In this document: piece by piece, positions 1 to 64,000 of the stretch
How positions within the stretch are numbered: the first letter of the stretch is position 1
Layout of the letters: each line of letters starts with the position of its first letter
From: Chloroherpeton thalassium ATCC 35110
GTDB lineage: Bacteria > Bacteroidota > Chlorobiia > Chlorobiales > Chloroherpetonaceae
Assembly (NCBI RefSeq): GCF_000020525.1
Contig: NC_011026.1
Span: 248,001 to 312,000 of the forward strand
Direction: 5' to 3'
Length of the DNA stretch: 64,000 nucleotides
Program-made: the position numbers and the translations under genes
Notes under the pieces: model-generated
Database searches by the model: none
What the model saw: the letters and a program-made list of their open reading frames with translations, nothing else
What the model was told of the DNA's origin: nothing

Positions 1-2
1 GC

Positions 3-83
3 CAGCGCATCGCGATTCTTTCGTTGCTCCTTTTCTTCACCGTCGGCCTTTGGCTGATTTTAAAAGTTCGTACAGAAAAATGA
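3..83 (+). CDS. C-terminal end of an MFS transporter (UMF1-like), partial
   Basis: The window opens inside a reading frame of 26 codons ending in TGA. It encodes a hydrophobic helix (QRIAILSLLLFFTVGLWLIL) followed by a short charged tail KVRTEK. A final membrane helix followed by a few charged residues is how many MFS permeases end, and the 'QRIxILSLxxFFxxGL' wording resembles the last helix of UMF1-family transporters. The rest of the gene lies to the left of the window, so substrate and start cannot be judged. The other two frames give no plausible protein here. The assignment rests on one helix and is tentative. Confidence 0.5.
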   Translation, partial: QRIAILSLLLFFTVGLWLILKVRTEK

Positions 84-159
84 TGCGGCATCTCACAGAA
101 ACACATCGCAACATGCGTTTGAGAGAACGTTTCAAAACCTAACGCTCAAAAAAGCACAC

Positions 160-188
160 GAACGTTACTTGACGTTCTTCCGTTTTTT
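160..188 (+). terminator. Probable intrinsic terminator after the partial transporter gene
   Basis: A 6-bp inverted repeat (gaacgt / acgttc, loop tacttg) is followed within a few bases by a run of six T. The stem is short, so this is a moderate call. It lies about 75 bases after the stop of the partial MFS gene. Confidence 0.4.
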
Positions 189-453
189 AAAATGGAAATA
201 TTCTAATCATATTTTTCTTATCTCTTTTTTAAAATAGCGGTTAGCTGCATCAATCCTACAATTGATGCGAACACTCCCGCCGCCTGAATCGAATATTTTC
301 ATCCTTTTACAAAGCAAAACCCCATCACAACAGAAGGGCTGAGACAAGCTGTTTTTGAATTTTTTTTTGCAAGAATGTATTAAAAAGGCACGCAAAACAA
401 GATTCTCGTGCTAAATTAACTTTTTTAACTCTGGTTTAGTGCTTGTTGAGACA
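189..453. other. Gene-free leader region upstream of nadB
   Basis: AT-rich sequence between the probable terminator and nadB. It presumably holds the nadB promoter, but no clear promoter box, operator or riboswitch fold could be recognised by eye. The short frames here show no family signature. Confidence 0.4.
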
Positions 454-2046
454 ATGACCGAAGAACTTAAAACTGATATTTTGGTAATCGGCAGCGGAAT
501 CGCCGGACTTTATTTTGCATTGAAAGCAGCGGAGCTTGGCGAGGTTATCCTCATCACGAAAAAAGAACGCTCTGATTCGAATACAAACTGGGCACAAGGC
601 GGAATTGCCGCTGTTTTGGATGAAAATGACACATTTGACGCTCACATCGCCGATACGCTGAACGCGGGCGTTGGGCTTTGCAATCAGGAAGCCGTTGAAG
701 TGATGGTGAAAGAAGGCCCCGCACATATTTCAAAGTTGATTGAAATTGGTACGAACTTCACCAAAAAATCGGGAAAGCTCGACTTAGGACGCGAAGGCGG
801 GCATTCCTACAACCGAATCGTACACGCTGCAGATTTAACCGGCCACGAAGTGGAACAAACCTTGCTTTCGAAAGTGGCTGAATCCCCCAACATTCAATTG
901 CTTGAACATCATTTTGGAATTGAACTGATTACCGAGCATCATCTCAAATGCAAAACCAACGATATTACTTGCTACGGGGTCTATGCGCTGGATTCAAAAT
1001 CAAGGAAAATCAAAAAGATTTTGGCTAAAGCCACCATGCTCGCTACCGGCGGACTTGGCCAAGTGTATCAACACACTACGAACCCAAGCATCGCAACAGG
1101 CGACGGTATCGCCATGTCGTATCGTGCCGGCGCAGAAATTCACAACATGGAGTTCATCCAATTTCACCCAACCACGCTTTTTCATCCAAATGCCGATTCG
1201 TTTTTGATAAGTGAAGCGGTTCGCGGTTTTGGCGGTGTGCTGCGTCTGAAAAATGGCGAAGAATTTATGCACAAATACGACGAGCGAAAATCGCTGGCGC
1301 CGCGCGACATTGTCGCCCGTGCGATCGATAACGAAATCAAAAAATCGGGTGAGGAATGCGTTTTCTTAGATGTCACGCATTTGGATTCGGAAAGCGTTAC
1401 CCAGCATTTTCCCAACATTTACAACACTTGCCTGGAATACGGCATCGATATTACCAAAGAGATGATTCCGGTTGTTCCGGCGGCGCATTATTCTTGCGGC
1501 GGCGTAGCGACGGATTTAATCGGGCGAACCACCATCAATCGCTTGTATGCTTGCGGCGAAGCTGCCAGTGTGGGTGTGCATGGCGCAAACCGTTTGGCGA
1601 GCAATTCGCTGCTCGAGGCACTCGTTTTTTCTCATCGCGCTTTTTTAGACATGAAAGAACGACTTCAATATATCGAAAATAATATTTCCTTCCCGGATTG
1701 GGACGATAGCGGCACGGAAAATGCCGAAGAGTGGATTTTGGTTTCGCACAACCGCAAAGAAGCGCAGCAGGTTATGAACGATTATGTTGGGATTGTTCGC
1801 AGCGACTTGAGGCTTGATAGAGCCAGCCGGCGCATGGAGTTTTTGAAAGAGGAAACGGAGGTCTTTTACAAGAAAACCAAAATTACGCCGCAAGTTCTCG
1901 AGTTGAGAAACGCAATTAAGGTTTCATCGCTGGTTATCGAAAGTGCGCTCAAACGGCGAGAATCGCGCGGCTTGCACTACACAACCGATTATCCGTATGT
2001 CGACGATAAGCACTTCCTAAAAAACACCGTGCTGCGATCGTTTTGA
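454..2046 (+). CDS. nadB: L-aspartate oxidase NadB
   Basis: FAD enzyme that oxidises L-aspartate to iminoaspartate, the first step of de novo NAD synthesis in the cytoplasm. Seen: the N-terminal dinucleotide-binding glycine motif GSGIAG (residues 13-18), [10 protein letters not shown] (about 45-54), the active-site region [11 protein letters not shown] (about 230-240) and [13 protein letters not shown] (about 377-389), all in the order usual for NadB rather than for succinate dehydrogenase. Length 530 residues is normal. The ATG at 454 is preferred to an in-frame GTG at 439 because family similarity begins directly after it. NadC is encoded about 51 kb away on the other strand; nadA is not in the window. 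Transcription ends at the strong hairpin just downstream. Confidence 0.95.
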
Positions 2047-2083
2047 GCAAAGCAATTTTTGCGCTAAGTGCGCTGAATGAAAT

Positions 2084-2113
2084 AAAAAAGCCAGCTAAAA
2101 AGCTGGCTTTTTT
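2084..2113. terminator. Bidirectional intrinsic terminator between nadB and typA
   Basis: Perfect inverted repeat agccagct-AAAA-agctggct with an A-run on the left and a T-run on the right (13 pairs counting these), so it can stop both the rightward nadB and the leftward typA transcripts. The two genes converge on it. Confidence 0.9.
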
Positions 2114-2133
2114 GTTGAGCAAAACTGTTAGGA

Positions 2134-3978
2134 TTAAGCCACTTCAGTTGCAGCTTTTTTCTTTTTGGTTTCTTTTGCACGCACGTTGGAATCGAGCGTT
2201 TTCTTGCGCAAGCGAATGGATTTTGGCGTGACTTCCACAAGTTCATCGTCCTCGATAAATTCCAATGCTTGTTCCAGTGTCAGCTTTCTTGGCGGCGTTA
2301 GGCGCAAGGCTTCGTCTGAACCCGATGCACGCATGTTGGTCAATTTTTTCGTTTTGCAAACATTGACATTCATGTCGAACTCGCGATTGGATTCACCAAC
2401 AATCATGCCTTCATAAACGGCGGTGCCTGGTTCAACGAAAAATACGCCTCTATCGTCCAAACTGCTGATTGCATAAGCGACCGAATCACCGTTTTCAGCG
2501 GAAACCAGCACGCCATTCTGACGGGAATTGATCTCGCCACGGAACGGCTCATAGCATTTGAAAATATGGGTCAAAATGCCTTCGCCTTTTGTATCGGTAA
2601 TAAACTCCGTGTTGAAGCCGAGCAAGCCGCGTGTTGGAATTTCAAAATCAAGGCGAACCAATCCGCCTTCCATTTGTGTCATGTTTTTCATTTCCGCTTT
2701 TCTCTTGCCCATCTTTTCGATGACAATTCCGACAAATGTATCCGGCACATCGATGGTCACACTTTCAATTGGTTCGCAAGCGCGGCCTTCTTCATCGCGT
2801 CGGATAATCACTTCCGGTCTGGAAACCCCAAGCTCATAACCTTCACGGCGCAGCGTTTCAATCAAAACGGAAAGATGCAGTTCACCACGCCCCGAAACCT
2901 TAAATGTATCGGCGCTTTCGGTGTCTTCCACGCGAAGCGCAACATTGGATAGCAACTCTTTATACAAACGATCGCGGATATTTCGGCTGGTTACGAACTT
3001 GCCTTCTTTTCCTGCAAACGGCGAGTTATTAACTGAGAAAAACATTGAAATCGTCGGCTCAGTGATTTCAATCGAAGGAAGCACTTCCTGATGTTCAGGA
3101 TGCGTTAAAGTATCGCCAATGGAAATATCTTCAAGGCCCGTCAGCGCGATAATGTCGCCGGCTGAAGCTTCTGAGATTTCAACTTTTCCGAGTTTCTCAA
3201 AAATGAACAGTTTGGCAACGCGTCCATTTAGCAATTTACCTTTGGCAGAAAGACAAGTAAATGGATCGCCTTTTTTGATTGAACCTTTAAAAATTCGCCC
3301 AATCGCAATTTTTCCAAGATATTCACTATAGTCAATAGTGTTGACAAGCATTTGGAAAGGCGCGTCCACATCCGCTTCCGGCGGTGGCATGTGTGCGAGA
3401 ATCATGTCGAGTAGCGGCGTAATGTCCTTTGGCTCATCGCCCAGTTCATTAATGGCGAAACCGCTTTTTGCCGACGCAAACACATACGGGAAATCCAACT
3501 GATCTTCGTGCGCCCCCAGATGGATAAAAAGGTCTAAAACTTCGTCAAGCACTTTCATCGGGTTGCAATTCGGGCGATCAATTTTATTAATGACAACCAG
3601 AATTTTCAGGTGAAGTTCCAGCGCTTTGCGAAGCACAAACTTGGTTTGCGGCATGGGGCCTTCAAGCGCGTCAACCAAAAGCACCGCACCATTAACCATC
3701 TTTAAAATACGTTCAACTTCGCCGCCGAAATCCGCATGTCCAGGGGTATCTACAATATTGACTTTGGTGTCTTTATAAAAAAAGGAAGCATTTTTCGCAA
3801 AAATGGTAATTCCCCGCTCACGCTCTTGGGGATTGGAGTCCATGATTCGCTCATCTACTTTTTGGTTCTCACGAAAAGTTCCTGTTTGTTTGAGCACTGC
3901 ATCAACAAGCGTCGTTTTTCCATGGTCAACATGGGCAATAATTGCGATGTTTCTAATATCGCTACGATATCTTAGCAT
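2134..3978 (-). CDS. typA: Ribosome-associated GTPase TypA/BipA
   Basis: Translational GTPase of the EF-G/LepA superfamily that, in characterised bacteria, binds ribosomes and helps large-subunit assembly, especially under cold or other stress. Seen: P-loop AHVDHGKT (residues 15-22), switch II DTPGH (77-81), NKID (131-134), then EF-Tu domain 2-like and EF-G domain III/V-like segments and the TypA-specific C-terminal region (GEVVGE-type segment [18 protein letters not shown] followed by [10 protein letters not shown]). 614 residues is the usual size; the C-terminal Lys-rich tail ([10 protein letters not shown]) is normal for TypA. The gene stands alone and ends at the bidirectional terminator shared with nadB. 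Confidence 0.96.
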
Positions 3979-4157
3979 ATGTTATTTAGAAGTTCAATTA
4001 CCTAAGCTCACAAATAAGTGCCGAATATACGATATTCCCTCAGTTTAAACTAATGCGCGTCTTTGCCGGAATGTTAAATCATGCTGAATTTTTTGAGCCA
4101 CTTTTGATGCGCAATGAACGCGCAAGACGACGCGGATTTTGCGCTTGCTCTGAAAAG

Positions 4158-5603
4158 TTAACCCGCTCTACGACTTAACTTTTGTTCGTCTTCTTTTATG
4201 CAGATAATTTTCACATGTCTATCTTTTTCAAAGAAATCATACACATGAGATTCAGGTATAAGAATTTCAGAAAATAAATTTTCTTTGCATTCAAATGTTT
4301 TTAATTTCTTATTATGATGAACATCTAAGCTTTTCAATTTATTTTTCCCACACCATAATATACTTAACTCGCTATTATAACAAACATTCAATTCAGCAAG
4401 AGCATTTTCCGAACAGTCCAATGTGTCCAAAACAAAGTTTTGCGAAATATCCAACAACTGGATTTGATTTTTGCAGCACCAAAGCGTTTTGAGCTTTCGA
4501 TTTTCAGAAACATCTAACGCAGAAAGCTTGTTTTCAGAACACCACAAACGCTCTAAATCGAAACATTTTTTTAAATTAATTTCATCAATCTTATTTTTCT
4601 TGAAGTTCAAATCTGTTAATAACGGACAGAAAGAAATATCCAAATCACTTAATTCGTTGCTTTCACATGCAAGGAAAATTAGATTTTCATTTTTCAAAAC
4701 ACCTAACTGCTTTAAATTATTTTTTGAACAATCAATACTTATCAATTTTCTATTTTGAGAAAAATCAATATCAATCAGATTATTATTTTTGCAATTAATC
4801 AGCGACAAATCACTATTTTTACTTAGATCTATTGCAACCAACTGATTTGACTGACAGGATAAAATTCTTAAATTCAAGCACTTAGATAAATCAAGTATTT
4901 TCAACTTGTTATTACCACAATATAAAACTTCGATATCCTTATTTTTACTAACATCTAACTCCCGTATCTGATTCAAGAAACAATCAAATTCTTTTAGTTT
5001 CACATTCTGACTTATATCAATATAATCCAGCTGATTCACAGAACACCAGAGTGCTTTTAATTCCAAATTATTCGAAACATCTAAATCCAACAAATTATTA
5101 TTATAGCAATCCAATGTATCAAGTAATAAATTTTGGCTAATATCTAACGCGTGAATCTGATTATTAAAACACCATAGATTTCTTAAATTCGGAGCGCCGT
5201 TCAACTGCAACGACTCCAAGGCATTGTCATTGCAAGCCAAGTAGCTCAATACTTCTGCATTTGAAATTGACAAATTCGTTAGCTTATTTCGATCGCATAT
5301 CAAACCAATTAAATCCTTATTTTTATAAATTTCAATCTCTTCAATTTCATTACGAGAACAGTCGAGATAGCAAAGCGATTCGAAAAATTCAATCCCAGAT
5401 AAATCTTGAATTCCTTTGTTTGATAAAATCAGAAAAGATATTTTTGAAGGATCTTCGACGGAAACAGCGCCATCACCCGCCGGCTTGATTTGGTAATTTG
5501 TGCCGTTTTTAGCATCGTGCTGAATGAGCGCTTGACGAAAATTTTTATCGGGGATGGGAATTTTTATGGCTTGCCCAAATGCCCAGTTCGCCGTAAATAG
5601 CAA
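4158..5603 (-). CDS. Leucine-rich-repeat protein, probably exported; start codon damaged or frameshifted
   Basis: About 17 tandem units of roughly 21 residues with the pattern L-x-x-L-x-C-x-x-N-x-L alternating with L-D-V/I-S-x-N, i.e. a Cys/Asn-ladder LRR solenoid as in internalin-like surface proteins of Bacteroidota. No T9SS tail or anchor is seen at the C-terminus (ends KLSRRAG). In frame only a TTG at 5603 is available, giving MLFTANWAFGQA, which lacks the basic start of a signal peptide. The frame stays open upstream for 8 codons and encodes more hydrophobic residues, but meets TAA with no ATG or GTG. An ATG at 5635 would give MCKNIIVFFIVLLFTANW..AFGQA, a good signal peptide, if the 7-T run (5610-5616) held 8 T. 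The gene is very AT-rich (some lines below 30 % GC) compared with its neighbours, which suggests transfer. Function unknown. Confidence 0.75.
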   Translation of the reverse strand: MLFTANWAFGQAIKIPIPDKNFRQALIQHDAKNGTNYQIKPAGDGAVSVEDPSKISFLILSNKGIQDLSGIEFFESLCYLDCSRNEIEEIEIYKNKDLIGLICDRNKLTNLSISNAEVLSYLACNDNALESLQLNGAPNLRNLWCFNNQIHALDISQNLLLDTLDCYNNNLLDLDVSNNLELKALWCSVNQLDYIDISQNVKLKEFDCFLNQIRELDVSKNKDIEVLYCGNNKLKILDLSKCLNLRILSCQSNQLVAIDLSKNSDLSLINCKNNNLIDIDFSQNRKLISIDCSKNNLKQLGVLKNENLIFLACESNELSDLDISFCPLLTDLNFKKNKIDEINLKKCFDLERLWCSENKLSALDVSENRKLKTLWCCKNQIQLLDISQNFVLDTLDCSENALAELNVCYNSELSILWCGKNKLKSLDVHHNKKLKTFECKENLFSEILIPESHVYDFFEKDRHVKIICIKEDEQKLSRRAG

Positions 5604-5609
5604 GACTAT

Positions 5610-5616
5610 AAAAAAA
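5610..5616 (-). other. Homopolymer tract that puts the LRR signal peptide out of frame
   Basis: Seven A on the + strand (seven T in the coding sense). One additional base would join the ATG at 5635 to the LRR frame and create a complete signal peptide with a cleavage-like AFGQA. This may be a slippage/phase-variable site, a mutation that silences the gene, or a sequencing error. Confidence 0.55.
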
Positions 5617-5787
5617 CGATAATATTTTTACACATTCTTGTGTGAGTTTTGTTAGGGAGAAGATCAGAATTTGATTAGAAGTAATTTATCACAAAAATCT
5701 TTTTTTTCATCACTTATCGTCTTTTTTCATCATTTTTCATTCATATATTCGGCATATTTTTCTTGTTAAACTCAAACAAAAATCATC

Positions 5788-6249
5788 ATGACGTTAGAGC
5801 AGTTGCTCAATGAAAAAGCACCCTTTCTCATAGAAGAAGCTTTGCAAGCTCTCTCGCGGGCGCACTTAAAGCATTACGAAGAGGAAGGGGCGGCCAAGAG
5901 AAAAGCGCAAATGCAAGCGCTTTACGAACTTACAGCCGAAAGCATCAAGATGCGCGATCTTTCAAAGCTGCTTGATTATGTTCAAGAGGCCGCAACGAGC
6001 TATTACAAAGATGGCTTTGACCTTCACGAGATACAAATGGCGTTCAACGTGCTTGAAGAAGTGGTTTGGAAAAACGCGCTGAAGGAACTCCCGGCTTCGC
6101 AATATGCCGACGCGCTGGGGCTTATTAGCACAGCGCTTGGCGCGGGAAAAGACACGCTCGCGACAACTTACGTGAACTTAGCCAGCAGCAGAAAAATGCC
6201 TTCGCTTGATCTTTCCGAACTCTTTACCGGCACGGAAGGCCGCAATTAA
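5788..6249 (+). CDS. RsbRD N-terminal-domain-like helical protein
   Basis: 153 residues, predicted almost wholly helical. The N-terminal half (LLNEKAPFLIEEALQALSR..HLKHYEEEG) and the middle (ESIKMRDLSKLLDYVQEAATSYYKDGFDLHEIQMAFNVLEEVVW) follow the layout of the RsbRD N-terminal / globin-like sensor domain found in stressosome proteins: a 'H-x-x-Y/HYEEEG' segment followed by '(A)..Y..G.....I....N.LEEVVW'. No STAS domain follows, so it would be a free-standing sensor-like domain. Partner-switching regulators are encoded 8 kb downstream, but linkage is only suggestive. The family call is from pattern memory and should be treated as moderate. The gene is followed by a good terminator. Confidence 0.55.
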   Translation: MTLEQLLNEKAPFLIEEALQALSRAHLKHYEEEGAAKRKAQMQALYELTAESIKMRDLSKLLDYVQEAATSYYKDGFDLHEIQMAFNVLEEVVWKNALKELPASQYADALGLISTALGAGKDTLATTYVNLASSRKMPSLDLSELFTGTEGRN

Positions 6250-6301
6250 ATCGCCTGCCAAATGAAAAATTCTCATACTTCATAAAAAGCTAACAGCAAT
6301 G

Positions 6302-6331
6302 GCGCAGCTTTTTCAAGGCTGCGCTATTTTT
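6302..6331 (+). terminator. Intrinsic terminator after the RsbRD-N-like gene
   Basis: Stem gcgcagc / gctgcgc (7 bp) with loop tttttcaag, followed by tattttt. It lies about 50 bases after the stop codon of the 153-residue protein. Confidence 0.75.
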
Positions 6332-6430
6332 GCGATGCATCAATCGTTCATAGCGCTTAAGTTCATGAAGAAAACCCTTTAGTTGTGCGTTAAAATCTAC
6401 ATTTTTGAAAAACATCACCGATGAGGAGTT

Positions 6431-6502
6431 ATGAAACGAAAGATGTTTTTTATATTAGTCCTCACTAAATTCTACATCAGAAAAGCAGGCAACTTACTCT
6501 AA
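6431..6502 (+). CDS. Possible 23-residue peptide upstream of the prenol kinase fusion
   Basis: ATG preceded by gaggag two bases upstream, an unusually good Shine-Dalgarno match for this genome though tightly spaced. It opens a 23-codon frame (MKRKMFFILVLTKFYIRKAG plus NLL). It is basic and partly hydrophobic. It could be a leader peptide or chance; nothing else supports it. Apart from this and the terminator, the 324-base gap (6250-6573) shows nothing recognisable. Confidence 0.2.
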   Translation: MKRKMFFILVLTKFYIRKAGNLL

Positions 6503-6573
6503 CCGCGTTCTTAATGAGGGCGTGCAACAATCACGCACTTCGACAAGGAACGAGCAATCTTCTCATTTCAACA

Positions 6574-8145
6574 ATGGATCAAAATTCAGCACTTTCATCG
6601 GATTTTTACCACTTTTTGGCTGCGTTGGGAATCATATTAGTCATTGTGGGTTTTGCGGAATTTTTGAAGAGCATTTTGAAAATGCAATCGGGCGTAACAC
6701 GAAAAATTGTGCACGTTGGAACCAGCGTTCTTGTTGCTTTATCGCCAAACTACTTTGAAACTGGTTTTTACCCCGCCGTTCTTGCTGTTTTGTTTATCCC
6801 CTTCAACTTGTTGGCCATCAAAAAAGGCTGGCTGAGCTCTATCAACAAAGACGAGGCCTTAGAAGCGCATCATCAAGATCAAAACTATGGGACGGTCTAC
6901 TTTCCTCTCTCATTTCTAATCTTGACGCTGCTTTGCTGGGATTCTCACGCGTGGATTATGCAAACCGCCATGCTTATTCTTGGATTTGGCGATGCGTTTG
7001 CTTCGCTTGTCGGCGAAAACACCGAAAAACCACATGCTTACAAGCTTCTTGCCAGCACCAAGTCGCTTGAAGGCTCGATCACCATGTTTGGCACGAGTTT
7101 AATTATTCTCGTTGGCGCATTTGTGGTTTTCCAAGATCAATCGGAAGTGATTAAGCAAATGGACTTATCGGTGGTGATTGCGCTTTGCGTAGCCATTGCG
7201 TTGATTGTCACCGCTGTTGAAGCGTTGCTTTCCGGTGGCTTAGACAATCTATTCATTCCGCTTTCGGTAGCGTATTTATTAGCCGTATTGGAAACAAACG
7301 GCATTGGCGCAGTTCAAGGCATTCTTCTTGGCGTTAGTTTGTCGCTTATTTTAGCCCGCGCTTCATTGGCGTTTAAATTTTTAACGCCAGACGGCGCAGT
7401 CGGCACGTTTTTATTTGGCTCAAATATCTTTAGCATGGGCGGCGTTGAATGGACGGTTCCCATTTTAACCTTTTTCTTGCTCTCTTCGGTTCTTTCCAAA
7501 CTTGGCAAATCTCGCAAAAAAAAGTACGACTTGATTTTTGAAAAATCCTCACAACGCGATTTTGGGCAAGTGCTCGCAAACGGCGGCGTTGGATGGATTC
7601 TGATAATCTGGTATTCTTTCACGAACGAGCCGATGCTTTTCATTGCTTATTTGGGAACACTGGCCGCAGTTCAAGCCGACACGTGGGCAACCGAAGTCGG
7701 CACGATGATGAAAGATCCAAAGCCTCGCTTTATTTTGAATATGAAACCGGTGCCTGCAGGCACTTCGGGCGGCATTACTTTCACAGGCACGATGGGCGGA
7801 TTTTTTGGCGCGCTATTAATTTGCGCAAGCGCTTGGGCAATTATGCCAGACGAGTTGATGTCAGTGGGATTGGTGCAATCATTTTTAATTGTGGGATTGG
7901 CCGGCGCAGGCGGCAGTTTGGTAGATAGCTTTTTCGGCGCAACCGTGCAGGCTCAGTATTACGATCCCATTCGCAAAAAAGAAACCGAACGCACACACAG
8001 TGTTGCAGCAGATGGCACCATCGTCGAAAATGAACTCATCAAAGGCTACCGCATTATTGATAACGACATTGTGAATTTTCTTTGTGCAACGATGGGCGCG
8101 TTGTTCGCCACATTTTTAACGTACTTCATGGTTGGCCAAATCTAA
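6574..8145 (+). CDS. Fused prenol kinases: phytol/dolichol-kinase domain (VTE5-like) plus DUF92 domain (VTE6-like)
   Basis: Polytopic membrane protein of 523 residues with two parts. The N-terminal half (about 1-240) has the signature of the phytol/dolichol kinase family: RKIVHVGTS near residue 45, GFGDAFASLVGE near 145 and KSLEGSITMF near 165. The C-terminal half (about 255-523) is a DUF92 domain: LTPDGAVGTFLFG, ADTWATEVG, PVPAGTSGGI and AGGSLVDSFFGA. In plants and cyanobacteria VTE5 phosphorylates phytol and VTE6 (DUF92) makes phytyl diphosphate, so the fusion would carry out both steps on a prenol released from (bacterio)chlorophyll; this substrate is an inference. The ATG at 6574 is chosen because the in-frame codons before it (from 6514) are polar and unlike the family. 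Confidence 0.85.
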   Translation: MDQNSALSSDFYHFLAALGIILVIVGFAEFLKSILKMQSGVTRKIVHVGTSVLVALSPNYFETGFYPAVLAVLFIPFNLLAIKKGWLSSINKDEALEAHHQDQNYGTVYFPLSFLILTLLCWDSHAWIMQTAMLILGFGDAFASLVGENTEKPHAYKLLASTKSLEGSITMFGTSLIILVGAFVVFQDQSEVIKQMDLSVVIALCVAIALIVTAVEALLSGGLDNLFIPLSVAYLLAVLETNGIGAVQGILLGVSLSLILARASLAFKFLTPDGAVGTFLFGSNIFSMGGVEWTVPILTFFLLSSVLSKLGKSRKKKYDLIFEKSSQRDFGQVLANGGVGWILIIWYSFTNEPMLFIAYLGTLAAVQADTWATEVGTMMKDPKPRFILNMKPVPAGTSGGITFTGTMGGFFGALLICASAWAIMPDELMSVGLVQSFLIVGLAGAGGSLVDSFFGATVQAQYYDPIRKKETERTHSVAADGTIVENELIKGYRIIDNDIVNFLCATMGALFATFLTYFMVGQI

Positions 8146-8230
8146 GCGGCCAACCGATCTTTTTTGGGAAGGCTACCATCGGGCTCGCACCGACAAAGAA
8201 AAAACGTTTTTCCAAAAGAAAATCGCCACA

Positions 8231-8255
8231 GCCGGGCAGCGCAATGCTGCCTGGC
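8231..8255. terminator. Hairpin between convergent genes
   Basis: Stem gccgggcagc / gctgcctggc (one G-T pair), loop gcaat, located between the ends of the convergent prenol kinase and lhgO genes. No T-run follows on the + side; on the - side a short T-run appears about 10 bases later. It may be a weak terminator or a transcript-end stabiliser. Confidence 0.35.
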
Positions 8256-8283
8256 GCAACAATCAAGCGTTGCCTAAAAAAGC

Positions 8284-9483
8284 TTATGTTCGATTTTTTG
8301 CTTTTTGCGCGAGCACGTTTCCAATGTTGAGCGACGCCGTCGCCGCAGGAGAAGGCGCGTTCAAAACATGAATGATATGGCGCGTTTCGTAAATCAAAAA
8401 ATCATCCAGCATTTTTCCATCCGGCGCAACCGCTTGTGCACGCACACCCGCAGGCGCTGACTCAAGATGCTCGATTCGAATCTCAGGGATAAGACGCTGC
8501 AACGATTTCAGAAATTGCGATTTGCTAAAAGACCGCCGAAACTCAGCCAGTCCTTCGCGCCAATACATTTTTCCCAATTTTAAAAAGCCCGAGTAAAAAG
8601 CCATCTCGGCTAAATCCGAAAAGTTGATATCACTTTTGCAGTAGCCCTCGCGAGCAAACGCTGGTACAGCATTCGGCCCGCATTCGACCGCACCATTTAT
8701 CATGCGAGTGAAGTGCACGCCTAAAAATGGAAATTCGGGATTCGGAACAGGATAAATTAAGTTTTGGCAAAACAGCTTGGCTGGCTCGGCCAATTTGAAA
8801 TATTCGCCGCGAAATGGGACAATTTGGACTGGCGGCTGAAATCCGCTGAGCTTGGCCACGCTATCGGAATGCAGTCCAGCACAATTCAACACGAGCGTTG
8901 CACGAAATGCGCCTGATGAGGTTTTCAACAGAACACCGTTTTCAACTTCCGAAATGGCAAGCACTTTGGCGTTCAAAACAACTTGGCCGCCCCGCGCTGC
9001 TATTTTTTCCACGAGCTTCTGGCAAACCGTTTTAAAATCCACAATGCCCGCGTCTTCCACATGAATGGCCTTGATGCCCGAAACATGCGGTTCAAGCAAA
9101 TGAATTTCTGCCGGATCAATGAGCTTGCTCTTCACATCATTTGCTTTTCCTCGCTCAAAAAGCGCGTTCAACGCCGGCAGCTCCTGCGGCTCGGTTGCAA
9201 GAATTATTTTTCCACAAATCTTATAGGGAATATGTTCCGCCTTACAAAAAGCTTCCAGAAGCATTTTGCCTTTGCGGCAATTTTCAGCTTTCATGGAGCC
9301 CGGCTTGTAGTAAATCCCAGAATGAATGACGCCGGAATTATGGCCAGTTTGATGCTGAGCGGGAGCCGATTCTTTTTCGAGTACAATGACTTTTCTATCG
9401 GGAAATTTTTCCAAAAGTGCTTGCGCTGTGGCCAGACCGACAATGCCCGCGCCAATAACGAGAAAGTCGCTTGTTTCCGCCAT
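8284..9483 (-). CDS. lhgO: L-2-hydroxyglutarate oxidase/dehydrogenase LhgO
   Basis: FAD-dependent, DAO-type membrane-associated enzyme that oxidises L-2-hydroxyglutarate back to 2-oxoglutarate, either as metabolite repair or in lysine/glutarate breakdown. Seen: N-terminal FAD motif VIGAGIVGLATAQ, LEKE after the second strand, the family-specific GHNSGVIHSGIYYKPGSMKA, CGKIILAT, and the C-terminal HVLNAPSPAATASLNIG. 399 residues is normal. The ATG at 9483 has a GAGG six bases upstream and begins MAETSDFLVIGAG, so the longer in-frame extension to 9540 is not used; that extension would also run through the terminator hairpin of the upstream gene. No lysine- or glutarate-catabolic neighbours are visible. 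Confidence 0.9.
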   Translation of the reverse strand: MAETSDFLVIGAGIVGLATAQALLEKFPDRKVIVLEKESAPAQHQTGHNSGVIHSGIYYKPGSMKAENCRKGKMLLEAFCKAEHIPYKICGKIILATEPQELPALNALFERGKANDVKSKLIDPAEIHLLEPHVSGIKAIHVEDAGIVDFKTVCQKLVEKIAARGGQVVLNAKVLAISEVENGVLLKTSSGAFRATLVLNCAGLHSDSVAKLSGFQPPVQIVPFRGEYFKLAEPAKLFCQNLIYPVPNPEFPFLGVHFTRMINGAVECGPNAVPAFAREGYCKSDINFSDLAEMAFYSGFLKLGKMYWREGLAEFRRSFSKSQFLKSLQRLIPEIRIEHLESAPAGVRAQAVAPDGKMLDDFLIYETRHIIHVLNAPSPAATASLNIGNVLAQKAKNRT

Positions 9484-9497
9484 AGTTTTCCTCGATA

Positions 9498-9534
9498 TAA
9501 AAAAGGCATCTTTTTCTGTAAAAAAAGATGCCTT
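9498..9534 (-). terminator. Intrinsic terminator of the serine-palmitoyltransferase-like gene
   Basis: Reading leftward, aaggcatctttttt-acag-aaaaagatgcctt followed by tttttt. The stem is 11 or more pairs. It separates the upstream SPT-like gene from lhgO, which lies on the same strand and has its own ribosome binding site. Confidence 0.85.
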
Positions 9535-9555
9535 AATCAATATGAAATTCTGGAC

Positions 9556-10818
9556 TTAAATAACGCCTAATTCTTTACCAATTTTTTCAAATTCAGTAAC
9601 GATTTTATCTAATTGCCACGCTTCGTGAGTTGACATGTAGCTGGTGCGTAGCATTTCGTAGCCAGGCATCACCCCAGGTCGAACAAACGCATTGACAAAA
9701 ACCCCAGCGTCGAAGAGTTTGCGCCAGAAAATGAGCGTTTTTTCTTGGTCGCCAATAATTGCCGAGACAATCGCCGTGCGAGAATCCATGAGTCTAAATC
9801 CAAGCTGCTTCAAGCCTTGGCGAACGCGATCTGCATTTTCAATCAGCTTTGTAATGCGTTCGGGTTCAGCTTGCAAGATTTCCAGGGATTTCAAAGCGGC
9901 TGCCACGCTGGCTGCTGTTGGCGACGCACTGAAAATGAGCGCCGGCGCTTGATGCTTGATGAAATTAATTACAGCGCGATCGCCGGCCACAAAACCGCCA
10001 AGCGAAGCAAACGTTTTGGAGAAAGTTCCCATCGTTAGGTCGACTTCTTTTTCCAAACCAAACTCGGAAGCCGTGCCTCGTCCACCTTTTCCGATGACGC
10101 CCACAGAGTGCGCATCGTCAACTAAAATTCGTGCGTTGTACTGCTTAGCAAGGCGAACAATTTCAGGCAAATTGACAATCTCACCGGATACAGAGAAAAC
10201 CCCATCAGTTGCAATGAGCTTTCCTGCTTCATACGGTAATTTTTGGAGGACACGCTCAAGATCAGCCATATCGTTGTGCTTATAGCGCTCTAACGTGGCA
10301 GTTGCGCCACGCGCCATCAATCCAGCAACAACCAAGCAGGCGTGATTGTCGCGATCGCTGATCAAATACTCTCCCCGCTGCACCAACGTTGGAATAATGC
10401 CTTGCCCCGTTTGATAGCCTGTGCTGAATAGCAAAACAGACTCTTTGCCGAAGTAATCCGCTAATTTTTCTTCCAGTTCAATATGCAAGCTCACCGTACC
10501 GGTTAAATAGCGAGAGCCAGAACAGCTTGTGCCAAATCGCTCAATAGCTTTAATCGCTGCTTCTTTCACTCTTGGATCGCCCGTTAAGCCCAAGTAGTTG
10601 TTAGAGCCAGCCATAATCACTTTGCGACCTTCTATAAAAACTTCAGGCCCTTCATTTTCTTCGATCGGTCTGAAATAGGGATAAACGCCTTTCGCTTTAA
10701 TTTCGTCGGCAATTGTAAAATCAAAACACTTTTGAAACAAATCCTTGGGCTTTGTAATCGACTCGTTAGGAGGCGTGTTTTCAACGGTAGGGGTTGATTG
10801 GCTATCCGCTGCGTTCAT
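9556..10818 (-). CDS. PLP-dependent alpha-oxoamine synthase, serine palmitoyltransferase-like
   Basis: 420 residues, fold-type I PLP enzyme of the family that condenses an amino acid with an acyl thioester. Seen: [12 protein letters not shown] (71-82), [14 protein letters not shown] (95-108), DNHAC (157-161, His stacks on PLP), [11 protein letters not shown] (233-243) and the Schiff-base lysine in [13 protein letters not shown] (K268). The extra N-terminal region with [22 protein letters not shown] is typical of Bacteroidota serine palmitoyltransferases and lacks KBL- or BioF-type context. Known products of this family are 3-ketosphinganine (SPT), capnine precursors (cysteate transferases), aminoketones (CqsA), KAPA or 2-amino-3-ketobutyrate; sequence alone does not settle which. 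The divergent neighbour is an extended SDR that could act in the same lipid pathway. Confidence 0.8.
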
Positions 10819-11079
10819 AGTTTTCTAATCTAACAGTTTTGCTTTCGTGAATTTTTGGACAAAAAAAATAAGATACGACAAATCGGCCTATAATAAAATA
10901 TTGGGAAAACAGTTTATGATAAATCAAAAGTCGTGCTCAAAAAACAGCCCGTTTTCCTATCTTTGCTGTCATTAAAAAAGGCTCAGAAAATTATGTCGAA
11001 ACCGTGGGAGGCACTTAAAACTTAAATTGTTTGGAACATTCAGCGCAGCCTCCTAAAAAACTAAAAACCTAATTGAAAG

Positions 11080-12099
11080 ATGGCTGAAACAGCACTTGTC
11101 ACTGGTGCAACCGGATTTATCGGTAGCTGGCTGACTGAAAAATTACTTGAAAAAGGCTATAAAGTTCGGGCGCTTGTTCGCCAGTCAAGCAATCGGGCTA
11201 ATTTGCAAGGGCTTGATGTCGAGTATGTTGTGGGTGACTACAAAGATTTTAATTCCCTCAAAAAAGCGGTTCAAGGCGTGTCGTATGTTTTTCATACCGC
11301 CGGTGTCACGAAGGCAAAGGCGGAAATGGAATATATCGATGGTAACGTAAGAGCCACCGAAAGTTTGCTGAAAGCAACCTACGAGGCAAACCCAAACATT
11401 ACACGATTTTTGCATGTTTCGTCGCTTGCTTCCGTTGGCCCTGCCAAATCACCCAATGAACCGGTCAATGAGAAAACAACTGCCAAACCAATTACGATGT
11501 ATGGCAGCAGCAAAAATATCACCGAACAGGCTTGCCAACGCTATATCTTTTTCCCGACCGGAAAAGTTCAAACGCGCCTGCCCGTCACGATTGTTCGCCC
11601 GCCTGCTGTTTATGGCCCACGCGACAAAGACGTTCTGGAATTTTTCAAAACCGTGAATAGCGGCATTTTGCCCATCGTCGGTTTTGGGCCCAAAAAGCTT
11701 GTTAGTTTGATTCATGTTAAAGACTTGGTTCGTGGCATCATTGATGCTGCTGAAGCAGAACAGGCAAAAGGGGAAACTTATTTTATTTCATCCGAGAAGT
11801 TTTATTCGTGGGAAGAAGTCGGCGAAGTCACCAAAAAGGCGCTGGGCAAAGGCTTTGTGCTGAAATTGCCGATTCCGCATTTTGCCGTTTCTATTGCAGC
11901 TGCCATTTCTGAAGCAACCAGCAAATCAGGCAACACGCCGCCACCTTTGAATCGCGAAAAAGTTAAGGACATCGTTCAAAATTATTGGATTTGCTCAGTT
12001 GATAAAGCCAAGAAGGAACTTGGATTTAAGGAACAAATCAGCCTTGAGCAAGGCATTAAAGAAACGGTGGATTGGTATAAATCCAAAGGTTGGCTTTAA
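11080..12099 (+). CDS. NAD(P)-dependent extended SDR (dihydroflavonol-reductase/epimerase-like)
   Basis: 339 residues. Seen: N-terminal Rossmann motif GATGFIG (9-15), catalytic Ser pair around 114-115 (HVSSLASVG) and YGSSK (Y141, K145). The C-terminal half has the substrate-domain pattern of atypical/extended SDRs such as dihydroflavonol reductases and 3-beta-HSD-like enzymes (LVSLIHVKDLVRGIIDA, YFISSEKFYSWEEV). Exact substrate unknown. It is divergent from the SPT-like gene with a 261-base shared intergenic region. Bacterial ceramide loci pair SPT with an epimerase-like reductase, so a role in reducing a sphingoid or sulfonolipid intermediate is possible, but a sugar-nucleotide or isoprenoid substrate is not excluded. 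It ends at a strong bidirectional terminator. Confidence 0.8.
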   Translation: MAETALVTGATGFIGSWLTEKLLEKGYKVRALVRQSSNRANLQGLDVEYVVGDYKDFNSLKKAVQGVSYVFHTAGVTKAKAEMEYIDGNVRATESLLKATYEANPNITRFLHVSSLASVGPAKSPNEPVNEKTTAKPITMYGSSKNITEQACQRYIFFPTGKVQTRLPVTIVRPPAVYGPRDKDVLEFFKTVNSGILPIVGFGPKKLVSLIHVKDLVRGIIDAAEAEQAKGETYFISSEKFYSWEEVGEVTKKALGKGFVLKLPIPHFAVSIAAAISEATSKSGNTPPPLNREKVKDIVQNYWICSVDKAKKELGFKEQISLEQGIKETVDWYKSKGWL

Positions 12100-12165
12100 T
12101 CAACTTTGCTGTTAGGCACAACGTGTAAGTCTCGTTTTCTGTGCCAAGTTGAACCACTGAGAAAT

Positions 12166-12195
12166 AAAAAAGCCTCGCGCAAAGCGAGGCTTTTG
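12166..12195. terminator. Bidirectional terminator between the SDR gene and serA
   Basis: aaaagcctcgc / gcgaggctttt with a five-base loop (gcaaa); A- and T-runs on both sides. It serves the two convergent genes. Confidence 0.9.
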
Positions 12196-12222
12196 AGTTT
12201 ATGTACCGAGCAAGAAAAGCGG

Positions 12223-13803
12223 TTACACTTTTATCAAACGAGGTGAAAACACACCATCGACTTTCTCAATATCTTCCAGCACTTCCGTATCGACCGTATC
12301 ATCAAGCGAAATCACGGTTAAAGCTTCTTTTTTCTCCTCATCGCGAGAAAGCGCAACGCTGGCAATGTTGAGTCCGCGTTTCAAAAGCGCCATGCCGACA
12401 CGAGCCAAAACGCCTGGTTTATCCTGATTGTTATAAATCAAGATTTGACCTTCCGGTTTGAATTCACACAGGAATTTGTCAATCATCACCACGCGAAGTT
12501 CCTTTGCGCCCAGCACTGCGCCGCCAATCATGCGTTTGCAAGCTTCAGTCTCAAGCTCCACACGAATGAGGTTGGTATAATCAAAATTTTCTTTTTCATA
12601 ACGCTGTTCCACATCGAGGCCCATGTCATTGGCCATCGCTGCAGCGTTGATGTAGTTAATATCCCCTTCTTGGACGACGTCAAGGAAACCTTTTAAAACC
12701 GCAGCGGTAATCACTTCGCTGAACTTTCTGAGGAAGTCACCAGAAACCCACACGTTGAGGTGCTTCGGTTTTTTGGTGGCGAGCTGAGCAATCATCACAC
12801 CAAGCTTTTCGGACAAGCTCAAAAATGGCTTTACTTCCGGCGCTTGTGCCAATTCAATTGCAGACGCATTAACAGCCCCATTGAGTCTGTGGTTGTTTTT
12901 CCATTCCACAATTTGCTCTGCAATCTGAATCGCAACTTTCACCTGCGCTTCTTCAGTAGAGGCCGCAATGTGAGGTGTCATAATAACGCGCTCAATGCCA
13001 ATTAGCGGATTGTCGCTTACGATCGGCTCTTGTGCAAACACGTCGAGCGCTGCGCCAGCCACTTTGCCTGACTTAATCGCTTCTGCAAGATCAAATTCAT
13101 TGACGATTCCACCACGCGCGCAGTTGACGATATACACGCCATCTTTCATGATCTCAATGGTTTCCTTGCAAATCAGATTCTTTGTGGATTCGTTCAAAGA
13201 TGAGTGAATCGTGATGAAATCGGCTTGCTTCAAGGTTTCGCTTAAAGTGAGCAGCTCAATGTTCATTTTGGCTGCAAATTCTTCCGGCAACATTGGATCG
13301 TAACCGACCGTTTTCATGCCGAAAGCTTGCATACGAACGGCGACTTCGCGACCGATTTTGCCCAGTCCAATAACAGAAAGGGTTTTGCCTTCAAGCTCAG
13401 CGCCCATCCATTTTTTCTTATCCCAAACGGCTTGGTGCATTTGCGCACTGGCTTGTGGAATGTTGCGCGCCGTGGCCAGAAGCATTCCGCAAGCATGTTC
13501 GGCAGCCGAAACCGTGTTGCCGCCTGGCGTATTCATTACAATAATGCCTTTGCGAGTCGCCGCTTCTATATCAATGTTATCGACACCGGCGCCAGCACGG
13601 CCAATTAATTTCAAATTATCGGCCACTTCAATCACATCGGAGGTGACTTTCGTTGCGCTGCGAACGATCAAAATTTCGTAGTCCTTAATAACGGACTTCA
13701 ATTCATCCTTGCTCAGCTTTGCCTTCTCAGTAACTTCGTATCCGTTCTGGGAAAGTATTTCTCCGCAATCTTTATTGACGTTATCAGTGATTAATACCTT
13801 CAT
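12223..13803 (-). CDS. serA: D-3-phosphoglycerate dehydrogenase SerA (long form)
   Basis: First enzyme of serine synthesis, 3-phosphoglycerate to 3-phosphohydroxypyruvate with NAD+. 526 residues, the long (type I) form. Seen: RSATKVT (48-54), NAD-binding GLGKIG (146-151), catalytic NCARGG with Arg230, Glu of AQEP near 259 and His278 in TPHIAAST. These are followed by an intervening (ASB-type) domain and a C-terminal ACT domain (about 455-526, starting ILIYNNQDKPGVLARVG), the usual site of serine feedback control. The product serine would feed the SPT-like enzyme encoded two genes away, which is only context. Monocistronic as far as can be seen. Confidence 0.96.
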   Translation of the reverse strand: MKVLITDNVNKDCGEILSQNGYEVTEKAKLSKDELKSVIKDYEILIVRSATKVTSDVIEVADNLKLIGRAGAGVDNIDIEAATRKGIIVMNTPGGNTVSAAEHACGMLLATARNIPQASAQMHQAVWDKKKWMGAELEGKTLSVIGLGKIGREVAVRMQAFGMKTVGYDPMLPEEFAAKMNIELLTLSETLKQADFITIHSSLNESTKNLICKETIEIMKDGVYIVNCARGGIVNEFDLAEAIKSGKVAGAALDVFAQEPIVSDNPLIGIERVIMTPHIAASTEEAQVKVAIQIAEQIVEWKNNHRLNGAVNASAIELAQAPEVKPFLSLSEKLGVMIAQLATKKPKHLNVWVSGDFLRKFSEVITAAVLKGFLDVVQEGDINYINAAAMANDMGLDVEQRYEKENFDYTNLIRVELETEACKRMIGGAVLGAKELRVVMIDKFLCEFKPEGQILIYNNQDKPGVLARVGMALLKRGLNIASVALSRDEEKKEALTVISLDDTVDTEVLEDIEKVDGVFSPRLIKV

Positions 13804-13926
13804 GGTTTTTTTCCTGTTTTTAGGTTTTGGTAAAAAACATGCGTGAATATAAAGCTTTTCGATTTCGCGACAAGACGGAGTTTACAATTTTCTAACATCT
13901 CAGCTTAACGCGAAGCCTGATTCTAC

Positions 13927-14244
13927 TTAGCTTTTCGCGGAATGGGTTGAAATTTTTCTCAAATACTCCCAACTGTAAAGACCGCTATTGTGGCCATCTC
14001 CCCAAATGGGCTGAATAGAATAATTTCCAACGACTTCCACTTGCCTGAGCTCGTAAATGCCTGGTGTTTCCGGTGATTTTTTCTTGGGTTCGGTTGATTC
14101 GAACAGCACGGTTTCGCCTTTGCATTCTGCGCAAGGGCACTCATCGCGCAAGCGCTGAAAGGAAATTTTTGTCTCCACGCCGTCATTCCAGAAAAGAGTC
14201 AGATCCTGTTCACCTGACTTTTTGAGCTTGATTAATTGCAGCAT
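13927..14244 (-). CDS. DUF971 / GBBH-like N-terminal domain protein
   Basis: 105-residue single-domain protein of the DUF971 family, named after the N-terminal zinc-binding domain of gamma-butyrobetaine hydroxylase. Seen: LFWNDG near residue 23, the family core RLRDECPCAEC (33-43, three Cys that could bind metal) and VGNYSIQPIWGDGHNSGLYSWEYLR near the C-terminus. Stand-alone members are widespread; some sit beside iron-sulfur assembly or MRP/ApbC genes, but their function is not settled. It lies on the same strand as serA with a gap of about 120 bases. Confidence 0.85.
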   Translation of the reverse strand: MLQLIKLKKSGEQDLTLFWNDGVETKISFQRLRDECPCAECKGETVLFESTEPKKKSPETPGIYELRQVEVVGNYSIQPIWGDGHNSGLYSWEYLRKISTHSAKS

Positions 14245-14431
14245 AAGATTTTCATACTAAGGTTTTAATAAACTTATTTTTATGGAGTTTGCTAACCATT
14301 CTTTTCAAGACGCTGTTTCGCGCCAAAGTCACTTTGGCCAACATCTTAAGAATTTTGCCTATCTTCAGCCTGTTTCAACGGGCTTCTTTTTATCTTGCTA
14401 AGAATCGATTTAGTGAAAATAAAAACACCAA

Positions 14432-16687
14432 ATGTCCAGCAAAAAACGAATCACATACCTTTTTGCATTCGTTATTGTTCTATGCGAAATGTTCCTGCTC
14501 GGGCTTGATGTCAGCATTTTTTATGCGATCAAAGCTAAAACTTATCTTCTCCCCAGTGGCTTCATTTATCTGAAAGACATCTTGGCCTCGTTGGTGTTTA
14601 TTGCCCTTTATGCGCTGATTCGAAAAGGGATTCGCTTGAATCGAAACGACCAAACCAATCCGATTTGGATCGAACCCTCACGCGGCGCGTGGGATGCGAT
14701 GGTTACATTAGTGCTTATTATTGGCGCCATTTTTGTCTATGACCAGACTTTTCCTGAAGCTGTGTACAGGCGAATCAGCAACTTTGGGTTGGATTTCTAC
14801 GCGCCCGAAAGCCTTTACACCATTTTTAAATCGCATTTCATTACACTTTTGCTTGGAAGCGCGCTATTGGCCGGCCTGATTACCATTGAGCGCCTTATTC
14901 TGTATAAACGCACCAAAAATACAGCGATTAATTTCGCGCTTTTTATTATCGCCCTATTTGGGTTTTCCTTCTCAATGGCGGGCACTGTGCCAGGAGCTCA
15001 ATTTAGCCCAATTTCTCTTGGTTTGGGCATTACTGCATTGATTTTGATGTTCATCAACGCATTTCGGGTTTCCTGGATATTGCCCATGAGTCGCCAAGAT
15101 AAATGGCAAATCATGGGGCTGACCGTTATTATCGGGATTTGTGGCCTCATTTTGCTCAATGGATTTCACTTCCCGCCTTACTTATTATGGTATAGTAGTT
15201 TTGTTGGGCATTTTTTACTTAGCTTAACGGCGTTTGTCACGCTCTATTTTTGCGTGTCGTTTTTGGGCATTTTGATTTATTTACCGTCTTCACGCGACTT
15301 TGAGCGAAAGTCTGAAGAGGTTCGCAAGCTCTATAAAATGAGCAAGTTCATCACCGATGTGTTTGATGAGGACAAAATCTACACATCGCTCATCCGCTTT
15401 GTTTGCGAGTCCATCGGGGAAAATTCGCTGGGCTGGTTTGATTTGTATGTGCCCAATTCGGTCAGCGAAAAGGCGGCTGGAACATTTCACACGGTTCACT
15501 ACACCGATGTGAGTGGAACAAAGCAAGTTGCTCATTTTCGGACGGTCGCAACCAACAATGTGTCTTCGAACATTATTGCAGAAATGCAGCGCTCTGCGGG
15601 ATTTATCTGGCAGCAAGTTTTGGAAAAAAAAGACATCGTTCAAGTCGATGATATGGTGACTGATAAACGGTTAAATGCAAAAATCCCGCCGATTCATGCG
15701 GTGCTAAAACGGTTAAATATTCGGAAACGGCATCCAAAACCGCTGTTTCCAATTGGGTCAATTGTTTCTGTGCCGCTGACCATGCGCTCGGAACTGATTG
15801 GGATTATTCACGTTGCCAAAGATGTTGAGTTTAGCTTTATCCGAGAAGATTTGGAACTCATCACCATATTTGCAGATCAAGCGGCCATTGCAATCGACAA
15901 CTCGCGCTTGATCAAGCAGCTTATTGGCAAAGAACGCTTGGAACAACAACTTGAAATTGCGCGGGAAATTCAGTCGCGCCTTTTGCCGCAAGAGCCACTT
16001 CAGGTTCCAGGCTTCGACATGGCGGGCATTTCCGAACCGGCGTATGAAGTAGGCGGCGACTATTACGACTTTTTTCAACTGGACGACGGCGATGAAATCT
16101 CACGGTTTGGCATTGTCATCGCGGACGTTTCGGGAAAAGGGACTTCAGCCGCGTTCTACATGGCGGAATTAAAGGGCATCATTCAATCGCTTTGCAAAGT
16201 TTATCCCGATGCACCCAGAGATTTGCTTAAAAAAGCCAACGAAACGCTGAGCCAAAGTCTCGGAAAAAATGCGTATATCAGCTTGCTTTATGGCGTAGTT
16301 GATGTTAAAGAAAATACGCTCTCGCTTGTCAATGCGGGGCATTGCCCGGCTGCCGCTGTGATGAATAAAAATCCCAGCTATTTGAAACTTCAAGGCCTGG
16401 CACTTGGTTTGGATACAGGCAAAATTTTTAACCAGGTCGTATCCAAAAACATTTATCCGCTTGCGGATGGCGATGTGATTGTTTTTTATACCGACGGCGT
16501 TGTCGAAGCGATTAATCATGAGGGAAAACAGTTCGGCTACGATCGGCTTTTGAAGATTGTAAATCAGTCTCGCGAAAAGAATGCAAAGGACATTACAAAC
16601 GACATTTTTACTGCAGTGAATGATTTTACCAAAACGGGAGGCGCTGTTAGGGACGACTTAACGTTAGTTGTGGTCAAAAAACTGTAA
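14432..16687 (+). CDS. Membrane-bound GAF/PP2C (SpoIIE/RsbU-type) serine phosphatase
   Basis: 751 residues. The first ~285 contain seven to eight hydrophobic segments. A GAF-like sensory domain follows (about 300-490: RKLYKMSKFITDVFDEDKIY..., ending FADQAAIAIDNSRLI), then a short coiled linker (RLEQQLEIAREIQSRLLPQ) and a PP2C-type SpoIIE phosphatase domain (about 515-751) with the metal ligands of EVGGDYYDFF (near 537), IADVSGKG (near 566) and FYTDGVVEA. Known role of the family: dephosphorylating STAS anti-sigma antagonists. It is the first gene of a cluster with a STAS protein, an HATPase anti-sigma kinase and a second PP2C protein, so it very likely acts on the STAS protein encoded next. 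The membrane part suggests an envelope signal. No sigma factor gene is adjacent. Confidence 0.9.
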   Translation: MSSKKRITYLFAFVIVLCEMFLLGLDVSIFYAIKAKTYLLPSGFIYLKDILASLVFIALYALIRKGIRLNRNDQTNPIWIEPSRGAWDAMVTLVLIIGAIFVYDQTFPEAVYRRISNFGLDFYAPESLYTIFKSHFITLLLGSALLAGLITIERLILYKRTKNTAINFALFIIALFGFSFSMAGTVPGAQFSPISLGLGITALILMFINAFRVSWILPMSRQDKWQIMGLTVIIGICGLILLNGFHFPPYLLWYSSFVGHFLLSLTAFVTLYFCVSFLGILIYLPSSRDFERKSEEVRKLYKMSKFITDVFDEDKIYTSLIRFVCESIGENSLGWFDLYVPNSVSEKAAGTFHTVHYTDVSGTKQVAHFRTVATNNVSSNIIAEMQRSAGFIWQQVLEKKDIVQVDDMVTDKRLNAKIPPIHAVLKRLNIRKRHPKPLFPIGSIVSVPLTMRSELIGIIHVAKDVEFSFIREDLELITIFADQAAIAIDNSRLIKQLIGKERLEQQLEIAREIQSRLLPQEPLQVPGFDMAGISEPAYEVGGDYYDFFQLDDGDEISRFGIVIADVSGKGTSAAFYMAELKGIIQSLCKVYPDAPRDLLKKANETLSQSLGKNAYISLLYGVVDVKENTLSLVNAGHCPAAAVMNKNPSYLKLQGLALGLDTGKIFNQVVSKNIYPLADGDVIVFYTDGVVEAINHEGKQFGYDRLLKIVNQSREKNAKDITNDIFTAVNDFTKTGGAVRDDLTLVVVKKL

Positions 16688-16816
16688 CTCTTGGATTTGA
16701 AGCTTGCCTTACTTTGATTTTAGAGATTTCGTCAGTATCCTTGAAAGTCAAATCTCGTAACATTTTGCTGGTGCATTCGCATAAAATTTTTGAGCTTTAA
16801 TTAAAAATTATTTCTT

Positions 16817-17179
16817 ATGAGTAATTTTAATTGCACGCTGAGGACTATAGAGGAATTCTCCATTTTAGATCTTTCTGGGGATTTAGATGCACATACGGCT
16901 TCCATATTAGAGAAAAAATTCCAGGAGCTCATAGAAAATAAGTCATTTAAGATTGTAGTTACCTTTTCGAACCTTAACTATATTTCCAGCGCTGGCTTAG
17001 GTGTTTTCATGGGGGTCATCGAGGATATTCGGTCTGGCGGCGGCGATATAAAGTTTTCGAACACATCTGATAATATCTACCAAGTTTTTGATATGCTTGG
17101 GTTTCCTTTGTTATACGAGTTCTTTGATGATGAAAGTGAGGCGATAGAGAAGTTTAAAACCTCCAATGTGGTTAGTTAG
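16817..17179 (+). CDS. STAS-domain anti-sigma factor antagonist (RsbV/SpoIIAA-like)
   Basis: 120 residues, a single STAS domain. Seen: DLSGDLDAHTA near residue 20 and the phosphorylation loop NLNYISSAGLGVF (about 53-65), in which one of the two Ser is the expected switch residue. In the partner-switch mechanism the unphosphorylated form binds the HATPase anti-sigma kinase and frees the sigma factor. The kinase gene starts 36 bases downstream and PP2C phosphatases flank the pair, so all three module types are present. Confidence 0.92.
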   Translation: MSNFNCTLRTIEEFSILDLSGDLDAHTASILEKKFQELIENKSFKIVVTFSNLNYISSAGLGVFMGVIEDIRSGGGDIKFSNTSDNIYQVFDMLGFPLLYEFFDDESEAIEKFKTSNVVS

Positions 17180-17215
17180 TCTTTGGTTTTTGAACTTATT
17201 AATGTTATTGTGGCG

Positions 17216-17659
17216 ATGAAAATGAATGAAATGAAAGAAAAAATAACAGTCACAAGCAATCTTGAAGACCTTTATTTGGTGCGTTGCTTTATTGGAAATG
17301 CGGCTTGCCGAGCTGGGTTTGGCGAATCAGAAACTTGGAAAATAATCCTTGCCGTTGATGAAGCTTGCTCCAATGTGATTCGTCATGCGTATAACGGAAA
17401 AACGGATAGAAACTTTGAAATTACCGTAGAGTTCGACGATAATCGTTTTGTGGTGCATATCGACGATGCCGGCAGTGGCTACGACTTAAGAAATCACCGA
17501 GCCCCAAACCTACAAGATTGCATCGCCAAACGAAAAGCCGGCGGCCTTGGCATTAGAATTATCAAAGAGTTGGTGGATGAAATTGATTATCAGCAAGTCG
17601 ACAATAGAAATAAACTAACCCTAACCAAACATCTCCCTTTAGAAGCAGCTAACGCATAA
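17216..17659 (+). CDS. Anti-sigma regulatory serine kinase (RsbW-like HATPase)
   Basis: 147 residues with a GHKL ATPase fold: N-box LAVDEACSNVIRHAY, G1 box IDDAGSGYD and G2 box RKAGGLGIRII. This is the anti-sigma/kinase component of the partner-switching module, which would phosphorylate the STAS protein encoded just upstream and sequester a target. An in-frame TTG at 17183 exists, but the ATG at 17216 (followed by ATG at 17222 and 17231) is a better start because similarity begins at KEKITVTSNLEDL. Its target sigma factor or other partner is not encoded in the cluster. Confidence 0.9.
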   Translation: MKMNEMKEKITVTSNLEDLYLVRCFIGNAACRAGFGESETWKIILAVDEACSNVIRHAYNGKTDRNFEITVEFDDNRFVVHIDDAGSGYDLRNHRAPNLQDCIAKRKAGGLGIRIIKELVDEIDYQQVDNRNKLTLTKHLPLEAANA

Positions 17660-17692
17660 AGCTTCCAAAACTAATAGAACTTGAGTATCTTT

Positions 17693-17726
17693 TCAGTGTA
17701 TTTTTTCGCAGAAACCGATACACTGA
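17693..17726. promoter_or_regulatory. Inverted repeat abutting the start codon of the second PP2C gene
   Basis: Perfect 9-bp arms tcagtgtat / atacactga separated by 16 bases; the right arm ends on the base before the ATG at 17727. It may be an operator or an mRNA hairpin that limits translation of the downstream gene. It is not a typical terminator because no T-run follows the right arm. Confidence 0.45.
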
Positions 17727-19436
17727 ATGCCAGAAGACGATTCTTTACATGCTCAATCACTTGAGCGCATCAAGCCACAGGATTTTGATTACAATTCGTT
17801 GCTTGAATCAAGCAAAATCTTAAACTCATCTCTCGATTTAGAATTTATCCTTTCTCATATTTTGCGTACAGTCATGGGCAAATTTATGTTGCTCAAAGCC
17901 TGTATCATCACCTTTTCTGAATCGGATCAATCAGTCTTTGAGCTTGCCGCCTCGCGCGGATTGCATGGCGCTAAAAAGCAGTTCACAAACCTGGAGCTTT
18001 TTCAACAACAGCACGACATTCACGCGCTAATTGATCTTTCTATCGGAAACAAACGCATTGGCTACATCGGCCTAAGCGATAAGTTCAATCGCCAGCCATT
18101 CAAAAGCGCTGAAAGCGAATTTTTGGAGTCGCTTGCCTCGCTTGCTGCCAGTGCCATTGAAAACGCGTTGTTTCTCAATCAGCTTAATGAGCAAAAAGCG
18201 CATTTGAAGCAGGTTAATGAAAGTCTCCAGCAAAAAATTCTTCAGTTCAATACGCTCTTTGAACTAACGCAGCGCTACCGAGTTGATCAAACAAAGGAAG
18301 ATATTTTGCAGATTTTGATGCACGCCTTGATGCTGCAAATGAACTTCAAAAGCTACGTGGTGCTTTTGCGAAATGAAATGAATTTTGACGTGGCCATGGC
18401 AAAAGACATCAAATCTGATCACCTTGAGGCAAAGGAAATTGGGATTATTTTTTCTTCATCATTTGCGCACGAGCTAAAATGGGAAGAGTTTCCGAGCATC
18501 ACCGCTGCGGGTTGCTATCACGCAATTCCGCTTCGCACCACAAGCACCAGCTTAGGCGTGATTCTTTTTGGCGAACGCCGCACAGAAGAACCGTTTACCG
18601 AAACAGATTATGAATTTATGTTTTTAGCTGCAGCGCAAGCCGCGGGCGCCATCGAGCAGGTTCGTTTGTTTAAAGATGCCCTTGAAAAACAAGCCATTGA
18701 AAAGGAATTGGCGCTGGCGTATGAAATCCAAACGAATCTTTTTCCCAAAAGCCTTCCTAAAAGCTCGATCTACGAAATCGACGCCACGAATTTTCCATCG
18801 CTCCATGTAGGCGGCGATTACTACGATGTGTTTGAAGTAGACGATCGGCTTCTTTTTTTGGCCATTGCGGATGTAACGGGCAAAGGCGTTCCAGCTTCGC
18901 TGATTATGTCCAACTTGCAAGCGCTCATCAAAGCATACATCGAAATGGTTCGCGCTGGCGCCATGAGCATCAACGATATGGTCGGAAAAATTAACGACAT
19001 CATTTACGGCAACACCACCATTGATAAGTTTATTTCTTTTTTCTGCTGCTTAATCGACAAGGAAAAACTCTCGCTTACCTATATCAACGCCGGACATAAT
19101 CCGCCCATACTGCTACGAACGGATGGAAGCCTTTCGCAATTGCAAACAGGCGGGATTGTTTTGGGCGTGTTGCCAAGTACATCGCCTTATGAATCTGAAA
19201 CGCTTGCGTTGCAAAAAGGCGATATGCTTTTTCTTTACACCGACGGCGTCACAGAAGCCATGAGCAAAGAGCACGAAGAATTTGGGGAAAACCGGCTTAT
19301 CCAAATTTTGAAAAATGCACAAGGCAATAGTTGTCCAAGTATCTTGTCCGAAGTCACCCGGGCGATTGACAATTTCGAACCGCCGGGCGAGCACCACGAC
19401 GATGTCACCATGATCTGTTTCAAAGTGACGCCTTAA
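17727..19436 (+). CDS. Cytoplasmic double-GAF PP2C (SpoIIE/RsbU-type) phosphatase
   Basis: 569 residues without membrane segments. Two GAF-like domains (about 25-150, SLLESSKILNSSLDLEFIL...; about 185-315, ending LAAAQAAGAIEQVRLF), a helical linker (ALEKQAIEKELALAYEIQTN) and a SpoIIE-type PP2C domain (about 340-569) with HVGGDYYDVF (near 361), IADVTGKG and LYTDGVTEA. It is the second phosphatase of the cluster, so one STAS/kinase pair could integrate a membrane signal and a soluble signal. The inverted repeat at its start codon may set its own expression level apart from the upstream genes. Confidence 0.9.
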   Translation: MPEDDSLHAQSLERIKPQDFDYNSLLESSKILNSSLDLEFILSHILRTVMGKFMLLKACIITFSESDQSVFELAASRGLHGAKKQFTNLELFQQQHDIHALIDLSIGNKRIGYIGLSDKFNRQPFKSAESEFLESLASLAASAIENALFLNQLNEQKAHLKQVNESLQQKILQFNTLFELTQRYRVDQTKEDILQILMHALMLQMNFKSYVVLLRNEMNFDVAMAKDIKSDHLEAKEIGIIFSSSFAHELKWEEFPSITAAGCYHAIPLRTTSTSLGVILFGERRTEEPFTETDYEFMFLAAAQAAGAIEQVRLFKDALEKQAIEKELALAYEIQTNLFPKSLPKSSIYEIDATNFPSLHVGGDYYDVFEVDDRLLFLAIADVTGKGVPASLIMSNLQALIKAYIEMVRAGAMSINDMVGKINDIIYGNTTIDKFISFFCCLIDKEKLSLTYINAGHNPPILLRTDGSLSQLQTGGIVLGVLPSTSPYESETLALQKGDMLFLYTDGVTEAMSKEHEEFGENRLIQILKNAQGNSCPSILSEVTRAIDNFEPPGEHHDDVTMICFKVTP

Positions 19437-19590
19437 CTTAAAACAACACGGCCTGGTTTAATTTTTCTGTGAGGTTATTAGAATCACATTTTACTGTTGC
19501 TTTTTTTATCAGCGCGACTTAGTTTTCAACTGAATTTGGGGGGCTTCAATGTCTTCGGTTTTAAAATCATAACAACATCAACCACCAGCC

Positions 19591-20034
19591 ATGAACGCAA
19601 TCATTTTATTTGATTCTCACTCTTCGGGCGGCGCAACCGACCGCATTATCGACACGATCGGTCAAGAATTAGCGAAGCGCGATATTTATGTGGAAAAAGG
19701 CAAAGTGTTGCCAAATGCGGATTATAGCTTCCTTGACGAATTTGATTTGATTTTACTCGGCTCTCCTATCTACAATTTGCGGCTTTCTGAAAATCTGGCT
19801 GGCGCTATTATTCAAAGCAATTTGCTGGCAAAACTTGATGGAAAACAAATTGCTCTTTTTGTCATTTGTGGCGGCCCTGAACTTTCCGCCGACCTTTTGT
19901 ACTTGCCTCAGTTGCAAATTCCGCTGCTGAATAAAAATATCATCGCCAAAAAAGCGTTTGGCATGTCTTGCAAAAATGACCCAGAAAGCGCCGTTTCTTT
20001 TGCTGAAGAAATCTATGAAAAAGCCGCGAAGTAA
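19591..20034 (+). CDS. Flavodoxin-like protein
   Basis: 147 residues with the flavodoxin fold layout: first strand and phosphate-binding loop FDSHSSGGATDRI (residues 7-19) where flavodoxins have S/T-x-T-G-x-T, then FDLILLGSPIYNLRLSENLAG in the 50s loop, and IALFVICGGPE near 90. The loop is a variant (SSGGATD), so FMN binding is likely but unproved. It could be an electron carrier or a flavodoxin-domain oxidoreductase. The terminator stem starts inside its last codons. Confidence 0.65.
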   Translation: MNAIILFDSHSSGGATDRIIDTIGQELAKRDIYVEKGKVLPNADYSFLDEFDLILLGSPIYNLRLSENLAGAIIQSNLLAKLDGKQIALFVICGGPELSADLLYLPQLQIPLLNKNIIAKKAFGMSCKNDPESAVSFAEEIYEKAAK

Positions 20035-20052
20035 AACCCAGCGGCTTTTTTT
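20018..20052. terminator. Bidirectional terminator overlapping the end of the flavodoxin-like gene
   Basis: aaaaagccgc / gcggcttttttt with a 13-base loop containing the stop codon; A- and T-runs on both sides. It serves the flavodoxin-like gene and convergent iscX. Confidence 0.8.
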
Positions 20053-20060
20053 GTTCCCCC

Positions 20061-20273
20061 TCACTGATTTTCTTGCCATTCGTCGTACCACGCCATTTGA
20101 ATGGCTTCCAATTTTTTTTCGTCGGAGGCTTTTGGGTCGTCTTCGAATTCGCCGAGTTCCATCACCATTCGATGCAAATCCCTAAATCGAACGCCCAGCG
20201 GGTCCAACTCGGGATATTTTTCACTCAGGAGAATGCCTAACTCTTCAGCATGACGCCAGGTTAATTTTTCCAT
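20061..20273 (-). CDS. iscX: Iron-sulfur assembly protein IscX
   Basis: 70-residue acidic protein. It matches the compact IscX/YfhJ pattern throughout: W..A.E.G..L.E.YPELDPL.VRF.DLH near residues 6-34, then LGEFEDDPKASDEKKLEAI and a final W.DEW. In E. coli IscX binds IscS and iron and modulates Fe-S cluster assembly. It is unusual that no other isc gene lies nearby; in most genomes iscX ends an isc operon. It converges on the flavodoxin-like gene through a shared terminator. Confidence 0.9.
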   Translation of the reverse strand: MEKLTWRHAEELGILLSEKYPELDPLGVRFRDLHRMVMELGEFEDDPKASDEKKLEAIQMAWYDEWQENQ

Positions 20274-20687
20274 TGTTCCTCACCATTTTTGAGCGTTCCT
20301 GCCCATTTGCAAATCATTTTCAACGCGACAAAGCATTTTAGGATTCTAAACGTTTAAAAAAGCAATATTTGAGTAGTTTTTTTACAATTCCTTAAAAAAG
20401 TTGGCGCATATCAGAGACTTCGTTTGTACGAAAGCCGTTTTTTTTTCTAAATTCACGCCTACCTTTGAGAAGCACAGACATTTATCCTATTAACTTCGGT
20501 GACGGGCTACGCCCGCCGCACACGCACATTTTCTTACCATCTGCGTTTTCTAAACGCATTAATGCTTGAACATATTCTTTAAAATTTTAAACCGGCTCGA
20601 AATGCCTGGATATTCAGCTTTTTTTTGCCTTACAAACCGGGGAATCTTTCCCTATTATTTTCTGAAAACTTAAAATTAGTAAGTGAT
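20274..20687. promoter_or_regulatory. Gene-free region upstream of acs with small palindromes
   Basis: 414 bases between the start of iscX (leftward) and acs (rightward), so both promoters should be here. Seen: a hairpin near 20416-20434 (cttcgt-ttgt-acgaaag) followed by a long T-run, a 7-bp hairpin tgcgttt-tct-aaacgca at about 20542-20558 running into the perfect palindrome gcattaatgc, and many T-runs. The paired palindromes could be an operator for acs; no regulator can be named. Confidence 0.35.
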
Positions 20688-22667
20688 ATGCCTACCAACA
20701 CTGAATCAAACGCAGGAATCAGCTCTGTTTTGCACGAGCAGCGAGTCTTCAAGCCTGGCCCTGAGTTTTCAGAGGGCGCAACGATTAAATCGATGGACGA
20801 GTACGAAAAGCAGTACAAAATCGCCGCTGATGATCCTCAAAAATACTGGGCAAATGTGGCCTCTCAGTACCACTGGTTCAAAAAGTGGGATACCGTTCTT
20901 GAGTGGAACGAGCCTTTTTCTAAATGGTTTGTAGGTGGCGAGACGAACTTATGCTACAACGCTCTGGACGTGCACATCAACACCTGGCGGAAAAACAAAG
21001 CCGCGATCATTTGGGAAGGTGAACCGGGCGACCAGCGCACCCTGACTTATTTGCAGCTTCATCGCGAAGTGAGCAAATTTGCCAACGTGCTCAAACGCCG
21101 CGGCATACAAAAAGGCGACCGTGTAGCAATTTACATGGGCATGACCCCCGAACTCGTTATCGCCGTTCTTGCCTGTGCCCGTATTGGCGCGGTTCACAAC
21201 GTGATATTTGCCGGCTTCTCTGCTCATGCGCTCACCGAACGCATCAACGACTCTCATGCTAAAATGATTGTTTGTGCAGATGGCACGATTCGCCGCGGCA
21301 AAAGCCTCAACCTCAAAGAAGTGGTTGATGAAGCATTAGTCGATACACCATCCATTCAAAACGTGATTGTTTATCAGCGCACAAAAGAAACGATTCACAT
21401 GCAAGATGGCCGCGACCACTGGTGGCACGACCTCATGGGACTCGCTTCTGAATACTGCCCTGCTGAGTCACTCGATTCCGAACATCCACTTTTTATCCTT
21501 TACACCAGCGGTTCTACCGGAAAGCCGAAAGGTATTCTTCACTCCACTGGCGGCTATATGACTCATGTTGCCAACTCCTTCAAGCACGTTTTTGATGTTA
21601 AAGAGCAAGATATTTATTGGTGCACTGCCGATATTGGTTGGATTACCGGCCATAGCTACATGATCTATGGGCCGCTCATCAACGGCTCAACCATCGTGGT
21701 CTACGAAGGCGCACCAAACTACCCGCAATGGGATAGATTCTGGGACATCATCCAACGCCACAAAGTCACCATTTTCTACACAGCGCCAACCGCTATTCGT
21801 GCCTTCATTCGCGCTGGAGATGAATGGGTTACCAAGCATGATCTCTCTTCGCTTCGCCTGCTCGGCACCGTTGGAGAACCGATTAACCCAGAAGCCTGGA
21901 TGTGGTACTATAAAAACGTGGGCAAAGAAAAATGCCCTATCGTTGATACTTGGTGGCAAACTGAAACCGGCGGCATTATGATTTCTCCGCTTCCTGGTGC
22001 CACGCCATTGAAACCGGGCACTGCCACGCGTCCGCTTCCTGGCATTTTAGTTGATGTTGTTCATAAAGATGGCACGCCTTGCCAAGCCAATGAAGGTGGA
22101 TTTTTGGTGGTGAAACATCCTTGGCCATCCATGCTTCGCACCATTTATGGCGATGAAGAGCGCTACAAAACCACTTACTGGTCGGAAGTCGACGGCATGT
22201 ACTTCACTGGCGACGGTGCAAGAAAAGACAATGACGGATACATTTGGATCATGGGACGCGTTGATGACGTGGTCAATATTTCTGGTCACAGACTCGGCAC
22301 AAGTGAAGTTGAAAGCGCCCTTGTTTCGCATGAAGCTGTTGCAGAAGCTGCTGTGGTCAGCCGCCCCGATGAAGTTAAAGGAAATGCGTTGGTTGCATTC
22401 GTAACGCTGAAAGAAGAGTTCGAAGGAAATCAAAAACTCCGCGAAGAGCTTCGCGCGCATGTGGCCAAGGAAATCGGACCGATTGCCAAACCGGACGATG
22501 TTCGCTGGGCTGCCGCGTTGCCAAAAACACGCAGCGGAAAAATCATGCGTCGCTTGCTTCGTGAAATGGCCTCAAGCAAAGAAGTTAAGGGCGACGTTAC
22601 TACGCTTGAAGACTTTACCGTGCTCGAAAAACTTCGCGAAGAAGAAGAAGAGAGCAAAAAGGACTAA
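20688..22667 (+). CDS. acs: Acetyl-CoA synthetase (AMP-forming)
   Basis: Converts acetate, ATP and CoA to acetyl-CoA in two steps through acetyl-AMP. 659 residues, normal size. Seen: the P-loop-like [11 protein letters not shown] (about 272-282), [26 protein letters not shown] and the C-terminal [11 protein letters not shown], whose Lys (about 617) is the usual target of regulatory acetylation. The ATG at 20688 is chosen over a TTG at 20625 because the Acs N-terminal pattern starts after it. In a green-sulfur-like phototroph it would allow acetate assimilation. Confidence 0.96.
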
Positions 22668-22700
22668 ACATTTAACGCAAGTTGAACAGATAGTTTTTCC

Positions 22701-22736
22701 AAAAGGCGCGCCGACTCAACGGTGCGCCTTTTTTAT
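22701..22736 (+). terminator. Intrinsic terminator after acs
   Basis: aaaaggcgcgcc / ggtgcgcctttt (one G-T pair), eight-base loop, followed by a T-run (ttttttatttt). Confidence 0.85.
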
Positions 22737-22885
22737 TTTCAATTTGATAGGTTTAGCACCAGAAACCGATCCGTTTCGATAAATATATCCTGTTTAGTTA
22801 GGAGAACTGCGGCAGGAAACCTCATAGATGCGTATCTTCTTTACTGTGGTTATTAGCCACATGAACCCTTAAAACCCAAGCGATC

Positions 22886-25672
22886 ATGAAATATCGATAC
22901 AAAATTCTGTTCTTCTTTTTCCTGCTTTATTTATGTTTTCCCCACCATTCACACGCGCAAGTTTCCTTCAACACTCACGCAGTCACCTCATCAGCAAATG
23001 GCGCAAGCGCCGTTCACTCGGCTGATATGGATGGAGATGGTGATATTGACTTGCTTTCCGCTTCCGCCGGCGATAACAAAATTACCTGGTATCAAAACAA
23101 CGGCTCGCAAACTTTTACCGAAAACATCATCGCTACGGATGCGCTCGGCGCTTCATCCGTGTTTGCCATCGATGTCGATCGCGATGGCGATATGGACATT
23201 GTGGCCGCGTTAGCTGGCGTTGGCGAAATCACTTGGTATCAAAACGACGGCTCGCAAAATTTCAATAAGGAATTCATCGTTGATGCGATTTGGGGCATTT
23301 CTTCTGTCTATGCAACCGATGTAGACCAGGATGGCGACATAGACTTGCTTTCCGCATCAAGTAGCGACCATTCTATTCGATGGTATGAAAATAATAACCA
23401 AGAATTTACCGCTTATGAAGTTTCCGATATGGCCTATGGCGCAAGCTCCGTTTATGCCGCCGATGCCGATGCCGATGGCGACATCGATATTTTTTCGGCA
23501 GCGAAAACGGGCAACAAAATTTCTTGGTATGAAAACAACGGCTCGCAAACTTTTAGCGAACACACCATTTCAAGTGTAGCCACTGGCGCAATCTCGGTTT
23601 ATGCAACGGATGTAGATCATGATGGCGACATGGATGTGCTTTCGGCTTCAGCAGATAACAATCAAATTGCTTGGTATGAAAACGATGGCTCGCAAACCTT
23701 CAGCGAGCAGATCATTTCATCCACTGCGAATGGCGCAAGCTCGGTTTATGCAACGGATGTCGATAACGATGGCGATATGGATGTGCTTTCAGCCTCAGCT
23801 AGCGACAACAAAATTGCTTGGTACGAAAATGACGGTTCGCAAACCTTCAGCGAGCAAGTCATTTCATCCGCTGCGAGCGGCGCAAGCGCGGTGTTTGCAA
23901 TGGATGTCGATCGTGACGGCGATATGGATATTCTTTCTGCCGCCGCCAGCAGCAACGAAATTACTTGGTATGAAAATACTTTGCCATTTAAAGAAAAAGA
24001 GATTACGACAGACCATAACATTGCATCGAGTATCCCTTATGCGACTTTCGCTTATGCAAGCGATATTGATCGCGACGGAGATATGGACGCCATTTCTGTT
24101 TCGCCAGACTTAACTACCGGAGGAATTAGTTGGCATGAAAATAGCGGATCAGAAACCTTTACGCAGCATGTCATTGACAATTCGCTCCAGACTGCCCGCA
24201 TGGCGATTCCGATCGACATGGACAGAGATGGCGATATAGATTTGCTGGCCGCAATCTACGGTGATGACGAAATTGTTTGGTATGAAAATAATGGCTCCCA
24301 AAGCTTCACCAAGCAGACCATCAAAAGTAGCGCGACTTATGTTTCGTTCGTTTCCGCTGCAGATGTCGATCGCGATGGCGATATAGACGTGCTGGCTGGA
24401 ATTTCTGGCCTGAGTACATTTTCATGGTTTGAAAATAATGGTGCGCAGAATTTCACTGAACATGTAATTACCAGCAGTGCTACCAGCGCCCGCACGATTT
24501 ATGCTGTTGATATGGATCACGACGGCGATTTCGACGTTCTTACGGCTGCGTCAGGTGATGATGAAATTAGCTGGTTTGAAAATGACGGCTCGCAGGGTTT
24601 TTCCGAGCACATGATTAGCGATACGTTATTGATTCCAAGCAGCGTTTTTGCAATAGATTTAGATCGCGACGGCGACATGGACGTTTTGTCTACTTCGGTC
24701 AATGATGATAAAATTGCTTGGTATGAAAATAACGGCTCAGAGAATTTCACCGAGCATTTTGTCGCGCAGCCCGATTTGGACGGAAACCGCTTCAATGCTG
24801 ACAATGGCGATGTAAATGAACCCAAAATGGTTTCGGCAGCCGATATGGATAACGACGGCGACATTGACCTACTAACCGCCTCTGGCGATCATCGCATCCT
24901 TTGGTTTGAAAATGATGGCGCGCAGAACTTCACGCTCCATGAGGCTTTTGCTGTGGGCGGCGCAAACACCGCTTACGCTGCCGATATGGACGGAGATGGC
25001 GACCGCGACATCATCACCGCAGCCACTTACACGACTCATGTGGATTGGGTTGAAACCACCATAAAACTTGCCGATGATCCGCTTCCGGTTGAACTTGCGC
25101 ATTTTTCAGGCGCTTCAACCGAATCGGGCATTTCGTTGAGTTGGAAAACGGTAACAGAAACCAACAATGCTGGATTCGTGCTTTATCGCAATGGCGTGAA
25201 AGTGGCTTCTTTTCAAGATGTTGAGGCGCTCGTAGGACAAGGCACATCGAGCAAATCCACAACTTACAGCTTCACCGATGCAGACGTGGAACTTGGCACG
25301 ACTTACACCTATACGCTTATCAGCAAAGATTTTAGCGGGACAAGCCACGAATATGGCCTTCAAGTTCAGGTGGCCTTTACCGATGTCACTTCTGAGGCAG
25401 GAACACCGGATAAATACGCGCTGGAGCAAAACTATCCCAATCCGTTTAATCCAAGCACAACCATTAAGTTTAGCCTGAAGCAAGCGGGCGTGGCAACCTT
25501 CAAAGTGTTCGACATCTTGGGTCGCGTGGTTCATAAAGAAGTTTTGCAAGGGACCGCCGGCGAAAACACGCCAATTTCATTTGAAGGAAAGAGCTTAAAC
25601 AGCGGTGTTTATTTTTATCAAATTTCCTCCGGTGAATATTCGGAAACGAAGAAAATGATGCTCTTGAAGTAA
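22886..25672 (+). CDS. T9SS-secreted FG-GAP/VCBS-repeat protein with 14 repeats
   Basis: 928 residues. Signal peptide (about 1-24, ending HSHAQ). Then 14 repeats of about 45-50 residues, each with a calcium-loop-like D-x-D-x-D-G-D-x-D and ending in W-Y/F-E-N-x-G-S-Q-x-F (for example DVDNDGDMDVLSASASDNK), the FG-GAP/VCBS pattern of beta-propeller blades. A fibronectin-like linker (PLPVELAHFSGASTESGI...) and a C-terminal T9SS type A sorting domain (QNYPNPFNPST...FKVFDILGR...GVYFYQI...KKMMLLK) follow. Fourteen blades fit two seven-blade propellers. Probably a surface adhesin or scaffold; the ligand is unknown. Neighbouring repeats 5 and 6 are nearly identical in DNA, which points to recent unit duplication. 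Confidence 0.9.
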   Translation: MKYRYKILFFFFLLYLCFPHHSHAQVSFNTHAVTSSANGASAVHSADMDGDGDIDLLSASAGDNKITWYQNNGSQTFTENIIATDALGASSVFAIDVDRDGDMDIVAALAGVGEITWYQNDGSQNFNKEFIVDAIWGISSVYATDVDQDGDIDLLSASSSDHSIRWYENNNQEFTAYEVSDMAYGASSVYAADADADGDIDIFSAAKTGNKISWYENNGSQTFSEHTISSVATGAISVYATDVDHDGDMDVLSASADNNQIAWYENDGSQTFSEQIISSTANGASSVYATDVDNDGDMDVLSASASDNKIAWYENDGSQTFSEQVISSAASGASAVFAMDVDRDGDMDILSAAASSNEITWYENTLPFKEKEITTDHNIASSIPYATFAYASDIDRDGDMDAISVSPDLTTGGISWHENSGSETFTQHVIDNSLQTARMAIPIDMDRDGDIDLLAAIYGDDEIVWYENNGSQSFTKQTIKSSATYVSFVSAADVDRDGDIDVLAGISGLSTFSWFENNGAQNFTEHVITSSATSARTIYAVDMDHDGDFDVLTAASGDDEISWFENDGSQGFSEHMISDTLLIPSSVFAIDLDRDGDMDVLSTSVNDDKIAWYENNGSENFTEHFVAQPDLDGNRFNADNGDVNEPKMVSAADMDNDGDIDLLTASGDHRILWFENDGAQNFTLHEAFAVGGANTAYAADMDGDGDRDIITAATYTTHVDWVETTIKLADDPLPVELAHFSGASTESGISLSWKTVTETNNAGFVLYRNGVKVASFQDVEALVGQGTSSKSTTYSFTDADVELGTTYTYTLISKDFSGTSHEYGLQVQVAFTDVTSEAGTPDKYALEQNYPNPFNPSTTIKFSLKQAGVATFKVFDILGRVVHKEVLQGTAGENTPISFEGKSLNSGVYFYQISSGEYSETKKMMLLK

Positions 25673-25698
25673 ATCTTATACTTCATTTCCATCACAAA

Positions 25699-25731
25699 GA
25701 AAAAGGGGCTTTCAAAGCCCCTTTTCATTTT
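25699..25731. terminator. Terminator between the two convergent T9SS cargo genes
   Basis: aaaaggggctt / aagcccctttt with a two-base loop, flanked by an A-run and ttttcatttt. It works best rightward, for the FG-GAP gene. Confidence 0.85.
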
Positions 25732-25815
25732 CAGCATATTTATCAATCAACAGCAAACGCCATCCATTCTTTTGAATGCTTTAACATTGAACGGCGTTGC
25801 CATTTTCAAAGCGCG

Positions 25816-27873
25816 TTATTTTAGCAGAATCATTTTTTTTGTTTCCATAAACGAACCAGAAATAATCCGATAATAATACACGCCGCTTGACAATGTGCCC
25901 GCATTAAAATGGTAGGCGTTCCAGCCCGCACTACCTTGCAGCTGTTTGGAAAGCACTTCTCTGCCCAGCATGTCAAAAACTTTCAGTGTCGCCGTTCCTG
26001 CTTGTGCTAAGCTGAAACGAATCACCGTACTTGGGTTGAACGGATTCGGATAGTTTTGTGCCAAAGCGTATTGCGTTGCTATCGTTTCCTCGTTAGATAC
26101 CGCTTCGGTTACGCTAACGCTAACAGAATTATCGTACTCTTGGCGCGTACCACTCAAGTCTTCAGTGAAAATGGTGTAGGTGTAACTTTCACCAAGATAA
26201 ACATCCGTATCGGTGAAGCGATAACTGGTAGCGTTGCTGGTTGTACCTTGCCCTTTGAGCGCAGTCACGTTTGTATAAGACGCGATTTCTGTACCATCTC
26301 TGTAAAGAATAAAGCCCGCGTTGTCTGTTTCCGATGCAGTTTTCCAGTTGAGCAAAACGCCGCTGCTGGTTGAAGAACCAGTGAAACTGACGAGCTCCAC
26401 AGGAAGTGGATTGTCTTCCTCGCCACCAATCACAAACTCGGAAAGAGAAGTTAAGCCTTCTACCGTGATCGAAGTTGGGCAGTTGGTGCGATCGATCGTT
26501 GCACTTAAATCAGCAACGACATCTTTCCATGGCGAAGTGCTATCGTCGCGTTTTAAGACATAAAGCGTGCTGCAGTTGAAAATGCCAGGGATGCCTTCTA
26601 AATACAGCGTAATGCTGTAAGTGCCTGTAATGGTGCCGGAAATAACTCTGACCGTCCAATAGCGAGGCGAAAGATTGATCACAGCGCCTGGAAGCGAACC
26701 GATCACCTCAGGCGTTTCATCATTTCTGATAACTTGAATGACGACTTCGCCGGCATTTCCAGTTGTAAATATCAACTCAACATCGTTGTTTGCAAATATG
26801 TGCAAATTCGTGTCGCCAGCGGGAATGGTCACCGGCTCGTAGTAAAGGTAAGGATAACCATCGTTGGTTACGCCATCCATGTTCCAATAATCATCTTCAC
26901 CATTAGCCGTTTCACTCGCAAAATCCCAACTTTCATTGGTGAAGATGGATTGGGTTTTCAATTCTGCGGTGGTTGCTGCAATTACGCCCGTCGTATCGCC
27001 ACCACCACGATATCCAACACCTTTAGCACTTGAGTCAGCATTCCAAAACGAAGCATCAATCGTAGAATAATTGCCATTATTATATCCAACCAAACCGCCA
27101 GCTCTTGTTCCGGCTGTGGCTTTCGAAGAACCCGACGCATAGCTGTTGCTAATCGTTGAAGAATTTGTGTTGCTTCCAACCAAAACCCCAATGCTGTTTG
27201 AACCGCGTGCACTACCCCGGGCATAGCTGTTTGAAATATTGCCTCCCGTGTGGTTACTTCCGACAAGAACGCCTACATAATACCGGCCATTTTTCACTTG
27301 GCCTGTCGCATAGCAATTCGATATGGTTGAATAATAGATATTCTCGCCGACCAGAATACCTACATTGTCCGAATTACCAGTCACTTGACCTGTGGCATAG
27401 CAGTTTGTAATCTGGGAAAGACTGTCTCGCCCAACCAGACCACTAACATAAATAGAGCCCGTGATACGCACATTTGTTACGCCCAGATTTTCCACACTCG
27501 CAAGACCAATGTTGCCAAACAGGCTCACATATTTCGCCGTTGAACGATTGATGTAGAGGCTGTCAATCCGATAATTGCCGCCATCATATGTGCCGGTAAA
27601 TTTAGTGGTGCTGTTTCCAATTGGTGTCCAACCAGCGCCGCCATCCCATGTATCAATGGCTGGAGACGCGTCGGCAAAATGAATATCAGCGGTTTGCTTA
27701 TAATATTTTCCCCATTGACCACTGTTTTGAGATAACCAATAGAGGTTTTGCCAAGTCGCTATTTTGTATGGATTGGTAGAAGAACCATCTCCACTTGGCG
27801 CAACAGCGGATTGCGCCTGTATTTGACTATTGAAAAAGAGCAGGGGTAGCAAAATAAGAAAGAGTTTTTTCAT
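25816..27873 (-). CDS. T9SS-secreted GLUG-motif protein
   Basis: 685 residues. Signal peptide (about 1-20, MKKLFLILLPLLFF...QAQ). Residues about 20-330 are a Ser/Thr/Asn/Gly-rich beta-solenoid with GLUG-like units (VSGLVGRDSLSQITNCYATG, VGILVGENIYYSTISNCYAT, AGGLVGYNNG). Then come a middle domain, a PLPVELVSFTGSSTSSGVLL linker and a T9SS type A sorting tail (QNYPNPFNPST...MLGREV...GVYYYRI...KKMILLK). The linker and tail are clearly paralogous to those of the convergent FG-GAP protein. GLUG proteins are often adhesins or surface-layer components; no catalytic motif is visible. Confidence 0.85.
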   Translation of the reverse strand: MKKLFLILLPLLFFNSQIQAQSAVAPSGDGSSTNPYKIATWQNLYWLSQNSGQWGKYYKQTADIHFADASPAIDTWDGGAGWTPIGNSTTKFTGTYDGGNYRIDSLYINRSTAKYVSLFGNIGLASVENLGVTNVRITGSIYVSGLVGRDSLSQITNCYATGQVTGNSDNVGILVGENIYYSTISNCYATGQVKNGRYYVGVLVGSNHTGGNISNSYARGSARGSNSIGVLVGSNTNSSTISNSYASGSSKATAGTRAGGLVGYNNGNYSTIDASFWNADSSAKGVGYRGGGDTTGVIAATTAELKTQSIFTNESWDFASETANGEDDYWNMDGVTNDGYPYLYYEPVTIPAGDTNLHIFANNDVELIFTTGNAGEVVIQVIRNDETPEVIGSLPGAVINLSPRYWTVRVISGTITGTYSITLYLEGIPGIFNCSTLYVLKRDDSTSPWKDVVADLSATIDRTNCPTSITVEGLTSLSEFVIGGEEDNPLPVELVSFTGSSTSSGVLLNWKTASETDNAGFILYRDGTEIASYTNVTALKGQGTTSNATSYRFTDTDVYLGESYTYTIFTEDLSGTRQEYDNSVSVSVTEAVSNEETIATQYALAQNYPNPFNPSTVIRFSLAQAGTATLKVFDMLGREVLSKQLQGSAGWNAYHFNAGTLSSGVYYYRIISGSFMETKKMILLK

Positions 27874-27999
27874 GTCTTATGTGTTTCAAATTTAGTTAAA
27901 TGGCAGCGACGTTCGCACCAATCCGTTACTGCGTAATTAAATCTAACAGCATTAAATCGAGCAAATGTAAGGATTTCACCTTCAATTAGGGTTTATATA

Positions 28000-28051
28000 G
28001 AAACTGACAAACAAAAGTAACGACTAAAGAGGAAAAAGAAAATTTGTTATG
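28000..28051 (+). repeat. Degenerate direct repeat, copy 1
   Basis: Contains gacaaacaaaag...aaagaggaaaaagaaaatttgttatg. The last 21 bases (ggaaaaagaaaatttgttatg) recur exactly at 28317-28337, and similarity continues on both sides with gaps (acaaacaaaa before; ataatt.caatc..gtt..aggaaa after). Confidence 0.7.
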
Positions 28052-28292
28052 TTAAATAATTGCAATCTTGTTGCAAGGAAAGGATGGGCTTAAAAATTCG
28101 CTTCGTCGGGCTTCAACACAGCAACCTGGCTCTCTCTAAAAAGCAGATGCTTTCAATTAAATCCCTGTCTTTTTTACGCTTAGATACTCTTGTTTTTTCA
28201 GAAAAAGCAATAACATCTAAGTTATATTAAATTAATAATTTAGGAATTCTTATTACGAAAGAATGTTAGGTATAAATTTTTAGTTAAAAATA

Positions 28293-28337
28293 AAAAAACT
28301 AACAAACAAAATAAAGGGAAAAAGAAAATTTGTTATG
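28293..28337 (+). repeat. Degenerate direct repeat, copy 2
   Basis: Second copy, about 286 bases downstream of the first, with the same A/T-rich lead-in and the identical 21-base core. It is followed by a 9-bp perfect hairpin (gttactgtt-agga-aacagtaac, about 28354-28375). Confidence 0.7.
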
Positions 28338-28339
28338 CG

Positions 28340-28583
28340 CGATAATTCCAATCGTTACTGTTAGGAAACAGTAACTTTGAAAAATCAATTACGATGGATT
28401 GGTGCTGAAAAATCGACGAGATAGCTGGGTGGATGGAATGTGCGGCAAACCTGAACTTTTTGATTTTAGAGGGCGCGTTCGGATTCTTCAAAAAGGAAAC
28501 CCAGTTCGGACAAATAGGTTTATTTCCTGCTAAGCTCGCGGCCACTCGAAAAGTAGAGCCAAGCATAAACTTGGCTCTTTTTT
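28340..28583 (+). ncRNA. Candidate non-coding transcript ending in an orphan terminator
   Basis: Between the second repeat copy and the terminator there is no + strand reading frame of note, but there is a 9-bp perfect hairpin at 28354-28375 and an intrinsic terminator at 28555-28583. No known RNA family (6S, tmRNA, RNase P, SRP) could be recognised from its signature sequences. It may equally be a decayed gene. Low confidence. Confidence 0.25.
28555..28583 (+). terminator. Intrinsic terminator with no upstream gene on its strand
   Basis: agagccaag-cataaa-cttggctct followed by six T on the + strand. Read leftward it could weakly serve hisD (short T-run acttttc), but the strong side points right. 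Confidence 0.75.
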
Positions 28584-28632
28584 ATGATTTTTAGCTGACC
28601 GCGAAACACATCGTCGCGCTCCAAAAAAAATG

Positions 28633-29940
28633 CTACGGCTTATAAAATTTGCTGCTGCCGAGTCGGACGCGCACGGCTTCGGCGTGGGCTTCCAGGCCTT
28701 CGGCGTCGGCAAAGCGGGCAATTTGCTCGCCGGTTTTGTCTAACATCTCTTTCGTGTAAGAAATAATCGAGCTGCGCTTTAAAAAATCCTTTGTGGAAAG
28801 CGCCGAGAAAAAGCGCGAAGTGCCGCTCGTCGGCAAGGTGTGGTTCGGTCCGGCAAAATAATCGCCGACGGGTTCGCTGGAATAATGGCCGAGGAAAATC
28901 GCGCCTGCATTGCGAAGCTTCGGCAATAGCTCCCAAGGGCTTGCGGTGTGGACTTCCAAATGTTCCGGCGCAATGATATTCGAAACCGCGCAAGCCTCAT
29001 CCAAATGTTGCGTCAGCACAATAGCGGAATTTTTTTGCACAGCGGCTTCTATGTTGTGCTTGCGCTCCATTTTCGGCAAAAGCGATTTGGCTTCGTCATT
29101 GACGGCCTGCGCAAGCGTCTCGGAAGTCGTGATGAGAACAGCGGAAGCGTCCGCATCATGCTCGGTTTGCGAGAACAAATCCAGCGCGACAAATCGCGGA
29201 TTGGCCGTTTCGTCCGCAATCACTGCAATTTCCGACGGGCCGGCAATGCTATCGATGGACACTTCGCCGAAGACCAAGCGTTTGGCCATGGCGACATATT
29301 TATTTCCCGGCCCCGTGATTTTATCCACTTTCGGAAGGGTTTTCGTGCCGTAAGCAAACGCGCCGATCGCTTGCGCCCCGCCGAGCTTGTAGATATTTTT
29401 CAATCCCAAAATTTTCGCGGCGGCCAAAATGTGCTTATGCACTTCGCACTTCGCGTTGCACGGCGTAGTCAGGTAAATTTCGGGGACGCCCGCCACCAGC
29501 GCCGGAATTGCGTTCATCAGCACGGACGACGGATAGGCCGCTTGTCCGCCCGGCACATAAAGCAGGGCTTTTTCAACAGCGGTGATTTTTTGCCCAATTA
29601 AAACACCGTTCGGTTGCTCATAAAAAAAGCTTTTATCCAATTCGTGGCGATGAAATTCAAAAATATTTTCCGCCGCTTTTTCCATGATGTCAATCAGGGA
29701 TTTATCGGTCTCGTTGAACGCGCGATCCAGTTCGGCTTCGGAGACGGTAAAATCGGCAAGCCGCACCTTATCAAATTTTTCTGTGTAATCGCGAACGGCC
29801 TCGTCGCCTCGCGTTTTCACATCGCTTAAAATTTCTTTGACCGTTTTTTCAACAGCCTCGTCCAAAACCTCGCGGCGCGAAAGGAATTTCCCGAGCGCGT
29901 CCGAGCCGCCTGTATAATTAATAATCTCAAACACTTGCAA
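28633..29940 (-). CDS. hisD: Histidinol dehydrogenase HisD
   Basis: Zinc enzyme that oxidises histidinol to histidine in two NAD+-dependent steps. 435 residues, normal size. Seen: YVPGGQAAYPSSVLM, KITGPGNKYVAMAKR, GEVSIDSIAGPSEI, FSQTEHD (catalytic/zinc region with Gln and His) and GPNHTLPTSGTSRF. It stands alone here with no other his gene. Together with the two divergent redox genes to its right it forms a block visibly richer in GC than the flanks. Confidence 0.96.
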   Translation of the reverse strand: MQVFEIINYTGGSDALGKFLSRREVLDEAVEKTVKEILSDVKTRGDEAVRDYTEKFDKVRLADFTVSEAELDRAFNETDKSLIDIMEKAAENIFEFHRHELDKSFFYEQPNGVLIGQKITAVEKALLYVPGGQAAYPSSVLMNAIPALVAGVPEIYLTTPCNAKCEVHKHILAAAKILGLKNIYKLGGAQAIGAFAYGTKTLPKVDKITGPGNKYVAMAKRLVFGEVSIDSIAGPSEIAVIADETANPRFVALDLFSQTEHDADASAVLITTSETLAQAVNDEAKSLLPKMERKHNIEAAVQKNSAIVLTQHLDEACAVSNIIAPEHLEVHTASPWELLPKLRNAGAIFLGHYSSEPVGDYFAGPNHTLPTSGTSRFFSALSTKDFLKRSSIISYTKEMLDKTGEQIARFADAEGLEAHAEAVRVRLGSSKFYKP

Positions 29941-30095
29941 TTTTCTTAAACGGTTAGAAAAAAGGCCTTAATTTATTGCCAAATGTAGCGAAAAAGTTTA
30001 TGTCGTACCCTAAAAAAGGTAACGTAACCCCCGCGAAGTTCGTTGTATGCTAAGAAAATTAGAAACATAAAAACCGCTTAAAACAAAAATCAACA

Positions 30096-32258
30096 ATGTT
30101 AAAAAGACCCTTCAAAAACGCGTTTTGGTTTACTGCGTTTTTTTCTGTTCTCAGCCTATTTTTTGCAAAAAACGCCGCCGCGCAGTTTCCCGATTTCGGC
30201 GACGGAAAGAAACTCGTGCAGCCAAGTTTGGTAGTCGGCACGGAGAATTTTCGCGAGCCGTTTATCATTGGCATTCGCTTTAAGCTTGAGCCGGAATGGC
30301 ATATTTATTGGAAAAATGCGGGCGACGCTGGTACGCCAGTTGAAGTCGAGTGGAACTTGCCCGACGGCTTCCGCGTGAGCGAGCTGGACTATCCCGTGCC
30401 GATAAAGTTTGTGCTGAGCGGCGTTGTCGGCTACGGCTACACCGACGAGGTCGTGCTTTTGGCAAAAGTTGAGCCGCCGAAAAATTATTCCCCGAAAAAA
30501 GCGCCGGAAATTTCCGCCAAGCTGAGCTGGCTCGTTTGCCGCGAATCGTGCATTCCTGGCGAAGGCGAAGTTTCCTTAAACCTTGAAACACTTTCCCAAA
30601 AAGACGTCGCCGAAGGCAAAAAGCTGATTGAAAAATTTGAGGCGAAATTGCCCGGCCAATCCGGCAATTTGGACATCAAGCTTGAGCAGGCCGTAGCCAA
30701 AGGGTCAGGGAAAAATGTGACCGCTGAGCTTCGCTTTTCGGGAAAGCAGGCTTCCGAAATTACTGACTTTTTCCCCGACATTTTGGAAAATGCGTTCATC
30801 GGCTACAACGATATTCAGGTGGCAAACAACACGATTTCCTTCCCGATGCAGCTTTCAGCGCCGGACGCCGAACTGCCGGAAATTCGCGGGCTGCTCGTCA
30901 CCGAAACGCACGGCTATGAATTTTCCGCGACGCTCAAGGCTGCAACTGAAAGCTTGCTTGATGATTCGTTTCAAGTCGCAGGCGAGCGACCGGACGAGTC
31001 GCCGCTTTGGATGATTTTGCTGTTGGCGTTCGTGGGCGGGCTGTTGCTGAACATCATGCCGTGCGTGTTGCCGGTGCTCTCGCTCAAGGTGCTGAGCTTT
31101 GTCGAACATTCATCGATGGAAAAATCGCATACGCGATATTTGAGCTTCATTTTTGCGCTCGGCGTGTTGGTGTCGTTTTGGGTCTTGGCGCTCGGCGTGG
31201 GCGTTTTGCAAAACGCAGGCGAGCAAATCGGTTGGGGTTTTCAATTTCAATCGCCTTGGTTTGTCGTTGGCATGTCGGTGGTGGTGTTCATTTTTGGGAT
31301 GAACCTCGTGGGCGTGTTTGAATTCGCCTCGCCGAATGTCACGGGCGATGTCAGCAAAACGCTGAGCCGCCACGATGCGCTGGGCGCGTTTATGAACGGC
31401 GTGCTGGCCACCACGCTGGCCACGCCTTGCACCGCGCCGTTTCTCGGCACGGCGCTCGGCTTCGCGTTTTCGCAACCGTTCTATATGATTTTCTTGATTT
31501 TCAGCCTTGTGGCGCTCGGGCTGGCCGCGCCGTATGTGATTTTATCGCTCAATCCCGCGTGGCTGAAATTCATCCCGAAGCCGGGCGTTTGGATGGAGCG
31601 ATTCAAGCAAGCGATGGGCTTTTTGCTTTTCGCCACGCTGGTTTGGTTGCTCTCGGTGCTTGGCAGCCAGACGGGCGCAACGGGCATCTTGGCCGCGCTG
31701 ACCTTGCTGCTGGGCGTCTCCGTCGGGCTGTGGCTCATCGGCGCGTTCATCGATTACGGCACACCGGCCACGAAAAAATTCATGATTTGGGGAATCGCCC
31801 TCTTGCTTGCGGGAGCGAGTTATTATTTAGGATTTGAAAAATGGTTTCCGATTCGTGAGACGGCGCAAACGCAAACGGAGGCCGCAAAACCGCACGATGG
31901 ACTCATCGACTGGAAGCCGTTTTCCATTGCGACGGTTGAAAAGGAGGTTTCGGCGGGAAAACCGGTGTTTATCGATTTCACCGCCGATTGGTGCTTTACT
32001 TGCAAAGTGACCGAACAAACCGTGCTGCACACCGACGCCGTGAGCGGGAAAATCAAGGAACTCGGCATCGTCCCGATTCGCGCGGATTGGACGAATCGCA
32101 ACGACGAAATCACCGGCCTGCTCAAAAAATTCGGGCGTTCCGGCGTGCCGCTTTATGTCGTGTTTCCGGCGGGAAAATTGTCCGAACCGATTGTCCTTCC
32201 CGAAGTCGTGACGCCAGAGCTTTTAATCGAAGCATTTGAAAAGGCCGTTTCGAAATAA
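30096..32258 (+). CDS. Thiol:disulfide interchange protein, DsbD/ScsB type
   Basis: 720 residues. Signal peptide (1-28, ending NAAAQ). Periplasmic N-terminal domain (about 30-290) with a Cys pair in LVCRESCIPGEGEV (near 148), the layout of ScsB/DsbD-like N-domains. Membrane domain of about eight helices (about 305-560) with the conserved Cys in NIMPCVLPVLSLKVL and TPCTAPFLGTALG. C-terminal thioredoxin domain with DWCFTCK (about 631-637). Known role: moving electrons from cytoplasmic thioredoxin to periplasmic thiol proteins. The exported thioredoxin-fold protein encoded next is a likely client. A strong hairpin lies between the two genes. Confidence 0.9.
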   Translation: MLKRPFKNAFWFTAFFSVLSLFFAKNAAAQFPDFGDGKKLVQPSLVVGTENFREPFIIGIRFKLEPEWHIYWKNAGDAGTPVEVEWNLPDGFRVSELDYPVPIKFVLSGVVGYGYTDEVVLLAKVEPPKNYSPKKAPEISAKLSWLVCRESCIPGEGEVSLNLETLSQKDVAEGKKLIEKFEAKLPGQSGNLDIKLEQAVAKGSGKNVTAELRFSGKQASEITDFFPDILENAFIGYNDIQVANNTISFPMQLSAPDAELPEIRGLLVTETHGYEFSATLKAATESLLDDSFQVAGERPDESPLWMILLLAFVGGLLLNIMPCVLPVLSLKVLSFVEHSSMEKSHTRYLSFIFALGVLVSFWVLALGVGVLQNAGEQIGWGFQFQSPWFVVGMSVVVFIFGMNLVGVFEFASPNVTGDVSKTLSRHDALGAFMNGVLATTLATPCTAPFLGTALGFAFSQPFYMIFLIFSLVALGLAAPYVILSLNPAWLKFIPKPGVWMERFKQAMGFLLFATLVWLLSVLGSQTGATGILAALTLLLGVSVGLWLIGAFIDYGTPATKKFMIWGIALLLAGASYYLGFEKWFPIRETAQTQTEAAKPHDGLIDWKPFSIATVEKEVSAGKPVFIDFTADWCFTCKVTEQTVLHTDAVSGKIKELGIVPIRADWTNRNDEITGLLKKFGRSGVPLYVVFPAGKLSEPIVLPEVVTPELLIEAFEKAVSK

Positions 32259-32271
32259 ATAAAAATCGTAA

Positions 32272-32325
32272 CAGGTATTATTCTTAATCGTTATAAACCG
32301 AGAAAGAATAATACCTGAAATTTTT
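32272..32325 (+). terminator. Hairpin terminator/attenuator between the DsbD-like gene and the redoxin
   Basis: Perfect 14-bp arms caggtattattctt / aagaataatacctg with an 18-base loop, followed by aaattttt. As it lies between two same-strand genes 80 bases apart it may reduce, rather than abolish, read-through. The redoxin gene starts 14 bases after it. Confidence 0.75.
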
Positions 32326-32338
32326 AACGAGTTATTTT

Positions 32339-32995
32339 ATGAGCTATCAAAAATTGAAAGAATTGCGTTCGACGCTTTCTAAATTCTCCGCCGCCTTGAT
32401 TGCTTTTATGCTTTTCACGGCGGTGGTGCTGGTTACCGTCACGAACGCGTCGGCGCCGGAATCGGAAGTCGGCAAACTCGCGCCGGATTTTTCGCTAAAA
32501 GATACGGACGGCAAAACCCATAAACTCGGCGATTATAAAGGAAAAACCGTCGTTTTGGAATGGACAAATCCGGGATGCCCGTTTGTCGTCGGTCATTACA
32601 AAACCGGAAACATGCAACAGCTTCAGGAGAAATACACGGAGGCGGGCGTCGTTTGGCTCACGGTCAATTCCACCAATCCCGCGCATCCGAACCATCTTTC
32701 CGCCGAAGCGTTGGCCGAAAAATTTCAATCTTGGGAATCGCACGCCTCAGCCAATCTTTTGGATGAAGACGGCAAAGTTGGCGAACTTTACGGCGCGAAA
32801 ACCACGCCGCACATGTTCATCATCGATAAAAATGGCAAGCTCGCCTACGCCGGCGCCATTGACGATGACCGCAGCACGAACGGCGGCGCGAATGCTTCCG
32901 TCAATTATGTGGCGCAAGCTTTGGATGAACTGCTCGCCGGAAAGTCTGTTAGCGTGAAGCAAACCAAGCAATACGGCTGCGGAGTGAAATATTAA
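32339..32995 (+). CDS. Exported thioredoxin-fold redoxin (AhpC/TSA type)
   Basis: 218 residues with an N-terminal membrane/signal segment (about 18-40). AhpC/TSA-Redoxin core: KLAPDFSLKDTDGKTHKLGDYKGK, then NPGCPFVVGHY with a single Cys (near 80) at the peroxidatic position, and KTTPHMFIIDKNGKLAYAGAIDDD, the cis-Pro region. No CxxC is present, so a one-Cys peroxiredoxin-like or thiol-reductant-dependent role fits better than a TlpA oxidoreductase. A second Cys sits in the C-terminal YGCGVKY. Its gene follows the DsbD-like reductase, which could recycle it. Confidence 0.85.
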   Translation: MSYQKLKELRSTLSKFSAALIAFMLFTAVVLVTVTNASAPESEVGKLAPDFSLKDTDGKTHKLGDYKGKTVVLEWTNPGCPFVVGHYKTGNMQQLQEKYTEAGVVWLTVNSTNPAHPNHLSAEALAEKFQSWESHASANLLDEDGKVGELYGAKTTPHMFIIDKNGKLAYAGAIDDDRSTNGGANASVNYVAQALDELLAGKSVSVKQTKQYGCGVKY

Positions 32996-33040
32996 GCGCG
33001 GGGAAAGTTTATAGAAGACAGTCCTTCCATGATATAACCG

Positions 33041-33076
33041 AAAAAGCAGGCCGTTTTAAACAGTCTGCTTTTTTTT
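33041..33076 (+). terminator. Intrinsic terminator after the redoxin gene
   Basis: aaaaagcag / ctgctttttttt, 15-base loop, long T-run. Confidence 0.75.
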
Positions 33077-33160
33077 GGAAAAATTCATCCCACAATTTTT
33101 GATTAAAAAGCCTAACTTTAATTTTTGATCTCAGTCATTCGGCACATTCTTTCTTTAATT

Positions 33161-33466
33161 ATGGATGCACCTGCTGCAAGCGACCCGTTTCAGCCGAGCG
33201 ATAAATTTGATGCACCGCTTCGCATAAAATTGCGGGAATTGAAAAAAAATGAAGCGAAGGAAACACTTCGCGTGTTGGTAAAATGCAGCAGCAAGATTTC
33301 AGATGAAATGAAAACTGCGCTGGAAAAAACAGGACTGAAGATTGGCACAATCGCCGGAAACATTTGCACCACAAGCGGAAATATTCACGTTATTGAGCAT
33401 CTACAAGCACTTCAGTTCGTGCAACGTGTATCACTTTCTCAACAACAACAATATTTTCATCCATAA
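33161..33466 (+). CDS. Small protein resembling a free-standing subtilase propeptide
   Basis: 101 residues, no signal peptide when started at the ATG (an in-frame TTG at 33125 would add a short hydrophobic stretch). Its sequence parallels the N-terminal pro-region of the subtilase encoded 7 bases downstream: DAPLRIKLRELK versus GAPLRVLLREAK, and LKIGTIAGNICTTSGNI versus GTVSTIAGNILVARVPL, followed by a matching RV. Such I9-like propeptides fold subtilases and inhibit them. A separate copy could be an intracellular inhibitor or chaperone; this is inference. The tight spacing suggests the two genes are translated from one message. Confidence 0.75.
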   Translation: MDAPAASDPFQPSDKFDAPLRIKLRELKKNEAKETLRVLVKCSSKISDEMKTALEKTGLKIGTIAGNICTTSGNIHVIEHLQALQFVQRVSLSQQQQYFHP

Positions 33467-33473
33467 CGCAATC

Positions 33474-35759
33474 ATGTTCAAATTTAAAGTTTTTTCCCTG
33501 TTGTTGATTTTCTCCATCTTTGGCAGTTCTTTTTCAGGTGCAATCGCACTTGCCAGCCAGCCCGATTCAACTTCAAATAAATTTTCCGCGAAAATTGGAG
33601 CGCCACTTCGCGTATTGCTGCGCGAGGCTAAAACGGCCAAAGCCAAAAGCCCTCAGTCGCTTGAGACCTTCAGTGAAGAGCATCGCCAGTTTGCCGTGAG
33701 AAAAAGTGCTTCGGGGCAAACGATGGTAGGCTTGCTGTTGAAATCCGAAAATGTGATGCTGGCAAAATCAGCGATTATCAATGCCGGCGGAACGGTTTCC
33801 ACAATTGCGGGAAATATTCTTGTTGCGCGCGTGCCGCTGGATTCAGTTGAATCAATTGTTGCAGGAGAAAGCATTTCGCGTGTGGAAGCGTGTCAAAAAC
33901 AAGCGCTGCTACTCGATAGCAGTCGAGCGGAAATTTACGCCGATGTGGTTCAGGCCGGAGAAGGCGGCCTCGACCAAAGTTATAACGGAACAGATGTAAT
34001 TGTGGGCGTAGTGGATAGCGGCATCGATGAAGATCATGCGGATTTTAACACGACTTCCGGCAGCCGAATTTTGTATTTGTGGGACATGTCCGGCTCAGGA
34101 AATTCACCTTCGAGCTACGATTATGGAACAGAATACACGCAATCGCAAATTACAGCAGGACAATGCAACCAGAGTGATGATGATGGACATGGAACACATG
34201 TTACGGGTATTGCTGCTGGCAATGGCCGCGCTGAATCTGGTTTTACGGGCATTGCGCCAGACGCCGACATTATTTTTGTGAAAGGCTATCGCGATGTCGA
34301 TGGATTTTACAGCGACGACGTGATCAATGGCTGCGCTTATATTTTTGAACGCGCCGATAAAGTCAATAAGAGCGCGGTTGTCAATCTGAGTCTTGGCGGA
34401 CATGTGGGGCCGCACGATGGAACAAGCCTTTACGAACAAGCGCTTTCGAACTTGGTTGATGAAGGGAAAATCATTGTGGCAGCAGCCGGAAATAGCGGAA
34501 GCAGTTTGGTTCATGTAAACTATGAAACAGGTGGTTCAAGCTTCAGCGAAGCTCGGGAAACATATTTTGAAATTTCATCGAGCACCAGCGCGGCCTACAT
34601 TGATTTATGGTACGAAACTGGCAGCGTCAATGTGGGAATCGCCGCTTATAGAAACGGCTCAAGAGTGGATTACACCTCGAGTGTTGCGCCAGGCGGTCAG
34701 CTTTCTAATGAATCCCTGGGAAGCGGATTTCAAACGTTTGGAACGGTGACTATTGACGCAACCGAAACGTCGTACTCCGAAAATGGAGACAAACGGGTTT
34801 TGATTGAGATTACAAACAACAATGTTACAGGCGTCACGTGGAGCTTATTTACCTACGGCAGCGGAACGCTCGACGCCTGGCTAAGCGGCGGTAGCTTTAC
34901 AGAGGACAGCGGCCGTTTAATTTACCCTGGCGACAATGAAAAATCAGTTGCCATTCCGAGCACAGCTGAAAAAGTTATTTGCGTGGGCTCTTACACCACC
35001 AAAAATAAGTGGAAGGCTTACGATGGGAACACATACAGTTTAACCAGTCAACCTGAAATAGGCGCAATTTCTTCGTTCAGCAGTCTTGGCCCGTCGCGCG
35101 ATGGCCGCACCAAGCCGGACATTGCCGCGCCAGGACAGGTCATTATGTCCGCACTTTCAAGCGACTTGACGATTGGAAGCGATGTTACAGTACCTTATGT
35201 TTCGCCAAGCGGAGAGCTGCAAGCGATGCAAGGCACAAGCATGGCTTCACCACATGTTGCGGGCACGATTGCGTTGATGTTGGAAAAAAATCCCCAAGCC
35301 GACTATGAAACGGTGATGGACATTCTCACCACAACGGCTCGCCAAGATGACGAAACCGGCAGCGTGCCAAACAATACCTGGGGATATGGAAAATTGGACG
35401 TCCTTGAGGCAATGCTCCAAATCGCCGAAGGGGAAAAAGACACAACAACCTCCGGCGATTCAGAAGACGATACAACGGCTACGCAAGTAACGGTTTTAAA
35501 ATCGGGTTACCCAAACCCCGTGTTTTCATCGCGAGGCTATATCACCATTTTGTATGAAATTCCAGAGAATACGAGCGTTCAAGCGCCATATTACCTAAAA
35601 ATTTATGATGTGCTTGGCAGAGAAGTTGCCTCTCACCGAATTAGTGCAGATGAAACCACCGTTTCGCCGTCAATTAAAGCGTTTGCGAGCGGCATGTATT
35701 TTTACCGAATCACGGGCTTTTCAGACATGAAAAAGTTTGTCATTCTCAAAAACGAATAA
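33474..35759 (+). CDS. T9SS-secreted subtilisin-like serine protease (S8)
   Basis: 761 residues from the ATG at 33474, which begins MFKFKVFSLLLIF, a good signal peptide; the frame is open further back to 33342, but that part overlaps the preceding gene and is not protein-like. Pro-region about 40-160. Catalytic triad: Asp in GVVDSGIDEDHADF (near 180), His in DGHGTHVTGIAAG (near 242), Ser in QGTSMASPHVAGTIALML (near 588). A beta-rich insert of about 150 residues lies between His and Ser (EARETYFEISSSTSAAYIDL...), as in KP-43-like or T9SS-type subtilases. The C-terminus is a T9SS sorting domain (GYPNPVFSSRGY...YDVLGREV...GMYFYRITG...KKFVIL). Secreted to the cell surface or medium. Confidence 0.93.
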   Translation: MFKFKVFSLLLIFSIFGSSFSGAIALASQPDSTSNKFSAKIGAPLRVLLREAKTAKAKSPQSLETFSEEHRQFAVRKSASGQTMVGLLLKSENVMLAKSAIINAGGTVSTIAGNILVARVPLDSVESIVAGESISRVEACQKQALLLDSSRAEIYADVVQAGEGGLDQSYNGTDVIVGVVDSGIDEDHADFNTTSGSRILYLWDMSGSGNSPSSYDYGTEYTQSQITAGQCNQSDDDGHGTHVTGIAAGNGRAESGFTGIAPDADIIFVKGYRDVDGFYSDDVINGCAYIFERADKVNKSAVVNLSLGGHVGPHDGTSLYEQALSNLVDEGKIIVAAAGNSGSSLVHVNYETGGSSFSEARETYFEISSSTSAAYIDLWYETGSVNVGIAAYRNGSRVDYTSSVAPGGQLSNESLGSGFQTFGTVTIDATETSYSENGDKRVLIEITNNNVTGVTWSLFTYGSGTLDAWLSGGSFTEDSGRLIYPGDNEKSVAIPSTAEKVICVGSYTTKNKWKAYDGNTYSLTSQPEIGAISSFSSLGPSRDGRTKPDIAAPGQVIMSALSSDLTIGSDVTVPYVSPSGELQAMQGTSMASPHVAGTIALMLEKNPQADYETVMDILTTTARQDDETGSVPNNTWGYGKLDVLEAMLQIAEGEKDTTTSGDSEDDTTATQVTVLKSGYPNPVFSSRGYITILYEIPENTSVQAPYYLKIYDVLGREVASHRISADETTVSPSIKAFASGMYFYRITGFSDMKKFVILKNE

Positions 35760-35775
35760 GAAACAGTAAACCTGA

Positions 35776-36114
35776 ATGGAAACCATTTCATTTGATGATT
35801 TTCTAAAAGTAGAATTGCGGGTGGGAAAAATCATCTCAGTCGAGCCGTTTCCTAAAGCCAAAAAGCCAGCCTACATTTTGAAAGTAGATTTTGGAGAAGA
35901 AATTGGCGTGAAAAAGTCCAGTGCGCAAATTACGGCGCTTTACGATCCAGAGGAATTGGTAGGCAAGTTGGTTGTGGGGGTGGTGAATTTCCCGAAAAAG
36001 CAAATTGGGCCAGTCATGCCGGAATGCTTAATCACGGGATTTCATGATGAAAATGGCGATGTGGCGCTTTGCATCCCGGACAAGCCAGTGCCGTTAGGGA
36101 CGAAGATTTTGTGA
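35776..36114 (+). CDS. csaA: tRNA-binding-domain protein CsaA
   Basis: 112 residues consisting of one EMAP-II/Arc1p-like OB-fold: FDDFLKVELRVGKIISVEPFPKAKKPAYILKVDFG, then SSAQIT and VVNFPKKQIGPVMPECLITG. These match the CsaA family, described as a chaperone-like/tRNA-binding protein linked to export in Bacillus. It starts 16 bases after the subtilase stop codon, so it may share its transcript; a helper role in export of the protease is only a thought. Confidence 0.92.
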   Translation: METISFDDFLKVELRVGKIISVEPFPKAKKPAYILKVDFGEEIGVKKSSAQITALYDPEELVGKLVVGVVNFPKKQIGPVMPECLITGFHDENGDVALCIPDKPVPLGTKIL

Positions 36115-36157
36115 GAGAGGAAGAAAACAACTGTCTTGAGTTTGGGGGGTGACACAT

Positions 36158-37360
36158 TCAACATGTTTCGGGATAAACTTCTTTTAAACTGTTAATTAAT
36201 TCACGCCCCACTGCCTGCTTCGAAAAACGTTGCGCAATCGTGTGCAAGCCTTCCTCTTTGAATTTTTCCTGAAGCGCTTTATTTGAAACCAGTCGTATGA
36301 TCTTATTAGCCATGTCATCGGCATTGTTATTTTCACAAAAAAAACCATTTTTTTCATGCTCAATGATGATTTCTGGTCCACCGCAGCGCGTTGAAATCAC
36401 AGGTGTCCCTGATGCCATCGCTTCCAAAATCACAATCCCAAGTCCTTCTTGCCATGATGGAAGTACAAAAATCGTTGCTTCTCGATAAAGCCGGCGCAGC
36501 TCATCCCAACTCACTTCACCACAAAAAACGACATCGCCCTCAAGATTCATCTGCCTAACAACTTCGCGTGTGGCATCGCTTGGTTCAGCACCTGCAAGTT
36601 TCAATTTAGGCAAGTTTGGCATTTTTTGCTTGGCTTTGCGATACGCTTCAAAAAGCAAATTCACATTTTTGCGCTGATCATTAAATCGACCGACCATTAA
36701 AATAAAAGCTTCGGATGGCTTCTCTTGTAAAGGGAAAAATGATTCCGTATCGATTGCGTAAGGCAAAAATTTTTGGCGCGTAATTGGAATTCCTGCTCGT
36801 TTTGTACTGTCTTCCGCGTACTTACTTTGAAACAGCATGAGCGACGAGCGCCGCATTACTTGATTTTCATAGTGCTGCAACCGCTTCAAGATGAACTTGT
36901 GAACGGGATAAATTGCGTTTTTTGATGATGTTAACGCATCGATTCTATCATCAAAAATAGTGGTAGCTGTCCATGTAAGATATTTTGGTGCATGACGAAA
37001 GGCCGCATAACCGTAAATTGCCGAGCCACCAATAATTAAAAATTGCTGATGTTTCTTCAATTCAGCTTCCCACAAGTGATTGCTGCGATAACGATTTATT
37101 TCAAGCTCAGGAAAATATGCTCCCAGTAAAACGGTTTTTAAACCGTCAATTTCTTTTTCAACCTTCCCAAGACGAGGCGTAGTTAAGCCGTTTGCTAAAG
37201 TGCAACTTACATTGCGTTCGAACCGATAGGGAGCATAAGCCAAAACGGTGGGCTCTAAGCCGTAAGAAAGCAGCGTCTGATATGCAAAATCCAGAACAGC
37301 TCTTACTCCACCGCCGTTTCTTGGATCTTGTGTAATAAGAGCTATCTTTATTTTTTTCAT
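36158..37360 (-). CDS. Family 4 glycosyltransferase
   Basis: 400 residues, GT-B fold. Seen: N-terminal LITQDPRNGGGVRAVLDFAY with a glycine-rich acceptor-side loop, GRFNDQRKNVNLLFEAYRKA near 225, and the nucleotide-sugar EX7E motif in PSWQEGLGIVILEAMASGTP (about 300-320) followed by VISTRCGGPEIIIEHEKNG. Typical of retaining GT4 enzymes that build cell-surface glycans or glycolipids. Donor and acceptor are unknown. It follows hflX on the same strand with a 17-base gap, so the two are probably co-transcribed. Confidence 0.88.
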   Translation of the reverse strand: MKKIKIALITQDPRNGGGVRAVLDFAYQTLLSYGLEPTVLAYAPYRFERNVSCTLANGLTTPRLGKVEKEIDGLKTVLLGAYFPELEINRYRSNHLWEAELKKHQQFLIIGGSAIYGYAAFRHAPKYLTWTATTIFDDRIDALTSSKNAIYPVHKFILKRLQHYENQVMRRSSLMLFQSKYAEDSTKRAGIPITRQKFLPYAIDTESFFPLQEKPSEAFILMVGRFNDQRKNVNLLFEAYRKAKQKMPNLPKLKLAGAEPSDATREVVRQMNLEGDVVFCGEVSWDELRRLYREATIFVLPSWQEGLGIVILEAMASGTPVISTRCGGPEIIIEHEKNGFFCENNNADDMANKIIRLVSNKALQEKFKEEGLHTIAQRFSKQAVGRELINSLKEVYPETC

Positions 37361-37377
37361 GCGATTCTTACGTTTTG

Positions 37378-38676
37378 TTAGGAGACTTGATGCTGCCTCA
37401 ACACCCCATCGATTTGGTTGGCAATCTTTTTCGGAACTCTAAACTGGATTTCTACATCTTCATCGTCGTAGCGCTTTGAGATAATTTCCGTTTTCTCGTG
37501 CAGATAGCTGATCAACTTGTAGTCTGAGACATGCACACGAATAAACCGCTCGTCAAAGTCGGCTTGAATCAGATCAGAAAGCCGCTCCATTAAACCCGAA
37601 AGGTTAATGCCTCGTGCTGCCGAAATTAAAACCGACCCTTCAAATTTTTGCGCTAAACCCAAAAACGTATCGTTTTGCTCGAGCCTATCAATTTTGTTCA
37701 GCACTAAAATGGTCTGTTTGTTTTTAGCACCGATTTCGTCGAGGGTTTCATCCACAATTCGAATGTGCTCTTCAAAAGATGGATGGCTAACATCGACAAC
37801 ATGCAATAAAATATCCGCCTCACGAACTTCTTCCAACGTTGATTTAAAACTTTCCACCAAGTTGTGAGGCAATTTGCGAATAAACCCAACCGTATCGGAA
37901 AGTATCGCTTGTTTGTTTTGCTTCAAATGAAGCCTGCGCGTGGTGGTGTCGAGCGTGGCAAAAAGCCGATCTTCGGAATACGCATTGGCCTTCGGACAAA
38001 GCGCGTTCATCAAAGTAGATTTTCCTGCGTTGGTATAACCAACAAGCGCAATTTTTGTGATGCTATCTCGCCAGCTGGTTCGCGTTTCGCGTTGACGACT
38101 GTGCTCTTTCAGTTTTTGCTTCAGCGTGCTGATGCGCCGCCAAATGAGCCGCCGATCGGTTTCAATCTGAGTTTCACCAGGACCTTTTGTTCCGATGCCG
38201 CCTTTTTGTTTTGAAAGGTGCGTCCATTGACGCGTTAGGCGCGGTAATAAATATTCAAGCTGCGCCAGCTCAACTTGATGCTTGGCTTGCGCTGATTTAG
38301 CCCGAACTGCAAAAATTTGCAGAATTAAACCGGTCCGATCCAAAATTTTACAATCAAGTTCTCGCTCTAAATTTCTCTTTTGACCTGGCGTAAGTTCATC
38401 ATCAAAAATGACCAAGTCGATGGTATTTTCTTCAATAATTGGCTTCAGCTCTTGCACTTTTCCGCTGCCAATAGCATAAACCGGATCGATCTGCTTGCGA
38501 TCTTGAATAAACTTAAAAAGGACTTTTGCGCCGGCGGTGTCGGCCAGTTCTTCGAGTTCTTCCAAATGCTCTTCCGCTTGCCATTTGAGAACTTCTGGTG
38601 GGTGGCTGATGCCGATTAAAACGGCTTTTTCAGGGGAATTTTCCAACGAAACAAATCCAACTGCTTGATTTTCCAA
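37378..38676 (-). CDS. hflX: Ribosome-associated GTPase HflX
   Basis: 432 residues. HflX N-terminal domain (ELADTAGAKVLFKFIQDRKQIDPVYAIGSGK, then FDDELTPGQKRNLE and the glycine-rich GGIGTKGPGETQIETDRR), helical linker, GTPase domain with GYTNAGKSTLMNAL (near 215), DTVGFIRKLPHNLVESFKSTLEEV (switch II) and NKID. Known to split stalled 70S ribosomes after heat or antibiotic stress. First gene of a probable two-gene unit with a glycosyltransferase. Its promoter must lie in the 240-base region up to crtB, which is transcribed in the other direction. Confidence 0.95.
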   Translation of the reverse strand: MENQAVGFVSLENSPEKAVLIGISHPPEVLKWQAEEHLEELEELADTAGAKVLFKFIQDRKQIDPVYAIGSGKVQELKPIIEENTIDLVIFDDELTPGQKRNLERELDCKILDRTGLILQIFAVRAKSAQAKHQVELAQLEYLLPRLTRQWTHLSKQKGGIGTKGPGETQIETDRRLIWRRISTLKQKLKEHSRQRETRTSWRDSITKIALVGYTNAGKSTLMNALCPKANAYSEDRLFATLDTTTRRLHLKQNKQAILSDTVGFIRKLPHNLVESFKSTLEEVREADILLHVVDVSHPSFEEHIRIVDETLDEIGAKNKQTILVLNKIDRLEQNDTFLGLAQKFEGSVLISAARGINLSGLMERLSDLIQADFDERFIRVHVSDYKLISYLHEKTEIISKRYDDEDVEIQFRVPKKIANQIDGVLRQHQVS

Positions 38677-38918
38677 ACTCTGTTAATGCTAATAGTTATT
38701 TTGATTTCGGTAATTTATTCATCATATTCTTAAGCAATATTAAGAAGAATCCGCGAGAAGTTAGACGATTTATTCTCGATTTTTTTTGATGTGGAAATGT
38801 CGCTAAATTTTCTTAATTGTAAGTTTTAGTCCGTTCTTACCTGTAAAGGAAAGCTGTTCCCAACGGTGCGCTTTGCCGCCTTTCTTTTAAATTTTTACGT
38901 TAAAAAATCTTCTGGCAC

Positions 38919-39872
38919 ATGCAATTTAATTCGGTCGGGAAAGAATTTGATAAGGTTGATTCGTCAGGGCAAGCTTGCTCTGTTGCCAAAAAAGGGACTT
39001 CTCAGCATCAAAAAAAAATAGAATCCATTCAGCTCAATCCTGAGGAAGTTAGCGAGTCGTACGAATACTGCCGCGCCGTTTCAAAACGCCACGCAAAAAC
39101 CTTTTATTTTGCCACTCAATTTTTACCCAAATCCAAGCGAAAATCCGTTTATGCCGTCTACGCCTTGTGCCGATATGTAGATGATATTGTCGATCGCGCC
39201 GAAGACAAACTCAGTCGCCAAACCCTCACCAAAGAGAAGATCGTTTTTTTGATTGATAAATGGAAAACAGATCTCGAAGCCTGTTATCGTGGCGAGTTGA
39301 TTAATAACCCGATTATGATCGCCTGGCTCGACACGCTGAAAAAATATCAGATTCCAATGGAATTGCCGTTTGAGCTAATAGAAGGCGTTTGCATGGATTT
39401 GAAATTCAAGAGTTTTGAAACGTTTGACGAACTTTACATTTATTGCTATAAAGTTGCCTCTGTGGTTGGCCTCATGACTTCCGAAATTTTCGGATACAAA
39501 AATAAAGAGGCGCTGGACTACGCGATCAAGCTTGGCATCGCCATGCAGCTGACCAACATTTTGCGCGATGTGGGCGAAGACAGTCAGCGCGGACGCATTT
39601 ACCTCCCACTCGAAGACCTTGCGCGATTTAATTATTCGCCCGAAAAATTAAAACAAGGGACGCTTGATGAAAACTTTATCAAGCTCATGCAGTTTGAAAT
39701 TGGGCGAGCCCGTGATTTTTATGCTGAAGCTGATAAAGGAATTCCGATGCTCGACAAAGACAGTCGAATGGCCGTGTTGGTTAGCCGCGTGAATTACAGC
39801 AAAATTCTCACTTACATAGAAAAAACGAGTACGACGTTTTTCGCAAACGCGCGTTCGTTCCTTTCGCCGTAA
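38919..39872 (+). CDS. crtB: Phytoene synthase (squalene/phytoene synthase family)
   Basis: 317 residues. Both Asp-rich substrate motifs are present: YALCRYVDDIVDRAED (about 80-95) and AMQLTNILRDVGEDSQRGR (about 208-226) followed by IYLPLEDL. The second motif has the phytoene-synthase wording, so condensation of two GGPP to phytoene, the first step of carotenoid synthesis, is the best call; a squalene/dehydrosqualene synthase is less likely. A polar N-terminal extension of about 45 residues precedes the domain. The following DUF1997 gene is on the same strand 107 bases later. Confidence 0.88.
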   Translation: MQFNSVGKEFDKVDSSGQACSVAKKGTSQHQKKIESIQLNPEEVSESYEYCRAVSKRHAKTFYFATQFLPKSKRKSVYAVYALCRYVDDIVDRAEDKLSRQTLTKEKIVFLIDKWKTDLEACYRGELINNPIMIAWLDTLKKYQIPMELPFELIEGVCMDLKFKSFETFDELYIYCYKVASVVGLMTSEIFGYKNKEALDYAIKLGIAMQLTNILRDVGEDSQRGRIYLPLEDLARFNYSPEKLKQGTLDENFIKLMQFEIGRARDFYAEADKGIPMLDKDSRMAVLVSRVNYSKILTYIEKTSTTFFANARSFLSP

Positions 39873-39979
39873 AAGCGATGACTTTCCCTGGGATTTGGCT
39901 TTCAGCAATGAAGGATTAAGAACATTGTTTAGCAGGTTTATTTCATTTGTATTTTTTCAAGCAGTAACCAAGTAGTACA

Positions 39980-40615
39980 ATGAAAGTTGAAGGAACATGT
40001 AGCGGTCAAGTCATTCTTCAGTCTGATTTAGAGAATACATTTCAGTATCTCTCCGACCACGAAAAAATCATTATGTTTAATCCACTGTGCAAGCGCGTCA
40101 CGCCCACAGGCCTCGATAATGTCTATCAATGGGATTTTGAAGTCGCCGACCCAAAAGGGCATCCGATGCGACTGATTTTCTTTGTCGAACAAAATGAGCA
40201 GCCTGTGCTGGCTTTGCCAGAGCATCATAGAAACACACCATCACATGAACTGCCGGCACACGTCATCAACGAGCATAAAGTTGGAAACCAAATCATCTGG
40301 TCGGAATATCCGGTGAAAATCAACGGAAAAATGCCCGACGAGCACACCTTCATCGGGCAAGCGCACGGCTCGATGGATCTGAAAAAAGTAGATGAACACC
40401 GAACGCGCGTTGGGGTGAATATTAAGGTACATATCGATTTTCAAGTACCCGCGTTGTTTAGAATTTTCCCAGAACCGATTTTTAAAGTTATGGCTGAAAC
40501 GGCCATGTCCGTTTCCATGCAAAATGTTTCAAAGAAAATGCTCGAGAACATCAGCCGCGATTTTCACTGCTCGCTGCTTGGCGAAACCAACTTCGGGGCA
40601 GCTCGCTCTCGCTAA
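39980..40615 (+). CDS. DUF1997 / SRPBCC-like protein
   Basis: 211 residues. The pattern EGTCSGQVILQSDLENTFQYLSDHEKIIMFNPL fits the lipid-binding START/SRPBCC-like DUF1997 family, which is frequent in cyanobacteria, plants and green bacteria. No catalytic motif is visible. Position right after crtB suggests a role tied to pigments or membranes of a phototroph, but this is inference. Confidence 0.65.
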   Translation: MKVEGTCSGQVILQSDLENTFQYLSDHEKIIMFNPLCKRVTPTGLDNVYQWDFEVADPKGHPMRLIFFVEQNEQPVLALPEHHRNTPSHELPAHVINEHKVGNQIIWSEYPVKINGKMPDEHTFIGQAHGSMDLKKVDEHRTRVGVNIKVHIDFQVPALFRIFPEPIFKVMAETAMSVSMQNVSKKMLENISRDFHCSLLGETNFGAARSR

Positions 40616-40733
40616 TTTTTTGGCTTGAAAAAAGGCTAAAACTTTTCAAATCGTCCCATTTATGAGCGGATTTTTGGTAAATTTCCGCTCATTTATTTTC
40701 ATCAATTGCAAAATTTCAGATAAAAAGCCGTTT

Positions 40734-42287
40734 ATGTCGAATCAGCCAACCAAGCCGGTGCAGTCCGAAGAAAACGCAGAACACTTGAGCCAGCAAGCTC
40801 AGGAAGAATTAAATGACCAAATGCTGCGCCGCCGCGAAGAGCTTGAAAAACTTCGCGAAATGGATGTAAATCCGTATCCATATAGTTTTGAAGTCACTCA
40901 CACAGGCAAACAAATCATAGAGAATTTTAAAGACGACGAAAAAGCAGCGGTCGCCATTGCCGGCAGAATTATGTCCATTCGCAAAATGGGCAAAGCCTCG
41001 TTTTTCCATGTGCAAGATGCCTCCGGCAGAATTCAAGTTTACATCAAAAAGGACGAAGTCGGCGAAACGGCTTATCAGGTTTTCAAACTTTTAGACATCG
41101 GCGATATTGTTGGCGTCAAAGGCTTTAGCTTCCGCACAAAAACCGGTGAGGTTTCCGTTCATGCCGAAGCATGTGAATTGCTCTCCAAATCGCTGCGCCC
41201 GATGCCTATTGCCAAACAAAAAGAAGTCGACGGCAAAACCGTTACCTACGACGCGTTCAGCGACAAAGAACTGCGCTATCGCCAACGCTATGTAGATTTG
41301 ATTGTCAATCCTGAGGTGAAAACCGTGTTTTTGAAGCGGACAAAAATGATAAATTCCATCCGCAATTTTCTCAACGAACGCGGCTACTTGGAAGTCGAAA
41401 CGCCAATTCTTCAGCCGATTTACGGCGGCGCGTCGGCCAGGCCGTTCGTGACGCATCACAACACGCTCGACATGCCGCTTTATTTGCGCATCGCCAACGA
41501 GCTTTATTTGAAGCGCCTCATCGTCGGCGGCTTCGACGGCGTTTATGAGTTCGCGAAGGATTTCAGAAACGAAGGCATGGACAGATTCCACAACCCGGAA
41601 TTCACGCAAATCGAGCTGTATGTCGCTTATAAAGATTATGCGTGGATGATGAACTTGGTTGAGGAAATGCTTTCAAAAACGGCGGAAGCCGTGAACGGCT
41701 CAACTGTCGTAGAATTTGCCGGCCATAAAATCGACTTGAAACCACCGTTCAAGCGCATGACCATCACGGATTCGATTAAGGAATACACCGGCAAAGACAT
41801 CGATGGCAAGTCGGAAGCCGAACTTCGCCAAATCGCAAAAGAGTTGGGCATTGAGATTGAGGCAAATTTAGGCAGCTCGAAAATCATCGATGAAATTTTC
41901 GGCGAATATGTCGAGCCGAAGCTCATCGACCCGACATTTATCATGGACTATCCGGTGGAAATGTCGCCGCTGGCGAAAAAGCATCGCGAGAAACCCGGAT
42001 TTGTGGAGCGATTTGAACTCATTGCCGCTGGAAAAGAAATCTGCAATTCCTTCTCGGAACTCAACGATCCGCTCGACCAGCGCGCCAGATTGGAAGAGCA
42101 AGCCAGCCTGCGTGCCAGAGGCGACGACGAAGCGATGGCGGTCGACGAGGATTTCCTTCGCGCGTTGGAATACGGCATGCCGCCTTGCGCCGGTCTCGGC
42201 ATCGGCATCGACCGTTTGGCCATGATTTTAACTGGACAAGAGTCTATTCGCGACGTGCTCTTTTTTCCGCAAATGAAGCCAGAATAA
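40734..42287 (+). CDS. lysS: Lysyl-tRNA synthetase (class II)
   Basis: 517 residues from the ATG at 40734; the in-frame codons from 40662 upstream are hydrophobic and unlike LysRS. N-terminal anticodon-binding OB domain (about 70-160: [23 protein letters not shown]), then class II motif 1 ([19 protein letters not shown]-type), motif 2 [20 protein letters not shown] and motif 3 [16 protein letters not shown], ending [11 protein letters not shown]. All essential regions present. It ends at a strong terminator. Confidence 0.97.
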
Positions 42288-42310
42288 CCGGCTTTTTGCG
42301 CATCGCAATT

Positions 42311-42347
42311 AACCGCTAAGATTGAAAACTTAGCGGTTTTTTTATTT
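42311..42347 (+). terminator. Intrinsic terminator after lysS
   Basis: aaccgctaag / cttagcggtt perfect 10-bp stem, eight-base loop, then tttttattttc. Confidence 0.9.
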
Positions 42348-42610
42348 TCGTCGATTTTTTCTCAAAAATATTCCGCTAACCTGCTTTTTTAGGCTTCTCT
42401 CCTGTCTTGAATTTTGATAATGACTTGCATTAAGAAGGAAACATGTATTGATATTTGTATCTTTTTTCAGTGCACAATTTGAACATTTTCTTACACCCCT
42501 ATCAAAATTGGAATTTAAAACACCCTATTCACCGTTAGAACACGAGCCGACTGTTAGGTAAAAGACACTCCTATGGTTTTGAAAAAATTAGACGTCTAAA
42601 AACTCCCTCT
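42348..42610. other. Gene-free region upstream of the CIA30 gene
   Basis: AT-rich leader without a recognisable gene. Near its end is a perfect 12-base palindrome ttagacgtctaa (42588-42599), 11 bases before the ATG, a possible operator or dimer-binding site. No other structure seen. Confidence 0.4.
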
Positions 42611-43141
42611 ATGCAAAAAAACTTACCTGAGCTTCAGTACGAACTTTTATTCGATTTTAGCAGCATTGAGCAAGCTTGCCGATGGCGACCGGTTAATGAT
42701 GTCATTATGGGTGGCCGCTCATCCGGCACTATTTGCGTTTCCAATGAAAATGTTGCTGTTTTTGAAGGATTTATTACGCCAAAACAAGGCATCGGATTTT
42801 CCTCTGTAAAAGCGCCGATCAACAACTTTAGCTTTCTGGGTTATGATGGCGTGTGTTTGAAAATGAGAACAGATGGCAAGCGATACAAATTTCGCCTGAT
42901 TTATGCGGATGATTATCAAGGTTTTGCGTATCAGCATGGACTTGAAATTCAAAAAGGCGAATGGCGCGAAGTTCATTTAGCCTTTAGCAATTTTAAGCCG
43001 TGCTTTCGTGGCCAGCAACCGGCAAATGCAAAATTATTAAATATCGCACAAGTCCGGCAAGTTGGGCTGCTGATTTCTGATAGGCGAGCGGGAGCGTTCA
43101 AAATGGAATGTGATTGGATTAAAGCCTATCAAGAAAAATAA
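42611..43141 (+). CDS. CIA30 / NDUFAF1-like domain protein
   Basis: 176 residues, one CIA30 domain (beta-sandwich). Diagnostic segment WRPVNDVIMGGRSSGTI (about 25-41), then GIGFSSVKAP, GVCLKMRTDGKRYKFRL and GWREVHLAFSNFKPCFRG-like EWREVHLAFSNFKPCFRGQQ. Mitochondrial CIA30/NDUFAF1 assists complex I assembly; bacterial homologues are common in phototrophs and of unknown role. No complex I gene is nearby. Confidence 0.88.
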   Translation: MQKNLPELQYELLFDFSSIEQACRWRPVNDVIMGGRSSGTICVSNENVAVFEGFITPKQGIGFSSVKAPINNFSFLGYDGVCLKMRTDGKRYKFRLIYADDYQGFAYQHGLEIQKGEWREVHLAFSNFKPCFRGQQPANAKLLNIAQVRQVGLLISDRRAGAFKMECDWIKAYQEK

Positions 43142-43228
43142 TTCCTGACGCATCTCATGAAAAAATGACTTATTTTTAAGTAAGGCTTATTAGATTTTTG
43201 TGTTTGAAAGTTTCTAATAAACACTCGT

Positions 43229-44050
43229 ATGCACACCATTTTATTTCCAACCGATTTTTCCGAAAACGCTTACCAGGCGCTTGTTTTTGCGCTGAAAATT
43301 GCCGCCAAGCAACAAGCAAAATTGATTTTAATGAACGCGTTTCCCATTCCGTATGATTTTGCCTCCAAAGTTCTTGAAGAATTAGAATACAGCAAAAAGC
43401 GATCGCTGGAAAAACTTCAGGCGCTGGCCAAATCGATACGAGAAAATCCCGATTTCGAAAACCTGGACATCGACATTCTCAGTTTGCCAGGCGATGGCGT
43501 TAGCGTTATTAAAGCCACCGCCCGTTCTCAACACGCCGATTTAATTGTTATGGGCGCAAAAGGCGCGTCTGGCCTGCAGCGATTTCTTTTTGGCAACATT
43601 ACTGCCGACACCATTTTGTTCTCGAATATTCCTGTTTTGACCGTCCCAATTCATGCAAAATTCGAAAATATGAATCGCATCATTTACGCGGCGGCCTACG
43701 ACGAAAAGGACATCCAACACCTTCGTGAAACAGCCGCATTTGCCAAGCTATTTGACGCTGAGATTCATGTGCTGCATGTTGCCGAAAAACAAAGCGTGCG
43801 TGAGGAAGCCTTGTTTCGCGGGTTTCGCGAAATGGTGAAAGAACATGACATTTACCACAAGATTCAGCACAACTTGCTAATCAATCAGGATTTCATGGCG
43901 GGCATTCAATCTTATGCAAAAGAATGCGATGGCTCGCTGGTGGTTATGTCCAGTCAGAAGAAAAGCTTCTTGCAGCAACTGCTAAATTTGAGCCATTCTC
44001 AAGAAATGCTTTACCATACAAAAGTGCCTTTGTTGGTATTGAAATCGTAG
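43229..44050 (+). CDS. Tandem universal stress protein (UspA family)
   Basis: 273 residues made of two Usp domains. The first (1-145) has the ATP-type signature GAKGASGLQRFLFGNITADTIL near 110-131 followed by a PVLTVP strand. The second (about 148-273) lacks the full G-2x-G-9x-G(S/T) motif and reads SSQKKSFLQQLLNLSHSQ, so nucleotide binding there is doubtful. Tandem Usp proteins of this shape are common in Bacteroidota. It converges on nagZ with only a 4-base gap. Confidence 0.9.
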   Translation: MHTILFPTDFSENAYQALVFALKIAAKQQAKLILMNAFPIPYDFASKVLEELEYSKKRSLEKLQALAKSIRENPDFENLDIDILSLPGDGVSVIKATARSQHADLIVMGAKGASGLQRFLFGNITADTILFSNIPVLTVPIHAKFENMNRIIYAAAYDEKDIQHLRETAAFAKLFDAEIHVLHVAEKQSVREEALFRGFREMVKEHDIYHKIQHNLLINQDFMAGIQSYAKECDGSLVVMSSQKKSFLQQLLNLSHSQEMLYHTKVPLLVLKS

Positions 44051-44054
44051 GCGG

Positions 44055-45209
44055 CTATTTGTTGCTCAAACGCGATTTTAATTTCATTAGCCGTTGATAC
44101 GACGCATCGATTCGCTCGCGGCTCACTTTACCTTGCAGAACCATCGCGCGAATCATCTGATGAGCTCGCTCGGCAATGTCTGGCTCAAACACAGAATTAT
44201 TGGCGAAAACCAGCAAGTCCACGCCCGCGTTTAGCGCCAAGCGAACCGCCGTTTCAAGGCCATAAAATGAGCGAATGGCTTCCATCTGCATGTCATCCGA
44301 AACAACAACGCCATCAAAACCGAGCTCCTTTCTTAAAAGCCCAGTGATCACATTTTGGGAAAGTGTAGCAGGAAATGTGGTATCTAATTTTGCGTTGAAC
44401 ACGTGCGCTGTCATCACCATGTCACATTCTCCAGCTTGAATCACCCGTTTGAAGGGCTCAATCTCGAGCGGCTGCCATGTTTCGGTGACATCGGCAAGCC
44501 CTTTGTGCGAATCATTCCAGGCGCTTCCATGACCGGGAAAATGCTTCACAGCCGAAAGCACGCCAAACTGGTGAAATGCCTTCACGGTTGCCAGGCCATG
44601 CTCAGCCACAATTTCAGGATTTTCCGAAAAGCTACGCGCTAATTTCCCAATCACCGGATTTTCAGGATTTGTATTCACATCCAGAACAGGCGCAAAGTTC
44701 AGGTTAATGCCCAGCGCGGCAAGTGTTTTGGCAGTTTGCTCGGCGTATTTTTGAGTGCTGTCAAGCGAATTCACTTCACCAAGCCAGGCTGCCGAAACGC
44801 TTTTTGGAAAACCGAATTTTTCCTTCAACCGATTCACGCGACCACCTTCTTGATCGATCGCGATCAAAAGCGGAATGGGTGCAGCTGCTTGCAATTCCTT
44901 TATTAGCGCACAAACTTGCTCCGGCGATTGAATATTTCTACTGGCTTGTTTCAGCGGCAAATCGTAGTCAAATAAAATCACCCCGCCAATTCGCTGCTGC
45001 CGAATATCGACGATCACCTTGCTCGAATCGGCAACATGCAACCCACGAAATCCGATCATCAAAAGCTGGCCGATTTTTATATCGAGACTGTCCGGCGCAG
45101 GCAAACTTTGAGCTGCACCGATTTTCCAGGCTGAAAAACAAAGCAACATCAAGCTATAAACAAACAAACGCGGCTTTTTGAGCACGCGCTTAAAAGCGAC
45201 TTTTTTCAT
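44055..45209 (-). CDS. nagZ: Beta-N-acetylhexosaminidase (GH3, NagZ-like), membrane-targeted
   Basis: 384 residues. N-terminal basic/hydrophobic segment (about 12-33) suggests export or membrane anchoring, unlike cytoplasmic NagZ of E. coli. GH3 features: GQLLMIGFRG, IAIDQEGGRVNRLKE, the catalytic-dyad loop KHFPGHGSAWNDSHKG (His and Asp-type motif of NagZ), DMVMTAHVF and the nucleophile Asp in VVVSDDMQMEAI. Removes terminal GlcNAc from muropeptides or other beta-GlcNAc glycans. It follows a small unknown gene on the same strand. Confidence 0.9.
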   Translation of the reverse strand: MKKVAFKRVLKKPRLFVYSLMLLCFSAWKIGAAQSLPAPDSLDIKIGQLLMIGFRGLHVADSSKVIVDIRQQRIGGVILFDYDLPLKQASRNIQSPEQVCALIKELQAAAPIPLLIAIDQEGGRVNRLKEKFGFPKSVSAAWLGEVNSLDSTQKYAEQTAKTLAALGINLNFAPVLDVNTNPENPVIGKLARSFSENPEIVAEHGLATVKAFHQFGVLSAVKHFPGHGSAWNDSHKGLADVTETWQPLEIEPFKRVIQAGECDMVMTAHVFNAKLDTTFPATLSQNVITGLLRKELGFDGVVVSDDMQMEAIRSFYGLETAVRLALNAGVDLLVFANNSVFEPDIAERAHQMIRAMVLQGKVSRERIDASYQRLMKLKSRLSNK

Positions 45210-45236
45210 CCTGAGAAAATCGTTGATGTGTTTGAG

Positions 45237-45273
45237 CGATTTCTATCCAGCGCAAAGCTGGAAAGCGAAATCG
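45237..45273. promoter_or_regulatory. Two-part inverted repeat upstream of nagZ
   Basis: Outer arms cgatttc / gaaatcg and inner arms tccag / ctgga around a 7-base loop. It lies between nagZ and the small gene upstream of it; no T-run follows on either strand, so it is more likely an RNA processing or regulatory hairpin than a terminator. Confidence 0.4.
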
Positions 45274-45307
45274 TTGAAAACCGTGCATAAAAAGTATTTT
45301 GGGGAGA

Positions 45308-45577
45308 TTAAACTTCCAGGTTCATGTTTAACCCGATGGTGTTGTTTTTAACTTCTTCGATCAGGCGATCGAGAACATGACTAAAAAAATACATGCCGTT
45401 GAACCGGTTCATTAAGCTAACCGCAACATTGCTGTGCATTTTGTCAATTTCACGAAACAATAGATAGCGAGCTTTGTTGCGATTTAGCGGCTCCAAAGCA
45501 GGCCGCACGATATCATACAAATCCAGTTTGTATTCCTGAAACCAAGCTTCAAATAACTCGTGTTCGCTTTTAGTCAT
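45308..45577 (-). CDS. Small protein of unknown function
   Basis: 89 residues, mostly helical, charged (EHELFEAWFQEYKLDLYDIV..., then ARYLLFREIDKMHSNVAVSL). No signal peptide, Cys or known motif. It has a normal ATG start and typical codon use, and lies upstream of nagZ on the same strand. Not recognised. Confidence 0.6.
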   Translation of the reverse strand: MTKSEHELFEAWFQEYKLDLYDIVRPALEPLNRNKARYLLFREIDKMHSNVAVSLMNRFNGMYFFSHVLDRLIEEVKNNTIGLNMNLEV

Positions 45578-45927
45578 TGCAATAAGCGCTTTTGTTAGGA
45601 ATTATTGGCCAAAGATGGTACGCCGATTTAGAAACCATAGCGATACAAAAATCTTAGCATAATTTACATGCACCTACGCTTGATTCCAAAAGCATAATTG
45701 TGGCTTAGCCGCATGAAGCTGTGAATGTGCGATTTTTGTCAGTTTTATCGAATAGGCTTGCAAACGATCAGCCGTCACATCGTGAACGGGCGTTTTTTAT
45801 GCGCTCTTCCGCATGAAAAATCAACGCGATTTCGCCCTAAAGCGCTTTGCCCTTGAAGAAGTCTAATAAAATTATTATTATCACAGCCTTTGAATATCTC
45901 TTTAGTAATACCTAATTGTGAAAAGCA
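45578..45927. other. Gene-free region with a long hairpin
   Basis: No protein gene. At about 45788-45836 there is a nested inverted repeat: gggcg ... cgccc outside, and tttttatgcg-ctcttc-cgcatgaaaaa inside (one G-T pair). It lies about 90 bases upstream of the 40-residue basic protein gene and could be a leader structure. Both the small basic protein gene (rightward) and the 89-residue gene (leftward) should have promoters here. Confidence 0.35.
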
Positions 45928-46050
45928 ATGAACAAAAAAGACAAACGAGCCGCTAAGAAACACCGCAAAAATATTGAGCGTATGAAAGCAAAGCGTAAAG
46001 CCTCTCTTCAGAAAGCCAAGAACAAATCGGAACAAGAATCTGCCTCATAA
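45928..46050 (+). CDS. 40-residue highly basic protein
   Basis: ATG to TAA frame encoding MNKKDKRAAKKHRKNIERMK plus 20 more residues; 17 of the 40 are Lys or Arg and one predicted helix covers most of it. The Lys/Arg periodicity and acidic tail (SEQESAS) look like a small ribosome- or nucleic-acid-associated protein. It starts 50 bases before the pyrophosphatase gene and is probably co-transcribed with it. Too short for usual gene finders. Family not named; a real gene seems likely from composition. Confidence 0.6.
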   Translation: MNKKDKRAAKKHRKNIERMKAKRKASLQKAKNKSEQESAS

Positions 46051-46100
46051 ACCGTTTTAAGCATTTTAAACATCCAAAAATATTTATCCAGATAGAAAAT

Positions 46101-46802
46101 ATGGTTAATTATAAGAGCCTCCCAAGCGGACAAAATCCGCCGAAAGAAGTTTATGCTGTGATCGAAGTGCCACAAGGTGAACGCAACAAGTATGAATTTG
46201 ATCCTGATTTATGTGTGTTTAAACTCGATAGGGTTCTTTACGCGTCAGTTCACTACCCAACTGGCTATGGATTTATTCCAAGAACTTTAGCGGAAGATGG
46301 CGATCCACTGGATGTGATGGTAATGACTCATGGGAGAACATTTACCGGATGTTTAATTGAGGTGCGTCCGGTTGGTATGTTGAAAATGCGTGATGACAAA
46401 GGGTTAGACCACAAAATCCTTTCTGTACCAATTAACGATCCAATGTATAGCCACGTCAGAAGACTTTCTGATTTGCCATCGCACTTGCCAACTGAAATCG
46501 AGCACTTTTTCAGCGTTTACAAAGAACTCGAAGGAAAAGCTGTTGAAAGCTTCGGCTGGTACGACTTCTTTACGGCTGAGCAAACCATCATCGAAGCCAT
46601 GAAAGCTTATGACGCAGCGAATGAAGAGGCTGATGAAGAAGATGGCAAAAAGAAAAAAAAGAAGGACAAAAAAGGAAAGAAAGATAAAAAAGGCCACGAC
46701 GCTGAAGTAGGCGAAACAATGGCGTCTCAAGATTCAGCACAAATGGCTTTTGATGGACGCGAAGAAGACATAGAAGAAGGGCACGACGAAACAGTAGCGT
46801 AA
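46101..46802 (+). CDS. ppa: Inorganic pyrophosphatase (family I) with Lys/Glu-rich C-terminal tail
   Basis: 233 residues. Family I core (about 1-175): VIEVPQGERNKYEFD, YPTGYGFIP, the metal-binding EDGDPLDVMVM and DDKGLDHKI, and SFGWYDFFTAEQTIIEAM. Hydrolyses pyrophosphate to drive biosynthesis. The usual enzyme ends near residue 175-180. Here about 55 more residues follow: an acidic piece, a Lys block (KKKKKKDKKGKKDKKG) and an acidic end (REEDIEEGHDE). The tail is low-complexity and probably disordered; its DNA is A-rich but in frame. A good terminator follows. Confidence 0.93.
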   Translation: MVNYKSLPSGQNPPKEVYAVIEVPQGERNKYEFDPDLCVFKLDRVLYASVHYPTGYGFIPRTLAEDGDPLDVMVMTHGRTFTGCLIEVRPVGMLKMRDDKGLDHKILSVPINDPMYSHVRRLSDLPSHLPTEIEHFFSVYKELEGKAVESFGWYDFFTAEQTIIEAMKAYDAANEEADEEDGKKKKKKDKKGKKDKKGHDAEVGETMASQDSAQMAFDGREEDIEEGHDETVA

Positions 46803-46846
46803 GCTGACGTTTTTTTCGTTCCGAAATGTCCTCGTATAGAAATAGA

Positions 46847-46885
46847 ACCGGCGGTTTCATTTTACATGAAGCGCCGGTTTTTTTG
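46847..46885 (+). terminator. Intrinsic terminator after ppa
   Basis: Outer stem aaccggcg / cgccggtt with an inner stem ttcat-tttac-atgaa, then seven T. Confidence 0.9.
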
Positions 46886-46950
46886 TATATTTTTCGGCTG
46901 TTTGCTTTTCCATTTCTAATTTTTGCACAATCTGTTGAGCTTACGCCAAT

Positions 46951-47439
46951 ATGCACTCTGACGAACTAAATGGCCGAACGCCTTCATCAGCCAATAAACC
47001 ACAAGAACCGCAACCGCAGGATCCTGCGCTCCGCAGTCCCAAACGAGCCGCCATTTTCTTTGCCTCACTTTTAATCATGACCATTGGCGTTTCGGGCATT
47101 ATTGAAGGGGCTTATCTTTTCTTCAAAAGCGCGATTCTTGTTCGCGCCAAAGGCCTCGACTCCGGCTTATTGCGGATAAATTCCATTTTCTCTTTCCTTG
47201 CTGGCCTGTTGATGGTCTTAACCGCAGCCGGAACAATTCGAATTTCCTACATGGCTTGGCGAGCCGCCTTTTTTACAACCACCATTTTCGTGCTCAATAG
47301 CGCATGGGGAAGCTACATTTTCTATGGAAATCCACTGAGCTTTGGCTCATTCATACACCTAACGGCTTCCCTTGCCATTTTTCTCCTTCTTTGGAAGGCG
47401 AGCGGCGTTTGGAACGATACTCTACTTTATGAAGAATAA
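46951..47439 (+). CDS. Four-helix membrane protein of unknown function
   Basis: 162 residues. A polar, Pro/Gln-rich N-terminus (about 1-28) is followed by four hydrophobic segments (about 31-58, 75-95, 102-122, 130-148). No motif recognised. The asparaginase-like gene begins 11 bases later, so the two are likely one transcript. Confidence 0.7.
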   Translation: MHSDELNGRTPSSANKPQEPQPQDPALRSPKRAAIFFASLLIMTIGVSGIIEGAYLFFKSAILVRAKGLDSGLLRINSIFSFLAGLLMVLTAAGTIRISYMAWRAAFFTTTIFVLNSAWGSYIFYGNPLSFGSFIHLTASLAIFLLLWKASGVWNDTLLYEE

Positions 47440-47450
47440 ATTCGCACGAT

Positions 47451-47954
47451 ATGGAAACGAAAATCAAGCTGTTCATTACTGGCGGAACTATCGATAAAAA
47501 ATACAACGAGTTAGATGGTTCGCTCGGATTTCACCAAACGCATTTTCCGGCCATGCTTTCCCAAGCAAGAAATGCCGCCTCCGTTACTCTCGACATTATC
47601 CTCATGAAAGATAGCTTGGAAATGAACGATACTGATAGAGCGCTCATTTGCCAGAAGTGCCTGGAATGCGAGGAAACCCTTATTCTGATTAGTCATGGAA
47701 CCGATACAATGGTGGAAACAGGAAAATTTCTATCGCAATCGCTGAAAGGAAAAACGGTTGTGCTATTTGGCGCTATGATTCCTTACTCATTTTCAACCAA
47801 TACAGATGCGCTGTTTAACTTCGGATTTGCGCTTGCTGCCGTGCAACTTGCACCAAGCGGAGTTTTCATCGCGATGAATGGCAAACTATTCAATTGGGAC
47901 ACAGTCACGAAAAACAAGCAAAAAGGCGTTTTCCAAACGGTTGAGAATGCTTAA
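47451..47954 (+). CDS. Single-domain asparaginase-like protein
   Basis: 167 residues corresponding only to the N-terminal half of type I/II L-asparaginases. Both catalytic Thr motifs are present: FITGGTIDKKY near the start (first Thr) and SHGTDTMVETG (about 80-90, second Thr, Asp). The C-terminal domain that completes full-length enzymes is absent and the stop is clean, so this is one of the short asparaginase-domain proteins known in many bacteria rather than an obvious truncation. Activity on asparagine is uncertain. Confidence 0.85.
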   Translation: METKIKLFITGGTIDKKYNELDGSLGFHQTHFPAMLSQARNAASVTLDIILMKDSLEMNDTDRALICQKCLECEETLILISHGTDTMVETGKFLSQSLKGKTVVLFGAMIPYSFSTNTDALFNFGFALAAVQLAPSGVFIAMNGKLFNWDTVTKNKQKGVFQTVENA

Positions 47955-48043
47955 GACACGCCCATCAACATTGCTTCACATTTGAAATAAATTCCTAAAA
48001 TCTAAGCGTGGGCAACCTAAAAACGGCTGGTTATTTGTACCAA

Positions 48044-48075
48044 ATAAAAAACCGGCGAAATAGGGTTCGCCGGTT
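48044..48075 (-). terminator. Intrinsic terminator of the secD-secF-STAS operon
   Basis: Perfect 10-bp stem aaccggcgaa / ttcgccggtt with loop ataggg. Read leftward it is followed by ttttttattt. Confidence 0.85.
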
Positions 48076-48118
48076 AAAAGGAAGGAAGAAAATGGCTATT
48101 TGCTCTCTTACGCAGATG

Positions 48119-48454
48119 CTAAAAACTGGCAACCGCATCATCAACTGTGCCATAGGCGTCGATGAGCGTGTTCAGCTTTGTAATTGAAAGCAAGCTCTGA
48201 ATTCGAGTAGCCGGTCGGGCCAACTTGAGCGTGCCGCCTTCTTTTTTTAGAAGCGTGTGCGCTGCGGTAAGCATGCCAAGACCGGAGGAGTTCATATAAT
48301 CAACCCCTTGCAAATCCAACACAAGATTTTTTTTCTGGTCTTTTATCAATTCCCGGATTCTTGTGCTGATTTTTGTTGCATCCGGGCCACCTAACACATC
48401 TCCTTTTAATTCAACAACAATCACATCCCCAACGTGTTTCTCAATTAAGTCCAT
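48119..48454 (-). CDS. STAS-domain anti-sigma antagonist coupled to secF
   Basis: 111 residues, single STAS domain. Seen: VVELKGDVLGGPDATK near residue 15 and the switch loop GVDYMNSSGLGML (about 50-62), with a phosphorylatable Ser. Its ATG overlaps the secF stop codon (TGATG), so translation is coupled to secF; an in-frame TTG one codon earlier is also possible. No kinase or phosphatase partner is adjacent; the partner-switching cluster at 14.4-19.4 kb could supply one. STAS proteins of this type occur after secDF in some Chlorobi, but why is unknown. Confidence 0.9.
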   Translation of the reverse strand: MDLIEKHVGDVIVVELKGDVLGGPDATKISTRIRELIKDQKKNLVLDLQGVDYMNSSGLGMLTAAHTLLKKEGGTLKLARPATRIQSLLSITKLNTLIDAYGTVDDAVASF

Positions 48455-49377
48455 CAACCTCTGAGTTTTAGCTTTGTTTTTGAGCGAAGCTGCCAGTCAA
48501 GCACAATCGGTGCGGCAACAAACAGCGACGAATAAGTTCCGATTAAAATACCCATCAAAATGGCAAAAGCAAAACTGCGAATAGCAGGGCCGGCCAAAAT
48601 AAATAGAACCAAAACCGTTAAAAGCGTTGTGCCCGAAGTTATGACCGTGCGGCTGAGCGTTTCGTTTAAGCTATCGTTAAAAATTTTTTCGTAAGGCTCA
48701 TTTTTGCGAAGCTTTAAATTTTCACGAATTCGGTCATACACCACAACCGTATCGGTGATAGAATAACCCGCAATGGTCAAAAATGCCGCGATGGTGCTTT
48801 GATCCACTTCAAGCGGCATCACGCCGAAAACCCCGCCAAATATGCTGAAAAGCCCCAAAACAATTAGCACATCGTGGAAAATTGCCACCACGCCCGCCGT
48901 CGCAAATTTGAACTCAAAGCGTGCGCCAACATACAGCAAAATGGCAATCAATGCGCCGAAAAGCGCCTGCAACGCCGACCATTTCAAATCATCTGCGATG
49001 CTGGGACCAACCGCATCAATTCGGCGAATTTCGTGATGGTTGTCCGGCAATTTATCCGTTAGCACGTTGGTAACTAAATTTTGCAACGTGGATAAATCGC
49101 CATCAAAGTCCGTGCGAATAATGACCTCTTGCTGACTGCCATAATTCTTCACCGAACCGCCAACGCCAGCAGCAAGGAGCGCCGTACGAAGTTCACCGAT
49201 GTTAATATCTTTATCAAACCGAATTTCCATTTCCGTTCCACCTTTAAAATCAATGCCGTAGTTCAACCCTTTAAATAGCATTGAGGCAAAACCAAGTAAA
49301 ATTAATGTCGTGGAAATGATGTAAGCGATTTTTCGCCGACCAAGAAAATCAAAAGATGGTTTTTCAAGAAATCTCAT
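48454..49377 (-). CDS. secF: Protein translocase subunit SecF
   Basis: 307 residues. Six membrane helices with the large periplasmic loop after the first; GLNYGIDFKGGTEMEIRF, then GPSIADDLKWSAL and the C-terminal GYSITDTVVVYDRIREN, standard SecF markers. With SecD it uses the proton-motive force to finish export through SecYEG. Second gene of secD-secF-STAS; 36 bases after secD. Confidence 0.96.
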   Translation of the reverse strand: MRFLEKPSFDFLGRRKIAYIISTTLILLGFASMLFKGLNYGIDFKGGTEMEIRFDKDINIGELRTALLAAGVGGSVKNYGSQQEVIIRTDFDGDLSTLQNLVTNVLTDKLPDNHHEIRRIDAVGPSIADDLKWSALQALFGALIAILLYVGARFEFKFATAGVVAIFHDVLIVLGLFSIFGGVFGVMPLEVDQSTIAAFLTIAGYSITDTVVVYDRIRENLKLRKNEPYEKIFNDSLNETLSRTVITSGTTLLTVLVLFILAGPAIRSFAFAILMGILIGTYSSLFVAAPIVLDWQLRSKTKLKLRG

Positions 49378-49413
49378 ATTTGTTTCAAAGAGAGTATTGA
49401 ATAAGTTCTGAAA

Positions 49414-51357
49414 TTAACCGAAGGTTGTATCCTGCACTTTATCCTGCTCAATCATCCAGTCGATGATAACCTTCGTGATAACCACAGCCGTAAAGAGGCT
49501 GGCGATGGTACCAATCATAAGCGTCACGGCAAAGCCCTGAATTGGACCAATGCCAAAGGAGTAAAGCAAAAACGCACCGCCAAGTGTAGTGATATGCGAG
49601 TCTAAAATTGCCGAGAAGGCTTTTTCATAGCCGATTTCAACAGCCAGCCTTACACGCTTACCATTGCTGATCTCCTCACGAACGCGTTCAAAAATGAGCA
49701 CGTTGGCGTCAACCGCCATACCGATGGTGAGCACCAATCCAGCAATACCCGGCAAGGTGAGCGCCGCGCTGAAGCCAGCCAAAACCGCTATCACAAAAAT
49801 GACATTAAAAATCAACGCGAAATCAGCGATGAAGCCGGCACCGCGATAGTAAATCACCATGAAAATCGCGACAACCGCAAATCCCCAAATAATGGCTTGA
49901 ATACCAGCGCGAATCGAATCAGCACCAAGCGACGGCCCTACTGTGCGCTCTTCAATAATTTTCACGGGCGCTGGCAACGCACCTGCTTTCAACACGATTT
50001 CCAAATCTTGCGCTTCAGCAATGTTATCAATTCCGTTGATCACAGAGCTGCCATTCGGAATTTTGGATTGCACCACTGGGGCGGAATAAACGGTTTTATC
50101 CAACACAATCGCAATCTGCTTGCCGATGTTTGCACCGGTGACACGTGCCCAAACACGCGTGCCTTCGCCGTCCATTTTCATGGTCACTTCCGGTCGCATG
50201 CCTTCTGAGCTGAAGGTTGCTTTGGCCTCTGTAATCACACCGCCTGTGAGTTCCGCTTGCTTTTTCAGCGGATAAACATAGTAGAGCTTTGTTCCATCTT
50301 CGGCGGTTGCAAACGACTTTGCGCCAATCAAAAAATCTAGGTCACTGGGAATGCGTTTTTGAACGTCGGCACGCGCCAGCAGCTCTTCGAGCGCTTTGCG
50401 TTCATACTCCGTTGTATAAGTCATGCCATTGGGCAAAACGCCAAGTATGGAAAAAAGTGGATTTTCTTTTCTAAGTTGTTCTTTCGATTTTGAAGAATCG
50501 GCTTGAGCACCGCCAAACAGATCTTCCGCTTTTACTGCAGAATCTGACGCTGCCATTGCTGCCTGCATCAAGTCTTTGTCGGAAGAATCGGTTTTGGCTA
50601 CCAACTTTTCAGTGCTGATGGGCTCAGCTATTTTGGCAAGCGAATCTGATTGAGTTGCTTTTTCAAGCGAGGCCAAATATTTATTGATGTCTTCGAGAAC
50701 AGAAAAAGCGACTTGCTTATCACGAACCAGCCTAAACTCAAGCTTTGCCGTTCCTTTCAAAAGCTTGCGGACACGCTGCTTATCAGACACGCCCGGAAGC
50801 TCCACAATAATGCGCCGGCCACCTTGTGTTTGAATCACCGGTTCAGCTACGCCGTATTGATCCACACGATTTCGGATAATTTCACGCGCACGATTGACCG
50901 CTTCTGTTGCTTCGGTTTCTAACTTTTCTACAATATCGGCGTCGGAATCGCGAATGTCGTAGAAATAGCGGCTCATGCGAATATTTTCTTTCTTGAAAGC
51001 GTCTGCAAGCAATTCCGTGATGAGCGACTTTGACGTTTTCGATTGCTCGCGAACGCTTTGTATGATTTGCTCAAATTTTTCATCGCGATTGCGAGCTCGC
51101 TCTTCAATCAGGCCAAGCACATCGACTTCGAGCACAATGTGCATGCCGCCTTGCAAGTCGAGTCCAAGCTTCAGGCGCTTTTCTTTGGCCGCCTCAATAT
51201 CGGCGCGATTTTCACGAACATACTTTAGGGCTTCTTCGGAAGAAAGTTCACCAAGCTTTTTGGTATGCAAGTAATCTTGGATGGTAGGTATGATAGACCA
51301 AACCGCTAATGCGGTGAATAAGACGATTAGAAAGAGACGAAACTGATTCTTTTTCAT
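49414..51357 (-). CDS. secD: Protein translocase subunit SecD
   Basis: 647 residues from the ATG at 51357 ([14 protein letters not shown]), which begins with a basic-hydrophobic membrane helix; the in-frame codons up to 51393 are not membrane-like. Periplasmic P1 domain with [16 protein letters not shown] near 55 and RIIVELPGV near 200, then five further helices with [17 protein letters not shown]. An insert of about 80 charged, Ser/Lys-rich residues (about 240-320, [20 protein letters not shown]...) enlarges the periplasmic part, as in other Bacteroidota/Chlorobi SecD. Heads the operon. Confidence 0.96.
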
Positions 51358-51749
51358 TGGTTTTTTCGTTGCAGAAACGCACCTAAGTGACAAACAAGGT
51401 TTAAAAGGACGGCCAATATAAAAAACTCTCGCTGCAATGTCAATTAAGGAGCATCTCCTTAAGTATTTATTTTTTCACAAGAAACAAAAGCATTCGCCGC
51501 TAAAATGATACTTTTAGCCAGAAAGTGCAAATTTAGCGATAGTGACGCAAATGCGGGTGTTGGAATGCTGAAATTTTGCAGAAAATTTAACACAACGTGC
51601 GGGCGCTTTCATCCCGCATAAAAGCGTTGCGCTGCTTGAATGAATTGTGCCACAAAACGCTTGCATTGATTGCTTTAGAAGCCATATTCGGGAGGGAAAA
51701 TTTGTACGAAAGTCTTACCGCCGTTGAGGCGAAATACACTTGCGAGAGC
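51358..51749. other. Gene-free region between secD and the nucleoside phosphorylase gene
   Basis: 392 bases, AT-rich near secD, whose leftward promoter should be here. At 51444-51475 there is a perfect hairpin ttaaggag-cat-ctccttaa followed by a T-rich run on the + strand, i.e. terminator-like in a direction with no gene before it. A second small inverted repeat tgcggg / cccgca lies at about 51598-51618. No gene seen. Confidence 0.4.
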
Positions 51750-52628
51750 TCACCATGCCAAATGTTTGTTAATGACCATTTCAAGGAAATAGTCAAATTT
51801 CTCCCTGGCGCTTTCTGCTGTTTTTTTCACGTCATCATGAGAAAGTTTGCATTCAGAAATGCCAGTTGCCTTGTTGGTCACCAACGAAACCGCCGCCACT
51901 CTCATGTGATGAAAATTTGCCGCTACGACTTCCGGCACAGTTGACATGCCAACCAAATCCGCGCCGCACGCTTGCAACATGCGGATTTCAGCTTTTGTCT
52001 CGTAGCAAGGCCCTTTTACGCCGGCATAAACGCCTTGCCGCAAGGTAATTTTGCATTCATTGGCCGTTCTATAAATCACCTCGGATAAATCTTTGTCGTA
52101 AAATCCGACATGGCGAAGCCTGGGCTCCATGCCGTAACGATTTAAGCGCGTCTCAAACATAAAATTAATGTGGTCGCGAATCAAACAAAGATCGCCAACA
52201 TTAAAATCTGGGTTGATGCCGCCCGCTGAATTCGTTAAAATCAAAACCTTAATGCCTAATTGGCGCAAAATTTCCACATAAAATGTAACCCACTCGACCG
52301 GCCAACCTTCATACAAATGCACGCGTCCTTCAATAAGCGCAACCGGGCGATCGCCTAAAGTGCCAAACGTCACTCGCCCACCATGACCTTCAACTGACGG
52401 CGTTGGAAAATGTGGAATTTCCGAGGTTTTGAACGAGTGATACACTTTCACACGACTTGCAAAAGCGCCCAATCCCGAGCCCAAAACAATGGCTACGGTA
52501 TTTTTCGGGACATCGCAGTGGCTATGAATATGCTTTACCGCGTCTGCGACCTTTTTTTTGTAATTGTCTCCGTTTGGTTTTGCAAGCAGCATCGCGCTCG
52601 TCAAATTTGATATTTCAGATTCATTCAT
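51750..52628 (-). CDS. Purine nucleoside phosphorylase (trimeric type)
   Basis: 292 residues, PNP/MTAP family I. Seen: IVLGSGLGAFASRV, GHGGRVTFGTLGDRPVALIEGRVHLYEG-type phosphate-binding region, LTNSAGGINPDFNVGDLCLI, GPCYETKAEIRMLQACGADLVGMSTVPEVV and VTNKATGIS. Splits purine (inosine/guanosine) nucleosides with phosphate. Same strand as acpS and nadC with small gaps (8 and 16 bases), so nadC-acpS-pnp is probably one transcript. Confidence 0.93.
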   Translation of the reverse strand: MNESEISNLTSAMLLAKPNGDNYKKKVADAVKHIHSHCDVPKNTVAIVLGSGLGAFASRVKVYHSFKTSEIPHFPTPSVEGHGGRVTFGTLGDRPVALIEGRVHLYEGWPVEWVTFYVEILRQLGIKVLILTNSAGGINPDFNVGDLCLIRDHINFMFETRLNRYGMEPRLRHVGFYDKDLSEVIYRTANECKITLRQGVYAGVKGPCYETKAEIRMLQACGADLVGMSTVPEVVAANFHHMRVAAVSLVTNKATGISECKLSHDDVKKTAESAREKFDYFLEMVINKHLAW

Positions 52629-52636
52629 GTTTCAGA

Positions 52637-53002
52637 TTACTTATCAGGCTCTATAATAACGACCGCCACAGCATACTCATGGGTGTGCGACAACGAGAGT
52701 TTTACTTGCTCGCTTTTCAAGCCGTTAAATGGCTGCTTGAGAAATAGTGTGGGCTTGCCTTCTTTGTCGTTTAAAATTTCAATAGACTGCCAGCTGAGTT
52801 CGCCGGAAATGCCAGTTCCCATCGCTTTGGCAAAGGCTTCCTTGCAGGCGAAACGCACGGCAACACTTTCAAACGGCCTGGGCTTATTTAAGCACCATTC
52901 GATTTCGGACTCCGTTAAAATGCGTTTTAAAAATAACCGATTGTAGCGTTCGTAGGCCCGCTTAATTCTGGATATTTCAATAATGTCAATTCCAACTTGC
53001 AT
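52637..53002 (-). CDS. acpS: Holo-[acyl-carrier-protein] synthase AcpS
   Basis: 121 residues. Transfers 4'-phosphopantetheine from CoA to apo-ACP. Seen: VGIDIIEISRI near the N-terminus (Mg-binding Asp) and RFACKEAFAKAMGTGISG (catalytic Glu-Ala region), then SLSHTHEYAVAVVI. The ATG at 53002 is preferred over a TTG at 53011 because VGID directly follows. Middle gene of nadC-acpS-pnp. Confidence 0.95.
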   Translation of the reverse strand: MQVGIDIIEISRIKRAYERYNRLFLKRILTESEIEWCLNKPRPFESVAVRFACKEAFAKAMGTGISGELSWQSIEILNDKEGKPTLFLKQPFNGLKSEQVKLSLSHTHEYAVAVVIIEPDK

Positions 53003-53018
53003 GGCGCGCAACCGTTCG

Positions 53019-53906
53019 TTATGAATCTAATGCTTTTATTTTCATAGAAATGTCCATCGCGATGACGCTGTGTGTCAGCGCACCGACGGAAATATAATCA
53101 ACACCCGTTTCCGCAATACTACGCGCCGTTTCGAGAGTCACATTTCCAGAAGCTTCTGTCATGACATTCTCGCCTTGCGATTTAACAATATGAACGGCTT
53201 CGCGAAGTTCGCCCAATGAAAAATTGTCCAATAAGATAATGTCCGGCTTAAAAGCTAAGGCTTCTTGTAGTTCCTCCAAAGAGCGCACTTCAACTTCTAT
53301 TTGCACTTGTAAATCATGCGTTTCGCGATAATTATAAGCGCGCTGAATGGCTTCACCAATTCCGCCGGCTGCATCGACATGATTATCTTTGATTAAAATT
53401 CTATCGTAAAGCCCCACACGATGATTGCCGCCGCCGCCCAGCATCACGGCTTCTTTATCAAAAAATCTGAGTCCTGGCGCAGTTTTTCTGGTATCTAAAA
53501 TATTTGCCGATGTATGATGAACCCGCTCAACAAACAAACGCGTGGTTGTGGCAATGCCCGACATGCGCTGCATAAAATTCAAAACCGTTCGCTCATACCT
53601 GAGCAACAGCGACGTGCTCGCGGTTACTTCCGCCACAACATCGCCGGCATAAACAATGTCTCCATCTATTTTATATTGAACAAATTTCACTGGCTCGCCG
53701 GCGCGTTCAAAAATCATCTCGGCCACTTTAATTCCGGCGATAACACCATCAGTTTTGACTTTGATGATCCCTTTGCTTTGATGCGATTTCTCAATGATGG
53801 CATCCGTTGTAATATCACCCGTAAAAATGTCCTCTTCTAACGCCAACTCAATTGCTTTCTGTTCACAGTCTTCCTTGAACAGATGAATGTCATTTGTATT
53901 CTTCAT
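53019..53906 (-). CDS. nadC: Nicotinate-nucleotide pyrophosphorylase (quinolinate PRTase) NadC
   Basis: 295 residues. Makes nicotinate mononucleotide from quinolinate and PRPP. Seen: EEDIFTGDITTDAI, RTVLNFMQRMSGIATTTRLF, LDTRKTAPGLRFFDKEAVMLGGG (substrate-binding Arg/Lys/His region), DNHVDAAGG, EVEVRSLEEL and the C-terminal ASGNVTLETARSIAETGVDYISVGALTHS. Completes the quinolinate route started by NadB, which is encoded at the other end of the window. Confidence 0.96.
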   Translation of the reverse strand: MKNTNDIHLFKEDCEQKAIELALEEDIFTGDITTDAIIEKSHQSKGIIKVKTDGVIAGIKVAEMIFERAGEPVKFVQYKIDGDIVYAGDVVAEVTASTSLLLRYERTVLNFMQRMSGIATTTRLFVERVHHTSANILDTRKTAPGLRFFDKEAVMLGGGGNHRVGLYDRILIKDNHVDAAGGIGEAIQRAYNYRETHDLQVQIEVEVRSLEELQEALAFKPDIILLDNFSLGELREAVHIVKSQGENVMTEASGNVTLETARSIAETGVDYISVGALTHSVIAMDISMKIKALDS

Positions 53907-54003
53907 TCTATAAAATGAATCTGTTTAATCTTGAAAAGAGGTGCGGTGCTTACTGGTAAGCGTTGAAAAATATAATTTAGTAAAGTTTCTTTGTTACGGC
54001 GTG

Positions 54004-54675
54004 TCAAATATCAAACGAGCGAAGATTTTTAAAATGCCCATTCGAAAGCACGCGCCGCTTGATTTCTTCCGCTTTTTCAATGTCGGGGATCACTTTTTCG
54101 AAGTGCGCGATTAACGCTTGCAGTCGTGCGTTTTCGCTTGTCATTTCAAGAATTTTTTGCTTTTGCAACACATCTAACCCCGCCGAATGCGCAATCTTAA
54201 ATGACACATCGCCATTGAAAGAAAACACATCTTGCTGAGGCTGCCCTTTTACAAGTTCGCTCAAGCGTGAGTGCATCGCAATGGCGCGCTCGCGTTGAAT
54301 CACATCTGCCGGATCGGCCTCCTCGTCACCAAAATATTCAATTTCCGCTCTGATATAGGAACTTTCTTTGTCGAGCTCCAACATGCGATATCTTTTCAGG
54401 CCAACGGTGACAATGTCCATTCTGCCATCATCGTACTTTTTGACGATTTCTTCAATCTTTACCGCACAACCAACGCTATATAGTTTGTTGTTGTACGCCA
54501 ACGAAACACCAAAAATGCCTTCACCACGGCCTTTCTCATTTTCAACGGTTTCCGTCCCCAGGCAATAGGCAATCATCGCTTTATACCTTTCCTCAAATAT
54601 ATGTAGTGGCAATTTTTCATCGGGACATACCACTAAAGGCAACGGAAATAATGGTATGATGTGTTTCTGCGACAT
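54004..54675 (-). CDS. Lon N-terminal (substrate-binding) domain protein
   Basis: 223 residues. The N-terminal half matches the LON substrate-binding domain: IIPLFPLPLVVCPDEKLPLHIFEERYKAMI, IFGVSLAY, VGCAVKIEEIVKKYDDGRMDIVTVGLKRYR. The C-terminal half is helical. No ATPase or protease part is present, so it is a stand-alone PUA-like Lon-N protein, common in bacteria and of unknown role. The ATG at 54675 (MSQKHIIPLFPL) is the best start; an earlier TTG at 54687 is in frame. Confidence 0.88.
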   Translation of the reverse strand: MSQKHIIPLFPLPLVVCPDEKLPLHIFEERYKAMIAYCLGTETVENEKGRGEGIFGVSLAYNNKLYSVGCAVKIEEIVKKYDDGRMDIVTVGLKRYRMLELDKESSYIRAEIEYFGDEEADPADVIQRERAIAMHSRLSELVKGQPQQDVFSFNGDVSFKIAHSAGLDVLQKQKILEMTSENARLQALIAHFEKVIPDIEKAEEIKRRVLSNGHFKNLRSFDI

Positions 54676-54788
54676 AGGATCAAACAAATATTCTTCGACA
54701 AAAAAATAAAGGTAACCAAGTCTCTTTGTTTTTTCAAACTCTATGCTATTTAGTATTTTTTATTAAATGTTGTTAAAATTTCAGCCTT

Positions 54789-55199
54789 ATGGACGACTTG
54801 CTTAACCGATTCGAGAAAAAACATTGCATTCGGCTCAAAAATGCCATTTTCTATGCGCATCATGGCGTGAGTGAAGCGGAAAGCGAAGTAGGAAATCGCT
54901 ATGCAGTTGATGCCGAACTCTACCTTGATTTGAGCCAATCCGGGCAAACCGACGACCTTTCGCACACCATCGACTATGGAACGGTTTATTCCCGCATTAA
55001 AGATATGGTGCTTTCCAGTCGTTTTTCGTTGCTCGAATCCATTGCTCATCGCCTTGCCGCATCACTTATGGCGGAATTTACACAATTGGAAAGTGTTCGA
55101 ATTTTTGTACGGAAATATAATCCACCTATTGGTGGAATTTGCGATTATGCCGAAATTGAATATTGGCTTTCGCAAAAAACACCATCGCAAACGCATTGA
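54789..55199 (+). CDS. folB: Dihydroneopterin aldolase FolB
   Basis: 136 residues. Folate pathway enzyme converting dihydroneopterin to 6-hydroxymethyl-dihydropterin and glycolaldehyde. Seen: IRLKNAIFYAHHGVSEAESEVGNR (active-site Tyr/Glu region), DDLSHTIDYGTVYSRIKDM, SLLESIAHRLAASLM and VRKYNPPIGGICDYAEIEYW. A polar N-terminal extension of about 13 residues is present. Followed by folK on the same strand. Confidence 0.94.
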   Translation: MDDLLNRFEKKHCIRLKNAIFYAHHGVSEAESEVGNRYAVDAELYLDLSQSGQTDDLSHTIDYGTVYSRIKDMVLSSRFSLLESIAHRLAASLMAEFTQLESVRIFVRKYNPPIGGICDYAEIEYWLSQKTPSQTH

Positions 55200-55275
55200 T
55201 TTTATTTTTTGAGGAAACGATTTCGCAAGCAATTCAGATTTGTTCATCACACGCATTAGACATCTATTAGAATAC

Positions 55276-55833
55276 ATGGAATTACATTCATCCTCAGAGC
55301 ACTTTCCCACCAAAAGAGTTTCAAGTCCTCATGAAATTGCTGTTGTAACGCCTGTTTTCATTGGGCTTGGCACAAACATCGGCAATCGGTTTCAAAACAT
55401 TCACGACGCAATAGACGAGCTTCGTGCGCTTCCAGAAAGCCAACTTGCCGCCATTTCAAATCTTTATGAAACCCCGCCGCTTGGAATTTTGGATCAACCG
55501 TCCTTTTTGAATGCTGTTTGCAAAATCGATACGTCGCTTGAACCGGAAGAGTTGCTTGCTCAACTAAAAAGCATCGAGCGTCGACTTGGCCGTCCAGAAA
55601 CCTACATTAAATGGGGCCCACGCGTGATTGACCTGGACATCTTATTTTATGGCGATTTGACTTTAGAGACCGCTCACCTGAGCATTCCACATCCTGAAAT
55701 CGCCAATCGGAAGTTTGTGATGGTGCCACTTTTAGATCTTCAAAATCCGCACCATCCGATTTTGGGCAAAACGATCAAAGAGTTGCTTGCAGAAACCCGC
55801 GATAGTTCGAGCATTATCCAACTTTGCATCTGA
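55276..55833 (+). CDS. folK: Hydroxymethyl-dihydropterin pyrophosphokinase FolK
   Basis: 185 residues from the ATG at 55276; an in-frame start at 55240 exists but the domain begins only at VFIGLGTNIGNR, preceded by a non-conserved leader of about 25 residues. Seen: LGTNIGNRFQNIHDAI, LYETPPLGILDQPSFLNAVC and the Mg/ATP-binding GRPETYIKWGPRVIDLDILFYGD with its two Asp. Adds pyrophosphate to 6-hydroxymethyl-dihydropterin, the next step after FolB. Last host-type gene before the tail module. Confidence 0.95.
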   Translation: MELHSSSEHFPTKRVSSPHEIAVVTPVFIGLGTNIGNRFQNIHDAIDELRALPESQLAAISNLYETPPLGILDQPSFLNAVCKIDTSLEPEELLAQLKSIERRLGRPETYIKWGPRVIDLDILFYGDLTLETAHLSIPHPEIANRKFVMVPLLDLQNPHHPILGKTIKELLAETRDSSSIIQLCI

Positions 55834-55874
55834 TCCGGGCGAATCACGCTTCTACCTGCCCGTATAACCGCCCG

Positions 55875-55908
55875 CGAAGTTTGAGATTTTTTTTCACGAA
55901 GTTTGAGA
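55875..55908. repeat. Short direct repeat near the chromosome/tail-module junction
   Basis: cgaagtttgaga occurs at 55875-55886 and again at 55897-55908, separated by a T-run. It lies between folK and the last gene of the tail module. It may mark an old insertion point, but could be chance. Confidence 0.35.
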
Positions 55909-55997
55909 ACTCTCTCCCCGATTCCGCCATGAGAAAGGAAACAACGCTAAAGAATTATGTCGCCTGCGGGAAGTATAAGCCTGAATACCATAAAAAG

Positions 55998-56243
55998 CTA
56001 CTTCGAAGCAAACCCGGCAGGAACATCATCATGTATCGTCGCTGTTTCTGAGACATACGTCGCATGCTCGTCAAAAATCGACACGAGTCGGTTCGTGTTG
56101 GACTCGTCAATAGGCAGCTCTATACAGGAATACCCATTGCTATGCTTTTTGAGATAGTCCGCATCTTCTGCAACCATCAACGCATTCATTTCATCAACAA
56201 ACGCTTGTGCCGAATCGTCATTTTCGAATAAGACGTATTTCAT
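55998..56243 (-). CDS. Small acidic protein at the end of the tail operon
   Basis: 81 residues (MKYVLFENDDSAQAFVDEMN...), acidic, no motif recognised. It starts one base after the stop of the gp25-adhesin gene and is clearly part of that operon. Position right after the presumed receptor-binding protein would suit a fibre-assembly helper, but this is inference. Confidence 0.7.
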   Translation of the reverse strand: MKYVLFENDDSAQAFVDEMNALMVAEDADYLKKHSNGYSCIELPIDESNTNRLVSIFDEHATYVSETATIHDDVPAGFASK

Positions 56244-56244
56244 A

Positions 56245-58308
56245 TCAAATTCCGTATTTCTTTTTAAGCCATGCGGCCAAATTTTCTATCTGTTCCCAAG
56301 TGCAAAAGTGCGGGTTTAGCACAATCATTCTCTCTAAGTAAAAATAACCGTACGCTTTAACGATAATATTGTAATTTATTGAATTATGATCTTGATTATC
56401 GAGTTTAAGTACGCCGTTTATAGCAATCTTTGAATTTCCAAGACTTGTAAAATCAGCTGAATTCACCGCCCTCATCGCAGCGACATGAAAAGGACCCATC
56501 TGAGCAGCAGCTTGTGTAGTTTGACCAGTATCCGGCCTTTTGTATCTTATCCAAATCGGCGCACTGTGAGCATGAGATGTCGCCATTCCAGCCTGCAGAG
56601 CCTGGTAAGGGTCATCAGGATTTCCGGTTGTGAACAGATACTGAGCCTCGCTGAGTTTAAAATGTTTAAAAACAGCGACAACCGCGATACTCAAAGGCAC
56701 TGAAGCCCCTGAATTATAATAAGACAGTGCATATATTGATGTACCACCATAAGAAATGTAGAGCACCCAACGTCCGTTATTTTTGACAACGTACGCGTTA
56801 TTATACGTCGAAGCTTTTTCAGCGAGATGGAAATCGCTATGCACTGACTTGTAATCTCCCGCTTTATCCACAATACCGGTTGCCGTCCCCAGATTACCCG
56901 CCTTCAACGCGAAAAGTTTGTCATCGTCTCCAACACCAGAAACTGTATGCGTTTCTGTTTCATCAAAATCGACGCCTTGCACATAATCGTTTGGGTTGTA
57001 GTCTGCAAGGATTGCGGTCTCGGGGACAAAAGAGACAGGAGTGCTCTTTCTGATCAAAAACTGTATATTTTTATACACAACTTTTCCGCTCAGCGCGCTC
57101 GTTGCCTGCAAGACCAAATCATGCGCCTCCGTCTTATCGACATCATATTTTACAATCGCCGTCGCCGAATTACCAGTTGCTGGAGATGGCGACACTTCGA
57201 AAGTCGTCCGCTCCGCGTCGATTGGCGTGGCAGAAAACTCATAAGCGGTAAAATCGATAGCGGATTCGCGGACCAGGTCGAGCTGAAGCGACTTTATCAC
57301 ACTATTATCCATTTCAATTTTGCCGTAGTCATTGTATTCCTCTGAATCGATATTTATTACCAAATCAGATTCTCTAATCTGAAATGTTTTTACATCCGAC
57401 CACTCGCTTGTTGCACCGCTTGCATTTGCCCTGACTTTCGCCGAGTAATACCCAAAACCATTCGCTTCTACAAACGCCTTTGCCGCGCTGTAAAAATCTA
57501 TTTCAAGGCCGGTAGTTGTGAGTGTTGTAGAATTTTCACCCATATAAAGCATCACAGAATAAGAAATCACGCCGCTTACACTCGTCATTGCCCAATTAAG
57601 TGTTACTGAGCCCGGCCAGGCCGCTCCGTTAATAGCAAGATTTGCCGGTTTCGGAATTGAAAGTGAAAACGAAATCTCACGCCATTCGCTTACCCGCCCC
57701 TGCCATTTTCCCCGGACACGGACTCTGTAGCCAGCAGGAACAAGAGAAGCTGAATATGTATAAGACTGACTAACAAGCCCTGTCAAACTCATCAAAATAC
57801 TTCCAATTGCATCCAGGAACTGAAAATCAAACCGCTCGTTTACCCCAACCGCACCTCGCCATTTGAACGTAATCGGCTGGTCAATCGACGCGCCGCCGGT
57901 CGGGTAGGTAAATATCGGGGCGGCGTAATGAAGCTGCTCGGCCTCGATGTCCTCGCCAAGATGGTAGAGATATTCCGTATCCTCGCCCTTGAGCCGCCAC
58001 GCCACTTGCACGCTCAGCCCGGCCTCCGCCTGCTCGACCGTCACTTTGCCGACCTCAATGCGCGGCTCGTATTCGCTGAGCGCACGGGTCACTTCGCGCA
58101 CAATGTTCGTTCGCGCCTGCAAAATCGGAGCGTCGAGCCATTTGTAGATGTCCGTTCCAAAATCTGGACGAAGCGGCACCTCGCCCTTGCGCGTGGTTAA
58201 AATAATATGAATGCACTGCGACACATCGTTCGCGCCCTGCACCACATTGCCGTAATCGCCCAATTTGCGCGACCAGTCCGTCGCCGTAATTTCGCTTAAG
58301 TTTATCAT
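56245..58308 (-). CDS. gp25/gpW baseplate wedge protein fused to a long adhesin-like region
   Basis: 687 residues. Residues about 15-110 are a gp25-like baseplate domain: DVSQCIHIILTTRKGEVPLRPDFGTDIYKWLD with the usual GE-x-x-x-x-P-x-FG. Ordinary gp25/gpW proteins stop near 110-140. Here about 550 residues follow: two fibronectin III-like segments (about 120-315; for example PITFKWRG, SYRVRVRGKWQGRVSEW-type ends), a beta-rich middle and a C-terminal LamG/concanavalin-like part ending ENLAAWLKKKYGI. This resembles a receptor-binding fibre welded to the baseplate. The DNA of the gp25 part (57.9-58.3 kb) is about 60 % GC, whereas much of the C-terminal part is 25-45 %. Confidence 0.85.
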   Translation of the reverse strand: MINLSEITATDWSRKLGDYGNVVQGANDVSQCIHIILTTRKGEVPLRPDFGTDIYKWLDAPILQARTNIVREVTRALSEYEPRIEVGKVTVEQAEAGLSVQVAWRLKGEDTEYLYHLGEDIEAEQLHYAAPIFTYPTGGASIDQPITFKWRGAVGVNERFDFQFLDAIGSILMSLTGLVSQSYTYSASLVPAGYRVRVRGKWQGRVSEWREISFSLSIPKPANLAINGAAWPGSVTLNWAMTSVSGVISYSVMLYMGENSTTLTTTGLEIDFYSAAKAFVEANGFGYYSAKVRANASGATSEWSDVKTFQIRESDLVINIDSEEYNDYGKIEMDNSVIKSLQLDLVRESAIDFTAYEFSATPIDAERTTFEVSPSPATGNSATAIVKYDVDKTEAHDLVLQATSALSGKVVYKNIQFLIRKSTPVSFVPETAILADYNPNDYVQGVDFDETETHTVSGVGDDDKLFALKAGNLGTATGIVDKAGDYKSVHSDFHLAEKASTYNNAYVVKNNGRWVLYISYGGTSIYALSYYNSGASVPLSIAVVAVFKHFKLSEAQYLFTTGNPDDPYQALQAGMATSHAHSAPIWIRYKRPDTGQTTQAAAQMGPFHVAAMRAVNSADFTSLGNSKIAINGVLKLDNQDHNSINYNIIVKAYGYFYLERMIVLNPHFCTWEQIENLAAWLKKKYGI

Positions 58309-58310
58309 TT

Positions 58311-58877
58311 TTACATTTTTTGTGTTGTCATTTGAGCCGTTCCGGCGCCGAGAGAACCGACGACAGGATGTGTATGAGTATTATAAGTTTCTCTCATCTC
58401 GTTCATAGACCCATTTCCATCCGATACGTCTTCACCGGCTTCAAGATTTTTTTCGGTGGAAATATCCTTTGTGGCGCTCATTTCTCCATCGATGCTGACA
58501 TTGCCCACAATTTCCACATTGCCGATGAGTTTCACTTTGCCTGACGTGTTGAGGTTGATTTCAAGCTCGCTACCCGCCGTGTCGTATTTGACCGTTGTGC
58601 CGTCGGAGAAGACTTTCATTTCTACGCCGCTTTTTGCGTCGGCGGGAATCGTGTTCAGGTCGTTGTAAATGGCGCCGAGCACAACGCCCCATGCCAAATC
58701 GTCGGAGCAGAGGCAAACGACATGCTCGCCGATGTCGGGCATCACATAATATTTCTCCATCTTGGTTTTTCGCTGAAGCACGAAATACCAGCCCGACGTA
58801 AGATTTAACTCCGGGAACATAACCCGCGCTAGCGCTTTTTGCTCGTCTATCTCCGTTATTTTTGCAAATTTCAGCAT
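58311..58877 (-). CDS. Baseplate assembly/spike protein gpV
   Basis: 188 residues. N-terminal OB-fold (about 1-85: ALARVMFPELNLTSGWYFVL, MPDIGEHVVCLC, WGVVLGAIYN), then a beta-helix-like region of short repeats (GKVKLIGNVEIVGNVSIDGE) and a tip containing THTHPV, the H-x-H pattern that binds iron at the tip of P2-like spikes. This is the membrane-piercing needle of the tail. Its start overlaps the gpD stop by one base; the gp25 gene starts 2 bases later. Confidence 0.9.
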   Translation of the reverse strand: MLKFAKITEIDEQKALARVMFPELNLTSGWYFVLQRKTKMEKYYVMPDIGEHVVCLCSDDLAWGVVLGAIYNDLNTIPADAKSGVEMKVFSDGTTVKYDTAGSELEINLNTSGKVKLIGNVEIVGNVSIDGEMSATKDISTEKNLEAGEDVSDGNGSMNEMRETYNTHTHPVVGSLGAGTAQMTTQKM

Positions 58878-59833
58878 CAGATTTTTCTAATTTCAAGTTC
58901 CGTAACATACCCGCCACGATCAATTCGGTGGCTCACTTTTTCCGCATGATATTTTCCATTTAGCTTGCCAAAGCCTTCCAATTGCGCGTTGATGCCGGCC
59001 ACCAGCTGCTCATTGCCTGGCAACGAAATCCGCCCAGAAAGCGTGGATTTTTTCGCACCTTCCGCGGCGGCCATGGTTTGTTCAGGGCTTTCCGAGTAAC
59101 CCGTTAGGCGCTCTTTGCCTGGCATCCCATCGGTGTTCGAGCTGGTGGCTTGGTAAGTCGCGCCGGTCTGGGGATTGTATTCCGAAACTTCCGTTTCGCC
59201 ATGCGCGGCAAGCGATTGACTCGAGAGTGAGTAATCGATGGCGTCGGCGCGGCTAAGTGAAAAAACAGAATCCGACGCCTCAAGCGTCTTGATTTGATAA
59301 AACACGAGCGTTTCGCCGTTGATTTTAAACACATGTCCCGTGCGCTCGGCCAAGCGCAAGAGGTAGTGCAAATCGCTTTCGCCGTTTTGCACCGATTTTT
59401 GCACGGCCACATCGTTGATGTCGCCTACCACCGAAAGCCCATGTTTGGCGGCTATGGCACGGACAATTTTCCCAAAACATGAGTCTTGAAATGTTTTGTA
59501 ATTTCGCTGCCGCACTGCCTGTTGAAAGCCTGTTCCAATGGCTTTCAACCCAAGCCGTTCGCCGCCGCTGCCGCCGGAAAAGGTGATTTCATCAATTTCA
59601 AAGATGCCGCATCTCAGCAGTTTTTGACCTTTGCGACCCAAAAAAACACTGAGCGTTTCGCCTTTGCCTGGATACCAATCCGTTCGCCAAAGCGACTGCG
59701 AGTCCTCCAATTCAAGCTCCAATTCATCGCTTTTGCCATGCTCGTTGTCCGTGTAAGTCAGAGAGAGGAGCATGGGCGAAATGTCGGCTGTGATGTCCTT
59801 ATTTTCGTAATTGATGATAAACTCGTAGCTCAT
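58877..59833 (-). CDS. Phage tail protein gpD (late control D family)
   Basis: 318 residues of the GPD/VgrG-like hub family. Seen: an N-terminal barrel (DISPMLLSLTYTDNEHGKSDELELELED), then GLKAIGTGFQQAVRQRNYKTF, IVRAIAAKHGLSVVGDIND and DLHYLLRLAERTGHVFKING, the order of P2 gpD/gp27 hub domains. It forms the central hub that carries gpV. The start of this gene follows the 133-bp repeat array that separates it from gpX. Confidence 0.9.
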   Translation of the reverse strand: MSYEFIINYENKDITADISPMLLSLTYTDNEHGKSDELELELEDSQSLWRTDWYPGKGETLSVFLGRKGQKLLRCGIFEIDEITFSGGSGGERLGLKAIGTGFQQAVRQRNYKTFQDSCFGKIVRAIAAKHGLSVVGDINDVAVQKSVQNGESDLHYLLRLAERTGHVFKINGETLVFYQIKTLEASDSVFSLSRADAIDYSLSSQSLAAHGETEVSEYNPQTGATYQATSSNTDGMPGKERLTGYSESPEQTMAAAEGAKKSTLSGRISLPGNEQLVAGINAQLEGFGKLNGKYHAEKVSHRIDRGGYVTELEIRKI

Positions 59834-59886
59834 AGTTTGGCTAAAGTAAAATTCATAATTTGTTTATGTTATCACGAGCAAGATTT

Positions 59887-60410
59887 GCTTTCGGCTACGC
59901 TCAGGCCACAGCAAAATCAACTGTCATTCTGAGGTTTCTTAGCCGAAGAATCCAACTTCACCGGACACATGGATGCTTCACTGACTCGTTCCGAGCCATT
60001 CAGCATGACAAGACAACGGGCTTTCGGCTACGCTCAGGCCACAGCAAAATCAACTGTCATTCTGAGGCTTCTTAGCCGAAGAATCCAACTTCACCGGACA
60101 CATGGATGCTTCACTGACTCGTTCCGAGCCATTCAGCATGACAAGACAACGGGCTTTCGGCTACGCTCAGGCCACAGCAAAATCAACTGTCATTCTGAGT
60201 CTCTTGACGAAGAATCCAACTTCACCGGACACATGGATGCTTCACTGACTCGTTCCGAGCCATTCAGCATGACAAGACAACGGGCTTTCGGCTACGCTCA
60301 GGCCACAGCAAAATCAACTGTCATTCTGAGGTTTCTTAGCCGAAGAATCCAACTTCACCGGACACATGGATGCTTCACTGACTCGCCGAAGAGCCATTCA
60401 GCATGACAAG
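59887..60410. repeat. Four tandem copies of a 133-bp element with inverted-repeat core, inside the tail operon
   Basis: Copies start at 59887, 60020, 60153 and 60284 (unit lengths 133, 133, 131 and about 127). Each holds gctttcggctacgctcagg, tgtcattctgag...gaagaatcc and tcagcatgaca; tgtcattctga and tcagcatgaca are imperfect inverted repeats about 80 bases apart. Copies are nearly identical; the third has a small change (gtctcttgacgaag) and the fourth ends differently. Tandem REP/MITE-like arrays with the 'gtcattctgag..gaagaatc' wording are known from many bacteria. It fills the only long gap (616 bases) in the operon; the remainder of the gap holds nothing recognisable. Confidence 0.9.
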
Positions 60411-60449
60411 AAAAAAAAAGAGCAAACTGTCCACACGCGTGCAAATCGT

Positions 60450-60701
60450 TTATCGCCACGGCGGTAAATTTTGAGTGACCGTTGTCTCGTCGTCCTCAAC
60501 GGGCACTTTCACGCGAACGCCCGCCGGCAACAGCGGAAACGCAGGGCAAAAAACACGCAAGTCTTCCTCCGGCAAGCGCATCAACAAATTCAAGTTCGCT
60601 TTGATGATTTCGGGAAACCGTGTGGCATCGGCGTAATACGCCTCCGCGATTAAATCCCAACGGTCATTTTCTTGGGTAATATGTTCGTAGTATTCCATCA
60701 T
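60450..60701 (-). CDS. Phage tail protein gpX (LysM-like)
   Basis: 83 residues with the gpX layout: EHITQENDRWDLIAEAYYAD, IIKANLNL, LPAGVRVKVP, a LysM-like fold that helps lock the tail tube/tape-measure end. The ATG overlaps the gpU stop (ATGA). The repeat array follows its stop. Confidence 0.88.
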   Translation of the reverse strand: MMEYYEHITQENDRWDLIAEAYYADATRFPEIIKANLNLLMRLPEEDLRVFCPAFPLLPAGVRVKVPVEDDETTVTQNLPPWR

Positions 60702-61189
60702 TCCACGACTCCTAAATAAAGTTCGCTACGAGCAGGCAAACTTTGCGTCGTGCTGCTCTCCTGCGATTTTTTCTTTTTGGCCACGCTCCGCTTGGACTTT
60801 TTAACCACCGTTACACCCGACACGCCAAACTCCTTCAAGGAAACCGCCAAGTCGGCACTGCGCAAAGTGCTATCGTGCATTCGGGTAATGGTGGTGGACA
60901 GGTCAGTGATGACAAATCGGCCTTTATAAATTCCGCTGCCGAGCACGAAATCTTGCGGCGAGCCTTGCTTTTTCAATCCTCTGAGTTTTTCTATTTCTTC
61001 TTCAGGTTCGCAAAAGGCCGCATCGAAGCGAAGCTGCAAGCTGATTTCGAGCAAACTTTCGCCAACCGCTTGGCTTCTGGGTTTTCCTGAAACCACCTCA
61101 TGCTCGGCATAGCGAAACGCTTCTTTTTCCGAGTAGCCGCCAACGCTGGGCAGAAGTTCAAAAATGATGTCGCCGAATTGTGCAAACAT
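60698..61189 (-). CDS. Phage tail protein gpU
   Basis: 163 residues, P2 gpU family: FGDIIFELLPSVGGYSEKEAFRYAEHEVVSGKPRSQAVG, then LQLRFDAAFCEPEEEIEKLR and GSPQDFVLGSGIYKGRFVIT. gpU caps or completes the tail end. The C-terminal part is Lys/Ser-rich (KKSKRSVAKKKKSQE) and longer than in P2. Overlaps gpX by four bases. Confidence 0.9.
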   Translation of the reverse strand: MFAQFGDIIFELLPSVGGYSEKEAFRYAEHEVVSGKPRSQAVGESLLEISLQLRFDAAFCEPEEEIEKLRGLKKQGSPQDFVLGSGIYKGRFVITDLSTTITRMHDSTLRSADLAVSLKEFGVSGVTVVKKSKRSVAKKKKSQESSTTQSLPARSELYLGVVE

Positions 61190-61210
61190 GTCTTTGTTCG
61201 TTCAAATAGG

Positions 61211-63187
61211 TTAATACGCGAGCGCAGTCTGGCGCTGATTGGCTGAATCAACCAGCCTGACAATGTCATCTTTATGCTTTTGAAGCATGGCGCGGAAGTT
61301 ATTTCGATCGGTTTCGCTTATGGCGCCGGAGAAGTGAATCGTCGGGTTGTAGTTCACCGCAATTTGCTTTCCTTGCACCGCCGCCGTTGCTGCCGAAATT
61401 GGCGCACGATGCGGCAACTGCATTTCCTGATTCGGCGTGTGAATTTGCTCGGGTGCTATGGGCATGGCCATGCCAGTAGAGACATCAGTCGCCGATTCGG
61501 ACTGCCGAGCTGGCGGAGCAATTTGCTTGGGCTTTTTCTCTTCCTTTTTATCAATCCAGCCGAAGAAGCCTGCGAGTGCATTTAGCTTGTCGGAAATGAA
61601 ATCAACCGCACCTGATAATTGTGAGGGTAGCATGTCAACAATGCTATCCACAAACCCTTTGAAAGCATTCACATGATAGTAGAGATAAAAAAAGATTGAG
61701 GATATAAGTGCTATAATAGCAGTTACAATTACCGTCTTAGAGCTAATAGCTGCTAAAACACCTGTTATAATAATTCTCAGTCCTTGCACAACCATATTTC
61801 CCAAAAGGCTAAAAATATACGTCCCATTTGCCAGCAAAGTGATTCCGAAACGGGTTAATAAGAATGTCGCACGAGGGACAAAGCGCGTCAGAAAACCCGA
61901 AAAGATTCCGGTTATCTTTGAGATTGCATTTTGAGCTTGTGTCAGAAAACCCTGAAATAAGGGACTCTTACGAATAAGTTGAGTGGCTTGATAAAGCTTG
62001 CCAAACCCGACCACCGCTGCCGTCAAATAAATCACGCCTTTAATCATCCCGCGATTTGAACTGACAAAGTCCGTGACTGCATGCGTCATTTTGGTGAGCA
62101 TATCGATCGCCCACTTGTATTCTTCGGCGAACAGCCCGCCAATCGTTTGCGACAGCGACCTTGAGGCGTCGTCCAACTTTTTGAGCGACGTGCCCAATTC
62201 CTGCAGTTTAAGATTTGTGGCGGCGTCCAAACCTGTTTGAGCCTCAAGGCTCGATGATTCTTTCGTAAGACCCGTTTGTCCAGTTTGCGCGAGTTTCATG
62301 GCGGCTTGGCTGCCTGTCCCAAAAAGCTGGGCAAAGACCTTATCCTTTAATTCGCCATCAAGCTCCTTGAGTTCATCGAGCTGCTGCATAAAGTTATCCC
62401 AGCCAAGCGATTTGCCCTCTGCGTCCGTGAATGCTATGGGAATATCAATGCCCGCTTTGCTGAGCATCTTCTCGGCTTTTGCGACATTTGCGGCATCGTG
62501 CGAGCTTTTCAGCATTGCCGAGAGCGCCGTGCCTGCTTGCTTGTTTGCGCCTAAAACTTTGAGAACGGGCGTTAAATTATTTTGGGCTTCCAAGCCTTGC
62601 ATGCCCAAAACATCGAGCGAGAGGCTGACTTCATTAAACGCATCGGCCATGCCTTGAAAATCCTTTGTGCGGAAAAGCTTGTCTATGAAGCCGTCCATGT
62701 TTCCCGCAGCGATGCCTGTTGATTGGGAGAGTTGGGCGATTTGTTCGGCGGCCTTTTCATACGGCATGTCAAGCGCCGTCGCAAGCTTTGCCGCCGGAGC
62801 CATAAGCTTTTGGACATTCGCTTGCTGGATGCCTTTGTTCATCATGGTGGAAGCCATTTTCAGGAAATCGGCTTCCGTGCCAGCATAAACCCGAGAGAGC
62901 GATTTCGTCTCTTTTTGAATCGCGGAAAAAGTCTCTTTTATTACCTTGGGCGTGCCAGATAAGGCAATCTTCAGTTGAGTTGTCGCCTGTTGATGCGCGA
63001 CAAAGTTATCGGTTGCCGTTTTGGCATAGGTTTTCATTTTTCCGAAAACGGCATCGTTTGTCTCAGCCAGCTTTTGCAAGGCAGCGTCAAGTCCTTCAGC
63101 TTGCCTGAGCGAGTCCTTTAGCTGCTTGGTGAGTACCAAAAGTCCGTTGCCGGAGAATTGAACGTTGATGCTATAGAGTTCTGACAT
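61211..63187 (-). CDS. Tail tape-measure protein
   Basis: 658 residues. Long helical N-terminal part with Phage tape-measure repeats (TEADFLKMASTMMNKGIQQANVQKLMAPAAKL, AAEQIAQLSQSTGIAAGNMDGFID, and a VLGANKQAGTALSAM segment), a hydrophobic middle (about 400-530: TAAVVGFGKLYQ, LLTRFGITLLANGTYIF, SSKTVIVTAIIALISSIFFY) and a helical end. The hydrophobic part is more AT-rich than the flanks. It sets the tail length and probably enters the target membrane during injection. Scaled from known tails, about 650 residues suggests a tail near 100 nm. Confidence 0.9.
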   Translation of the reverse strand: MSELYSINVQFSGNGLLVLTKQLKDSLRQAEGLDAALQKLAETNDAVFGKMKTYAKTATDNFVAHQQATTQLKIALSGTPKVIKETFSAIQKETKSLSRVYAGTEADFLKMASTMMNKGIQQANVQKLMAPAAKLATALDMPYEKAAEQIAQLSQSTGIAAGNMDGFIDKLFRTKDFQGMADAFNEVSLSLDVLGMQGLEAQNNLTPVLKVLGANKQAGTALSAMLKSSHDAANVAKAEKMLSKAGIDIPIAFTDAEGKSLGWDNFMQQLDELKELDGELKDKVFAQLFGTGSQAAMKLAQTGQTGLTKESSSLEAQTGLDAATNLKLQELGTSLKKLDDASRSLSQTIGGLFAEEYKWAIDMLTKMTHAVTDFVSSNRGMIKGVIYLTAAVVGFGKLYQATQLIRKSPLFQGFLTQAQNAISKITGIFSGFLTRFVPRATFLLTRFGITLLANGTYIFSLLGNMVVQGLRIIITGVLAAISSKTVIVTAIIALISSIFFYLYYHVNAFKGFVDSIVDMLPSQLSGAVDFISDKLNALAGFFGWIDKKEEKKPKQIAPPARQSESATDVSTGMAMPIAPEQIHTPNQEMQLPHRAPISAATAAVQGKQIAVNYNPTIHFSGAISETDRNNFRAMLQKHKDDIVRLVDSANQRQTALAY

Positions 63188-63216
63188 GGTGTCGTCTAAC
63201 TTTTCTTGATTTCCGG

Positions 63217-63744
63217 TTAAGTGCCGCTTTCGGTTAAGCTGAGCGCCTGCAATTTGGTGCGGGCTGGCTTCATGTTGTTGATGAGCTTTCGAACCCGCGC
63301 GTATTCGGCATCGTCCAAAGTCTGGCCTTCGGGCGCTGTGGCCGAAACGGAAAAAACAGCCCAGTTGGTTGTGCCGCCACCGTCGTAAAGAGCGCTTCCG
63401 CTGTAGCTCATCGCCCCGTCGTAGATATTGGCGCTCGCGCCTTCCGTAATGCTCACGGCGCTATATCCGATGGCCTGCAAGGCTTGAACGATGGCAAACT
63501 TCGTTCCCTTGTAGCGATGCCAAGAAATGGCGTTGCGAAGCAGTTGGCGGCGTTCGTCGTCCGTATTGGCAATCCAGCTCCAAGTCACATTTAGTTGCCA
63601 TTCCAAAAGTCGTAGCAAAGCAGGCGTTGCCTCTTCGGTATCATAGACGAGCAACATTTCCAATTGCTCGCTTCCGAGCCGGCCTGATAAAATTTCAACG
63701 GCTTCGGCGTGAAGGTCTCTGATGGATTCCGGTACGATACTCAT
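63217..63744 (-). CDS. Baseplate tail protein gpI
   Basis: 175 residues, P2 gpI family: LLRLLEWQLNVTWSWIANTDDERRQLLRNAI then RYKGTKFAIVQALQAIGY, with the C-terminal RVRKLINNMKPARTKL. Part of the baseplate wedge. Its ATG overlaps the gpJ stop (ATGA). No fibre gene (gpH) follows, in keeping with the adhesin being fused to gp25 instead. Confidence 0.9.
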   Translation of the reverse strand: MSIVPESIRDLHAEAVEILSGRLGSEQLEMLLVYDTEEATPALLRLLEWQLNVTWSWIANTDDERRQLLRNAISWHRYKGTKFAIVQALQAIGYSAVSITEGASANIYDGAMSYSGSALYDGGGTTNWAVFSVSATAPEGQTLDDAEYARVRKLINNMKPARTKLQALSLTESGT

Positions 63745-64000
63745 AGGACGGTTACACTTGTGATGGCCAGATTGGCAAATTGAAAACGCTTGAGCGAAAT
63801 GGTTTCCACTTCTTCCTCCGCTTCATTCTTCAAATCAAGCGACACGGACACAACCCCTTCCACATCATGGATAAGGGCAATCATCTCGCTTTGAATGGCT
63901 TCTTTGGCGAACTCGGCCTTTAAACTTTCGGCATAGGCTTCCAAAACGGCCATCACTTCCGAGTTGACATCATCGCTCAAATAGCCCTCCTCGATGTCGA
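63741..64000 (-). CDS. Baseplate J protein gpJ, C-terminal part only
   Basis: The frame is open to the right edge of the window (DIEEGYLSDDVNSEV...), so only the last 86 residues are present. The ending, with an amphipathic helix (VMAVLEAYAESLKAEFAKEA), IHDVEGVVSVSLDL and a final LAITSVTVL strand, fits the C-terminus of gpJ/gp47-type baseplate proteins, and the position directly before gpI is that of P2 gene J. Confidence 0.7.
   Translation of the reverse strand, partial: DIEEGYLSDDVNSEVMAVLEAYAESLKAEFAKEAIQSEMIALIHDVEGVVSVSLDLKNEAEEEVETISLKRFQFANLAITSVTVL

Follow-up and report, generated by a model that had tools for sequence, protein, structure and literature searches.

Which reactions might be carried out by a single membrane polypeptide with two kinase-like halves in a green phototrophic bacterium, and do they serve the pigments of that bacterium? 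We addressed this question for a stretch of 64,000 nucleotides (hereafter "the window") from Chloroherpeton thalassium ATCC 35110, of the Chlorobiales lineage, whose genome (G000) is a single contig of 3,293,456 bases. Window positions 6574–8145 on the + strand form a single open frame, encoding a fused protein of 523 residues with both domains inside. This frame, whose stop ends at 8145, can be opened at ATG 6514 (543 residues) or ATG 6574 (523 residues): an alignment of 53 fusions starts near residue 1 of the shorter product, and lends no support to the 20 extra residues of the longer one. A first-pass annotation of this DNA had proposed a natural fusion of a VTE5-type phytol kinase and a DUF92 domain, and the four motifs on which it drew were all found in the protein, i.e., RKIVHVG (residues 43–49), KSLEGS (163–168), ADTWATE (368–374), and PAGTSGG (394–400). 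The open frame, a PF01940 match, and the motifs and fold of the N half together confirm one polypeptide with two kinase-like halves. Loss of key residues in either half, which the same annotation had named as evidence against its reading, was checked and is absent from the window protein.

The N domain, VTE5/Sec59-like, spans residues 1–243 (6574–7302, +), and its model contains eight long helices. Its RKxxH and DxxAxxxG...KSxEGS-type motifs, which are those of the VTE5/polyprenol kinase families (COG0170 group), are intact. We evaluated their conservation across the N halves of 56 diverse fusions. D140xxA143xxxG147 (6991–7014, +) is a putative CTP/metal site, with each residue present in 55/56 N halves; K163-S-L-E-G-S168 (7060–7077, +) is kept at K163 in 51, at G167 in 56, and at S168 in 48 of the 56; and E216 ... 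G222-x-D224-N225 (7219–7248, +) shows each residue in 55/56. The DxxAxxxG...KKTxEG pattern is a dolichol kinase motif. All nine scored N-half residues are kept in 49 of the 56 fusions, the window among them, and five of the remaining seven deviate at K163 alone. Finally, R43-K-x-x-H47 (6700–6714, +; R43 in 55/56 and H47 in 54/56) occupies a charged-clamp position, and equals the R-K-x-x-H pattern proposed for the clamp of Plasmodium PolK, described there as Arg29/Lys30/His33 (PMC10849223).

A Pfam search gave no match for the window N half (residues 1–243), NCBIfam returned chance-level rows only, and PF01148 (CTP_transf_1) did not match the window protein at E values up to 10. CTP_transf_1 was matched by 13 of the 56 homologous N halves (E up to 1; best 3e-6), in a scan that also returned weak unrelated membrane families, e.g., SPW for 7/56 (best 0.0012). 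Since the window N half has neither a Pfam nor an NCBIfam family, the label "VTE5-type" rests on relatives, motifs, and predicted structure. Modeled alone, the N half reached a pLDDT of 93.2 and a pTM of 0.90, and its leading structural matches, both modest, were to CDP-DAG synthase: Foldseek ranked the T. maritima enzyme (TmCdsA) first (probability 0.96, E 0.055), and VIA likewise ranked CDP-DAG synthase first (Z 8.6, 167 residues aligned, 5.6 Å; next other entry Z 6.6). When solved structures were searched by sequence, the N profile yielded a weak CdsA match (E 0.6), and the window protein itself yielded no match. A 2026 analysis assigns one large class of phytol-kinase models to the CDP-alcohol synthase superfamily, and describes an experimental phytol-kinase structure as unavailable (PMC13397572). 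Given its motifs, the CTP_transf_1 matches of its relatives, a standalone homologue (see below), and the predicted fold, the N half is probably VTE5/Sec59-like.

The C domain (residues 256–509; 7339–8100, +) is of the DUF92/COG1836 (VTE6) family, with a PF01940 match at E 1.1e-68 (231.7 bits vs. a cut-off of 27.5). Its score for TIGR00297 is below cut-off (109.1 vs. 205.85 bits), this being presumably a narrower model that covers one DUF92 subgroup; the family assignment accordingly follows PF01940. Conservation extends to 56/56 C halves for R328, Q332, and N336 of R328-D-x-x-Q332-V-x-A-N336 (7555–7581, +), for D369, T370, T373, E374, and G376 of the putative CTP/metal site A-D369-T-W-A-T-E-V-G376 (7675–7701, +), for G396 and G399 of the G396-T-S-G399-G loop (7759–7773, +), for D451-S452 (7924–7929, +), and for N497 and N501 of N497-D-I-V-N501 (8062–8076, +), in which D498 is found in 55/56. 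The 13 scored C-half residues (ADTWATE, GTSGG, DS, and NDxVN types) are intact in all 56 fusions, the window included, in a sample biased in this respect because the 56 loci were found via DUF92.

The full-length model (pLDDT 92.7, pTM 0.91) shows eight long helices per half, and its C half aligns with TmCdsA over 158 residues (Z 7.6, 3.7 Å). The C profile returned nothing relevant when compared by sequence with solved structures. For the full-length model, Foldseek gave no significant match and VIA gave many middling rows, some of which aligned the N half with membrane pyrophosphatases (Z 7.7); we draw no meaning from this likeness, as CdsA ranked first once the N half was run alone. Profile–profile comparison of the two halves (hhalign) places D140 over D369, in a weak match (P 3.4e-4, probability only 38%). 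Overall, and as far as alignments and predicted folds can indicate, two membrane domains that use CTP and are distant relatives of each other seem to be arranged in tandem in this protein, as Makarova et al. 2015 had stated for the archaeal fusion Mbar_A3310 (PMC5898192).

The resemblance of both halves to the CDP-DAG synthase fold would also suit a different pair of reactions, in which the N half would produce a lipid phosphate, onto which a CdsA-like C half would transfer CMP, yielding a CDP-lipid. CdsA (T. maritima, 4q2e/4q2g), which moves CMP to phosphatidate, is indeed the structure that each half matches best among those that make functional sense, but neither half is CdsA by sequence (no PF01148 match). 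The window genome moreover has its own, separate CdsA-type gene (G000:C1:16130-16912; PF01148 E 5.6e-57), and the DUF92 protein of Arabidopsis, VTE6, is described as a phytyl-phosphate kinase (PMC9782597). We consider a CDP-lipid product highly improbable.

Instead, we favor a bifunctional membrane enzyme that takes a prenol to prenyl phosphate and on to prenyl diphosphate, with C15/C20 pigment-tail alcohols as likely substrates in this organism, and give this reading a probability of about one half (0.52). In a first step, the VTE5/Sec59-like N half would use CTP to convert a free prenol to a prenyl phosphate, and in a second step the VTE6-like DUF92 half would add another phosphate, giving a prenyl diphosphate usable by transferases. 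Substrates in the window's bacterium would be farnesol, phytol, or geranylgeraniol from bacteriochlorophyll tails, returned to the BchK, BchG, and ChlG reactions, while non-phototrophs with the fusion would use other free prenols. The fusion, its conserved active-site-type residues, the CdsA-like predicted folds (with modest scores), the distribution, and the neighboring genes were computed directly; both chemical steps are proposed by analogy with VTE5 of Arabidopsis and Synechocystis and VTE6 of Arabidopsis, and the use of CTP, the substrate, and any channelling between halves are presumed. VTE5 is described as a phytol kinase and VTE6 as a phytyl-phosphate kinase, with CTP preferred (PMC9782597), and COG1836 was predicted in 2011 to act in phytol-phosphate metabolism and is reported as essential in Synechocystis (PMC3223725).

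A need for such enzymes can be argued from pigment synthesis. (B)Chl synthases are stated to require diphosphates (PMC9066304), and green sulfur bacteria to incorporate external alcohols (many of them in C. tepidum) into BChl c, of which farnesol is the usual tail, as it is of BChl g (PMC7242693). Activating kinases must therefore exist in green sulfur bacteria, and we infer that these are the fusion and a second gene, linked to bchK, which is described below. In a text search of these two reviews for "kinase", no activating kinase of green bacteria was found to be named (PMC7242693, PMC9066304), the latter review using the term only for an etioplast activity of plants. Two candidate genes for alcohol activation now emerge from the genomes, one fused and one beside bchK. 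The fusion is real and well conserved; the pathway reading, drawn from sequence and analogy, is a plausible proposal.

The combination of DUF92 with a Sec59-like domain is already in print, and the fusion is not special to the window organism or to phototrophs. Bacterial fusions are possibly also mentioned, reportedly, by vom Dorp et al. 2015, who identified VTE6. VTE5 and FOLK (farnesol kinase) are single-domain proteins and VTE6 is not known to carry a VTE5-like partner domain, whereas the window protein joins both types in one chain. As judged from described motifs, VTE5 (Arabidopsis, Synechocystis) and FOLK share the RKxxH-type and other motifs of the window N half, which differs in having no Pfam match; VTE6 (COG1836, At1g78620) has the DUF92/COG1836 domain with the conserved residues of its family, as in the window C half. 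The closest described architecture is that of Mbar_A3310 in Methanosarcina, which Makarova et al. 2015 present as arCOG02245/COG1836 with an N-terminal COG0170, reading both domains as CTP-transferase-family with two conserved aspartates (PMC5898192). Compared by this description, the window frame is of the same type, as both carry a COG0170-like domain and then DUF92 in a single frame. The settings differ: the Mbar_A3310 type is archaeal, and archaeal DUF92 genes are described as uppS-linked (PMC5898192), while the window fusion is bacterial, from a green phototroph, and has relatives with a bchK-linked paralogue. This paralogue, its absence from the window genome, a match with phototrophy in heliobacteria, and the decay of some N halves are new.

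To evaluate how widespread the fusion is, we analyzed 198 genomes of the phylum, 50 within the order Chlorobiales and 148 outside. A profile search detected DUF92 in 122 of these, including one match in each of the 50 order genomes, and both domains were found in one frame in 77, i.e., 50/50 order genomes and 27/148 others; one further genome (G051), with one long frame whose N-terminal part is barely like the profile, was left out of the 77. The recurrence of the two-domain frame in 77 of 198 genomes excludes chance, and conservation across the Chlorobi, a check that the first-pass annotation had called for, holds in all 50 genomes sampled from the order. Among the 27 fusions from outside, at least four have a decayed N half (G062, G016, G011, and G001), and in the one from G006 the N match is interrupted by a stop. 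BchL (TIGR01281) scored over its cut-off in 43 of the 198 genomes, all from the order; the seven order genomes below may be misses, as the search scored at most 12 candidates per order genome, and none of the 148 outside genomes passed. By this marker, the 27 outside-order genomes with the fusion are thus non-phototrophs, and we rejected the fusion as a marker of phototrophs or of Chlorobi. In general, the enzyme would then recycle prenols, pigment tails being one case among others, and a reading specific to phototrophs loses ground accordingly.

Nor do the neighboring genes place the fusion in a pigment operon. In the window, it lies among genes for a leucine-rich-repeat protein, a PLP-dependent transferase, an FAD oxidoreductase, and a product of 153 residues, and in one Chlorobiales family (f2) next to tol-pal-type genes; a pigment operon is rejected for both. 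Upstream in the window, positions 4158–5603 (−) encode the leucine-rich-repeat protein (LRR_4, 481 residues), and positions 5788–6249 (+) the 153-residue frame, which had no Pfam or NCBIfam match. Across 13 order loci, tol-pal-type genes followed the fusion on the same strand in eight, all from family f2 (8/8 sampled there), with MotA/TolQ, ExbD/TolR, TonB-C, beta-propeller, and OmpA types as named on one of these loci (L155); the window locus and four other order loci had none after the fusion.

A standalone VTE5-like gene, mostly a frame of 230–290 residues, is present besides the fusion in 49 of the 50 order genomes, and the single genome without it is that of the window. At each of the eight loci fetched from these 49 (L167–L174), a bchK-family gene lies directly upstream on the same strand, identified in L167 as BchK, bacteriochlorophyll c synthase (NF009058, 591.9 bits vs. 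a cut-off of 494). The eight proteins (231–265 residues) are homologous to the window N half but unfused, with RKITH and DG[LIV]AP in 8/8 and a K[ST]xEGS-type motif in 6/8. In a quick N-domain tree, read with SH-aLRT support only and a midpoint root, bchK-linked proteins form one group (support 95) and ten standalone Ignavibacteria-type proteins another (85), with a branch separating both from the rest (86); the fused N halves do not form one group, being interspersed with a Sec59-like pair, one split gene, and two N genes that are unfused. For step one of pigment-tail activation in the rest of the order, this bchK-linked gene is a better candidate than the fusion.

Longer polyprenols as substrates of the fusion are, in this light, a serious rival: the fusion would re-phosphorylate undecaprenol- or dolichol-type polyprenols for envelope carriers, and the bchK-linked gene would handle pigment tails. 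Such a division of labor is in line with the separate bchK-linked-type gene of 49/50 order genomes, the tol-pal-type genes directly downstream in 8/13 order loci, the occurrence of the fusion outside the phototrophic order, and the archaeal case, where DUF92 adjoins uppS and the N domain is termed Sec59/dolichol-kinase-like (PMC5898192). For the salvage of pigment tails, the other part of the earlier proposal, these are adverse findings, since the fusion precedes tol-pal-type rather than bch genes in 8/8 f2 loci and the gene behind bchK is a different one. However, the DUF92 enzyme of known activity is described as acting on phytyl-phosphate (PMC9782597), and the window genome is without the bchK-linked gene yet has kept bchK. 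The heliobacterial order (that of Heliophilum) adds a further point in favor of tail salvage, unexpected for a pure envelope enzyme: 8/9 genomes have DUF92, fused in all eight, the same eight pass the BchL cut-off, and the ninth has neither. This correlation is thin, with one negative genome that is also smaller, and may reflect one loss in a smaller genome. On balance, an envelope role is possible but less likely.

The window genome represents a natural absence of the bchK-linked gene. Its bchK (G000:C1:679074-680048, L175; 49% identity) lies between miaB and a pair of genes, one lpxH-like and one hisG, all named by likeness to L167 genes; this reproduces the order of L167 minus the kinase gene. 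When the standalone protein of a family-mate was searched against the window genome, only the fused N half was found, at 30% identity. Profile searches identified two N-type candidates in this genome, the fused N half and a 245-residue protein with the same motifs (N-half profile E 2.7e-12), whose gene adjoins one that is ubiE-like, as named by eye. We tentatively suggest, as an idea that may well prove wrong, that in the window organism the fusion is the main alcohol-to-diphosphate activator, replacing the lost bchK-linked kinase and feeding farnesol to BchK, and that the fusion and its bchK-linked partner are the missing enzymes of alcohol incorporation into BChl c.

The two halves do not share the same fate in all lineages. 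Among 84 full-length fusions, neither the RKxxH-type nor the DxxAxxxG pattern is present in L045 and L069, and the RKxxH-type pattern is missing from L051; outside these 84, L198 and L199 have N-terminal parts without either. By profile, the former of the last two is plainly an N half (E 1.7e-22), and the latter only just (E 0.006), and we take it to be a decayed N half. The DUF92 half was found by profile in all five. Standalone genes with the three motifs occur in the genomes of L198 and L199 (L181 and L185), and the genome of L045 (G016) has L191 (L191:4928-6355), a 476-residue protein whose VTE5-like N domain bears the motifs; its C-terminal half is of no recognised type, as it matched no Pfam family and, with hhalign, hardly matched the DUF92 profile (P 0.016, probability 2.8%). 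L191 may be a fusion that lost its C half, and L191 and L045 a possible case of complementary decay after duplication.

Such decay beside a kept DUF92 half suggests, at the level of motifs, that the two activities are separable, and it fits a steadier constraint on the second activity, within a sample biased to DUF92. It could also be read as more general, i.e., in many fusions the DUF92 half would work alone, next to a relic N half, with separate VTE5/Sec59-like kinases doing step one. The five proteins above match this expectation, as do the other N-type genes in the genomes of L198, L199, and L045; the window protein and most other fusions do not, given their intact N residues (all nine in the window and 49/56, with K163 the only deviation in five of the other seven). 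We regard this more general reading as unlikely, and retain the two-step enzyme as the preferred one.

Beyond the fusion, DUF92 is found in other settings. Forty-five genomes of the phylum have DUF92 but no counted fusion, of which 11 have an N-type match (E up to 1e-3) and 34 do not: DUF92 must therefore often have another partner or role, and these 34/45 count against a strict coupling with an N-type gene. In a named genome collection, the fusion was found in 33 of the best 80 loci, which include one broken frame (L079) and one locus cut by a contig end (L084). Fused loci among these 80 came from, e.g., Neomarinimicrobiota, KSB1, Calditrichota, Ignavibacteria, a Tissierellales MAG (G200, in which BchL was not over its cut-off), and Heliophilum; Chloroflexi loci mostly had DUF92 alone, and no cyanobacterial record was among the best 80. 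Because the search for almost every fusion started from DUF92, these counts would miss any fusion with a lost C half. A plasmid search yielded one match, in Thermomicrobium, to the DUF92 half.

Unfused arrangements are themselves varied. Bellilinea has DUF92 unfused and a separate N-type gene, and 23 of 60 sampled genomes of its Chloroflexi class had an N-type match, the six best being in frames of 220–303 residues without DUF92; in a Paenibacillus with DUF92, the N-type search gave no match. In a Chloroflexi MAG, both domains are separate, overlapping consecutive frames (L118:2043-2768 and 2719-3645). In about 20 loci (in clusters of 11 and 10), the DUF92 gene, whether fused or alone, is directly followed by one for a protein of ~1000 residues and one for a protein of ~550 residues, e.g., L032:7756-10740 and L035:7723-10779; in L032, the former is a TPR protein and the latter is without a Pfam family. 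Finally, another natural fusion was observed in Anaerolineae, where DUF92 is followed by a C-terminal phosphatidylethanolamine-binding-protein domain (PF01161) at L139:5761-7293 (E 7.8e-41) and L150:5917-7284 (E 3.1e-45), with L097 and L127 alike by eye.

Follow-up and report, generated by a model that had tools for sequence, protein, structure and literature searches.

Why does the gene for a small baseplate wedge protein of a contractile tail in Chloroherpeton thalassium run on for hundreds of codons beyond its recognizable domain, and what might the added part do? A compact, single-domain gp25 with gpJ encoded next is the usual arrangement in this group, although it is not strictly defining. 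The gene considered here departs from this format, since it encodes 687 amino acids and gpJ is located elsewhere. It lies on the minus strand at positions 56245-58308 of the window, by which we mean the whole analyzed stretch of 64,000 nucleotides. According to the original prediction, a swapped-in receptor-binding module in a P2-like phage makes each wedge its own fiber, providing six adhesins per baseplate and a simple way to change target. We favor, with moderate confidence, the hypothesis that the gene encodes an "evolved" baseplate wedge, in which gp25 carries an acquired arm with Fn3-like segments and a terminal binding part, in a Mu-like tail element that may be headless and possibly decaying.

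The gp25 domain and the integrity of the fusion

The gene is a single uninterrupted frame of 687 codons with an ATG start and no internal stops. Residues 1-111 (57976-58308, minus strand) correspond to the gp25/GPW baseplate wedge domain, also called the sheath initiator. The Pfam family GPW_gp25 matches residues 24-109 (E = 7.5e-16), with a PF04965 score of 58.1 bits against a curated cut-off of 27.2 that places the protein in the gp25 family, and PHROG_43 matches residues 19-111 (E = 9.4e-24), so that the domain predicted at about residues 15-110 is borne out. The EPR motif is kept (YEPRI), its core E81, P82 and R83 being invariant in the gp25 alignment, and the identity to gp25 proteins of Mu-like phages is 35-43%. 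In the PDB, convincing matches are limited to gp25 chains of solved structures, and several baseplate entries contain six gp25 chains each.

The extension covers residues 112-687 and is open over its 576 codons in the gp25 frame only. It is genuine coding sequence: the other five frames contain 14-41 stops across the same region, and 576 codons would stay open by chance with a probability of about 1e-15. A check for a frameshift in the fusion revealed none. An assembly or sequencing artefact that joined two genes is hardly credible: the fusion occurs in one genome only, but this genome is a single contig of 3,293,456 bases that is 99.86% complete, the frame is continuous and no breakpoint repeat was seen at the junction.

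We also considered the possibility that an internal start yields a free adhesin, beside or instead of the gp25 fusion. A GTG at codon 100 is preceded by GGAGG about 11 nt upstream, but it sits in the final strand of gp25, where the sequence is GC-rich and motifs of this type occur often, and a search near the junction turned up no Shine-Dalgarno motif in front of an ATG. We consider the synthesis of two products quite improbable.

Composition and domain content of the extension

The nucleotide composition changes where the gp25 domain ends. Residues 1-111 are encoded at 57.7% GC (GC3 72%), compared to 45.4% (GC3 44%) for residues 112-687, and the fall takes place within residues 112-159 (57832-57975, minus strand). 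The best single breakpoint, at codon 159, divides the gene into parts of 57.9% and 44.2% GC, and none of 500 codon permutations produced a step as strong. Five other genes of the element were searched for a comparable step and none was found. The composition step announced for the junction is thus confirmed, but the lines of 25-35% GC cited for it are local extremes: in 200-nt windows the extension mostly has 40-52% GC, and about 34% (33.5%) is reached only at its far 3' end. The GC content of the extension resembles that of the host.

No curated family matched residues 112-687. The region nevertheless appears to hold two tandem Fn3-like repeats, for which the support is moderate. Repeat 1, at about residues 130-217 (57658-57921, minus strand), has no Pfam match and aligns with repeat 2, at about residues 218-313 (57370-57657, minus strand), and both align with a generic Fn3-like segment of known type over the pattern P..W..GL..V..Y..VR..S.W..F. 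Residues 232-312 scored higher against an Fn3-like profile built here than all of 999 shuffled sequences, though below the Pfam cut-offs, and fn3_4 matched repeat 2 with an E-value of 0.11. PHROG_17995, which also matches large repeat proteins in the phylum, gave a weak match to residues 193-259 (E = 2.2e-4). Fn3-like segments had been proposed from the beginning, and two of them are moderately supported by the repeat alignment, the shuffles and PHROG_17995.

The third segment, residues 316-420 (57049-57363, minus strand), matches no family and is probably beta-rich. The C-terminal segment, residues 421-687 (56248-57048, minus strand), ends with ENLAAWLKKKYGI and resembles a lectin by this end pattern only; it had no match in Pfam, PHROG or NCBIfam and no solid match in the PDB. 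Its ending FYLERMIVLNPHFCTWEQIENLAAWLKKKYGI looks like the end of many LamG-like domains, and the end of the protein had been labeled "LamG-like." The label goes back to these last residues and finds no backing in the family searches, as Pfam returned no family for residues 423-687 at E-values up to 10. No fiber ORF sharing the C-terminal end pattern was identified in any of the loci examined. AlphaFold2, run without an alignment, produced no usable fold, with a pLDDT of 33.1 for the full protein and 31.5 for residues 421-687.

The fusion is rare among relatives

Searches for a homologue of the whole extension yielded nothing reliable in IMG/VR, GTDB contigs, phage records or 395 genomes of the phylum. 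A plasmid search with the whole protein as the query gave only gp25-domain matches among the best matches listed. Two weak matches to the extension were rejected; one (L028) is by appearance a cysteine-synthase-type enzyme and was ascribed to chance, and the other (L030) has only the generic Fn3-like pattern in common with the extension.

In the 138 loci whose gp25 is nearest, of which GTDB contigs supplied 58 and IMG/VR 80, the gene continues past the gp25 match for a median of 5 and a maximum of 28 residues. Likewise, no other long C-terminal gp25 fusion was found among the 395 genomes of the phylum, 105 of which had gp25 matches. All other gp25 frames longer than 300 amino acids in these genomes were upstream read-through or spurious, and the sole other open frame of more than 600 amino acids was upstream read-through before a normal gp25. 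Two apparent long gp25 genes were discarded as upstream read-through (G195) and, by appearance, a GGDEF-type regulator (G007). The suspicion that many phages carry the same long gp25 is thus at odds with 0 of 138 nearest relatives and none in the phylum sample, although these samples represent the closest relatives and one phylum, and distant gp25 families with long C-termini may exist.

The idea of a swapped-in module survives in part: the module is large, foreign-looking and probably of adhesin type, its junction with gp25 shows a break in GC content and none of the 138 relatives has it. However, no exchange was seen, as no second gp25 copy with a different C-terminus was found, and the proposed ease of retargeting is therefore unsupported.

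A Mu-like tail element without identified head genes

The fusion gene belongs to an element of about 22 kb (genome positions about 303.86-325.97 kb), which extends from window position 55860 past the right end of the window (L002, L003). An ORF of 81 amino acids (55998-56243, minus strand) begins 1 nt past the stop codon of the fusion gene. It has no convincing homologue, with one weak match (E = 0.006) in 98 genomes of the class, and to judge by its position it may encode a protein that assists the extension, as an accessory factor or a chaperone. Two 22-nt direct repeats at 55875-55918, CGAAGTTTGAGA, are probably MuA binding sites at the structural-gene end of the element, which would then include the gp25 extension as well as the 81-aa ORF. 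The matching site at the opposite end is weak, and shuffled sequences do as well; the far Mu end and a target duplication were sought and not located.

Upstream of the fusion gene, all on the minus strand, follow the genes for a gpV-type baseplate spike of 188 aa (58311-58877; Phage_base_V, E = 3.5e-4; PHROG_9992, E = 1e-13), a gpD baseplate hub of 318 aa (58877-59833; PHROG_52, E = 5e-79), the gpX and gpU tail proteins (60450-61189), a tape measure protein of 658 aa (61211-63187; PhageMin_Tail, E = 8.7e-21), the gpI wedge protein (63217-63744; Tail_P2_I, E = 1.8e-19) and gpJ (378 aa; Baseplate_J, E = 9.1e-45), whose C-terminal part occupies 63741-63998 and which runs past the window. Beyond the window, the same strand encodes gpJ, a tail assembly chaperone, the tube, the sheath, a fiber, a 172-aa tail protein, a holin and an endolysin, and, farther on, a Mor activator, a GemA-like protein, a MuB-like ATPase and a MuA-like transposase; an S24 repressor gene is divergent to the other genes of the element. 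The MuA-like (DDE_2) and MuB-like (AAA) transposition proteins, with matches to DDE_2 (E = 2.3e-7) and PHROG_296 DNA transposition (E = 3.9e-41), and Mor (E = 1.2e-10) identify the element as Mu-like, where a P2-like phage had been assumed; a phage of that type would have a P2-type integrase instead of transposition genes.

None of the element's ORFs was identified as a terminase, portal, protease or capsid gene, and the Mu capsid family (gpT) is absent from the whole genome. Phage head families gave no match in the host genome, although the silent portal search is uninformative, its controls having been silent too. A protease match at 819.6 kb in the genome (26% identity over 137 residues) is far from the element and probably represents the host ClpP. 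The PHROG labels "head closure" and "portal" on two genes of 166 and 172 aa were rejected because the genes adjoin the sheath and tail assembly genes; from this position we infer that they encode the tube and a tail completion protein of the Mu gp37 type. All four head genes are present in the nearest relative by gp25, a Chlorobiaceae phage (G043, 43-46% identity). The element is possibly a transposable tailocin or a prophage that has lost its head block.

The gene order is also unusual. The genes for gpJ and gpI sit upstream of the tape measure gene (61211-63998; L002 7718-9378) rather than after gp25, a placement upstream of tape measure, hub, spike or gp25 that is not observed in any of the 138 relatives, where gpJ or gpI comes next after gp25 in almost every locus with sufficient flanking sequence and the fibers come after gpI. 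Furthermore, tandem and dispersed repeats of 131-134 nt, encoding HSESLDEESN-like peptides, are located between several gene blocks (window 59870-60414; L002 9475-9920, 17421-17621 and 18368-18910), among them the places where gpJ and the tail assembly chaperone, and gpX and gpD, are set apart. These repeats could have mediated the rearrangement.

Such features bring us to the strongest rival explanation, namely that recombination in a defective prophage made an in-frame fusion of gp25 with what was left of a fiber or host surface protein, leaving a by-product of decay with no selected function. The head genes that were not found in the element, the Mu capsid family not found in the genome, the shuffled gene order, the host-type repeats that interrupt the element between genes, the host-like GC content of the extension and a fusion that was seen just once all fit with decay. 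Yet, the tail genes are all full length by appearance and without frameshifts, the 576-codon extension is itself open, and the element retains its two lysis genes as well as its two transposition genes, which disfavors simple decay. We regard this explanation as possible, although doubtful.

A possible second binding layer or a structural part

A separate fiber gene had been thought to be missing. It is located upstream of the sheath gene, just beyond the window (L002 12391-13020; genome 315890-316519), and encodes 209 aa with a Gp53-like C-terminus (Gp53-like_C, E = 2.2e-11; tail fiber PHROG_4209, E = 1.1e-14). An arm on gp25 is therefore at most an additional adhesin. In G043, a fiber-type protein of 290 aa with a similar N-terminus is encoded directly after gpI. 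This relative also encodes, downstream of the endolysin (L025 4963-7326), a 787-aa protein with many repeats of the type GASLxAxAxLxxGxL.

The additional part could instead be structural, such as a baseplate collar or a sheath clamp. Consistent with this, gp25 is located at the junction between sheath and baseplate (PMC10811340), Fn3-like repeats are widespread as spacers and a separate fiber is already present. On the other hand, none of the 138 relatives needs such a part, and both the length and the domain style are like those of surface adhesins, for which reasons we find a structural role unlikely.

In solved contractile tails, the bundle of the wedge is locked by gp25 (BW1), to which the first sheath ring connects by its arms, and the fibers of P2 and Mu attach to gpI (BW3; PMC10811340). 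According to the evolved wedge hypothesis, the N-terminal 110 residues would keep this usual role as BW1 and sheath initiator, and the C-terminal ~570 residues would form an acquired arm in which Fn3-like spacers lead to a terminal domain, its ligand probably being on the cell surface. As gp25 holds the wedge and the first sheath subunits at the junction, six covalent arms would project outward from there. The predicted number of six adhesins per baseplate is consistent, by analogy, with the six gp25 chains in each solved baseplate. The arms might then provide a second layer of binding besides the separate fiber that is expected on gpI. Against a role as adhesin it should be considered that gp25 holds the sheath arms, so that a large arm at this site could hinder assembly.

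The fusion probably originated by recombination, in which gpJ and gpI were moved off, leaving gp25 as the operon's last large gene, and an AT-richer module of adhesin type would have been joined to it in frame. This position is a usual place for adhesin genes.

Comparison with known tails

Elements of this arrangement are known from other phages. In the phage Vp4 of the Herelleviridae, the BW3 protein Gp119 contains predicted carbohydrate-binding folds and binds cells; it is 831 aa long compared to 341 aa in Deep-Blue (PMC11406892). As in the gp25 fusion, a conserved baseplate wedge protein has been enlarged by added domains, although in Vp4 the carrier is BW3, the domains are predicted carbohydrate-binding folds rather than Fn3-like repeats and the phage is active. 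The evolved Dit (evoDit) of lactococcal and other siphophages is likewise described as a protein of the tail-tip core that has gained binding domains, in addition to the main receptor-binding protein (PMC10688798, PMC6669499); the carrier there is a siphophage Dit, whereas it is the gp25 of a contractile tail here. If an evolved baseplate is taken to be a core tail protein with an added binding fold, the added module is present in C. thalassium and no predicted fold was obtained for it.

Two further systems relate to the position of the arm. The tail spike of phage Milano is anchored at BW1, BW3 and the sheath (PMC10811340), similar to an adhesin at the junction of gp25 (BW1) and sheath, but it is a separate trimeric protein that is partly disulfide-linked and not a covalent fusion. 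In A511, BW1 and BW4 are the N- and C-terminal domains of one protein, gp102 (PMC10811340), showing that gp25/BW1 tolerates a C-terminal fusion, although the added BW4 is small, structural and of LysM fold. The evolved baseplate is an arrangement of a known kind, and gp25 would be a new and rare carrier of it.

The element as a whole resembles a known headless Mu-type contractile tail in having a tail without head genes, and it keeps the Mu transposition genes. It also resembles the R-type tailocins, as judged here from the genes alone, in its complete set of contractile tail genes and its lysis genes without head genes, but differs from them in that MuA and MuB are kept. One could go further and imagine a transposable tailocin, a Mu-type tail element that is headless and moves on its own, with its binding specificity covalently built into the sheath initiator and ligand binding by the gp25 arm coupled directly to the switch for sheath contraction. 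We think this elaborate scenario is improbable.

Implications

If the arm of the evolved wedge binds cells, gp25 would join Dit, Tal and BW3 as core tail proteins able to carry host-binding domains. The receptor would then be contacted by the very protein to which the first sheath ring is held, which would bear on how the signal is passed to contraction. Furthermore, the headless Mu-like setting bears on how transposable phages may become tail-only particles.
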